From NCBI GenBank assembly GCA_937899645.1, contig CALCCD010000045.1, positions 1 through 47,773 of the forward strand: a stretch of DNA of 47,773 nucleotides, read 5' to 3'. Source of the DNA: an uncultured cyanobacterium. Its GTDB lineage: Bacteria; Cyanobacteriota; Cyanobacteriia; Cyanobacteriales; Geitlerinemataceae. This document shows positions 1 through 47,773 of this stretch, piece after piece. The notes below the pieces were generated by a model, which worked only from the letters and a program-made list of their open reading frames with translations, did no database searches and was not told the origin of the DNA. The translations under genes and the position numbers were made by a program. Every line of letters begins with the position of its first letter. Position 1 is the first letter of the stretch.

Positions 1-318
1 ACTGGTGGCCTACACATCGCTCTAACGCTCTTCACTAAGTCGGATTTGGTATCAGTAGGCGATCGCGTCGGTTTTGCTCTGCCGAAATGACTCTAAGTTG
101 AAGTAAGTATTAAGCGGCTTGCGATGGTGAAATTCTGACCGAAATCGCCATAAATCATTATAGGAAAGGGCCCTAGAGCATTTTCCAGCAGGAATCTCAA
201 GTAAAGCCGCTCGTAGACTTACTAATATTTACGGGTAAATATTGAATATCACTCTCAATACTGCTACTGTTCCTGAGGCAATTACCTAGCAACAGCAGTC
301 CAAACCTGAATTAAATCT
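1..318. other. Intergenic region before the first gene
   Basis: No gene is supported here. The stretch is more A+T-rich than the flanking coding DNA. It contains one HIP1 octamer (59-66) and a candidate promoter near 242-270. The gene to the left of the window is not visible. Confidence 0.5.
242..270 (+). promoter_or_regulatory. Candidate promoter of the histidine phosphatase gene
   Basis: TTGAAT at 242-247 and TACTGT at 265-270 are separated by 17 bases. The -10 box is preceded by TG plus one base, an extended -10 arrangement. A start near 277 would give a leader of about 42 bases before the ATG at 319. The -10 hexamer is a weak match, so this is tentative. Confidence 0.35.
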
Positions 319-1080
319 ATGAAAGCGATCGAACTCTTCCTAACCGTCGGCGTCACCGCAGGCGCGGTTGCCCTCGCTCCCAGCGAAGCCGTAGCCTCCT
401 CGCAAAGCGAAACTGACGTTTCGCAACCCACGGCAACCGAGCTGCTCGCCCAAGGCGGCGAAGGTGGCGAAGGCGGCGAGGGTGGCGAAGGCGGCGAGTA
501 CAGCGCGGGCCAACAGGCTAATGCTGATTTCGTCGATAAGCTCAGCGGCGGCGACTTGGTCTCGGCGCTGCAACAAGGCGGCTACGTGATTTACTTCCGT
601 CACGCGCAAACGACCATTGACTACGCCGACCAAGCCGACCCGAACATGAGCCTGGCGAACTGCGACACCCAGCGCAAGCTGAGCGCGAGTGGCATCCAAG
701 ATGCCGTGGATATCGGCTCAGCCTTCCGCGAGCAAGGCATCCCCGTCGGCGACGTTATCGCCAGCAACTATTGCCGTGCATGGCAGACCGCTAATTACGC
801 CTTTGGCCGCCACGTACAACAGTCGCTGCTTAACTTCCTGCCCTTTGAGGACTACACCGACGCGCAGGTCGAGGAAATGCAGCGCAACATGACGCCGCTG
901 GTGTCGGATATGCCGGAACCGGGTGAAAACACCGTTCTGGTCGGCCACGACGATCTCTTCGAGGCCATCACGGGTATCTACCCCGAGCCCCAAGGTATCG
1001 CCTACGTGCTCGAGCCCGACGGCAGCGGCGGCTTCGAGCTGATCGCGAACGTCCTGCCGAGCGAGTGGGCTGAGCTCTAG
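319..1080 (+). CDS. Secreted histidine phosphatase family protein with GGE repeat
   Basis: This 253-residue protein belongs to the histidine phosphatase (phosphoglycerate-mutase-like) superfamily, which transfers phosphate through a phosphohistidine. The catalytic Arg-His pair is R94-H95 in FRHAQT, where the usual RHG has Ala instead of Gly. A second Arg lies in NYCRAWQT (R153) and the second His in VGHDD (H210). Residues 1-27 look like a signal peptide with an AVA cleavage site, so the protein is probably periplasmic or exported. Between signal and catalytic domain lies a perfect five-fold Gly-Gly-Glu repeat (residues 46-60), probably a flexible linker. The ATG at 319 is favoured because it begins the signal peptide. 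The substrate cannot be told from sequence. The gene stands alone; the neighbour downstream is convergent. Confidence 0.8.
   Translation: MKAIELFLTVGVTAGAVALAPSEAVASSQSETDVSQPTATELLAQGGEGGEGGEGGEGGEYSAGQQANADFVDKLSGGDLVSALQQGGYVIYFRHAQTTIDYADQADPNMSLANCDTQRKLSASGIQDAVDIGSAFREQGIPVGDVIASNYCRAWQTANYAFGRHVQQSLLNFLPFEDYTDAQVEEMQRNMTPLVSDMPEPGENTVLVGHDDLFEAITGIYPEPQGIAYVLEPDGSGGFELIANVLPSEWAEL
454..498 (+). repeat. Five 9-bp tandem units coding Gly-Gly-Glu
   Basis: Five in-frame 9-base units of the form GGYGGCGAR lie between the signal peptide and the phosphatase domain. Units differ only at third codon positions. Such a short in-frame repeat can change length by slippage without breaking the reading frame. 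Confidence 0.85.
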
Positions 1081-1089
1081 GTGCGATCG

Positions 1090-1111
1090 CCAGTTAGAGA
1101 TCTCTAACTGG
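1090..1111. repeat. Perfect 22-base palindrome after the phosphatase gene
   Basis: CCAGTTAGAGA is followed directly by its exact reverse complement, starting 10 bases after the phosphatase stop codon. No T-run follows, so it is not a classical terminator. It may be an mRNA 3' end structure or a protein-binding site. Confidence 0.6.
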
Positions 1112-1226
1112 AGACATCTTCGGCGGGAAGTCGCATTTCTGGGCTGAAGCTAGGTGATTTCGTGGGCGCATCGCCGTGCGCCCCGGCCTCTTTCGGCTGT
1201 CTGCGCGAGCCTTGCCGAGACGAATC

Positions 1227-1275
1227 AATGCCCGTCGATCGCCAGAGTTCGCGCGATCGACGGGCATTTTGTTTA
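1227..1275. terminator. Strong hairpin between convergent genes
   Basis: Arms 1227-1242 and 1253-1268 are perfectly complementary over 16 bases with a 10-base loop, and TTGTTT follows on the plus strand. It lies just past the stop of the minus-strand VOC gene and about 150 bases past the phosphatase gene. It probably terminates the plus-strand transcript and may serve both. The stem contains CGATCG cores, as HIP1-rich genomes often show. Confidence 0.65.
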
Positions 1276-1737
1276 GCCGCTCGTTTGGCCGACCTTAGGA
1301 CTCACCTGAGTCTTGGGGTCGCCCACTGCCGCCGTTTGCGTCTCGCCGAAGATCGCCGACGGGCGCGTGTAGTGCTTGAACTCCAGTAGGTTGCCGGACG
1401 GATCTTCGAGGAAGAAAGTGCGGTGCTCGGTCGGCTGACCGGAGAAGCGGTGCTTTGGCTCCTGATAGAAAGTCAGAGCGCGATCGCGGGCGCGATCGCG
1501 CAGCGCTTCCCAGTCCGCTAGCTCCGGGAAAACCAGCCCGAAATGTCGGGGATAGATGCCCGCCTGGGGCGCGATCGCGCAGCGCGTCAGGTGGGCGACG
1601 AGCTGGTGGCCACCGAGTTCGAGGATCAGCGCCGATCGCGACTCGCGACCGGGAACGCAGCCGAGGCCATCGACATAGAAAGTTCTGGCCGCGTCGAGGT
1701 CGCGGACGGGAAAGGCGAGGTGAAAAATAAAGCTCAT
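1273..1737 (-). CDS. VOC family protein (glyoxalase/bleomycin resistance/dioxygenase superfamily)
   Basis: This 154-residue protein has the two beta-alpha-beta-beta-beta halves of the vicinal oxygen chelate fold. It starts FHLAFPVRDLDAARTFY and ends with FFLEDPSGNLLEFKHY, the typical C-terminal strand pair. Candidate metal ligands are H6, H65 and E119, which would suit a divalent-metal enzyme. VOC proteins include glyoxalases, dioxygenases and resistance proteins, and the specific reaction cannot be assigned. The ATG at 1737 fits the family start exactly. The gene is divergent from the M23 peptidase gene and convergent with the phosphatase gene. Confidence 0.8.
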   Translation of the reverse strand: MSFIFHLAFPVRDLDAARTFYVDGLGCVPGRESRSALILELGGHQLVAHLTRCAIAPQAGIYPRHFGLVFPELADWEALRDRARDRALTFYQEPKHRFSGQPTEHRTFFLEDPSGNLLEFKHYTRPSAIFGETQTAAVGDPKTQVSPKVGQTSG

Positions 1738-2014
1738 AAGGCGCGTAAGCGGGTCGGCGACCCCATAGCGTCAATTAATAAACTAATATCGGCCAACATC
1801 AGCCGGTCGGTACTTAAGTCCGCACGCGCAACACTAACAGTACAGTGGAGCACAGCTCGATTCCGGAAAGGGCTGCTAGAATTGTTCGCAATAGGATTGT
1901 GATAGCGCAATTGCAGGCAAGACCGGCTCGACACGACTGCTTCCGCGCATCTGCCTGCAGCCCCGTAACTTCGTCGTTTCGCCACCACGCAATTGGTGAT
2001 TTAGCACGCTCGTC

Positions 2015-3955
2015 ATGGTAGCCAGCATCGATAAACACAACCGCGAAGTGCCGCAGCGCGGCAGCCTGAAAACGGAGGATGCCGCCGCGATCGCCGCGAG
2101 CATGGAAAACGACCCGTTTCAGTATTATGCTGCCCGCGATGCTGGGGTGGGCGTTGCCGCAAAGCCGCCCGTCAACCCCGACGATCCCTTCCGCCACTAC
2201 TACAACAGCGACTACGAGGCCGAGCAGCAAGAGGCCGCCCGCGTCGCCAGAGAACGCGCAGCTCGAGTTCGAGCCAAGCACGCGGAAGCTAACAAGCCAA
2301 AGCCCGAGAAATCTAGCTTTTCCGACGCGACGATGTCGATGAGCGTCGGGGCCGTCACTGCCGACACTGTCCGCCGCACCCAGCGCGACGATGCCGCTGA
2401 GATTGCCACAGCAGAAGAACACCCGCTCCAGCGTTGGGGACGCCAGGAGCGCGAAGCGCGCGAACAGGCCAACCGGCAGCTCGAGCGGGGTGTTGCCGAT
2501 TTGAAGAAGGAAGAGGAAGCTACCCTCGATCGCGGTACGAACCGCTTGTGGCTGACGACGGGCATCGTGGTTCTGCTGTCGCTGATTGCCGCCGGAGCCT
2601 ATTTCCTCGCACCGAAGCTGCTCGCCGATCGCGCCGAACGTGAAGCTCAGGCCGATCGCGCTGCTGCCGATGCGCCCGTGCAGACGGCGGTGGATGCAGA
2701 CGGCTCCGATACGACCGGTCGCGATCGGCGATCGGGCGGAGCGGAAGATCTAGCCGACGCCACCGCTGATGAGGATCGCGCCGCCGATGCGGACGGGGCT
2801 GAAGGTTCTACGGACAGTCTTGGCAATAGCGACCTCGACGATCGCGACCTCGACAATGGCGACCTCGATGGAGATGCCCCGCGCGGTCAGCGTCTCGGCG
2901 CGGCCGACCTCGGTCTCGACGAAGACGATGTCGAGATCTTCGATGAGGACGATCGCGGCCTCGACAGTGACGCCGATCTCGGCGACCGACGCGAGCTGCG
3001 TGGCTCCGGTTCGAGCCGATCGGGCCGAACGACGCCGCGCGATGAGATTGTCGCGCCCCTGGGCTTGAACGGCGGAAACTTTGCGAGCTGGTGGCAGGGC
3101 GACCCAGTCAATGGCGAGGGCGGCACGCGCACTCGACGCCGCGACGACAAACCCGATGACGGCGGTCTTGACCGGGATGGCTTCGACGATGGCGATCGGC
3201 AAGCTAAGGCCGATGACGACCTCGACGCCGACGATAAAGACGGCGGCGGCCTGCTCTTCGACAGCGACGATGGCGACAGCAGCGTCGGCGCGAGTTCCGG
3301 CTCCAGCCTTAGCTCCGGCAGCTCTAGCGACGACGGCTTTAGCGTTCCACCGCCGGGCGGCGGCCTGCTCTTCGGCAACGGCTCGGGCAACTCTTCGGCC
3401 AGCATGACCGGTCAGACCGTGCAACTGCCGATCGCGGGTATTGCTAACGCCATCCCGCGCGGCATCGACGCACCGGTCAGCGACGACCAGCGCGTGGGTA
3501 GCTACCGCGTCACCGACACCTATCTTCCCTGCCAAAACTCCGACGCTTCGGACTGCCGTGGCGTCCACCCGGTCTACGGTTACCATAACGTCGCGCATAT
3601 GGGCGTCGATATCGCCATGCCCCACGGCGCGCCGATCTTCGCGGTAGGCAAGCAGGGCGCAACGGTCAACGTGTCGTGCTACACCACTGGCGGCGGCGGC
3701 CTCGTCGCGGAAATGTCGAGCAGCAGCATGCCGGAATACACTTTCAAGGCCATGCACCTGAGCGACTGCATCAGCGGTTCGTTTGACGTCGGAACCGTTG
3801 TAGCGGCGGTGGGCAACAGCGGCGGCTCGACCGGGCCGCACCTCCATTGGGAAGCCTTCTACAACGGCGAACAAGTCGATCCGCCGCGCTGGTCGATCGA
3901 ATACGCCATTAAAGGCGACATCATCCGCGACGAGTCAGCTAAGTTCTCGTATTAG
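2015..3955 (+). CDS. Membrane-anchored M23 family metallopeptidase with Asp-rich linker
   Basis: This 646-residue protein ends in an M23 (LytM/lysostaphin-like) domain, a zinc peptidase fold that cuts peptide cross-links of peptidoglycan. Zinc-site residues are visible: H528 and D532 in HMGVD, and H609 and H611 in GPHLHW. A single membrane helix spans about residues 178-203. The N-terminal 177 residues are charged and probably cytoplasmic, so the catalytic domain would face the periplasm. Residues about 205-450 form a very Asp/Gly/Arg/Ser-rich, low-complexity linker with near-repeats of the type DLDxxDLD. Expected role is cell-wall remodelling or septum and envelope maintenance. Activity is inferred from intact ligands; M23 proteins may also act only as amidase activators, but those usually lack these residues. 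Confidence 0.82.
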   Translation: MVASIDKHNREVPQRGSLKTEDAAAIAASMENDPFQYYAARDAGVGVAAKPPVNPDDPFRHYYNSDYEAEQQEAARVARERAARVRAKHAEANKPKPEKSSFSDATMSMSVGAVTADTVRRTQRDDAAEIATAEEHPLQRWGRQEREAREQANRQLERGVADLKKEEEATLDRGTNRLWLTTGIVVLLSLIAAGAYFLAPKLLADRAEREAQADRAAADAPVQTAVDADGSDTTGRDRRSGGAEDLADATADEDRAADADGAEGSTDSLGNSDLDDRDLDNGDLDGDAPRGQRLGAADLGLDEDDVEIFDEDDRGLDSDADLGDRRELRGSGSSRSGRTTPRDEIVAPLGLNGGNFASWWQGDPVNGEGGTRTRRRDDKPDDGGLDRDGFDDGDRQAKADDDLDADDKDGGGLLFDSDDGDSSVGASSGSSLSSGSSSDDGFSVPPPGGGLLFGNGSGNSSASMTGQTVQLPIAGIANAIPRGIDAPVSDDQRVGSYRVTDTYLPCQNSDASDCRGVHPVYGYHNVAHMGVDIAMPHGAPIFAVGKQGATVNVSCYTTGGGGLVAEMSSSSMPEYTFKAMHLSDCISGSFDVGTVVAAVGNSGGSTGPHLHWEAFYNGEQVDPPRWSIEYAIKGDIIRDESAKFSY

Positions 3956-3981
3956 AGGCCGCCATCAGCGGCTGTTATCAA

Positions 3982-3998
3982 ACTGCTCTCATAGCAGT
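3982..3998 (+). terminator. Possible weak terminator hairpin of the M23 gene
   Basis: ACTGCT and AGCAGT form a perfect 6-base stem with a 5-base loop, 26 bases after the stop codon. No clear T-run follows, so termination is uncertain. Confidence 0.3.
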
Positions 3999-4145
3999 AT
4001 GTAGTTCTGACAAAGGTCTCAGCGCCTGACTCCATTCTCGAGTTCGGGCGCTTTGCTGACGCCCGTGCCCGGACTCGCGCGAACTGATGGTGCGCCGATC
4101 GCGCTGAACTCGTGAAAAGTAGCGCCGGGGCGCGATGATTTATGC

Positions 4146-4199
4146 GTGGGTTTGTATGCAGATTCGTGTGCGGGTTTGTGTGCGGGTTTATGTGCGGGC
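4146..4199. repeat. Imperfect 12-bp tandem repeat
   Basis: Four consecutive 12-base units start at 4146, 4158, 4170 and 4182, with a partial fifth at 4194. The consensus is GCGGGTTTGTGT, and units three and four differ at a single base. The array lies about 200 bases before the hpsJ start codon. Confidence 0.7.
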
Positions 4200-4394
4200 G
4201 ATCGCGCTGGTAGGTCTGCGTTTGGACGCGCGACCTTCCGGACGCGCCCGGATCGCTGCGAACAATACATATGGTTGTTACAGAAACTACCGAAACCTTC
4301 GGTTTACCCGTACCGTAAAATCAGTGCGACCCCACTTATTCACACTCACGCATCGAACGGCTGTTTCGATCCCCGAACAGATAACTGAATTCCA

Positions 4395-5195
4395 ATGAAA
4401 GCATCCTCCAAGCGATCGTCGCTTGCGGCTTTGAGCCTCAAGACTGTCGGTATCATCCTGATCGTCTCGTCTTTGCTCGACTACACCATCCTGCCGATCC
4501 CCTACCAGCCACTCGATATCGCTTGGCGGATCAGTCTCGCTTCGACCTTTGTCGATCGCGGCATCATTCCGATGATCGGTCTCGGCCTGATGTTTGCAGG
4601 CTACAAAATGGACACCGATGAGGGAAGAGGCGGCAGCGTCAGCAAAAAATGGCAGTACCTTCCCTTTTGGGGGCTCGTGCTGGCTGCTGTGCTCGGCGTA
4701 TTTTTCGCACTGCTGACCCCGATGCACCTGAACGACGTGCGGATGGCCAGCCAAAACCGTCTGGCTTCGATCGAGGAAGAGGCGCGCCGCGTCGAGACCA
4801 ACTTTAACGCGCAGCTCGGCAGCGAGGAGTTTCAAACTCAGCTCGAGCAGCAGCAGGTCGAAGCCAAAGAGCAGTTCAAGAGCTTGCTCGAAAATCCCGA
4901 TCGCCTGCAAACCGTGATCGACAGCCCGGACACGCCCGAAGAAATTCGCGTAGTTCTGGAAGAAGCGAAAACCAACCCCCAAGCGCTCGATGACTTCTTT
5001 GAGGAGCGCGTTGCCGCGATTCCCGAGCAAGTCCTCGGTCGCGTGCGCGAGCAGCAGGAAAACCAAACCCGTCAGGTGGGCCGCGAAGCTGGTAAATCGG
5101 CGATTCGCATCGGCCTCAGCAGCCTACTGCTGGCGGTCGGCTACCTGATTATCGGCGGTGTGGGTCTGAAGGGGATGATGCGTCCCCGTCGCTAG
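4395..5195 (+). CDS. hpsJ: HpsJ family protein
   Basis: This 266-residue protein matches the cyanobacterial HpsJ family, which was named from hormogonium polysaccharide secretion genes but occurs widely in cyanobacteria. The N-terminal stretch LSLKTVGIILIVSSLLDY and the following IPYQPLDIAWR are typical. Predicted membrane segments lie at about residues 15-35, 50-70, 95-115 and 235-258. Between the third and fourth is a charged helical region (about 120-230) rich in Glu and Gln, probably coiled coil. The exact molecular role is unknown; a link to surface polysaccharide is inferred from the family name and from the adjacent glycosyltransferase. The ATG at 4395 is the family start. A strong terminator follows. 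Confidence 0.75.
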   Translation: MKASSKRSSLAALSLKTVGIILIVSSLLDYTILPIPYQPLDIAWRISLASTFVDRGIIPMIGLGLMFAGYKMDTDEGRGGSVSKKWQYLPFWGLVLAAVLGVFFALLTPMHLNDVRMASQNRLASIEEEARRVETNFNAQLGSEEFQTQLEQQQVEAKEQFKSLLENPDRLQTVIDSPDTPEEIRVVLEEAKTNPQALDDFFEERVAAIPEQVLGRVREQQENQTRQVGREAGKSAIRIGLSSLLLAVGYLIIGGVGLKGMMRPRR

Positions 5196-5239
5196 ACGTT
5201 CCCCGCCCTCGCCACGGCCAGCCACGGCAACCCGAACTC

Positions 5240-5280
5240 AGCCCCGATCGGCGGAATGTCTTTCCCGATCGGGGCTGTTT
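5240..5280 (+). terminator. Rho-independent terminator after hpsJ
   Basis: Arms 5240-5251 and 5265-5276 are perfectly complementary over 12 bases (AGCCCCGATCGG and its complement) with a 13-base loop. GTTT follows. It separates hpsJ from the glycosyltransferase gene. Confidence 0.7.
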
Positions 5281-5315
5281 CGCGACGAAAGGGAAACTAA
5301 CTGAAGAGATGCACG

Positions 5316-6182
5316 ATGTTTTCGATTTATATCCTCACCTACAACGAAGAGATTGACATTGCAGAGTGCATCGAGTCGGCCATGCTGTCCGATGACATCA
5401 TCGTTGTCGATTCCCTGAGCCGCGATCGCACGGTCGAAATCGCCGAGCGCTATCCGGTGCGCGTCGTGCCCCACGCCTTCGAGAGCCACGGCAAGCAGCG
5501 CACCTGGATGCTAGAGAACGTCGAGACCAAGTACGACTGGGCTTATATCCTCGAAGCGGACGAGCGCATGACGCCGGAGCTATTTGCCGAATGCGTCCGC
5601 GCCTCACAAGTGGGCGAACACGACAGCTACTTCGCCGCCGAGCGGGTGATGTTTATGAACCGCTGGATTCGCCACAGTACCCAGTACCCGCGCTACCAAC
5701 TGCGCTTCTTCAGAAAAGGCTCGGTTTGGTTCGATGACTACGGTCATACCGAGCGCGAAGTCTGCACCGGTTCGACGGGCTTCCTGAAAGAAACCTACCC
5801 GCACTACACGGCGGGCAAGGGCCTGAGCCGCTGGCTCGACAAACACAACCGCTACTCGACCGACGAGGCGAGAGAGACCCTCGAGCAGTTGCAGTCGGGG
5901 CGGGTGAGCTGGAAGAAGATGCTGTTCGGCAAGTCGGAGGTCGAGCGCCGCCACGCCCTAAAAAATATGTCACTGCGGCTGCCGTTCCGTCCTCTCGTGC
6001 GCTTCTTGTACATGTACTTCGGGTTGGGGGGTGTCCTGGACGGACACGCCGGGTTTGCCTGGTGCGTGTTGCAGGCGTTTTACGAGTACACGATCGTCTT
6101 GAAAGTCAAAGAGCTGCGCGAGCTGCCGCCGGGGAGCCACGTCAGTACGCTGCCGTCCGCCAAGGGTGCGGTGCGGCAGTAG
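5316..6182 (+). CDS. Family 2 glycosyltransferase
   Basis: This 288-residue protein has the GT-A fold start of GT2 enzymes: FSIYILTYNEE at residues 2-12 and IIVVDSLSRDRT at about 28-39. The metal- and sugar-nucleotide-binding acidic motif is EADER at about residues 80-84. Most similar in layout are WaaE/KdtX-like transferases that add sugars to lipopolysaccharide core or polysaccharides. The C-terminal part contains hydrophobic stretches near residues 215-250 that may touch the membrane. The sugar and acceptor are not predictable. It lies just downstream of hpsJ, separated by a terminator, and converges on the CHAT gene with only 66 bases between stop codons. Confidence 0.82.
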   Translation: MFSIYILTYNEEIDIAECIESAMLSDDIIVVDSLSRDRTVEIAERYPVRVVPHAFESHGKQRTWMLENVETKYDWAYILEADERMTPELFAECVRASQVGEHDSYFAAERVMFMNRWIRHSTQYPRYQLRFFRKGSVWFDDYGHTEREVCTGSTGFLKETYPHYTAGKGLSRWLDKHNRYSTDEARETLEQLQSGRVSWKKMLFGKSEVERRHALKNMSLRLPFRPLVRFLYMYFGLGGVLDGHAGFAWCVLQAFYEYTIVLKVKELRELPPGSHVSTLPSAKGAVRQ

Positions 6183-6248
6183 CAGCGACTTTGATGGCTG
6201 TGAGCTTAGTCGCAGTTCTGGGTCTTGTCTGAGTTCAGCCGCGATGGT

Positions 6249-8669
6249 TTAGGGAGCTTCTGGGGGTGTGACGGGCGCGGCCTCAACCAAGTTTTGCCAC
6301 TGCTGAATCGCGGTCGGCGTCCAAAGCCAGTTCTTGGCGAGTTCCCGATCGGACAGCGCGAGCGCGTCGCCCGCTAGAATCGCATCGCGCGCTTCGATGG
6401 CTCGATCGCGGCGGTTGCGGCGATCGAGCAGTAGCGCCACCCCGGCCTCGAGGGACTGGCGGACGGCCTTGCGATCGAGGTTCGAGCCCGCCACGCTGGC
6501 TTCGGGCTGGCGCGCTAGATTCAGCGCCTCCTGCCACGCAAAGTCTGCGTCGTTAAGGCGAGCCTCGTCGAGCCGCTCGCGACCTTGCGCGTCGGCATAG
6601 TAGGCCCATCCCAGCGCCGTGCGGTAGAGCAGGCTCGTCGGTTCGTGCTCTACGGCCTGCTCCCAGTAGCGCATCGCATCGTCGTAGCTGGCGTCAATCT
6701 CGCCGGACACTGCCGTCTGCCACGCCCAGCGCCCGAACAAAAACAGCACTTCGCCGCGATCGCGATCGGAGGCCGGAATCGAATTCAGCAGCAAATCGGC
6801 GCGCTCGAGATCGCTCAGGTCGAGGAGTTGGCCGATCGCGGGCGTGGCACGCTCGAGGTCGCCGCGCGCGATCGCCGCGCTGGTCTCGGAAACGAGCCGA
6901 TCGATCTCGAAGGCGTTCTGGGCTGGGGCGACGAGCGATGCCGAGGGTGGCTCTGGCCCGCCAGAAGAGCGGCTTTGCCACCAGCTCGAACCGACGCCGA
7001 GCAGCACGGCCCCTGCCGCCAGGGCGATCGCGGCGGCGGCGCGACCCGAGCGGGACGGACGATCGCGGGCGAGTTCGGCAGGCGATCGCGGGCGATCGCG
7101 CGGTAGGGTCGGCCTACCGCCGGAAGCCGAAACCCGCCCGTGGCTGGAGCTTGCTCCCGTTGGATTTGCCCTGGTTGGATTTGCCGCCGAGCTTCCCGCT
7201 GAGCTTGCCGCCGAGCCCGAAGCGCGATCGGGCGTTTCGGGCTCGGCCAACACGTCCGCAAAGACCTCCGGCATCGCCTCGTCCGTCACCTCGTCCGTCA
7301 CCTCGGCGGATAGTTCGACAGGTTCGTCTTCAGGCAGGCGATCGGGCAGCAGGTCGTCGAGGGATGGCGCGAGGGCAGGCGGTTCGGGGCTGCTGGCTGG
7401 CAGGCGATCGAAGGGCGATCGCGACTCGATCTGGCGGATTTTGTCCTCGAGCGACGGACGGATCAGCAGGCCATCGAACTCCGGCGCGAGGTGAAAGACC
7501 GGCAGCGCCCAGTAGAACTGCCGCGATCCGAAGCTGGAAATCAATCCCTGGCGGGCGCGGTTGAGGCTGAGATCGATCGCCTGTCCCTGACTGATATGGC
7601 GGTAAAAAAGCTTCGTCAAGCTGAGGGCGACATCGTCGGGGATGCGCTCGGCCATCGCCAGCACGGCGGGAATGCGCCGCGCGATCGCCGCCTCCGCGAG
7701 ATTGTGCGTGCCGCTGTCGTCCGAGTCGCGGTATGCCCCCCGGCAGGAATTAAACACCGCAAGCTGGACGCCGTTGTTGGCCAGCATCCCCGCCAGATCG
7801 TTGCCCGAGAGCGTTTCGGCGATGCCGTGCTTGCGGTTGACCAGGGCGATCTCGCCGCCATCGCGCCCGGAGGCACTGTGGCCGGAGTAGTGAAAAATAT
7901 GGTAGCCGCCGCCTTCGAGGGCCTGGGCGAGATCGTAGCGATCGGGCTGTTCGAGTAGCTCGATCTGGGCGGCAGGCGTCGAGACGGCTTGCAGCTCGTC
8001 GATTAGGTAGCGCGTCTCTTGGGGCAGCGCTAGGTTGGTGCGATCGCGCGGCGTGGAGACCGCGATCAAGATCCGCAGGCCGGAACCGAGCATCGGCGCG
8101 GGCGGGTTGGGCCGCCGTACCGTCGGGCTCGGCCAGTAGCGCGAAAACAGCACCTGGGTTCCCGCCGCCAGCGGACAGTTCGAGTCGTCGTGGAGCACTT
8201 CCCAGGGCAGGCGGTTGAGTTCGGCGCTCTTGAGGCCCAGCCGCAGCCGCAGCGGCACTTTGCGGTGGTGGGCCACGGCCTGCGCCATCATCCACCGCTC
8301 TCGCACGCTATCGTGGAAAAGATGGTCGTAGAGGTCTCTGCCCAGGGAGGCGAGGTCTTGCAAGGAACGCGATCGCCGCTCTTCCGGCGTTGCCCCCTCG
8401 AAGAGTTCGCCCAACCCGCTCAGATCGGGTGAGGCGGCGAGATTGCCCTGCTGGAGCATTTGCAGCAGCGGATCTCGCATTAGTGTCCGCGACTGCTGCA
8501 ACCAGCGATCGATCGGCCACGTGACCTGTTCTTCGGCGGGCGGAACTCCAGGCTCGCTCTGTTCGGTTCGCACGAGGTACTCGTAGTTGCCAATCGGCGT
8601 CACGGACAGATGAAATTCTTGAGTCACGGCTTCTGAGGGTGATATCGCGCGATCGGGGACTAAATCCAT
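6249..8669 (-). CDS. CHAT domain-containing membrane protein (caspase-like)
   Basis: CHAT domains are caspase-clan peptidase folds with a His-Cys dyad. Both residues are visible: His in HYSGHSASG (codon at 7878-7880) and Cys in FNSCRGAY (codon at 7743-7745). A conserved N-terminal domain with LRLRLGLKSAELNRLPWEVLH precedes it, as in other cyanobacterial members. After the CHAT domain come a Pro/Glu/Ser/Ala-rich linker (about 7440-7050), one membrane helix (about 6976-7044), and a C-terminal helical region with TPR-like pairs such as WEQAVEHEPTSLLYRTALGWAYY. Substrate and trigger are unknown. The start is uncertain: the ATG at 8669 is chosen, the GTG at 8627 gives VTQEFHLSVTP, which I recall as the usual family start, and a TTG at 8747 is possible. 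The gene is divergent from a histidine kinase gene. Confidence 0.82.
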   Translation of the reverse strand: MDLVPDRAISPSEAVTQEFHLSVTPIGNYEYLVRTEQSEPGVPPAEEQVTWPIDRWLQQSRTLMRDPLLQMLQQGNLAASPDLSGLGELFEGATPEERRSRSLQDLASLGRDLYDHLFHDSVRERWMMAQAVAHHRKVPLRLRLGLKSAELNRLPWEVLHDDSNCPLAAGTQVLFSRYWPSPTVRRPNPPAPMLGSGLRILIAVSTPRDRTNLALPQETRYLIDELQAVSTPAAQIELLEQPDRYDLAQALEGGGYHIFHYSGHSASGRDGGEIALVNRKHGIAETLSGNDLAGMLANNGVQLAVFNSCRGAYRDSDDSGTHNLAEAAIARRIPAVLAMAERIPDDVALSLTKLFYRHISQGQAIDLSLNRARQGLISSFGSRQFYWALPVFHLAPEFDGLLIRPSLEDKIRQIESRSPFDRLPASSPEPPALAPSLDDLLPDRLPEDEPVELSAEVTDEVTDEAMPEVFADVLAEPETPDRASGSAASSAGSSAANPTRANPTGASSSHGRVSASGGRPTLPRDRPRSPAELARDRPSRSGRAAAAIALAAGAVLLGVGSSWWQSRSSGGPEPPSASLVAPAQNAFEIDRLVSETSAAIARGDLERATPAIGQLLDLSDLERADLLLNSIPASDRDRGEVLFLFGRWAWQTAVSGEIDASYDDAMRYWEQAVEHEPTSLLYRTALGWAYYADAQGRERLDEARLNDADFAWQEALNLARQPEASVAGSNLDRKAVRQSLEAGVALLLDRRNRRDRAIEARDAILAGDALALSDRELAKNWLWTPTAIQQWQNLVEAAPVTPPEAP

Positions 8670-9191
8670 AGTAGCGACTTGCTTCTGCCACTGGTTCTGC
8701 CACAGCGAGCGTCGCAGTGGGTTCGGCGTGCTTCTCGAGATTGACAAGAGCGCTACAGAGAAACGTCGCTCGATTCAGAAGCTCGACTTCTCTGAAAAGC
8801 CCGACTTCTCAATCATTGCGAGAAATGCTGGCGCTGCACTCTAAGTCGATCCGAGCATCGTCGTTGTGCCCGGTGGGTCGCCGATCGCCACTTCCGGCAG
8901 ACACTTGCGGCAGACACTTTCGACGAAACGCTGCGGAATGCGGTAGCTTCGGCCCGTAATTATTGAATATCCATGTTGGTTCGATATCGGCGATATCCGC
9001 AGGCTTCGGGCCCAGGCTTGGCGACGCTCTCTGGCTGGAGGCTCGGCAGATTCAGACTCCGCGCCGATCGCCCTCCCGATACGGTCTACTCGATGCGACC
9101 CGAAAATCTTTCCCGATCGCCCGAGCGTATACGCTAGCAAACACTCGGGCCGTCACCCCTTCACCGACCGGGCGCGAACCGGCGCTCTCCC
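8670..9191. other. Divergent intergenic region between the CHAT gene and the kinase gene
   Basis: About 520 bases lie between the two divergent start codons. No gene is supported. The region must carry promoters in both directions and contains a palindromic repeat copy at 8776-8811. A+T-rich patches near 8955-8985 could hold a promoter, but no convincing -35/-10 pair was found. Confidence 0.45.
8776..8811. repeat. Dispersed palindromic repeat, copy 1
   Basis: This 36-base element matches the element at 45886-45921 without gaps at 29 of 36 positions, with the shared right end CCGACTTCTCA. This copy is a degenerate palindrome, whereas the other is perfect. Confidence 0.6.
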
Positions 9192-10908
9192 ATGCGCAAC
9201 TATCTCCGACGAATTGCCGATATCTGGAAAGCGCGGTTGTCTCGAAAAATCACCGTGACAGTTTTCCTGGGCATCATCGCGATCGAAACCGTTATCCTCG
9301 TGCCTTCGGTGTACCGCCGCGAGCAGGAACTTCTCAATGCCCTCGAAGCTCTGGCCTCTGCGAAGGTCATGGGGGTTTCCCTAGCGCAGCCCGACCCTGG
9401 TCGCCAATCGCGAGCAGCTCGTGCAGCTGCTCCGCAGTCTGCCGCAAATGCCAGACTCCAACATCCTCGGCGGCGCAGTGTACAGCGCAGACGGCGAGTC
9501 GATCGCTGACTTTGGCAACCGACCGGCGCTAACCTTCGAGGACATCGCGCCGATGTCGCCGGACGAGCGCGAGAAAACGAGCCTCCTCAATCGCCGCACC
9601 TACGAGTACGACGTCGTTTGGGATACAGAAGAGGCGCTCTCGCCCTATACGATCGTCATCCGCCACGACGCTCGCCACGTGCGCAGCGAATACATCGCCT
9701 TTATCGGTCGGATCGCGGGCCTGGTCGTAATTATTTCCGTCGTCGTTACCGCCTCGACGCTGCTAGTGCTGGACGGCTTGCTGATCGCGCCGCTGCTGAG
9801 ACTCCGCCGAGATTTGCTGGCGGCGGGCGAGATCTTCAGCCGCAGCGATGACGAACGAATCAAGCCGAATTTTGCCTCGCTCTCGCGATCGCGCGACGAC
9901 GAGCTGGGGGATATTTTCACCGCCTTTTCGACAATGGTCGATCGCACCGCCAAGGGTATCGACGACCTGCAAGCGGCCCAGCTCCAGCTCGTCCATAGCG
10001 AAAAGATGTCGAGCCTCGGCCACCTCGTCGCCGGAATCGCCCACGAGATCAACAACCCGATCAACTTCATCTACGGCAACGTCGGCTACGTCAACGACAG
10101 CGTGCGCGACCTGCTCGACGCGATCGCCTACTATCAGGCAGCCGATCGCCCCGCCGACGGTGAAGCCGAAAGCAGCGGCACCGAAAATACAGCCGACAGT
10201 GCCGACGCCTCCGAGCCCGAGAGCATGCCCGAATCGCCCGACCTCGAGGAGCTAGAGTTTATCCTCGAAGACTTGCCCAACGTCTGCGACTCGATGCGAA
10301 TCGGGGCCGAGCGCGTCCGCGATATCGTCCTGTCGCTCCGTAACTTCGCGCGCCTGGACGAAGCCGACCTCAAAACCGTAGACGTCCACGACGGCCTGGA
10401 CAACGCCTTGCTGCTGCTGCGATACCGCCTCGAGGCCAGCGCCGATCGTCCCGCCATCGAAGTGCGGCGCGACTACCACGAGCTGCCCGCCATCGAGTGT
10501 TATGCCGGACAGCTCAACCAGGCGCTGCTAGCGTTGCTGCTCAATGCGATCGAGGCGACCGAGTCCCTCGGCTTCGAGAGCGATCGCACCTACGAAATCG
10601 CGATCGCCACCCGCGCCCTCGATGCCGATCGCATCGTTATTTCAATCGCCGATGCAGGCGACGGTATCGCGCCAGAAGTTCAGCCGAAAATCTTCGATCC
10701 GTTTTTTACCACCAAGCCCGTCGGCCAAAACAAGGGCCTGGGCCTCTCGATCGCCGATCGCATCGTCGCCATCCAGCACGGCGGCACGATCGAGGTCGAG
10801 TCCGAACTCCAGAAAGGAACGACCGTGACCTTGACGCTGCCCGTCCGTCACGCGGCGGCCAGCAGCCTGAGCAAAACCCGTCTCGATACAGCGCTCGATC
10901 GGGCATAG
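9192..10908 (+). pseudogene. Sensor histidine kinase gene with a one-base frameshift
   Basis: The gene starts with MRNYLRRIADIWKARLS and a membrane helix (about residues 22-40). It then runs in the wrong frame after the CCC at 9390-9392. Removing one C restores a continuous protein of about 571 residues reading AQPTLVANREQLVQ across the join. Downstream are a second membrane helix (about 9700-9790), a HAMP-like segment, the HisKA box with HEINNPINF, an Asp/Glu-rich insertion typical of cyanobacterial kinases, and an ATPase domain ending with KNKGLGLSIADRIV. The intact protein would be a membrane-bound sensor kinase that autophosphorylates on the H-box His. No response regulator is nearby. The defect may be a real mutation or a sequencing error; initiation at the GTG at 9421 would give a kinase lacking the first helix. 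Confidence 0.8.
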
Positions 10909-10944
10909 CAACCGACCGTTCCACATGCGCGTGGCTCGCAAGTC

Positions 10945-11397
10945 TCAACCCGGCGGCAAATACTTCTGCACCACGTCCCAGCCGGTGTAAGTGACGATCG
11001 CCAGCGCGGCAAATAACGTCAGCACGATCGCCCGGTGGATAGCCCGCGACCGCTGCCGCTCGGGAGAGATCCGCAAGCCCGCAATCGCCGCTGCTATCGT
11101 CAGCCCCACGACCACCAGCCCCACCGGAAGGTGAGCGGAATGCCCCAAAGAGCCGAAGTGGCCCAACGTCCCCACCACGCCGATCGCCAAGAGGAACAGT
11201 ACGAAAAAAACAATTGCCGCACCCAGCAGCAAATGCAGAACGCGCATGCCATGGCGCGCGTGGCTCGTCTCTGGCTCACTCCGTCCGCCCCAGCCCAGCC
11301 AAAGCCCAGACAGCGCCAGCAGTAGATACGCCGCGATCGTAAACCCCATCGCCCAGGCCGCCGCGCGCCACAGCCATAAAAAAGACGGAAGATCCAA
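10945..11397 (-). CDS. DUF4079 domain-containing membrane protein
   Basis: This 150-residue protein is mostly membrane-embedded, with four helices at about residues 13-33, 53-75, 88-107 and 122-140. It resembles the DUF4079 family of cyanobacteria and plastid-bearing organisms. Conserved His residues occur in MRVLHLLLG and in GHFGSLGHSAH, a pattern that suggests heme or quinone chemistry like that of cytochrome b-type proteins, although this is inference. The start is a TTG at 11395-11397, preferred because it gives MDLPSFLWLWRAAAW, the beginning I recall for the family, and no upstream ATG fits. The neighbour upstream on the same strand is DUF1830, 95 bases away. Confidence 0.75.
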   Translation of the reverse strand: MDLPSFLWLWRAAAWAMGFTIAAYLLLALSGLWLGWGGRSEPETSHARHGMRVLHLLLGAAIVFFVLFLLAIGVVGTLGHFGSLGHSAHLPVGLVVVGLTIAAAIAGLRISPERQRSRAIHRAIVLTLFAALAIVTYTGWDVVQKYLPPG

Positions 11398-11492
11398 GGA
11401 AATTACCGAAGCATTTCCTCAGATCTTAACGAACCTCTCGCTCCTTAAAGAAGCAATGACGCAAATCGTCTTAATTTGTCGCCTACCCGAAG

Positions 11493-11846
11493 TTAGGCCG
11501 TCTGCTTGCTCGAGGCCAGAACCGGCTCGCGCGTCTCGGGTTGCGGTGCGACGGGCAGAACACGACCCATCGGCTCGCCGCCCACTGCCGGAGAATCGAC
11601 ACGCAGACGATCGCAAGGAATCGTATCGGACAGAATCGCACTGGCCATCATGCCACTGTGAATCTCGATCTGTGCTCCGGGCGGTGCCTCAAACATCAGG
11701 CGCTGACCTGGAAAGACCACCCGCTCGAAGTACCAGTTCGGAACATTGGTAATCCGCGACACCTGAATTTGGTTAGTCGCATTGACGTAGCAGCAAAGAA
11801 CGGCCGATCGGCTGTCTTTTGGGAGGGAGTCCAGAATTTGAGCCAT
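11493..11846 (-). CDS. DUF1830 domain-containing protein
   Basis: This protein of about 117 residues matches DUF1830, a small soluble family found in cyanobacteria and of unknown function. The core VLCCYVNATNQIQVSRITN, the following NVPNWYFERVVFPGQRLMFEA and the later MMASAILSDTIPCDRL are typical. The ATG at 11846 (MAQILDSLP) is chosen because it matches the family start; a longer frame to 11903 adds 19 residues of unlikely sequence. The last 35 or so residues are a Pro- and Glu-rich tail outside the core. It may be co-transcribed with the DUF4079 gene downstream. Confidence 0.8.
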   Translation of the reverse strand: MAQILDSLPKDSRSAVLCCYVNATNQIQVSRITNVPNWYFERVVFPGQRLMFEAPPGAQIEIHSGMMASAILSDTIPCDRLRVDSPAVGGEPMGRVLPVAPQPETREPVLASSKQTA

Positions 11847-12597
11847 AGCGTTTACGTGAGGGCGATAGGGGTATTTGTGAACTAACTTATATCTATGATT
11901 CACAGCCTAACATCGAGCGATCCCGAATGTTGTAAACACGGCTACCAAGCCCCGGCAATCACTCGGTCTCGATCCCGAATGTACTGGCAAAAACACTGAT
12001 AAGTAAGGACTTGATGATTTTTGGTGGCGGCGTGCGATTCAGACCGAAGACGGATTAGAGCGTTGTGAAAAGGGTCTACACCCCTCTATTTTGCGCTGCA
12101 TTAAAAATGAAGCAACGATCGCAATTTCTTAAGGATCGGAAACTAGCCCTTGGCTTTCTCTTGGGAAATCAGTTGTAATTCACCAGTACACATATCGATT
12201 TAATCGTTTTGGCCGAGATTGAAATTTAAATTCGCGATCTAAAGTGTTGAATTGCTATCGAAAAACAGTAATCACTGATACGAGCATAACGAATTTTTGT
12301 TGCGCCCGATTTTAAGGTGTTCTGTGCCGCTGGTTCGGAGATTACGGCGGGAATTTCCGTTCCGAGCCGCAATTCTGGCACATTCGTAAGTAATGACCCC
12401 GATTCTCTCCCGATCGCCTGCGACGATCGGGCTCTGGTGTGGCCCATCGCTACGCGGTTCGAGTCGCGATTGCTTCGGCTGGGAGATAGGAGGCGACCCC
12501 ACTCCAGAACGTCGCGGACAGCATCGAGTGCGTTCTCTGCGTCCGCCTGTCGTGTAAACCGATCCTCGCGATTGGCGTCATGCCTCCTTTGTGAAAT
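11847..12597. other. Long A+T-richer intergenic region
   Basis: These 750 bases hold no gene I can support. The left end should carry the DUF1830 promoter and includes a 13-base direct repeat at 11918-11930 and 11970-11982. Positions 12100-12320 are clearly A+T-rich compared with the genome. The only open frames (for example 12226-12447 minus) have no recognisable motif. Confidence 0.5.
11918..11982. repeat. 13-base direct repeat upstream of the DUF1830 gene
   Basis: CGATCCCGAATGT occurs at 11918-11930 and again, identically, at 11970-11982. The 52-base spacing is close to five helical turns. It lies 72-136 bases upstream of the DUF1830 start codon and could be a regulator site. Confidence 0.55.
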
Positions 12598-13446
12598 CTA
12601 GCTCTGGATCGGGGCAAACTGCGGCAGTGGCTCGATCGACAGCAGCTTCTCGCTTAGCTCGTTGTGAATCTTGCCGTTCGTCACCAGCAGCCGCCCGGTC
12701 TTCACGTCCAGCGGGCTCTTGTCGTAGGACGTGACGAGACCCCCCGCTTCTTCGACCAGAACGATCCCCGCCGCGATGTCCCACGGCGACAGGCCGCGCT
12801 CCCAGTAGCCATCGAGCCGACCGCAGGCCACGTAGGCCAAATCCAGCGAGGCGGCTCCGGCGCGGCGCACGCCCTGGGTGCAGTGGGTCAGGTGGCAAAA
12901 CTCAGCGTAGTTGGTGTCGAGGACTTCGCGGCGATCGTAGGCAAAGCCCGTTACTAGCAGGCTATCGGCCAAGCGATCGCAGCCTGAGACCTGCATCGAC
13001 TGACGGTTGCGCGTCGCGCCGAGACCTTTAGCGGCACGGAACAACTCGTCGTGAAACGGGTCGTAGATCGCACCGAGGGTCGGGACACCATCTACGAGCA
13101 GGCCGACGGACGTTGCCGAAAAGGGGTATTGGTGGGCGTAGTTCGTCGTGCCGTCGAGTGGGTCGATCGCCCAGAGAAAGTCGCTGCCGTCGATGCCGGA
13201 CGCGCCGGACTCTTCGGCGAGGATCGCGTGGTCGGGCACGTGGCGGCGCAGCACGTCGAGAACGGCGACTTCGGCTTCTTTGTCGGCGACCGTGACCAAA
13301 TCGCCAAGGCGACCTTTCGATTCGATTTGCTTACCCGGATCGAGCTTGCCCCAGTATTTTTTCAGGACGGCTCCCCCGGCGGAGGCGGCTTCGGTCGCGA
13401 TTTCGAGCAGGGTTTGCAAACGATCGGGGCTGAGGTTAGCGGCCAT
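12598..13446 (-). CDS. Inositol monophosphatase family protein
   Basis: This 282-residue protein is a Mg-dependent phosphatase of the inositol monophosphatase family (SuhB/HisN/CysQ relatives). Metal-binding residues are E79 in LAEESG, D95 and D98 in the signature WAIDPLDGTTNY, and D223 in SPWDIAAGIVLVEEAGG. Length is usual for the family. Substrates in this family range from inositol phosphate to histidinol phosphate and sugar phosphates, so the specific reaction is open. The ATG at 13446 is followed by a normal N-terminal helix. It is transcribed away from the acyltransferase gene. Confidence 0.88.
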   Translation of the reverse strand: MAANLSPDRLQTLLEIATEAASAGGAVLKKYWGKLDPGKQIESKGRLGDLVTVADKEAEVAVLDVLRRHVPDHAILAEESGASGIDGSDFLWAIDPLDGTTNYAHQYPFSATSVGLLVDGVPTLGAIYDPFHDELFRAAKGLGATRNRQSMQVSGCDRLADSLLVTGFAYDRREVLDTNYAEFCHLTHCTQGVRRAGAASLDLAYVACGRLDGYWERGLSPWDIAAGIVLVEEAGGLVTSYDKSPLDVKTGRLLVTNGKIHNELSEKLLSIEPLPQFAPIQS

Positions 13447-13775
13447 AACGGGATCGGCGAGGTGGGAAAATAAACGTCACTAGCATCGCAGACGCCGGAC
13501 GCTTTCTCGCGTTGGAATGAGGTACGGGCCAGGGCAATTTTGAGGGGCGTTAATGCGCGATGACAGACGCGCGACGAGGGGAGATCGGGCAGTTGGCGCG
13601 CTGTTACAGACCCCACATGACAGCCGCCGGAGTGTCTGAGGCGAACCGCTACCCGGCTCGCGATCGCCCTAATCTATATAGACACCACCCCTAGAGCGGG
13701 TCTCGCACGCCTTCGATGTCGAGCGATCGCCGAAAGTAATTATCGAGTCCGCACGCCCACCAGCCTCCTACCGCT
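13447..13775. other. Divergent intergenic region between the phosphatase and plsC genes
   Basis: The 329 bases contain no supported gene. A small perfect palindrome TCTATATAGA at 13672-13681 is the most A+T-rich point and could be part of a promoter for the acyltransferase gene about 100 bases downstream. No matching -35 was found. Confidence 0.4.
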
Positions 13776-14504
13776 ATGCCTGCTAAAACTTCTGCCACCA
13801 CGCGCGTTTCGTCTGAGGTTTCGCCCTTGCTCGCTGCGACGCTATACCCGCTGGCCAGTCGCGTCGTCCTACCGACGTTCTTTGAAAGTATTGACGTAGA
13901 AGGTCGGGAAAATCTGCCGAAAAACGACAGTCCCGCGATCCTCGCGCCTACCCACCGATCGCGTTGGGATCCCTTGATTGTCGCCCACGTGGCGGGCTAC
14001 CCCGTCACCGGACGCCACCTACACTTTATGACTTCGGCGAACGAAACGACGCGCCACGTCCAAGGCTGGCTGATCCGCAAGCTCGGCGCGTTCCCGATCG
14101 ACACCAAGCAGCCCGGAGCCGCCAGCCTGCGCCACGGCATCGAGCTGCTGCAAACGCGCCAGGTGCTGACGATTTTCCCCGAAGGCAACCTCTACCCAGG
14201 CCCCGAGACCCATAGCCTGAAGCTGGGGTTGGCGCGGATGGCGCTCCACGCTGAAACCAGCCAGGTGGGACTCAATACGCGCATCGTCCCGATCGGCATC
14301 TCGTACAGTGGAAACCTGACGGAGAAACGCCGCCCGACCTGGGGAAGCCGCGTCCGCGTCCGCATCGGCGAGCCGATCGACGTGCGTCAGTACGATACCG
14401 GCGAGATGCGTCGGGATTCCAAGACGCTGACGGTGGAGTTACAAAAAGAGCTCGATCGCCTTAACAGCTACGAGATCTCGGCTCCCGAACCCGCGATCGC
14501 CTAG
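13776..14504 (+). CDS. plsC: 1-acyl-sn-glycerol-3-phosphate acyltransferase (PlsC-like)
   Basis: This 242-residue protein is a PlsC/AGPAT-type acyltransferase. It transfers a fatty acyl group to lysophosphatidic acid to make phosphatidic acid at the inner membrane. The catalytic HX4D motif is H60-D65 (THRSRWD) and the substrate-binding FPEGN motif is at 134-138. A VPIGIS-like motif (IVPIGISYSG) follows as block IV. The start at the ATG 13776 leaves about 40 residues before the fold, normal for cyanobacterial members. Cyanobacteria usually carry several paralogues, so which acyltransferase step this one serves is not certain. The SIMPL gene follows by 69 bases on the same strand. Confidence 0.85.
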   Translation: MPAKTSATTRVSSEVSPLLAATLYPLASRVVLPTFFESIDVEGRENLPKNDSPAILAPTHRSRWDPLIVAHVAGYPVTGRHLHFMTSANETTRHVQGWLIRKLGAFPIDTKQPGAASLRHGIELLQTRQVLTIFPEGNLYPGPETHSLKLGLARMALHAETSQVGLNTRIVPIGISYSGNLTEKRRPTWGSRVRVRIGEPIDVRQYDTGEMRRDSKTLTVELQKELDRLNSYEISAPEPAIA

Positions 14505-14573
14505 CGTCACGCTGGTAACGATCCGAAATAACCACCTAGAGATAGCCACCTACACGACTTCGAGGTTTTAGAT

Positions 14574-15353
14574 ATGCTCTTTCGCGCCCTTGCTCTGACT
14601 GGTGTTACGCTCCTTAGCACGATCGCCCCGAGCTTCGCTGCCCCCACCGCCCCCGGCAGCGAGCCCCTCGTCCTCGCCAACGGCCACGACGGCACGACTA
14701 TCGCCGTCTCGGTCAGCGACGCTGCGACGGCCAGCGTCGATCGCGTGCAGATGAAATACGGCTTTTACGACGGTGGTTTCTACAACTACGACGCCGGGCA
14801 GTACGAAAAGCCGCCCTCGCTCAATATCGCCGCGATCGAGTCGGCTGTGCTCCCTGCACTAAACCGTGCGGGCATTTCAGCCAGCAGCGTTGAATTCGCC
14901 GAGTCGCCAGTTGGCCTCTACGGCGGCGGCGAAGTCAGCATCGTCATTACGCTTCCGGCCTCGCATACGGCGATCGGCAACGCCAACGACGCGATGAGCG
15001 ACGCTGCCAGTCAGTTCTCTGACATTACGATGCAGACGTTCGGCGTTCGTCTGGGCTCCAACGGCTGCGAGGCGATCGGCCGCGAAGCGCGCGAAAATGC
15101 CCTCGCCTTGGCGCAAGAGCGAGCTGGCATCCTCGCAGACAGTATGGGCATGACCCTCGGTGAGGTGATGTCGATCCACGAAACTTACCAGGACATGATT
15201 CCCTACGGTTCGGCCACCTGCCTGGAACCGTCGGGTGAGTTTCCGCCGATTCGTCTGGCCAGTTACGGCGGCGAGTGGACGATGTACAACTCGAGCGCGC
15301 CGCTGGAAGTCGAGATGACCACCAGCATTGAAGTCATGTTCGCGGCGGAGTAA
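14574..15353 (+). CDS. Secreted SIMPL domain-containing protein (DUF541)
   Basis: This 259-residue protein begins with a clear signal peptide (hydrophobic LFRALALTGVTLLSTIAPSFA, cleavage near residue 23), so it is exported to the periplasm. The rest resembles the SIMPL (DUF541) family, with the characteristic helix ARENALALAQERAGILADSMGMTLG and the following VMSIHE. SIMPL proteins of other bacteria form oligomeric outer-layer or periplasmic proteins; their function is mostly unknown. Two Cys residues (in SNGCEAIG and ATCLEP) could form a disulfide. It lies close behind plsC and may share its transcript. Confidence 0.75.
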   Translation: MLFRALALTGVTLLSTIAPSFAAPTAPGSEPLVLANGHDGTTIAVSVSDAATASVDRVQMKYGFYDGGFYNYDAGQYEKPPSLNIAAIESAVLPALNRAGISASSVEFAESPVGLYGGGEVSIVITLPASHTAIGNANDAMSDAASQFSDITMQTFGVRLGSNGCEAIGREARENALALAQERAGILADSMGMTLGEVMSIHETYQDMIPYGSATCLEPSGEFPPIRLASYGGEWTMYNSSAPLEVEMTTSIEVMFAAE

Positions 15354-15492
15354 TACCAAATCCGGATTAGCTCGGCGGTCTGCCGATGAGCCCCGAGCTT
15401 GTCGTTGGCGTAGCCTCTGCGCATCAGAGAGGGCGGTTTCCAGCATGATGCAACCGAGCTTCGCTAGGCCGGATTGGGCATGAGCTCGAGTT

Positions 15493-15608
15493 GCCGGGTG
15501 CTTTCGTGAAGGCGGGAAAGTCCGAACTGTGCCGAAAAAAAGCCGGGTTCTGATAAGTCTCTTGCTGCTTGCGCGATCGGCTTTCGCGATTGCACGAAAG
15601 CACCCGGC
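15493..15608. repeat. Element bounded by 16-base perfect inverted repeats
   Basis: GCCGGGTGCTTTCGTG at 15493-15508 has an exact inverted copy at 15593-15608, enclosing 84 bases. The interior carries a related motif, AGCCGGGTTCTGA, near 15541. It lies between the SIMPL gene and the SGNH gene, which are convergent. It could be a small non-autonomous mobile repeat or a long-stem RNA structure. No coding sequence is inside, and no convincing target duplication flanks it. Confidence 0.6.
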
Positions 15609-15632
15609 TTCTGACTTGAGGTGTACCAGAGC

Positions 15633-16859
15633 CTAGAGCGCGAGCTGTCTGGCCACTGCGCGCGTCACTTCAGCAGCACCGAAGCGGTTGAGGTGGCTGG
15701 GATCTTCAAAGTCTCGGTTCGGGCGCGTGCGGGGCAGATCGAGGGTGGTGACGCGCCCGTAGTTCCGGGCGAGGCGCGCGAAAAACTGTCGGAACTCGGT
15801 TTCGAGGGGCGATCGCGTCGAATCGAGATATTCAACGGTGAGGGGCAAGGGCACGAGCGTGACGGCGATATCGTTGGCCTCGGCGAAGTCCAGGAGCCGC
15901 CGCGTAGCTTCGGCCTGCGCGCCTCCGAGCGAGAAGTTTGCATAGTCGCCATCGTAGCGACCGGCGACGCGACTGCGGGTCTGGTAGTAGACGCCGGGGT
16001 CGAAGCGCGTCTCGATTGGCAAAAAGCCGTCGGCACGAATCGGGCTCGAGCCATCGATATCGTCGGGCTGGGCGGCAAAGCGATCGAAGTCGCCGCGCTG
16101 GATGGCGCGATAGCCCGGAGACTCCCGCAACGCGGCATCGGTACGATCGGGGCGTCCGCTGTTGAAGGCCCGTACGCCATCGGCCCAGACGATCGCGCGG
16201 GGTAGCGAGTCCGTTGGTAAGATCTCGCGCACGAAGCGATCGACCACTTGCGCCGTCGCGCCGTTCACTCCGAGGTTCAGCACCCGAACTGGCGCACCGC
16301 TCCGCCGCTCTAGCTCCTGCTGCAACACCGACGGGTCGATCGCCTGGAGCGCCCGCGAGCTGCCGACAACAACAACGTCCGGCACGCCCTCCGCCGCGAC
16401 ATGAGCCGCGTAAAGCGCCAGTTTTTCATCGAGAACGTCGCTACCGAACGTCCAATTCGGGCGTGCGGACTGACTTTGCTCGGCGCGATCGAAAGCGAAG
16501 GCGGCCCCAGCCAGATATTCGCGAGTCTTCTTCTGGGCCAAAATCCAGCGACGATCGCCGGTTGGCACAGACTGCATCGCAAACGCCGCCCGCGACCAGC
16601 CCCGCGCTACGGCCTGCCAGTCGCGGCTGGTTCGCGCGCGATCGGTAGCCTGCCACGCCTGGAGCGCTTCGGCGATACCGCGATCGTAGGCCGAAGCTTC
16701 ACTGCTGGCATTGGCGATCGCTCCGGGCGAAATCGCCGCACGATCGCCCGTCATGCGATCCGGCTCGATCGCCAGCAGCAGTGCCAACACTCCAAGCAGC
16801 AATAGTAAAACCGACCGCACCCGCGCAGTCGAAGCAGCCGGTACGGTCGGTTTAGGCAT
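15633..16859 (-). CDS. SGNH hydrolase-like membrane-anchored protein
   Basis: This 408-residue protein has an N-terminal membrane helix (residues 15-30) and then a periplasmic domain. Motifs resemble SGNH hydrolases: VVVVGSSRALQAIDP with candidate catalytic Ser at 168, LNLGVNGATAQ with Asn 199, and near the C terminus EDPSHLNRFGA with D386 and H389. Such domains include esterases and the AlgJ/AlgX-like enzymes that acetylate or deacetylate polysaccharides. Substrate is unknown; a role in surface polymer modification is a guess. The start at the ATG 16859 is well placed before the signal anchor. It follows rpoC2 on the same strand after 79 bases and could be reached by read-through. Confidence 0.65.
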   Translation of the reverse strand: MPKPTVPAASTARVRSVLLLLLGVLALLLAIEPDRMTGDRAAISPGAIANASSEASAYDRGIAEALQAWQATDRARTSRDWQAVARGWSRAAFAMQSVPTGDRRWILAQKKTREYLAGAAFAFDRAEQSQSARPNWTFGSDVLDEKLALYAAHVAAEGVPDVVVVGSSRALQAIDPSVLQQELERRSGAPVRVLNLGVNGATAQVVDRFVREILPTDSLPRAIVWADGVRAFNSGRPDRTDAALRESPGYRAIQRGDFDRFAAQPDDIDGSSPIRADGFLPIETRFDPGVYYQTRSRVAGRYDGDYANFSLGGAQAEATRRLLDFAEANDIAVTLVPLPLTVEYLDSTRSPLETEFRQFFARLARNYGRVTTLDLPRTRPNRDFEDPSHLNRFGAAEVTRAVARQLAL

Positions 16860-16938
16860 GGTGTTTAGGTCGAGTACGAGTCTGGAACGATGCGGCGAGC
16901 GCCGTGCCGATTAGCATATCGTCGCTATCTAGATCCCG

Positions 16939-19900
16939 CTACGCGTCGCTATCGTCGAGAATCGCCGAAGAGCCTAGCCCTTCTGCATTCGAGTCGTCGA
17001 GCAACAGCTCGGAGCTGTCGCTGACGCTGCCGCTGAGGTTATAGCTACGCGCCGTGCGATCGTCGAGCACCACGTCCTTGAGGTTGTCGTCATCGAGGGT
17101 CGTCGGCTCCATCTCCGACGAGTAGTTGAGATCTTCGTAGGCGTTGAAGCCCGTACCCGCCGGAATCAAGCGGCCGATGATCACGTTCTCCTTCAAACCG
17201 CGCAGCCAGTCGGATTTACCCTCGATCGCTGCTTCAGTCAGCACGCGCGTCGTTTCCTGGAAGCTCGCCGCACTGATAAAGCTATCGGTGTTGAGGCTGG
17301 CTTTGGTGATACCCAGCAACATCGGCATGTACTGCGCGGGTGCACCGCCGGTAATCGACATCGTGTCGTTGACCTGCTCGACTTGGCGCAGCTCCAGCAG
17401 CTCGCCAGGCAGCATAATCGTGTCGCCGCCGTCTTCGATCTTTACTTTTGAAGTCATCTGACGGACGATCACTTCGATGTGTTTGTCCGAGATGTCGATG
17501 CCCTGGGACTGATAGACGTTCTGGACTTCGTTGACCAGGAAGGTTTGAACGTTGCGGAAAGCCGTCAGCGCCGCTTCGTAACAGCCATTGGGCAGCAAGT
17601 AGTCGAACCAGACCTCGAGGATTTCATGGGGGTTCGAGGGGCCGTCGGTGATCGGCTCGCCCACTTCTAGGTGCTGGCCTTCAACCACCACCAGGTTCTT
17701 GCTGATACCGATCGGATATTCGGCGATCGTGCCGTCTGCTTCGATGACGTGAACTTCGGCCACGTCGTTGTTGTCGTCGTAGACGATCTGCACTGTGCCA
17801 GGTCGACGGTTGAGGACGCAGGCTTCTTTGGGTTTGCGCGCTTCGAGCAGCTCTTCAATACGCGGCAGACCCTGAATGATGTCGCCGGTTTTGGCGCGCT
17901 CGAAGACCAGCAGAACGAGGTTGTCGCCGCGCTGTACCAGGCTGCCGTCGTCCACGTGCAGGATTGCGCCGGGAGACACGCGGTAGGGACGCGCCGTGCG
18001 CAGCTCGATCGAGTTACCGTCGATCGCCAGCACCTGCGACGAATCTTCGAGGGCGACGCCTTTCGCGACCTCGGTGCCGCTGACCAGCAGGTCGCCGACC
18101 TTGCAATTCGGCTTGCCGCCGGTCTCGAGCGTCGTGCGATCGTTGTCGGTCACGACCAGAACGCGGCGGGTGGCCTCTTCACCCTCGCGGATACCGCGAA
18201 TCAGGCCGTCGTTTTTACAGCGGATTTCCGTGCGGGCAACGATCGCACCGGGATTGATTTGCTCGCCATCGGACACCAGCAGGCGCGTGGTCGTGCTGTT
18301 GCCGCCCAGCGGATCGGCGTTGGCGTCGCGACGCACCGTCAACGACTCGATGACCACGAGCTGGAGGCGCTTGATATCCGGGTTATCGGCGTCGGCAACG
18401 AGTTCGATATCGGCTTCGAGCTGGCGGGTATCTTCGCGATCGATTTCCAGCAGCAGCTGCGTGCGCACCAACTCCAGACCCTCGACGGACTTGACGCGCT
18501 CGCCATCTTTATAGGGCAGCAGGCGCTGGATTGGGGTCAGGCCGATACCGAAGGCGTTGTCCTGGTCGGCGGCGGGACGCTGGATCGGTACCGGCGGCTC
18601 GTCAGGCACGACGAACTCGTAGACCGGACGCAGCAGCAGACCCAAGCCGTCCGGCGTTTCGATCGGCTCGCAGATGCACATCGATTCGGTGACGATACCG
18701 GGTGCGAGTTCTTCACCCGCTTGAATCAGGCGGTCGGGATCGCCCTCGATCGCCACCGGCTCTTCGAGCAGGTGGAACGTACCGGGCTTGATCGAAATCT
18801 CGCGCAGAATATCGTTCTTCTGGATGACTTCAACGATGCCGCTGTTCTGGCAGAAGATATCCTTAACGACCTCGGTTCCAGCCTCGACGTACTGGCCGTT
18901 TTCGACTTCCAGCAGCGAGATGTCTTTGTTAATCTCGTGGGTCTCTTCGGGAATCCAGAGCATCGTGCCGCCTTTGACGATCTCGAAGCCCGTTTTGGCG
19001 TTGCCCTTGGTGCGCTTGACTTCGATATCGCCGTAGCGCAGCAGACCGCCAGTGGGCGTGCGGTAGGTTTCGTCCACCAGTTCGGCCACCACCTGACCGT
19101 CGCGCACTTTAGTGCCCGGCGTCGCCATCAGCGTAAATTCGGGGCCGTCTTTGGTAGAAATAGCGTAGTGGTCGCGACCGTGGCTGCTGACCTCGGTGAC
19201 TTCCGCCGCGTTCAGGCACACCGACGCGGTGATAATCTCCACTTCTTTTGGAATCGCGTCGAGTGCGAGGGAAGTATCGGACACTTCGCCGCCGCTGTAG
19301 CCTTCCGGGAGGCGCACCACACCGCCGCTCTCGGACGGCGTCTCGGTCACGGCGAGCGTATCGCCCTCTGCGACGGTGTCGCCGTTTTGCACGACCGGCT
19401 CGCTTCCCGGCGGCAGGTTGTAGACCTCACCGGAAAGCACCCACAGCAGACCACCGCGACCGGCGGTCATCGTCGTGTTGCCCTGGCGGTCTTGCTTCTC
19501 TTCGGCGACTAAACCGTCGAACTTGACTTCGCCTGAGAGATTGGCGGTTACGTCTTTGGCCGCTTTCTCCGTGTTTTTCTTGGTAGTTGCCGAACCGACC
19601 GGGACTTCGGCAAAGAATTGGTTCTGTGCGATGTCCGTGCCGTCGGTCACCATTAGGGTCGTGCCATTGGGCAGAGGCAGGCTGTATTTTTTGCCTTTGC
19701 CGATGGGTTTGACTTCTACCGTGCCAGCCTGCTCGACGATAAAGGCATCTTCACCGTGACGAGTGCGGTACGGACGCACGCGCAGGTCTTTGGAGTAGTT
19801 GACGGTCGCGTCGAACTTAGCACGCTCGGGACGCGCCACTTCGCCGGTGAAGACACCGCCGGTGTGGAACGTACGCATCGTCAGCTGCGTACCGGGTTCG

Positions 19901-20868
19901 CCAATACTTTGGGCGGCGATGATACCGACCGCTTCGCCTAGATCGACGAGCTGACCGTGGGCGAGGCTCCAGCCGTAGCAATGCTGGCAGACGCTGCGGG
20001 TCGCTTCGCAGGTCAGCGGCGATCGCACGGCAATCTCTTCGATACCGGACTGGTTGATGGCCTTGGCGATGTCGAGATCGACCGCCTGGTTGCGCTTGGC
20101 GATAACCGTGCCGTCCTCGGTGACCACATCTTCTGCCACCACGCGGCCAAATAACCGATCGCCCAGCTCGATCGCAATTCGCTCGCCGCTCTTCATCGGG
20201 CGCATCGGGATGCTGCGCTGCGTGCCGCAGTCCAGCTCGCGGACGATCGTGTCTTGCGACACGTCCACCAGACGACGGGTCAGATAGCCCGAGTCTGCCG
20301 TCCGCAGCGCCGTATCGACCAGACCTTTGCGCGCGCCGTAAGAGGAGATGATGTACTCGGTAACGGTCAGACCTTCGCGGAAGTTGGTCTTAATCGGAAG
20401 GTCGATGATTTCCCCTTGCGGGTTCGCCATCAGGCCGCGCATCCCGACGAGCTGGCGAACCTGGGAGATGTTACCCCGCGCCCCGGAGAACGCCATCATG
20501 TAGACCGAGTTGAGCGGGTCGTCTTTCTTGAAGTTGGTAACGACTTCGTCTTTGAGCTCTTCGGAGGTGGTGCTCCAGGTGTCGATCACCTTCTGGAAGC
20601 GTTCCACCTCGGTGATTTCGCCGCGCGTGTAGCGCGCTTCAGTGGTGTCGATCTCTTCCTGGGCCGAAGCGAGAAGCTCGTGCTTGACCGGCGGGATTTT
20701 CAGGTCTTCGACGCTAATCGAAACACCAGCGCGGGTCGCGTAGCGAAAGCCGAGGGCTTTGAGCCGATCGGCGACCTTAGCGGTTTTCGCCGTGCCGTGC
20801 TGGACGAACGACCAAGCGATAAGCGAGCGCAGTTGCTTTTTATCGACGACGCGATTGTGGAAGATCAT
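16939..20868 (-). CDS. rpoC2: DNA-directed RNA polymerase subunit beta'' (RpoC2)
   Basis: This 1309-residue protein is the C-terminal half of the split beta' subunit of cyanobacterial RNA polymerase. Near the N terminus are [20 protein letters not shown] and the trigger-loop region with [16 protein letters not shown]. The zinc-binding Cys cluster [11 protein letters not shown] follows, then [18 protein letters not shown] of the conserved core. The middle is the large cyanobacterial insertion in the trigger loop, made of repeated small beta domains. The C terminus carries an acidic Asp/Ser tail. Length is normal for cyanobacteria. It is last in the rpoB-rpoC1-rpoC2 order, 85 bases after rpoC1. 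Confidence 0.97.
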
Positions 20869-20953
20869 GATTGCTCGTGGGCGGGATGAAAGGGGGCGCA
20901 GGGAGCGATCGACGCGGGTCGATCGCAGAATGGGTCGGATCGCTCAGCGGGGG

Positions 20954-22840
<1,887 letters not shown>

Positions 22841-22952
22841 GACTTTAGGAATCTCTCAAACCAAGGCGGGCAGGGGCAGCGCGAGAAGAGGTCGGCGGGT
22901 CGCTCTTCTCGCGTCGGGGGCTAGTCGCGGCGATCGATCTCGCCGCCGGAGA

Positions 22953-26270
<3,318 letters not shown>

Positions 26271-26488
26271 AAGTCCTTGGGGCGAAAGATGGAGATATGG
26301 GTCGCGCAGCCGGTGGCGAGTCCGGATTTTACAGTCGCGCGGGTATGACTTGGCTTCGGGTCAGACCGACGCGGCGGGCAGGGCGACGACCATCAGATCG
26401 GGAACGATGGTCGCTCTTCACGTCAAAGCGCCCGAGATCGCGGGCGATTCGGGCGAAGTGCCCCTGCGCAGCCGAACGCAGCTCGAGG

Positions 26489-27292
26489 TCAGGCCGCGAG
26501 CGCGCGCGAGGGGGGCAGCTTGAAACAGTGCTGGGCATTCTCCGTAGTCTGGCGGGCGAGGGTTTCGAGGTCGATGCCGCGCAGTTCGGCGACGCGCTCG
26601 GCGACGGCGCGCACGAAAGCGGGTTCGTTGCGCTTGCCACGGTGGGGAACGGGGGCAAGAAACGGGCAGTCGGTCTCGACAAGCAGCCGATCGTCGGGAA
26701 CGAGTACCACGGAATCGCGCACGGCCTGGGCGGTCTTGAACGTGACGATGCCGCTGAAGCTAACGTAAAAGCCAAAATCGACGAACGCTTTGACTTCGTC
26801 CGGCGTCCCCGCCCAGCAGTGCATGACGCAGCGCGGCAGCGGGCCGACACGATCGCGCCAGTCACGCAGCACGCGCACCATTTCGTCTGCCGCGTCGCGA
26901 CAGTGAATGATAACGGGCCGGTCGAGACGAGTTGCAATTTGCAAGTGTCGCTCGAACGCTGCCGTCTGGCGTTCGCGATCGTCAGCCTTGAAAAAGTCCA
27001 GGCCAGTCTCACCGATCGCCACGACGCGATCGTCAGAGCCCGCTAGCCGTTCGATCTCGTCGCCGAGTTCGGGCGTCCATCGCTCGGCACTGAGCGGGTG
27101 CAGCCCGACGGCTAGCGACAGTTCGGGACAGCGGTCGGCGATGGCGCGCATGGCATCGAACTCCGACGGCTCGACGCAGGAATGCACCAAACGCGAGACC
27201 CCGGCTTGACGCCAGCGCTCGCGAACGGCTTCAAGGTCGCCGGAGAACGAATCGAAATTTAGATGGACGTGGGTGTCGATGAGCTGCATCAA
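26489..27292 (-). CDS. tatD: TatD family hydrolase
   Basis: This 267-residue protein is a metal-dependent TIM-barrel nuclease of the TatD family (3'-5' exonuclease/DNase). Metal-site motifs are IDTHVHLNF near the N terminus (H8, H10), the Glu of GETGLDFFK, the His of IIHCRDA and of [10 protein letters not shown], and the Asp of ETDCPF. Family members take part in DNA repair or RNA turnover. It sits between rpsT and rpoB, a gene order common in cyanobacteria, and the 51-base gap to rpsT suggests a common transcript. Confidence 0.92.
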
Positions 27293-27343
27293 GGACGATC
27301 GAGGGCCGACAAACGAACGAAAAACGAGCGAAGCGGCGCTGTT

Positions 27344-27640
27344 CTAGGCAGATGCGCCCTCGACCTGCTTGAGTATCTTGGCGATGCGGGATTTCTTACG
27401 CGCGCCGTTATTGGTGTGCAACACGCCGCGTTTGACGGCTTTGTCAATTTTGCTGACCGCAGCCGACATGCTCGACTTCACCGCAGCTTCCGTCTCGGGA
27501 CTGGGCGAGGCTGCGTGCGCTTCGACCGCCGCGATATAATTTCTAGTAAGCGTCTTCACCGCAGACTTGTACGTCTTGTTGCGCAGGCGGTTGCGCTCTG
27601 CAACCTTGACTCGCTTGATTGCGGACTTGATGTTTGCCAC
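27344..27640 (-). CDS. rpsT: 30S ribosomal protein S20
   Basis: This 98-residue basic helical protein is ribosomal protein S20, which binds 16S rRNA in the small subunit body. [20 protein letters not shown] and [19 protein letters not shown] are the standard ends of the family. The start codon is GTG, followed by GCA AAC ATC. A clear ribosome binding site, AGGGG, lies eight bases before it (complement of 27649-27653). It is the first gene of the rpsT-tatD-rpoB-rpoC1-rpoC2 cluster and is divergent from hisD. Confidence 0.95.
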
Positions 27641-27648
27641 CGAATATT

Positions 27649-27653
27649 CCCCT
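27649..27653 (-). promoter_or_regulatory. Ribosome binding site deciding the GTG start of rpsT
   Basis: AGGGG on the minus strand is followed by eight bases and then GTG GCA AAC. Most genes in this window lack an evident Shine-Dalgarno sequence, so this site supports GTG as the start. Confidence 0.7.
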
Positions 27654-27912
27654 GTTACCTGTGTTCTCTGTTGTACGCTCGATCGCGGGATTCGTCACCA
27701 GACATACTAATATATCACCTTCAATACCGGAAGTCGCTCGGGAAAAACCGCGTTAAGCTTAGGGAACGCGCGAGCGCGAAAGACTTGGTGAGTCGGTGAA
27801 CCGATCGCGGTTCGCCGACTCGTCGTTGCTAGCAAAGAACGGGGCCTCGGGCGATCGGCGGCGTGGCGACAGCGCGCACCTGCTCGGGACTCAGTGGAGG
27901 CTTTTTCCATAC

Positions 27913-29226
27913 ATGCTGCGAATCGTAACAGATCGAACCGAGGCGGAATCGGAACTCAAGCGAATTGCCGATCGCACCCACGATGCTAGCGTCGTTCACA
28001 AGGAGGCAACGGTCGCTGAGGTGCTGCAAACTGTGCGTCGCCAGGGCGATCGTGCCGTACTTGACTACACCCGAGAGTTCGACGGTTGCGAGCTAACGCC
28101 AGAAAAGCTGAAAGTAAGCGGCGCGCAGCTCGACGCAGCCTACCAGCAGGTGTCTCAGGAGCTATTGGGCGCAATTCAGCTTGCAGCGAACCAAATCGAA
28201 GCGTTCCACCGCCAGCGCGTCCCGAAAAGCTGGGTGCAGTTCGGCGATGACGGTATCGTCCTCGGTAAGCGCTACACGCCGGTCGATCGCGCGGGGCTCT
28301 ACATTCCCGGCGGTCGCGCTTCCTATCCGAGCACGGTGCTGATGAATGCGATTCCGGCGAAGGTGGCGGGTGTGCCGCGTATCGTCATGGTGACGCCGCC
28401 GGGACGCGAGGGCGGCTCGATCGCACCATCGGTGCTCGTGGCCGCCCAGGAGGCGGGCATCGAAGAGATTTACCGCGTTGGCGGTTCTCAGGCGATTGCG
28501 GCGCTGGCTTACGGCACGGAGACGATCCCCAAAGTAGACGTGATCACCGGGCCGGGAAACGTTTACGTGATGTTGGCGAAGAAGCTGGCCTACGGTTCGG
28601 TGGGCATCGACTCGCTGGCCGGTCCGTCGGAAGTGCTGACGATCGCCGACGGGCGCGCCAACCCGGCGCACGTGGCGGCGGATTTGCTAGCACAGGCAGA
28701 ACACGATCCGATGGCAGCGGCGATCTTGATTACCACCAGCAGCGCCCTTGCCGAGCGTGTTGTCGAAGCGGTACGGGATCAGCTATCCGATCACCCGCGC
28801 CGGGAACTGACGGAAAAGTCGATCGCTCACTACGGTCTCATCGTCGTCGTCGAGACTTTGGAAGAAGCTGCCGAGCTGTCGAATCAGTTCGCGCCGGAGC
28901 ACCTGGAGCTGGAGGTCGCCGAGCCCTGGGAATTGCTGAACAGCATCCGCCACGCGGGCGCGATTTTCCTCGGGTCTTCGACGCCGGAGGCGGTTGGGGA
29001 TTATTTGGCTGGCCCGAACCACACGCTGCCCACCTCGGGGGCGGCGCGCTACGCTTCAGCGCTGGGCGTCGAAACCTTCATCAAGCACTCGAGCCTAATT
29101 CACTACACGCCGAAAGCATTGGAATCCTTGGGTGGCGCGATTCAAACGTTGGCGCAGGCGGAAGGGCTTCACTCCCACTCCGAGTCGGTGCGGCGACGGA
29201 TCGACCCCGACGAAGCGAATTTATAG
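27913..29226 (+). CDS. hisD: Histidinol dehydrogenase
   Basis: This 437-residue enzyme oxidises L-histidinol to L-histidine in two NAD-dependent steps, the last reactions of histidine synthesis. Conserved blocks include GLYIPGGRASYPSTVLMN, VITGPGNVYVMLAKK, DSLAGPSEVLTIADG and FAPEHLELE, where E329 and H330 are the catalytic pair of the family. The ATG at 27913 (MLRIVTDRTEAES) is chosen; an open frame from 27796 adds 39 residues without family match. It is divergent from the rpsT operon and not linked to other his genes, as is common in cyanobacteria. Confidence 0.93.
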   Translation: MLRIVTDRTEAESELKRIADRTHDASVVHKEATVAEVLQTVRRQGDRAVLDYTREFDGCELTPEKLKVSGAQLDAAYQQVSQELLGAIQLAANQIEAFHRQRVPKSWVQFGDDGIVLGKRYTPVDRAGLYIPGGRASYPSTVLMNAIPAKVAGVPRIVMVTPPGREGGSIAPSVLVAAQEAGIEEIYRVGGSQAIAALAYGTETIPKVDVITGPGNVYVMLAKKLAYGSVGIDSLAGPSEVLTIADGRANPAHVAADLLAQAEHDPMAAAILITTSSALAERVVEAVRDQLSDHPRRELTEKSIAHYGLIVVVETLEEAAELSNQFAPEHLELEVAEPWELLNSIRHAGAIFLGSSTPEAVGDYLAGPNHTLPTSGAARYASALGVETFIKHSSLIHYTPKALESLGGAIQTLAQAEGLHSHSESVRRRIDPDEANL

Positions 29227-29327
29227 GGCATTGCGGGTCGATACTGCGGGTCGATGAGGGCTTAGGACGAATGGGGTTAATTGGGTTATGAAGAGAGCTT
29301 AATCCCCGGCTTGTCCCGTCGAAGTGT

Positions 29328-32300
29328 TTAGCTCGAACCTTCGGTGTTGCGATCGATGCGGTCGGCGATCGCCTGGGCGACACGGACGCAGTTGCGCCCG
29401 TCGTCCTTGGCGCGGTAGAGCGCGTCGTCGGCAACCCGCATCAAGGCACGGCGATCGGAGCCGCATTCCGGGAACGAAGCCACACCGAACGAAGCCGTAA
29501 CGGAATCGAGCGAGTTTCCGGCGTGGGATAGCTCTAGGTCGGCAATGCGCTGGCGGATCTGTTCGGCACGCTGGTAAACCGCATTGGCGGGCGCATCCGG
29601 CACGATCGCGATCAGTTCCTCTCCGCCGTATCGACAGGCGATGTCGGACTGGCGCAGAACGGAGGAGACGGCTTGGGCGACTTCTCGGAGCACCAGGTCG
29701 CCGACAACGTGGCCGTAGTGATCGTTGTAGCTCTTGAATCGATCGATGTCGATCATCACCAAACCGAGGTGCTTTTGGTGCAGGTGTGCCGCGTGCAGCA
29801 GTCGATCGAGAGCGTCTTCCATGTAGCGGCGGTTGAACAGCCCGGTGAGCGGGTCGCGCGTACTCTGTTGCTCGAGGCTTTCGCGGAGCTGGAGGTTGGC
29901 GATTGACAGCGCGAGCTGCTCCGAGACGGCCCCGGCAAGCTGGCGCTGAGCTTCCTGGAGCGCTCTGGGCTCCGAAGACCACACGTGTAGCAGCCCGAGG
30001 CTGGTTCCCTGGGCGCTCAGCGGCAGGCACAGTGAAACCTCAACACAGTCGCAGGCGTGGATGTGTTTGCAGAACAGTTCGTTGTCGCCGCGCTCCATCA
30101 GGTGGGTTCGGCTGCGCCGCAGCGCCCAACAGTCCTGCTTGAGTCCGCCGATCTCGTTGATGTTAGGCTCGCCCCAGGTGGCGATCTGGACGAGGCGATC
30201 GGAGTCTTGGATTTGGTAAAGCGTCCCGGCACAACCCGGCAAGAGCGACATCATTCTCGCTGCAACGGTTTCGTAGGCTTCGCGGACGGTCTCGCAGGCT
30301 TGCAGGTACTCGTTGAGCTCCCCGAGCTTGAGCATGTCGCGGTTGCGCGAGTTGAGCACGCGGATTTTCGTTTCCAGTTCTTGGTTCGTTTGCTGGAGGA
30401 CGTTTTCGATCGACTTGGTTTTCGTGATGTCACGCAGCGTCACCGTCAGCCCGTCGCCCAGCTCGATCGCCGTGATCTGGAACCAGTGGCCGCGTCGGTC
30501 TTCAGCGGCGCGGTAGATCTCGCGTTCGAGCATGCCGCCGCCCTCCACGACGCGCACGTAGTCGTCGAACAGCTCGGCGACATGGGCTTCGGAACATTCT
30601 TTCCGAAAGAATTTGCCGACGAGGTTTCGATCGGAGGAGGTCACGAACCAGCTTGCGGCGGGGTTGGCAACGATCCACTGGAAATCGACGATCGCCTGCG
30701 TGTTCGGATCGTGAATGCAGCGGAAGGCCATGATGCCATCAATCGAGCTTTCAAGGACGCTGGCCAGCAGCATCTTCGACTCTTCGAGTTCGAGCTGCAT
30801 CGACGAGCGCTCGGTGACGTCCTGAACGATCGCCACAAAGCCCAGCGGATGTGCCCCCTCTTTAAAAATCGGCTCGATTTCGAGGCCGACACGCAGCTCT
30901 TTGCCATCACAGCGCCGGAGCGTCCACTCGCGCGCTTCCAGAGCGGCTTCGTGGGCCGAGCAGAGGGTCAAGCACTCGAAGTTCGCCGGTCGCTCCTGGA
31001 TGGGCGCGTCCGGGAACATATCGGCGTAGTGCTGCTCGATTTCGGACGAAAAGAAGAAGCGCTCGAAATTTAAATCCTGAAGGTCGTCCGGGCCGAAGCA
31101 GGCCAGCAGCGTGCGCGCTCCGGCGTTGGCGAGCTGGATTTGTCCGTCGGGGGCAGTGGAGATAATCGCCACGTCGCAGGTAGAGTCGAAGACCGCCTGG
31201 AGCTTGGCGTTGAGCGTCGTCAGCTGCATCTCGCTTTCATAGCTGGAGGTGACGTCGTTGACGATGCCGATGTAGTTAGTGACACTGCCGCTGTCATCGC
31301 GTACCGGCGAGAGGGTCAGCTCGTTCCAGAACATCGTGCCGTCGCGCCGGTAGTTGCGCAGCGTTACGCAGCAGCCCGTGCCTTCGCGGACAGAGCGGCG
31401 CAGGACTTTGAGGCCGAGTTGGTCGTCGTCGTCGTTCTGCAAAAAGCGGCAGTTGCGCCCGATCGCTTCGTACTCCGAGTAGCCCGTAATCGTCTCGAAC
31501 CCGGAGTTGACATAGACGATCGGGTTGTGAGATTGGGTGGCGTCGGAAACGATCACGCCGTTAGCGCAGGCGTCGATCGCCCGCTCGAGCATTCGCTGCC
31601 AGTACTGAACGCGGCGCTGCTCGGTAATGTCGTGCATGACGACTGCGAAACCGCAAGGCGCTTCCTGGAAATCGTAGAGCGTCGAGATCCGAATTTCCGT
31701 CCAGATCGAGCGCCCGGAACGGTGCTGGTGGCGGCTCTCTGCGACATGGCGACCGTCGAGGCGAGCGCGCTCTAGCTCGCGGGTGGGCTGGCCCGAGTTC
31801 GCCGTCTCGGGATCGAAAAGCACCGCGTAGGGCCGCCCTAGGACTTCGGCTTCGGTGTAGCCCTGGATGCGCTCGGCTCCGGTGTTCCAACTGGCGATCG
31901 TCCCGTCGAGGGCCAGCTCGAAGATGCCGTAGTCGCTGACGCCGTCGAGCAGTAGGCTCCAGCGGGTTTCGGTTTCGACGCGGGCGGCCTCGGAATTTTC
32001 TAGGGCGGTGATGTCTTGGGCGACCCAGGTGATGCAGTCCGGTTCGGCGTTGGGCGAGAGGCGCACGCGAAACCAGCGCTGCTGGCCGTCTACCTCGAGT
32101 GGATACTTAAGGCTCTGGGCGCATTTGGTCTCCAGGACGCGCGCGATCGCCGAGCCGATCGCCGAAGCCGAATCGAGGTCGTAGAACAGCCCTGCGGTGC
32201 GATCGAAAACGTCGGTGGTGGGGCCATAGAGCAAATGCGGATTGGTGGGCGCGATGCTAATCACCTCGTAGTCCGCGCGGATCGTCATCACGATCTCGGT

Positions 32301-33683
32301 CATGGCTTCAAAGAAGGCGCGCACGCTGACCTCGGAAGTGCGGGCGTTTTCCATCAGGAGCTGATTTTCCCGCAAGGCGGTTTCGAGCTGCTGGTTAGCT
32401 GCTTCGAGGTCGTGGGTGCGCTGCTCGACGCGGGACTCGAGCTGCTCGTTGAGGCTGCGGATCTGCTGTTCGGCGCGCCAGCGTTCTTGTAGCTCGGCCT
32501 CGAGGCGATCGAAGGTTTGGAAATGGTCGAGTTCGAGGCCGATGCGAATCGCCAGCCGCTTGGCGAGCAAGACGCTCGTGGCGTAGCTGGCCTGGGTGTC
32601 GCGGCGGGTGCTCTCGCAGTCGTTGATGACGATCGTGCCCCAGCGGGCGTCGGCGACGAGAACATCGACGGTCAAGACCGTTTGTGCGTCGATTTGTTGC
32701 AAAAACTGGCGATCGCGCGCCGAAAGCACCTCGGCCTTAACGCTGGTTTCGATCCCCGCGCAGGCCAAGAGCTGTCCGCTGGGGGCGGGCCGCCGCCATG
32801 CCGCATCGGCAAAATCGTCGGCCTCGAAAACATCGCGATCGAGCCGCCAGCGCTCGTCTGCCACCGCCTGAGCCAGAATCTGCTCGCCCTCTGAGCGATC
32901 GTTTTGTCCGTGGCCGTCCTGACTGCCGCCCTGTCGATCGTAGATATCTCGCCCGTAGACGAAGACCCGATCGCAATCCAACAGTTCGCGCAGTCCGTCG
33001 GCGGCAATTTGTAGGGCGGCTTCGATACCGGGCGAGCTGCTCAAGCTGGCTTCGATATCAGAAAAGAGCCGCTCGAGGACTTGCTGCCGTTGGACTTCGA
33101 GGCGGTAAGCCTGCGTATCGATCTCTCGTTCGCTTTCGGTATTGTTGGCGTGTTTCGTGCTGCTGGCGTTGCGGCTGCGCTGGAGCCGATCGCGCAAGGC
33201 CGGAAGCGACCAGCGATCGAGCGATTGCCAGCAGTCGGGGCCGATCGTGCCGCAGGGTTGGTTATCGCCATCGAGCAAAATAATGTAGTGCGCGTCGCGG
33301 GCGAGAGAGGTGCGCGCCGCGAAGGAAGGATAGGCGACGGGGTCGATCTTGCGGTGGGCGAGCAGGTCTTCCCAACTAGAGATCGCATTCTGAGGGACGG
33401 CCAGCGCCGGAATCAGCGGCAAGGTCGCGATCGTCTCGGAGGTCGTGCGAGGCGAAAAGTCGGCGTTGCAGAGCGCTCGCAGCAGATCGCACTCGGTCGC
33501 CACGCCCCAAAAGCTGTCCGGGCCGGTGCCGACTTCGCTACAGGCAATGCCGATCGTTGCTTCAGACTGCTGGAACTGCCGCAGAGCCTCCGTAACGCTG
33601 AGATCGCCTGAGAGCAGACAGTATTGACGATCGATCGCGGCGGTTAGGAATTGGTTATCGAGCGAGGTCGGGTGACGCGGCAT
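29328..33683 (-). CDS. Multi-sensor diguanylate cyclase (CBS-like, GAF, five PAS with one LOV-like, GAF, GGDEF)
   Basis: This 1451-residue protein should make cyclic di-GMP. From the N terminus come a CBS-like region (about 10-160), a GAF domain (about 200-385), a coiled coil, five PAS domains, a second GAF (about 1130-1260) and the GGDEF domain. The active site reads RYGGEEL, with the inhibitory RxxD site (RQSD) five residues before GGEEL. The third PAS has the LOV signature GRNCRFLQ with C745 and the flavin-contact motifs NYRRDG and FWNEL. The LOV glutamine in the last strand is replaced by Val 808 (YIGIVNDVT). No membrane helix is seen, so it is probably cytoplasmic. The ATG at 33683 is chosen over the TTG at 33701. 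Confidence 0.85.
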   Translation of the reverse strand: MPRHPTSLDNQFLTAAIDRQYCLLSGDLSVTEALRQFQQSEATIGIACSEVGTGPDSFWGVATECDLLRALCNADFSPRTTSETIATLPLIPALAVPQNAISSWEDLLAHRKIDPVAYPSFAARTSLARDAHYIILLDGDNQPCGTIGPDCWQSLDRWSLPALRDRLQRSRNASSTKHANNTESEREIDTQAYRLEVQRQQVLERLFSDIEASLSSSPGIEAALQIAADGLRELLDCDRVFVYGRDIYDRQGGSQDGHGQNDRSEGEQILAQAVADERWRLDRDVFEADDFADAAWRRPAPSGQLLACAGIETSVKAEVLSARDRQFLQQIDAQTVLTVDVLVADARWGTIVINDCESTRRDTQASYATSVLLAKRLAIRIGLELDHFQTFDRLEAELQERWRAEQQIRSLNEQLESRVEQRTHDLEAANQQLETALRENQLLMENARTSEVSVRAFFEAMTEIVMTIRADYEVISIAPTNPHLLYGPTTDVFDRTAGLFYDLDSASAIGSAIARVLETKCAQSLKYPLEVDGQQRWFRVRLSPNAEPDCITWVAQDITALENSEAARVETETRWSLLLDGVSDYGIFELALDGTIASWNTGAERIQGYTEAEVLGRPYAVLFDPETANSGQPTRELERARLDGRHVAESRHQHRSGRSIWTEIRISTLYDFQEAPCGFAVVMHDITEQRRVQYWQRMLERAIDACANGVIVSDATQSHNPIVYVNSGFETITGYSEYEAIGRNCRFLQNDDDDQLGLKVLRRSVREGTGCCVTLRNYRRDGTMFWNELTLSPVRDDSGSVTNYIGIVNDVTSSYESEMQLTTLNAKLQAVFDSTCDVAIISTAPDGQIQLANAGARTLLACFGPDDLQDLNFERFFFSSEIEQHYADMFPDAPIQERPANFECLTLCSAHEAALEAREWTLRRCDGKELRVGLEIEPIFKEGAHPLGFVAIVQDVTERSSMQLELEESKMLLASVLESSIDGIMAFRCIHDPNTQAIVDFQWIVANPAASWFVTSSDRNLVGKFFRKECSEAHVAELFDDYVRVVEGGGMLEREIYRAAEDRRGHWFQITAIELGDGLTVTLRDITKTKSIENVLQQTNQELETKIRVLNSRNRDMLKLGELNEYLQACETVREAYETVAARMMSLLPGCAGTLYQIQDSDRLVQIATWGEPNINEIGGLKQDCWALRRSRTHLMERGDNELFCKHIHACDCVEVSLCLPLSAQGTSLGLLHVWSSEPRALQEAQRQLAGAVSEQLALSIANLQLRESLEQQSTRDPLTGLFNRRYMEDALDRLLHAAHLHQKHLGLVMIDIDRFKSYNDHYGHVVGDLVLREVAQAVSSVLRQSDIACRYGGEELIAIVPDAPANAVYQRAEQIRQRIADLELSHAGNSLDSVTASFGVASFPECGSDRRALMRVADDALYRAKDDGRNCVRVAQAIADRIDRNTEGSS

Positions 33684-33701
33684 GGTGTTCGATCGTGACA
33701 A

Positions 33702-34188
33702 ATCGAAGCACTCAAATCTTCGAGCGTTCGACGGTCTCGAAGGGCCTCGACAGGGGAGTGGTGGTAGCAGAAAGACTTAAGCAAGCTGGCCAGCGTGCAA
33801 TCGCGGCAGCTAGAGAAAAGCGCTAGCAATTTCCAATCTACGGGAAATGGTAAAAGAAAATAGCGCGAATTGCGAGGCGACTTTCGGACGGTGTCCCGTA
33901 CATGTCGCGCCGATCTCTCCTGCTCTAGTTTTAGGACGATCTCGAGCTTATTTTAGTGTCGTATGCTTCATTATTCGTCGATCGAAAAGATAAATTCAGC
34001 CGAGAAAGTTTTCAGAACAAATGCTCTGCGATCGCGAATGATTCAATTCTCTACGTTTAATTACGCGAATCGATAAGCGGAAATTACGTATTGAATTAAT
34101 CCCGGAAATTACGCAGGCGATCGCTCTAGGCAAAACCGCCACTATTTTTTACTCCCAGGCTGGAGTGGGGTTGAACGGAACGATCGCC
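33702..34188. other. Intergenic region between the dehydrogenase and cyclase genes
   Basis: The 487 bases contain no supported gene. They are A+T-rich around 33950-34115 and should hold the promoter of the diguanylate cyclase gene. An 11-base direct repeat CGGAAATTACG occurs at 34078-34088 and 34103-34113. A small hairpin near 34151-34166 is followed by A, not T, in the direction of the dehydrogenase transcript. Confidence 0.45.
34078..34113. repeat. 11-base direct repeat upstream of the cyclase gene
   Basis: CGGAAATTACG is repeated exactly with a 25-base period inside an A+T-rich stretch. It could be a regulator site, but it lies about 400 bases from the cyclase start codon. Confidence 0.45.
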
Positions 34189-35478
34189 TCAGCTTGCGAA
34201 ATAGTGGCGCGTGCCTTTGGCTTCGAGGGCTTCGCCGAGCCGCCGTAAGGCGTGAACGTAGGCAGAAGTCCGCAGAGGGATATTACGCTCGCGGGCCACC
34301 TGCCAGATTTTTTCGGTCTCCGCGATCGCGTTTTGTTTGAGGCGGCGATCGACGTCTTCGAGCGACCAGTAGAGGCCACTGCGGTTTTGCAGCCACTCAA
34401 AATAGCTGACCGTTACGCCGCCCGCGTTGACGAGAATATCCGGAACGACGGGAATGCCGCGCGCGTTCAAGCGGCGATCGGCGGCGGCGGACACCGGCCC
34501 GTTCGCCACCTCGAAAATATATTTAGCGCGGACGCGATCGGCGTTCTCTGCAACGATTTGGTTTTCCAGCGCAGCGGGAATCAAGATATCGACGTCGAGC
34601 GTCAGCAGCTCGTCGTTGCCGATCGTCTGGCCGCCGACCGTATTGCACACCGTCCCCTCGCAGTAGACTGCCTCGATGCGCCGGTTGCGCTCGCGAAAGT
34701 TTTGCACGGCGGGAATATCGAGCCCTTTCGGGTCGTAGACGCCGCCTTTCGAGTCGCTGACGGCCACGACGCGGTAGCCTGCCTCGAATAGCAGCCGCGC
34801 CAGGACGCTGCCCGCGTTGCCGACCCCTTGGATGGCGACGGTGGCCGCGCCGCGATCGAGCCCGAACTTCGGCGCGAGGGCCTCGATCGTATAGAACGCG
34901 CCGGTGGCGGTGGCGGTGTCGCGCCCGAGGCTACCGCCCAACGCGATCGGCTTGCCCGTTACCACGGCAGGGCACTGCTGGCGGCGGATGATGCTGTACT
35001 GATCCATCATCCAGCCCATAATCGTCGGCGTCGTATAGACATCCGGGGCGGGGATATCGACATCGGGGCCGATAAAGTCGGCGATCGCGTCAATGTAAGC
35101 GCGGCTGAGGCGCTCGAGTTCGAGCTTCGAGAGCGCCTTGGGATCGACGGTGATACCGCCCTTACCGCCACCAAAGGGAATATTGAGCGCCGCGCACTTA
35201 AACGTCATCCAAAACGCCAGGGACTGCACCTCGTCGAGGTTGACGCCGGGATGGAAGCGCACGCCGCCTTTGGTCGGGCCGCGCGTGTCGTCGTAGCGGA
35301 CGCGGAAACCTTGGAACACTTGCAAGCTGCCGTCGTCCATACGTACGGGCAGCGAGACGCTGAGGCTGGATTTGGGAAACTTCAGGCGCTCGATCGCGTC
35401 GGCGGAAATATCCACATGTTCGAGCGCGTCATCGAGCCGGGTCATCGCATCGGCGAACAGCGTTTTCTGGGTCTCCAT
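34189..35478 (-). CDS. Glu/Leu/Phe/Val dehydrogenase (glutamate dehydrogenase-like)
   Basis: This 429-residue enzyme belongs to the amino-acid dehydrogenase family that interconverts glutamate (or branched/aromatic amino acids) and the 2-oxo acid with NAD(P) and ammonia. K94 in MTFKCAALNIPFGGGKGG and K106 in the glycine-rich loop are substrate and catalytic lysines, and D146 in DIPAPDVYT is the catalytic Asp. The Rossmann motif is VAIQGVGNAGSV. Length fits glutamate dehydrogenase, which is the likeliest function, with nitrogen assimilation or glutamate breakdown as role. A purine-rich stretch (GAGGAGAGGAGG) just before the ATG at 35478 is an unusually strong ribosome binding region for this window. 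Confidence 0.88.
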   Translation of the reverse strand: METQKTLFADAMTRLDDALEHVDISADAIERLKFPKSSLSVSLPVRMDDGSLQVFQGFRVRYDDTRGPTKGGVRFHPGVNLDEVQSLAFWMTFKCAALNIPFGGGKGGITVDPKALSKLELERLSRAYIDAIADFIGPDVDIPAPDVYTTPTIMGWMMDQYSIIRRQQCPAVVTGKPIALGGSLGRDTATATGAFYTIEALAPKFGLDRGAATVAIQGVGNAGSVLARLLFEAGYRVVAVSDSKGGVYDPKGLDIPAVQNFRERNRRIEAVYCEGTVCNTVGGQTIGNDELLTLDVDILIPAALENQIVAENADRVRAKYIFEVANGPVSAAADRRLNARGIPVVPDILVNAGGVTVSYFEWLQNRSGLYWSLEDVDRRLKQNAIAETEKIWQVARERNIPLRTSAYVHALRRLGEALEAKGTRHYFAS

Positions 35479-36092
35479 AGCCTCCTCTCCTCATTTCGTA
35501 ACGGCGATGGAAAAATGTAGTTGCGATCGGCGATCGGTCGCGCTCGCGTCACGCTCTGACCAAAGCAGGCGTTTTTAGCATCTCCAAATCTCGATTTCGT
35601 GCTAGTTCGAGAACGCGCCTCAAGCATTGGAGAAATCGCGTTAGAAAGCGTGCGGCGATCGACCGCAGCGACACAGAGCCCTCCAAAACAAATCGAGATT
35701 TCTAGGGCGTTATTTCGATAGCTTTAAGTTTAGTTTTCGTTTCGCCTTTCACGACGATCGGCGCACGCGATCGTCGCCGAAAGATCGACCCTAGCAACTG
35801 CATTTTTCATATTTCGTATGTTCCCACCGCTCCACTGCCAGCGACATTAAGAAAAATGGCGTCGCCGCCCGCCCCGAGCCCTGCCCCGAAGCCCGCCCTC
35901 GAGCCACGATCGCATCGTTCGCGAGGCCGATGCGCCAGCGAGTCCGTCCGGTTCGCGCGATCGCCTGCAACGTTTCGCGGGGCGCTGCACTATTATTCTT
36001 CTAGGTACTGGCCGCGCTGCTCGGTAACGACACCACCGACCGCGCACCCGATACGCCAGTCATCTGCCGTCCGTGCCTTGGAGGTCTGTTCC
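35479..36092. other. Divergent intergenic region before the coiled-coil gene
   Basis: These 614 bases separate the divergent dehydrogenase and coiled-coil genes. Positions 35690-35850 are A+T-rich and probably contain promoters. An open frame extends from 35856 into the coiled-coil gene, but its first 79 residues are Pro/Arg/Ser-rich without family look, and a good ribosome binding site points to 36093 instead. Confidence 0.5.
36080..36084 (+). promoter_or_regulatory. Ribosome binding site for the GTG start at 36093
   Basis: GGAGG lies eight bases before GTG AAT ACA. This spacing is ideal and decides the start against the longer open frame beginning at 35856. Confidence 0.75.
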
Positions 36093-36677
36093 GTGAATAC
36101 ATCTGACTCGTCACCCCAACAGCTTCAGGTCGAAGTCGGTCGGCTGAAAGAAGAGGTCGATATGCGCGATCGACTCGTCGAGCAGCTTTCTCAAGAGCTG
36201 TTTCGCCTGGTGGAGGGCAATGCCAATCTCGCGCCGTCCGCCGAGCTGTCCAGCGGCCAGCAAAAGCACGTCCACATGCTGCGCCAACAGCTCGAGGAAG
36301 TCGAGAAGCAGGTGGAGTTCTACCAGTCGCAAATCGAGCAGCGCGACACCGAACTCTACGCCCAACGCCAAGCTGTCCAAGAGCTGACCGATCGCGCCTC
36401 GACCCTGGAGCGCGTCGTCCAGGAGCTGCCCGAAATTTACAAAGCGAAGTTCGCCGATCGCCTCAAGCCCGTCGAGGAGCGCGTCGCCCAGCTCCAGCGC
36501 GAAAACCGCCAGCTCCACGCCGAGCTTCAGACCGTTAACTACCGCCTCGCCCAGCGCATGAAGGCCGGTACGCCCGAGGGCGTCGATCTGCCCGCATTCC
36601 AGCCCGAGGGCGGACAGGCGGCACTGCCCAGTCTGCCGAGCTTTTCTGCTGGCAGCGAGAATGGCGACTCGGTCTAG
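36093..36677 (+). CDS. Coiled-coil protein of unknown function
   Basis: This protein of 194 residues starts at a GTG behind a good ribosome binding site. Nearly all of it is predicted coiled coil, with heptad-like stretches such as LQVEVGRLKEEVDMRDRLV, QLSQELFRLVEGN and LREQLEEVEKQVEFYQSQI-like Gln/Glu-rich helices to about residue 160. The last 30 residues are Pro/Gly/Ser-rich. No enzyme motif is visible. The overall look resembles conserved cyanobacterial coiled-coil proteins that have no assigned role. It converges on the PMT gene with only 11 bases between the stop codons. Confidence 0.7.
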   Translation: MNTSDSSPQQLQVEVGRLKEEVDMRDRLVEQLSQELFRLVEGNANLAPSAELSSGQQKHVHMLRQQLEEVEKQVEFYQSQIEQRDTELYAQRQAVQELTDRASTLERVVQELPEIYKAKFADRLKPVEERVAQLQRENRQLHAELQTVNYRLAQRMKAGTPEGVDLPAFQPEGGQAALPSLPSFSAGSENGDSV

Positions 36678-36688
36678 TACCAAGACTT

Positions 36689-38152
36689 CTAGTACCAAGA
36701 CTCCAGCCACATCCGCAGATCGAAGGCTTCGCGCGAGAGCGGTAGCCCCAGGAAAACCGGCAGCCAGAATGCAAAGGCCGCAGCGCAGACGACAAAGACC
36801 GTCAGTACGGTTGCGCGGGCGGCGGGATCGCGGCGCTTCCAGAGGCGATCGAGCACCCAGGCCAGCGCCAGAAAACTAAACAGCGACGCGGCCATGTAGT
36901 GATAGAGGTAGGTGCAGCGCGAGACCAGCGCCCAAGGCAGATAGTTCGCGCCGTAGCCGCAGGCCAGAAAGCTGACGATGCCGAGCTGGCCGTGTGTCGC
37001 CAGTTTTGCCGAGCTGGCGCGATCGCCGCCTGCATTGCCCTTCGTGCCGCTCTTCATCAGGGCACGCCAAAACCAAAAGGCCGCGATCGCCAGCATCGCG
37101 ATTGTCGCCAGCGTCGCCAACCACCAAAGTACCGGCGTCCCCAGGGCGTGGACGTCCGTGACGATCGGGCGATCGCCCTCCTCCCACTGCTGGAAGTAGT
37201 AGCCGACCGGGCGGAGCATCCACGGCCAGGAAAACCAAGACGAGCAGTAGGGGTGCGTCTCGGCGGTGTTGCCGCCGACCCTGGAGTGGTAGCCGAGGAT
37301 CTGCTGCTGCATCTCCAGAAAGTTAAATTCGGGCGCGATTTGCAGGTGGTAGACCCAGGAGAGGCGGTAAACGATCGCGGGAATGACGCCGAGCGCCAGC
37401 GCGAACAGCGGTATGGGAACGCGCGCCGCGCCACGGAGCAGCGGCTCGGCAGCTTGGTATCTGCTCGGAACGTCGTCAGCGGAAGAACCGACGAGCGGGC
37501 GAGCGGGAACGAGCCAGCGCCAAATCAGCGCCAGCCCGTAGAAGCCGTAAGCCGCCATCAGAAACCCCAGGCCGTTCCATTTCACGGCCCAGGACGCCCC
37601 AAAGCCGACACCAGACAGCACCAGCCACAGCGCCCGCCTGCGCGAACTGGCGATCGCCAGCAGAAAGAAAATCTGACCCAGCAGCCCGAAGGTCAGAAGG
37701 TAGGTGTTAATCAAGGCGTAGCGCGACTCGACCAGCAGCAGGCCATCCAACGCCGTTAGCGCACCGGCTAACAGCGCAAAGGGCCAGCGCCGACCGAGCA
37801 GATAGGCCAAAATCCCCACCCAAAGTGGTATCAGCGTCCCAAAAGCTGCGCCGACCCAGCGGTAGCTAAAGGCTGAAAGCCTCGCCACGCCTTCCGCATC
37901 GCCGATTTCTGGCGCTGAAGACAAACGCTGAAAGGTCCAAATCCCGATCGCGATGATGTATTTTCCGAGGGGCGGGTGAACGTCAAAAAACTCGGTGCGA
38001 TTCAGGTAGTCATAGCCGTACTGAGCGAAGTAAACTTCGTCAAAAACGGGCGCGTTGAAGCGGCTCAGCCCCCAAAACCGACAGACAAAGGCAAACAGCA
38101 AAATCCCTGCGATCGCGGCGAGACCGGCTTTGTCCTTAAGCTCGATCGTCAC
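36689..38152 (-). CDS. Phospholipid carrier-dependent glycosyltransferase (PMT/GT39 family)
   Basis: This 487-residue integral membrane protein resembles protein O-mannosyltransferases (PMT, GT39), GT-C enzymes that move a sugar from a polyprenyl phosphate to a protein or other acceptor outside the membrane. The acidic D38-E39 pair in PVFDEVYFAQYGYDYL and the motif FDVHPPLGKYI after the first helix are the hallmarks. About ten further membrane helices follow. Its start is GTG at 38152. The true acceptor in cyanobacteria is not known. It is divergent from the glycosyltransferase-methyltransferase fusion gene, with about 200 bases between. Confidence 0.85.
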   Translation of the reverse strand: MTIELKDKAGLAAIAGILLFAFVCRFWGLSRFNAPVFDEVYFAQYGYDYLNRTEFFDVHPPLGKYIIAIGIWTFQRLSSAPEIGDAEGVARLSAFSYRWVGAAFGTLIPLWVGILAYLLGRRWPFALLAGALTALDGLLLVESRYALINTYLLTFGLLGQIFFLLAIASSRRRALWLVLSGVGFGASWAVKWNGLGFLMAAYGFYGLALIWRWLVPARPLVGSSADDVPSRYQAAEPLLRGAARVPIPLFALALGVIPAIVYRLSWVYHLQIAPEFNFLEMQQQILGYHSRVGGNTAETHPYCSSWFSWPWMLRPVGYYFQQWEEGDRPIVTDVHALGTPVLWWLATLATIAMLAIAAFWFWRALMKSGTKGNAGGDRASSAKLATHGQLGIVSFLACGYGANYLPWALVSRCTYLYHYMAASLFSFLALAWVLDRLWKRRDPAARATVLTVFVVCAAAFAFWLPVFLGLPLSREAFDLRMWLESWY

Positions 38153-38349
38153 AATGACCGCCCCCGTTCAGTGGCCGACCGAGCGCAAGGGCAAGACGCT
38201 GCCGGATTTACGTTTCGCCTCCACCCACGATCGCTCCGATCGTCAGTATGGGCGGCCGCTGGACGAACGAACTTCTGTTGTAGGATTTTCACACCGTTCA
38301 GTTCCTAAAACTCGCGCTCGAGACCGACATCGCACACTTGGCGAAGTCC

Positions 38350-40476
38350 ATGAAATTCGTAATTGAAAGCTGCCCGACATTCATATACAAACGTATCACA
38401 AATGCCTATAAAGACGCGTTGATTCGTCGAGGGCATGAGGTGGTCTATCTCAACCCATCGTCAGAGTCTCAGGCCAGTGTAGAGACTTCAGAAGTAGAGC
38501 GACAAAGCTTTTCAGACGAATACTATAAAGGTCTTCTAGCGTCATCGACAAAAGATGACGTTTTGCTAGTTTTTCCCAACTCAACTATTCTCAATCAAGT
38601 CGATGACTCTAGCGACGATCGGCGATGTCATTACGAATACTTCTCGGGTCGAATTTGGTTTTTGCATCTCGATCGAATCGCCGGACTTTTCCTCAAGCAG
38701 GAACAGTCCTGGCGTCGCATGGGCGATCGGGTAACGCACTTTTGTCTCGAGTATGAAGACGCGATCGACCTTCGGGAAATGGGATTTGAGCGGGCTTTTC
38801 CCATCTTTCACTATTCAGAGTTGGAGGCAACAGACGATCGGCACTCCATTGACGGTGTTTCGTTTGTCGGTCACGTCTTGCCGAACTTCCAGCAGTTTTA
38901 TACCGAGATGCGGCATCTTCCCTTCGCGCATCAAATTGCGGCAGATTTTTGGTCGAGGATAGCTTGCCTCGATCGCGCGATCGATAGCTCTGCCGTTCGC
39001 TACGCCAAGGGCCTGCATCCGTACGGGTCACCAGGATTTTGGAAGAGCAAGTTCTCGTACCGCTACGTGACGGGTCGAATGTCCATCTACTTCCGGGGCG
39101 ACCTTATGGAGCGGTTGCCGTCAGGGATTCCCCTGGATATTTTCGGCGGAGATCCGAGATACTTGCTCGGCGATTCGATCGGTCGGGACGGGCCAGCGCA
39201 GCAAATCGATCGAAAAAATACAAAGTATCACTCGCCGATCCACAGTCGCGCCGAACTCGAACGAATTTATCGAAATTCTCCAATTAATCTAAACGTAACC
39301 TCTACCCAGTTCGACACCGCTGTTGTCAATCGCGTTCCGGATGTGGGAGCCGTGGGAGGCTTCATCCTCACCGATCGCCGGGGAGACCTATCTAAAGTTA
39401 CCGACGTTCATCAAGAAATTTCCTATTCCACCCTCGACGAGCTAGCAGATAAGCTCGATTTTTATTTAACTCACGATCGGGAGCGGGCAGAAGTGGCGCG
39501 CCAGCTCCATGAAGATATTCGGGCTAAATATACTTACGATCGCGCGATCGACTATTTAATGGAGCGAGGTATGTCAGAGACATCAGCGGCTAGCCCTTAT
39601 CGCGTCGATCTCGGCTGCGGAAAGTGGAAGCCGGAAGGCTATATTGGTGTTGATATATCGCCGAGTAGTAAGGCGGATATTATTGCCGATTTGACGCGAC
39701 GCTTTCCGTTCCCAGCCAGCACCGTGGATGTCGTCCGCGCCCACGATACGATCGAGCATTTGCCCGATCGTATTCACACGATGAATGAGATTTGGCGGGT
39801 TTGTAAAGATGGGGCGCTGGTGGATTTGAAAGTTCCATCTACTGACGGGCGCGGCGCTTTTCAAGACCCGACTCATGTCAGCTTTTGGAATCGCAATTCT
39901 TTTATGTACTACTGCGTGGAGTTTCCGGCATATTTGGAGCTTTGCCACAGTTACGGATTTCGGGGCAGCTTCCAGTTGCTCAAGCTCGAAGGCCAGGGGG
40001 AAGAGCGGGAGGAGTTTATCCACGTCGTCCTGCGGGCGGTGAAGGGAAAACCGCAGGACGTTCTGGTTCGCGAACTGCGCCAGTCCCTGGATTTGCGCGA
40101 CGAGAATATCGTTTTGCTGCCTGACTGGCAGGCGGATCCAGCGGTGCTTTACTCGGAGTTGCGCGGCTTTTTCCTGTCTCTGGCGGAGCGGGAAGATGGC
40201 GATCGCGTCACCGTTTTGGTGTGCGCTTGCGACCCCCAGACGCCACAGCAGGCGGCTTCCATAGATCCGGAGGAAGCGTTGGGCGAGGTCTTTCTAAATA
40301 TCTTGATTGAAGAAGGGATCGATCTGATTAATTCGAGCTGCGCTATCTCATTTGTGACGCAGATCGACGATGCTGCGAGCGAGGTGCTGAAGAGTGATGC
40401 TTCGTATCGCGTACTGCTAGCCTATGACCCCGACCTTGAGGTCAGTGCGCCTTTTGACGATATTCCCGTGCGGTAG
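38350..40476 (+). CDS. Glycosyltransferase-methyltransferase fusion protein with extra C-terminal domain
   Basis: This protein of 708 residues has three parts. The first (about 1-410) resembles CgeB-like glycosyltransferases, ending with the family 1-type C-terminal half where NSPINLNVTST, VGAVGGFILTD and LHEDIRAKYTYDRA are seen. The second (about 415-560) is a SAM methyltransferase with motif I VDLGCGKWKPEGYIGVDIS and the later HDTIEHLPD. The third (about 575-708) is a small alpha/beta domain beginning NIVLLPDWQADPAVLYSEL, similar to a tail I recall in other cyanobacterial glycosyltransferases; its function is unknown. The first 1.3 kb is visibly A+T-richer than the surroundings, which hints at transfer. 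The ATG at 38350 is chosen; a TTG at 38338 adds four residues. It probably builds and methylates a surface glycan. Confidence 0.8.
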   Translation: MKFVIESCPTFIYKRITNAYKDALIRRGHEVVYLNPSSESQASVETSEVERQSFSDEYYKGLLASSTKDDVLLVFPNSTILNQVDDSSDDRRCHYEYFSGRIWFLHLDRIAGLFLKQEQSWRRMGDRVTHFCLEYEDAIDLREMGFERAFPIFHYSELEATDDRHSIDGVSFVGHVLPNFQQFYTEMRHLPFAHQIAADFWSRIACLDRAIDSSAVRYAKGLHPYGSPGFWKSKFSYRYVTGRMSIYFRGDLMERLPSGIPLDIFGGDPRYLLGDSIGRDGPAQQIDRKNTKYHSPIHSRAELERIYRNSPINLNVTSTQFDTAVVNRVPDVGAVGGFILTDRRGDLSKVTDVHQEISYSTLDELADKLDFYLTHDRERAEVARQLHEDIRAKYTYDRAIDYLMERGMSETSAASPYRVDLGCGKWKPEGYIGVDISPSSKADIIADLTRRFPFPASTVDVVRAHDTIEHLPDRIHTMNEIWRVCKDGALVDLKVPSTDGRGAFQDPTHVSFWNRNSFMYYCVEFPAYLELCHSYGFRGSFQLLKLEGQGEEREEFIHVVLRAVKGKPQDVLVRELRQSLDLRDENIVLLPDWQADPAVLYSELRGFFLSLAEREDGDRVTVLVCACDPQTPQQAASIDPEEALGEVFLNILIEEGIDLINSSCAISFVTQIDDAASEVLKSDASYRVLLAYDPDLEVSAPFDDIPVR

Positions 40477-40505
40477 TTGTAGAAATCGCGGCGGTTGGGA
40501 ACGAT

Positions 40506-41618
40506 TTAGCCTGCGATCGCGGTGTCGATCGCGCTGACGAGACGCTCGACGCTGTCGGTGACGGCGAGGGACTTCATGCCGTGGCGCAGTTTCTCTAGGG
40601 CGTCGGGGTCGGCGAGCAGGCCACAGACTTCGGTGGCGAGGCGATCGGCGCTCAGGTCGGCTTGGCGGTACATGCGCGCCGCGCCTGCGCTGACGCAGAT
40701 CTCGCCGTTGTAGAACTGGTGGTCTTCGGCGGCGAACGGGTAGGGAATCAGGATCGTTGGCGTTCCGCAGACGCTGAGTTCGGCGATCGCCCCGGCTCCG
40801 GCACGGGAAATCGCCAGGGTCGCGCGCTGGAGCAGTCCGGCGATGTTGTGGTAGAAGGGCATCGAGATGTACTGCGGGTGGTCGATCGTCTCAGCGTCGG
40901 GGTCGTTTTCGCCCGTCAGGTGGACGACCCACGCCCCCGCCTCGAACCATGCGGGCAGGCACTCGCGCACGATGCGGTTGACGGCGACTGCGCCCTGGCT
41001 GCCGCCCATCACGGCGATGAGGGGCACGCCGTCGGGAACGGGTAAATCGAGGCCGATCGGCGATAGGAAGTCGGCGCGAACGGGCGTTCCTACGTGGAGG
41101 ATTTCGGTGCGATCGGCGACCTCGAGGCGATCGGCGGCTTCGGCAAAACCGACGGCGAGGGTCTTGCACCAGCGACCGCAGGCTCGCGTCACTTTGCCGG
41201 GCAGGGCGTTGGATTCGTGGAGGAGTGTCGGTAGGCCTCGCAGTCGCGCCGCCAGGATCGCCGGAGCGGCGATGTAGCCGCCGGTGGTCAACACGGCGTC
41301 GAATTTACCGGCGAGGCGATAGCACTGCCAGAGGGAAGCAGCGAGGCCGATCGCGGCTTTGACTGCGCCGATCGCGCCGCCTTGCAAACCGGATACGGGT
41401 ACGTAATGAATGGGGTAGCGAGCGCCGACGAGTTTGGTTTCCATGCGATCGCGCACGCCGAGCCATTCGATATCCCAGTGGGGATATTTCTCCGAGCCCT
41501 GCGTCGTCAGGCGTTCGGCGATCGCCAGCGCTGGGAACAGGTGTCCGCCCGTGCCGCTGGCCGCGACGAGCAGTCGGCGCGGTCGGTCGGGAGATATAGA
41601 ACGCTCGGAGGAGGTCAC
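40506..41618 (-). CDS. murG: UDP-N-acetylglucosamine--N-acetylmuramyl-(pentapeptide) pyrophosphoryl-undecaprenol N-acetylglucosamine transferase
   Basis: This protein of about 370 residues is MurG, which adds GlcNAc to lipid I to give lipid II at the inner face of the membrane, the last intracellular step of peptidoglycan synthesis. The N-terminal glycine-rich loop is SGTGGHLFPALAIAERL (GTGGH, residues 22-26). Other family motifs are HESNALPGKVTR, GGSQGA and the donor-site region SRAGAGAIAELSVCGTPTILIPYPFAAEDHQ in two adjoining blocks. The GTG at 41618 is chosen as start; an open frame to 41729 adds 37 residues of no family character. It is not in a mur gene cluster here. Confidence 0.93.
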   Translation of the reverse strand: MTSSERSISPDRPRRLLVAASGTGGHLFPALAIAERLTTQGSEKYPHWDIEWLGVRDRMETKLVGARYPIHYVPVSGLQGGAIGAVKAAIGLAASLWQCYRLAGKFDAVLTTGGYIAAPAILAARLRGLPTLLHESNALPGKVTRACGRWCKTLAVGFAEAADRLEVADRTEILHVGTPVRADFLSPIGLDLPVPDGVPLIAVMGGSQGAVAVNRIVRECLPAWFEAGAWVVHLTGENDPDAETIDHPQYISMPFYHNIAGLLQRATLAISRAGAGAIAELSVCGTPTILIPYPFAAEDHQFYNGEICVSAGAARMYRQADLSADRLATEVCGLLADPDALEKLRHGMKSLAVTDSVERLVSAIDTAIAG

Positions 41619-41762
41619 GGTGTCGCGCTCGATCGAGCCGCAGAAATTTGTACAATGGGCAAAGCCGCGCTGGCCTAACGGGCCTTGGAATAGCTTTGAA
41701 ACAGCTTTGGAACCTTTTCGCGCTGCCACAGTCCAGAACTTTACCCTAAAAAACGAGCGCTC

Positions 41763-42578
41763 ATGAGCAGTGGTGGAACATTTCGGCAGTGGACGATTGC
41801 GGCAATGTCTCGAGTGGCGATCGTCGCGCTGGGGCTGACGGGTGCACTGGTGCTGCCCTTGGGAGCCCGCGCCGATTCGCCCGATTCTGCCCCGCCGGAG
41901 GTGCTCGCGGCGATCGAGCGGCTGGCGCGCGCCGCCAACAATCGCGACCTGCCCGCCCTAATGGATGCCTACGATTCGCGCTTTGCCCATGACGACGGCT
42001 TCGATCGCGCGGCGCTGCGCGAGGCCACCGAAGACTTTTGGGCACGCTACGAAACGCTGACCTACGACATCGAGCTGCTCGGCTGGGAGGCCACCCCGAA
42101 CGGCTACGTGACCGAGACGGAAGTGACGATCGCCGGGACGACCGACGAGCTGCGCGCCTTTCAGCTTCAGTCGGCATTGCGATCGCGTCAGACTTTCAGC
42201 GGCGATCGCATCGTCCGCCAGACCACTCTAGAAGAGGTCAGCGTCCTGACAGCGGGCAGCGGTGCGCCGGACGTGCGCGTGCAGATTCCCGACGGCGTCG
42301 CCCCCAGCGAGCGCTTCGACTTCGACGCGATCGTCGTCGAGCCCCTGGGTGATAGCTTCCTGCTCGGCGGAGCCCTCGACGAAACGGTAGACGGCCTGCC
42401 CGCTCTCGGCGCTTCAACCATCGAACTCCGGCCCCTGATGGCGGGTGGCCTGTTTAAAACCGGCACGGCTCCCGACAACGACCTGTGGCTGTCGGGGGCG
42501 CTCGTTCGCGAAGACGGCATCACGATCGTCACCCATCGCCTGCCGGTCGCGCCGAGACAAGCCAGCGACGGCCACTAA
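41763..42578 (+). CDS. Exported NTF2-like protein of unknown function
   Basis: This 271-residue protein starts with a signal peptide (hydrophobic VAIVALGLTGALVLPLGARA, cleavage near residue 38). The ATG at 41805 (MSRVAIV) would give a more ordinary signal length. The first folded part (about 45-160) looks like an NTF2/SnoaL-like domain: an AIERLARAANNRDLPALMDAY helix followed by a region typical for this fold. The remainder is mostly beta strand and ends with VTHRLPVAP. Catalytic residues cannot be named. The gene is divergent from murG and is followed after 76 bases by the DUF4230 gene, so the two may form an operon. Confidence 0.6.
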   Translation: MSSGGTFRQWTIAAMSRVAIVALGLTGALVLPLGARADSPDSAPPEVLAAIERLARAANNRDLPALMDAYDSRFAHDDGFDRAALREATEDFWARYETLTYDIELLGWEATPNGYVTETEVTIAGTTDELRAFQLQSALRSRQTFSGDRIVRQTTLEEVSVLTAGSGAPDVRVQIPDGVAPSERFDFDAIVVEPLGDSFLLGGALDETVDGLPALGASTIELRPLMAGGLFKTGTAPDNDLWLSGALVREDGITIVTHRLPVAPRQASDGH

Positions 42579-42654
42579 GTCGCAGCAGCGAAGTGACAGC
42601 AGCCGCTCGCCTGAGCCGTTTGCCCCGATTTTTTTGCCCCCCCACATCTACGCC

Positions 42655-43377
42655 ATGGCAGTTGACGCCAGACCCCGCCGCGCCGACCGCGCAAATCGCC
42701 CGCACCGACCGCGCAAATCGCCCCTCGGAATTTTTCGCCACCCCTTTGTCGCCTTTGCCACCTTTTCCGCGATTGTCGGAGCGGTGGCCGTCACCAGCGT
42801 TAACGGCTGGCTGGCCGGGTTGCGGCGCGATTTGTTTCCGCCGCCGCCGCTCCCCGTCACCGACGTGCGCACCTTGATATTGAGCGGCCTCGAAGACAGC
42901 CAAGAGCTGCACACCGCCAAGCAGACGCTAACGGCGTTGGTCACCAGCGAGCAGGAGCGCCGCCTCGGGCAGTTCTACCTGGGCGAGACCGTGTTGGTCT
43001 ATCAGGGCATCGGCTACGCTCGCGCCGCGATCGACATCAGCCAGCTCCAGATCGAGCGAGTCGATCGCGACAGCGGCAGCATCTACGTCGTTCTCCCCCC
43101 GGCGTACCTGTCCAGCATCGAGCTAGACGTCGAGAAGTCCGGCGTCCTGGAAGAGCATCGCGCCTGGATCGCGCCCAATGCCGAAACCCAGCTCTACGCC
43201 GAAGCCGAGCGCGTCGCCGTGGCGCGCATGCGATCGGCGGCCTGCGAGGGCCAACTCTTCGATCGCGCTGCCGAGCAGGCTGAAACCCTGATTCGCGACA
43301 TTCTGCGCGCCGCCCGCTACACCGAAATTGGCATTGAGACCCAACCGGCTAATCGCCAGGGCTGCCAGGTGACCTGA
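42655..43377 (+). CDS. DUF4230 domain-containing membrane protein
   Basis: This 240-residue protein has a short basic N terminus, one membrane helix (about residues 25-45) and then a DUF4230 domain. Typical are ELHTAKQTLTALVTS at the start of the domain, YQGIGYARAAIDISQLQ in the middle and ARYTEIGIETQP at the end. The domain is probably outside the cytoplasm. DUF4230 proteins are widespread but have no established function. The ATG at 42655 is chosen; the open frame upstream to 42445 overlaps the preceding gene in another frame and looks non-coding. It may be transcribed together with the NTF2-like gene. Confidence 0.75.
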   Translation: MAVDARPRRADRANRPHRPRKSPLGIFRHPFVAFATFSAIVGAVAVTSVNGWLAGLRRDLFPPPPLPVTDVRTLILSGLEDSQELHTAKQTLTALVTSEQERRLGQFYLGETVLVYQGIGYARAAIDISQLQIERVDRDSGSIYVVLPPAYLSSIELDVEKSGVLEEHRAWIAPNAETQLYAEAERVAVARMRSAACEGQLFDRAAEQAETLIRDILRAARYTEIGIETQPANRQGCQVT

Positions 43378-43684
43378 CCCGGGCTGCGCCGAGCGCCGAG
43401 ACATCGAGCAACGAACTCCCCACCACGTCCCAGTTGGGGTCGGCGATCGCGCCGCTTTCTCGAGGTCAGCCCGCTCCGCCGACCAACACTTCGTTTACCA
43501 GAGCCTCAAAGAGCTTTACAATTGGTTAACACAAGTACTGTCGCTATGGGCAAAAATAGACTCTCCGCTGTTTCCTAAGGACGTCAAAGCCCCGCGAAAC
43601 TGGCTTTACGGAAGCGTTCCAAGCCCCCTCGGGTCTGGCACGTAGTCCACGAAGGTTCATAGCGCCCGACCCAAGATCGAAAAC
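43378..43684. other. Leader region of the EF-G paralogue gene
   Basis: The 307 bases contain no gene. TTTACA at 43515-43520 with TACTGT at 43536-43541 (15-base spacing) or CGCTAT at 43542-43547 (21-base spacing) are imperfect promoter candidates. If used, they imply a leader of roughly 130 bases. No ribosome binding site is evident before the ATG at 43685. Confidence 0.4.
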
Positions 43685-45772
43685 ATGAAAGACCTGAATC
43701 GCTATCGAAATATCGGTATCTTCGCTCACGTTGACGCGGGCAAAACCACGACGACCGAACGTATCCTGAAGCTCACCGGTAAAATCCACAAAATCGGTGA
43801 AGTGCACGATGGTGCTGCCACCACCGACTTCATGGATCAAGAGCAGGAGCGCGGTATTACGATTCAGTCGGCGGCAACGAGCTGCTTCTGGAAAGATCAC
43901 CAGTTCAACATCATCGACACACCCGGTCACGTTGACTTTACGATCGAGGTGTACCGCTCGCTGAAGGTCCTCGACGGCGGTGTTGGTGTGTTCTGTGGTT
44001 CGGGCGGCGTGGAGCCTCAGTCAGAGACCAACTGGCGCTATGCGAACGAGTCGAAAGTCGCGCGGATTATCTACGTCAACAAGCTCGACCGTACCGGCGC
44101 GGACTTTTACAGCGTTGTCGACCAAGTCGAGAACATCCTGGCAGCCAAGCCGCTGGTGATGGTGCTGCCGATCGGCATCGAGAACGACTTCGTTGGCGTC
44201 GTCGATCTCCTGACCGAGAAAGCTTGGGTTTGGGATGACTCGGGCGAGCCCATGAACTACGAAATCTCCGATATCCCCGACGATATGAAGGAGAAAGCGG
44301 CGGAATACCGCGAGGCTCTCATCGAAACCGCTGTCGAAGCCAACGACGACATGATGGAGAAATACCTCGAGGGTGAAGAGCTCTCGATCGACGAGATCAA
44401 AGCTTGTATCCGCAAGGGTACGCGCGATCTGATGTTCTTCCCGACCTACTGCGGTTCGTCGTTTAAGAACAAAGGCGTGCAGCTCGTCCTCGACGCTGTC
44501 GTGGATTACCTGCCCAGCCCCACTGAAGTCAAACCTCAGCCCGAGGTCGATCTGGAAGGTAACGAGACCGGCGAGTACGCGATCGTCGATCCCGACAACC
44601 CGTTCCGCGCCCTGGCGTTCAAGATTATGGACGACCGTTTCGGTGCGCTGACCTTTACGCGCATCTACTCCGGCCAGATCAAAAAAGGTGACACCATCCT
44701 CAACACCGCCACGGGTAAAACCGAGCGCGTGGGCCGCATGGTGGAAATGCACGCCGATTCGCGCGAAGAGATCGACACCGCACAAGCGGGCGACATCATC
44801 GCGATCGTCGGGATGAAGAACGTCCAAACGGGCCACACCCTCTGCGATCCCAAGCAGCCCGCAACCCTGGAGCCGATGGTCTTCCCCGACCCGGTGATCT
44901 CGATTGCCATCTCGCCGAAAAACAAAGGCGGCAACGAGAAGATGGGTATGGCGCTCAGCAAGATGGTTCAGGAAGATCCGTCCTTCCAAGTCGAAACCGA
45001 CCAGGAAAGCGGCGAAACGATCATCAAAGGCATGGGCGAACTTCACCTCGACATTAAAGTCGATATCCTCAAGCGCACCCACGGTGTCGAAGTGGAAGTC
45101 GGGAAGCCCCAAGTGGCCTACCGCGAGTCGATCACCAAGGTCATCGACGACAGCTACACCCACAAGAAACAGTCGGGTGGTTCGGGTCAATACGGCAAGA
45201 TCGACTACACGATCGAGCCCGGTGAACCGGGTTCGGGCTTCACGTTCGAGTCGAAAGTCACGGGTGGTAACGTGCCGCGTGAATACTGGCCTGCCGTCAA
45301 CAAAGGCTTCGCGTCTAGCATTGAGGAAGGCCCTCTCGCCAGTTTCCCTTGCGTTGACCTCAAAGTGACACTGAAAGACGGTGGCTTCCACCCCGTTGAC
45401 TCCTCGGCGATCGCCTTCGAGATTGCAGCCAAAGCCGCGTATCGTCAGTCGATGCCGAAAGCTGGCCCGCAAATCCTCGAGCCGATCATGAAAGTGGACG
45501 TGTTCACGCCGGAAGACCACGTCGGTGATGTCATCGGCGACCTCAACCGTCGTCGCGGCATGATTGGCGAGCAAATGTCCACCCCGATGGGTGTTCGCCT
45601 GAAGGCGCAAGTGCCGCTGAGCGAAATGTTCGGCTACATCGGCGACCTGCGGACGATGACTTCCGGTCGCGGTCAGTTCTCGATGGAGTTCGACCACTAC
45701 GCTGCTTGCCCGCGCAATGTGGCTGAAGACGTGATTAAGGAAGCCAAAGAGCGCCAAGGAGCGCTGGCATAG
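43685..45772 (+). CDS. Elongation factor G paralogue (EF-G2 type)
   Basis: This 695-residue GTPase has all EF-G domains. GTP-binding motifs are [12 protein letters not shown] (residues 14-25), the switch [10 protein letters not shown] and NKLD. Later conserved segments are [15 protein letters not shown], the domain IV start [13 protein letters not shown] and [22 protein letters not shown] moves tRNA and mRNA on the ribosome. Its wording ([20 protein letters not shown] and [24 protein letters not shown]) is closer to the second, EF-G2 type of proteobacteria than to the canonical cyanobacterial FusA, and the gene stands alone instead of between rpsG and tuf. I therefore call it a paralogue; its precise role (translocation, recycling or a specialised task) is open. 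Confidence 0.85.
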
Positions 45773-45789
45773 GCTTCGCCGATATGTTG

Positions 45790-45815
45790 GGCGATCGGGT
45801 GGCCGCTCGATCGCC
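45790..45815 (+). terminator. First hairpin after the EF-G paralogue gene
   Basis: GGCGATCG at 45790-45797 pairs with CGATCGCC at 45808-45815 across a 10-base loop. Only short T pairs follow. It may assist the stronger terminator just downstream. Confidence 0.4.
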
Positions 45816-45830
45816 GTCTTAACTCGATAT

Positions 45831-45867
45831 GCGCTCGATCGCTAGTGGCGATCGAGCGCTTTTTTTT
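45831..45867 (+). terminator. Strong rho-independent terminator after the EF-G paralogue gene
   Basis: Arms 45831-45842 and 45848-45859 (GCGCTCGATCGC and its complement) form a perfect 12-base stem with a TAGTG loop, followed by eight T residues at 45860-45867. This is the clearest terminator in the window. Confidence 0.9.
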
Positions 45868-45885
45868 AGCGATCGTCGGACACTC

Positions 45886-45921
45886 CAGAAGTCGGACTTT
45901 TTGGAAAAGTCCGACTTCTCA
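45886..45921. repeat. Dispersed palindromic repeat, copy 2 (overlaps the mobA stop codon)
   Basis: Arms 45887-45901 and 45905-45919 are perfectly complementary over 15 bases with a three-base loop. The element matches the one at 8776-8811 at 29 of 36 positions. Its right arm touches the stop codon of mobA at 45919-45921, so it probably forms the 3' end hairpin of the mobA transcript. Confidence 0.75.
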
Positions 45922-46545
45922 GGCACCGGGAAAACCGTCCGTCAAGTCTGCGGGCGTGTTGCAGTTGCGCAGCCAGCCGCGATCGCCCGGAGCCACCGAC
46001 ACGGCCTCGACTTCACTGGCGGCAGCACGCCGATCGAGCCACGCCTGAAACGATCGCCCGTCCATCGTGACAAAGTCCGCCAACGACGATCGCGCTTCGA
46101 GACGGTAGAGCGCACACAGCGGCTCCCAGCCGCGCTCGGTCTGCGGAACGATCGCCAATTTCTCCTCTCCGCACGCCCGCGCTCGATCGCACAGTTCTAC
46201 AAGTCGAGCGCGATCGAGGCTCGGCAGATCGCAGGCCAGCAGCAGCACCCAGCCCAGCTCGCGTTCGGCCAGATCGTCTAGCGCTTGTCGTAGCGACACC
46301 AGCGGTCCAGCTCCCGGCTCGCGATCGCACAGCCACTCGCAGCCGCCCAGCTCGAGCGCGTCGCGGTAGCGATCGTTCCAGGCGGACATCACAAACGATC
46401 GCACGGTCAGCGATCGCGTCGCGTCGTAGACTCGCTGCAACATCGGCACGCCCTGCCACGGCACGAGAGCTTTGTCGCGTCCCATGCGGCGGCTGCGGCC
46501 TCCGGCGAGGATGACGGTCGCGATCGACAGATGGGGGATATTCAT
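45919..46545 (-). CDS. mobA: Molybdenum cofactor guanylyltransferase
   Basis: This 208-residue enzyme attaches GMP to molybdopterin to make the guanine dinucleotide form of the molybdenum cofactor used by enzymes such as nitrate reductase. The nucleotide-binding signature LAGGRSRRMGRDKALVPW is at residues 13-30. Other family motifs are the GAGPLVSLRQAL segment, LLACDLPSLDRA with the metal-binding Asp, and NCNTPADL near the C terminus. The ATG at 46545 is well placed. The stop codon lies within a palindromic repeat. No other molybdenum cofactor genes are in the window. Confidence 0.88.
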   Translation of the reverse strand: MNIPHLSIATVILAGGRSRRMGRDKALVPWQGVPMLQRVYDATRSLTVRSFVMSAWNDRYRDALELGGCEWLCDREPGAGPLVSLRQALDDLAERELGWVLLLACDLPSLDRARLVELCDRARACGEEKLAIVPQTERGWEPLCALYRLEARSSLADFVTMDGRSFQAWLDRRAAASEVEAVSVAPGDRGWLRNCNTPADLTDGFPGA

Positions 46546-46641
46546 GGCGAGATCGACTTGAGTGCGATGCTCCGATCGTAGCGCCGCCAGTTTCTCGAAA
46601 CGCCTCGAAACGCCTCGATTCAGCGGGCAAAACAGCGCAGC

Positions 46642-47547
46642 TCAGCGCGCGAACAGCAGTGCGACGCCTGCGAGAACGAGGACGACGCCGAATATCGATC
46701 GCCAGCCGACGTGCTCGCCCGCCCAAGCGGCCAGGGGCAGCGCGAATAGTGGGCTGGTGGAGGTTAGGGTTTGGGCGATGCCAACGGGTGCGAATTTATA
46801 GGAGGTTTGCTGGAGCCAGATGGCGAGGTAAGTGCCGAGGAGGGAGCTGAGGGCGATCGCCGTGAGGATTCTCGGGGTCGTGACAATACGCCGCCACGCT
46901 TGGCGTTCGGTGGCGTGGCGCGCGAATTCTAGAGACTCCCAGACCAGCAGCGGCGCGATGCCGACGGCGATCCGCAGCATGCTTGCCCACAGGGTCGGGA
47001 AGTCCGTCTCGGCAAGTACCGATCGCGACATCACTGCGCCGACGGCCTGAGCCGCCGCCGCCACTATCCCCCAGAACGCGCCCTGCCACCACGCTCCGCG
47101 TCCGGGGATATCCGCTGCGCGATCGACGATCGTCCAGACGATGCCGCCGAAGATCGCGGCAATGCCGAATGCGGCCTGCGCGCCGAGGGTCTCGCCGAGA
47201 GTCGTTGCTGCCAGCAGGGCCGTCATGGGCGTCGCGCTCGTCACCAGCAGCAGTGTCCGCCGCGACCCCAGGCAGTTGAGCGCTTTGAAGTAGGCGGTGT
47301 CACCGAGCCCGATGCCGATCGCGCCGCTGCCGCCGAGCATCAGCAACGTCCGCGCGTCGATCGTCGGCGCTTCCAACCGACCCAGCGCGATCGTGACGGA
47401 GAATGCCAGCAGCGAGACGACGCCTTTAAGTAGGTTGAGCCGCAGTGGCGCGATCGTCACGCCCAGCCGCTGGAACACGAGCGATGCAAAGGCCCAGACG
47501 AAAGCTGCGCCCAGTGCTGAGAATTCGCCGAGGTAGGGTATCGTCAC
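46642..47547 (-). CDS. EamA/DMT family transporter
   Basis: This 301-residue protein has ten predicted membrane helices arranged as two EamA repeats, the layout of drug/metabolite transporters. The first repeat starts with GEFSALGAAFVWAFASLVFQRLG and the second with WQGAFWGIVAAAAQAVGAVMSR. A conserved Pro-containing segment near each repeat end is present (SATPMTALLA and STSPLFALPLAAW). Substrates of the family include amino acids, nucleosides and small metabolites; none can be chosen here. The start codon is GTG at 47547. It lies upstream of mobA on the same strand with about 100 bases between, so a shared transcript is possible. Confidence 0.85.
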   Translation of the reverse strand: MTIPYLGEFSALGAAFVWAFASLVFQRLGVTIAPLRLNLLKGVVSLLAFSVTIALGRLEAPTIDARTLLMLGGSGAIGIGLGDTAYFKALNCLGSRRTLLLVTSATPMTALLAATTLGETLGAQAAFGIAAIFGGIVWTIVDRAADIPGRGAWWQGAFWGIVAAAAQAVGAVMSRSVLAETDFPTLWASMLRIAVGIAPLLVWESLEFARHATERQAWRRIVTTPRILTAIALSSLLGTYLAIWLQQTSYKFAPVGIAQTLTSTSPLFALPLAAWAGEHVGWRSIFGVVLVLAGVALLFAR

Positions 47548-47773
47548 AAGTCGCTATCCTGACCGAAAACCCGCTCAATGTAGCAAACGCCTCCGATGCG
47601 GACAACGCAGGAGAGCCAGGACTTGCGCGCAATTTCCTAATAGCTCCCGAATCCCCCTGCCAGAGATCGACTAGAGAGCGCAATCGACATCCGCAGAAAT
47701 CACCGCAAGAACCGTAAAGACCTGATTGACGGACAAAAGTGATTAGAGAAGCTTGTAAAGCCTGACAGTGTGG
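47548..47773. other. Right end of the window, no gene seen
   Basis: The 226 bases to the window edge hold no supported coding sequence. They should contain the promoter of the EamA transporter gene; no clear -35/-10 pair was identified. Confidence 0.4.

Follow-up and report, generated by a model that had tools for sequence, protein, structure and literature searches.

A LOV domain with valine at the active-site glutamine position in a cyanobacterial multi-sensor GGDEF protein

Results

A multi-sensor protein with a C-terminal GGDEF domain

The DNA analysed here, which we call the window, is a stretch of 47,773 nucleotides from an uncultured cyanobacterium; the split rpoC genes and rpoB identified within it by Pfam are in keeping with this origin. 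Its minus strand carries a long open reading frame (ORF) with PAS, GAF and GGDEF domains (Pfam). Residues are numbered from the TTG start unless stated otherwise.

29328..33701, minus strand: whole protein, several sensor domains followed by a C-terminal GGDEF domain; 1457 aa when counted from TTG and 1451 aa from an in-frame ATG at residue 7
32487..33119, minus strand: first GAF domain (PF01590, E 2.6e-05; region scanned); nearest PDB chain 6oap_A
31932..32339, minus strand: first PAS domain (PAS_4, E 1.1e-06; region scanned)
31587..31949, minus strand: second PAS domain (PAS_9, E 2.5e-14; region scanned), without LOV motif
31221..31595, minus strand: LOV domain, the third PAS-type domain; residues 703-827
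31449..31451, minus strand: codon of the Cys at the photoactive position; residue 751 (745 from the ATG), start of predicted helix E-alpha
31260..31262, minus strand: GTC codon, Val at the active-site Gln position; residue 814 (808 from the ATG), in the predicted last strand
30822..31229, minus strand: fourth PAS-type domain (PAS_9, E 9.1e-08; region scanned)
30447..30839, minus strand: probable fifth PAS-type domain (PAS_4, E 2.3e-4, below the Pfam cut-off; region scanned)
29901..30284, minus strand: second GAF domain (Pfam); residues 1140-1267
29391..29858, minus strand: GGDEF domain; residues 1281-1437, motif GGEEL, with RQSD five residues upstream

Scanned piecewise with Pfam, the protein shows the order GAF, PAS, PAS, LOV, two PAS-type regions, second GAF and GGDEF, with no match in the N-terminal 190 of its 1457 residues and no EAL domain found along the chain. 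An earlier note on this DNA had described a LOV-like third PAS domain within a giant diguanylate cyclase. Two PAS domains do come before the LOV domain, and the name given to the whole protein is fair, since its C-terminal domain matches PF00990 at 166.2 bits (cut-off 23.8; E 6.7e-49). The motif GGEEL conforms to GG(D/E)E, with Leu for Phe as in both orthologs described below; we take it to be the GGDEF active-site motif, and RQSD to be the RxxD of the I-site.

The first GAF domain was examined as a possible bilin photosensor. It matches 6oap_A, a cyanobacteriochrome, at E 3.5e-07; the usual bilin Cys seems to be missing, judging from an alignment read by eye. This GAF domain is apparently absent from one of the orthologs (L034).

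The third PAS-type domain matches LOV domains and has valine in place of glutamine

The four motifs on which the earlier note had drawn (GRNCRFLQ, RNYRRDG, FWNEL and YIGIVNDVT) are all present in the translated ORF, and its C745 and V808, correct when counted from the ATG, are the Cys751 and Val814 of our numbering. The interval it gave, 31240-31500, contains both codons; the domain itself is wider, at about 31221-31595. According to Dietler et al. 2022 (PMC9098866), a LOV domain is recognized by nine residues (G, N, C, R, F, L, Q, N, N), and a minimum of eight must be present. The window's domain keeps all nine, and the active-site position in the last strand, where Gln is expected, is Val814 (GTC). 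This combination of at least eight residues with no active-site Gln places it among the Gln-less LOV receptors, a subgroup whose members that paper still calls LOV receptors (PMC9098866).

A phmmer search of PDB sequences with the domain returned 165 hits with E no higher than 0.001, led by a short LOV protein (3.3e-33). In five of these alignments, gap-free over the domain, the Cys falls under the LOV Cys, so that its assignment to the photoactive position stands, and the Val falls under the LOV Gln, where the PDB chains read FIGVQKDV, YIGIQRDV, FIGMQVEV and alike. The second PAS domain, searched as a control, gave 7 hits, none better than 6.2e-07; 9vf7 and 9vf8, both entries for LOV histidine kinases, are among the weaker hits.

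Profile searches agreed, as models of both a YtvA-family photoreceptor and a LOV histidine kinase matched the domain. The former (NCBIfam NF052652) matched residues 704-835 at 165.3 bits (E 1.7e-48) over model positions 1-132 of 243 only, without reaching its whole-protein cut-off of 250 bits; the latter scored 130.1 bits (8.1e-38) against a whole-protein cut-off of 450. Scores below cut-off are expected, because LOV is here one domain of a different protein.

The earlier note had also proposed a structure prediction. AlphaFold2, run on 25 aligned sequences and without flavin, predicts a LOV fold (mean pLDDT 93.0, pTM 0.82) in which a short helix begins at the Cys and the Val lies within the last strand. 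The 50 PDB matches listed by Foldseek for this model are all LOV or blue-light photoreceptor entries, led by 7a6p (3.2e-15). The best matches in sequence and fold are the short Pseudomonas LOV proteins PpSB2-LOV (7a6p) and PF5-LOV (7r5n), which are stand-alone and carry the Gln (FIGVQKDV and YIGIQRDV, respectively), whereas the window's domain is embedded in a larger protein and carries Val. The window has Ile at the position that corresponds to YtvA Val28 when residues are counted from the Cys. The nine-residue test, PDB alignment, predicted fold and codon position thus all agree with the earlier claim of a LOV domain without its Gln, and the view that the third PAS-type domain is a LOV domain with Gln replaced by Val is well supported.

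The glutamine is kept in same-genus orthologs and most cyanobacterial relatives

Two same-genus genomes (G001 and G002) hold the same domain at 66-67% identity with the Gln kept, in an Oscillatoriales MAG (L034) and a Coleofasciculaceae MAG (L033). The codon at this position is CAA in both, vs. GTC in the window. At all three loci the gene converges on hisD (identified by Pfam in the window and by eye elsewhere), and we therefore consider the genes orthologs. With Gln present in both orthologs, its loss to Val is derived in the window's lineage. The L034 ortholog is a single ORF of 1262 aa; in L033 (3927-8297) the gene extends over three overlapping ORFs of a low-coverage MAG contig and is frameshifted or mis-assembled. 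We rejected the idea that the Val was acquired by swapping in a LOV domain from elsewhere, because no sequence is closer to the domain than the orthologs (66-67% identity); the next best have 53-55% in one search and 54% in another.

Gln occupies the position in 51 of 57 non-redundant relatives (obtained by clustering, at 80%, the 109 sequences that match with E no higher than 1e-20), with Leu in five and Ala in one, in a set drawn partly with peptide patterns that include the window's NYIGIVND and which may thus lean towards Gln-less cases. Among relatives from the genus, family and order with at least eight of the nine residues (n=75; 89 of 123 non-window matches examined, the 34 weakest, below 89 bits, being left out), 72 have Gln and one each Glu, Leu and His. 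A phylum sample (40 matches in 146 genomes, window included) added 20 further cyanobacterial loci, all with at least eight residues: 19 with Gln and one with Ile. Altogether, Gln is found in 91 and Val in none of the 95 cyanobacterial relatives with at least eight residues; this retention of the Gln indicates that it is normally under selection.

Several relatives depart from the LOV pattern in other ways. L192 (match 1501-1875), from the phylum sample, has Ser for the photoactive Cys and Ile for the Gln, with the other eight residues kept. This is a natural double loss and may belong to the redox class that Dietler et al. discuss. Further Gln-less LOV domains occur in L036, L037, L050, L071 and L077 (Leu) and L043 (Ala); a string search found a GGDEF-like motif in the ORFs of L036, L037 and L077 and not in those of L043, L050 and L071. 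Conversely, order-level LOV-like domains (L130, L143, L157, L165, L169, L171 and others) have lost the Cys and kept the Gln, so that the two residues are lost independently.

When the window's own genome was searched with the LOV domain, the one strong match was the domain itself; the next two reached 1.4e-4, for the protein's own second PAS domain, and 9.3e-4. In each of the same-genus genomes a second domain matches LOV (L152 and L154), and Gln is present in both. No BLUF domain was matched in the window's genome, in a search whose control was positive in 1 of 14 genomes. Six EAL domains score above cut-off in the genome, making c-di-GMP turnover likely.

The LOV domain is well conserved apart from the glutamine

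The window differs from the 57 relatives in six columns that are at least 75% conserved. Five of these changes (L704M, I718V, I729V, A770S and K786R) are conservative; Q814V alone is radical. The LOV domain is 67.2 and 66.4% identical to those of the two orthologs; GGDEF reaches about 70%, and the remaining four PAS domains lie at 47.1-57.5%. The dN values against L034 follow a similar order (0.215 for GGDEF, 0.234 for LOV, 0.333-0.452 across the remaining four PAS domains, 0.474 for the second GAF domain); synonymous sites are near saturation in this comparison, so that they give no reliable ratio to dN. The LOV domain is the best conserved sensor domain of the protein, behind GGDEF only, and thus gives no sign of decay.

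We also compared derived changes in the LOV domain, using seven cyanobacterial outgroups with each of the two orthologs. The window carries 10-18 changes vs. 6-11 in the orthologs and is the higher in all 14 comparisons, which share much of their data; such an excess would fit a mild relaxation on the window branch. For GGDEF, the balance leans the opposite way with many outgroups. The contrast between the two domains gave Fisher p<0.05 in 2 of 34 comparisons (17 outgroups, two orthologs), both with outgroup L035, and the sequences thus offer no clear indication of a LOV-specific relaxation. Decay of the domain was rejected as an explanation, being not clearly apparent from conserved columns, identity, dN or relative rates.

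Discussion

Our preferred explanation is an FMN-type LOV photosensor that has lost its Gln to Val in this cyanobacterial lineage and that probably still works. By analogy, we think it likely that the domain provides a blue-light input to c-di-GMP synthesis, which is the likeliest reading because the tested M. loti LOV-GGDEF fragment also lacks the Gln. Blue light would create a bond between Cys751 and a bound flavin, presumably FMN, with protonation of flavin N5. With Val at position 814, the signal would have to reach the beta-sheet by another route, perhaps the water proposed by Dietler et al. It may then travel through the C-terminal DVT/helix and a PAS-PAS-GAF relay to the GGDEF dimer, whose response would raise or lower c-di-GMP synthesis. 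Such a domain might be expected, by analogy, to absorb a few nm to the blue and to return slowly to the dark state.

The earlier note correctly stated that certain LOV proteins function in the absence of the Gln. Such receptors are better documented than it implied, about 350 natural Gln-less examples being reported by Dietler et al. (PMC9098866). The active-site Gln is described there as generally dispensable, with water proposed to stand in for it. In YF1, most of 19 Gln replacements keep the light response; those named as abolishing it are P, H, W, Y and R, with N named as attenuated, the tolerance of Val following by exclusion only, as Val is not named in the paper's sections on replacements (PMC9098866). 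Several replaced variants have a weaker output. Removal of the Gln causes a blue shift in absorption of about 8 nm, recovery is about ten times slower in Q123L of YF1, and V28I in YtvA also slows recovery (PMC9098866). A blue shift accompanies Val at the Gln position in iLOV, an engineered fluorescent protein (PMC8131319).

The closest functional parallel is the M. loti LOV-GGDEF-EAL protein WP_140774521.1 (PMC9098866), which likewise keeps the LOV residues, lacks the Gln and has a GGDEF output. Its LOV-GGDEF fragment, with Met at the Gln position, behaves in E. coli as a blue-light-repressed cyclase (145 Miller units in the dark vs. 30 in blue light). The present protein differs in being cyanobacterial, in having Val rather than Met and no EAL domain by Pfam, and in having same-genus orthologs that still carry the Gln. 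Moreover, LOV is fused directly to GGDEF in M. loti, whereas about 450 residues (two PAS domains and one GAF) lie between them here. MsLadC, a LOV-activated diguanylate cyclase (PMC10396304; PDB 8c05), also combines LOV and GGDEF domains; as described in PMC10396304 and PMC12805367, it couples them by a direct coiled coil in a 321-residue chain and is a partial guide only. MsLadC matches both the LOV part (E 2.4e-29) and the GGDEF part (E 6.6e-28) of the present protein.

Loss of the Gln uncouples or weakens signalling in some LOV proteins, and the main rival to our explanation starts from this fact. The domain would bind flavin and fail to relay light, acting as a light-blind or redox-reading sensor, an alternative that the earlier note had also named, or running a photocycle without output. 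The weaker output of several Gln variants (PMC9098866) and the slightly raised number of changes on the LOV branch of the window would fit such a sensor. We nevertheless consider it unlikely: a redox sensor has no need of the photoactive Cys, which is kept along with the other eight residues, and the published Gln-less variants are mostly light-responsive (PMC9098866). More improbable still is a domain that no longer binds flavin and is now no more than a structural PAS relay within the long row of sensors. Four other PAS-type domains surround it, none with the LOV motif, as this idea would have it; however, all of the flavin-pocket residues tested are kept, and the LOV domain is more conserved than these neighbours. 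A sequencing or assembly error is hardly credible, as all three bases of the codon differ from those of the orthologs (GTC vs. CAA) and the frame is open, with no stops, even though the species is represented by a single genome with no second copy to compare.

The sequence is new and the kind is not: Gln-less LOV receptors, including a light-responsive LOV-GGDEF protein, are already on record (PMC9098866), and the domain alone therefore changes little. Its special use lies in a matched set of natural orthologs from one genus, next to the same neighbour gene, one with Val and two with Gln. These would allow the effect of Gln loss on recovery, colour and output to be followed in a naturally evolved protein rather than in an engineered mutant. 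We suggest, tentatively and as an unlikely extension, that the change from Gln to Val, made in the genome's only LOV domain with the remainder of the pocket kept, was recent and adaptive, yielding a slow-recovering, slightly blue-shifted LOV domain that sums the blue-light dose over long periods and sets c-di-GMP accordingly. If so, this protein would stand in contrast to its Gln-bearing sister proteins of the same genus.
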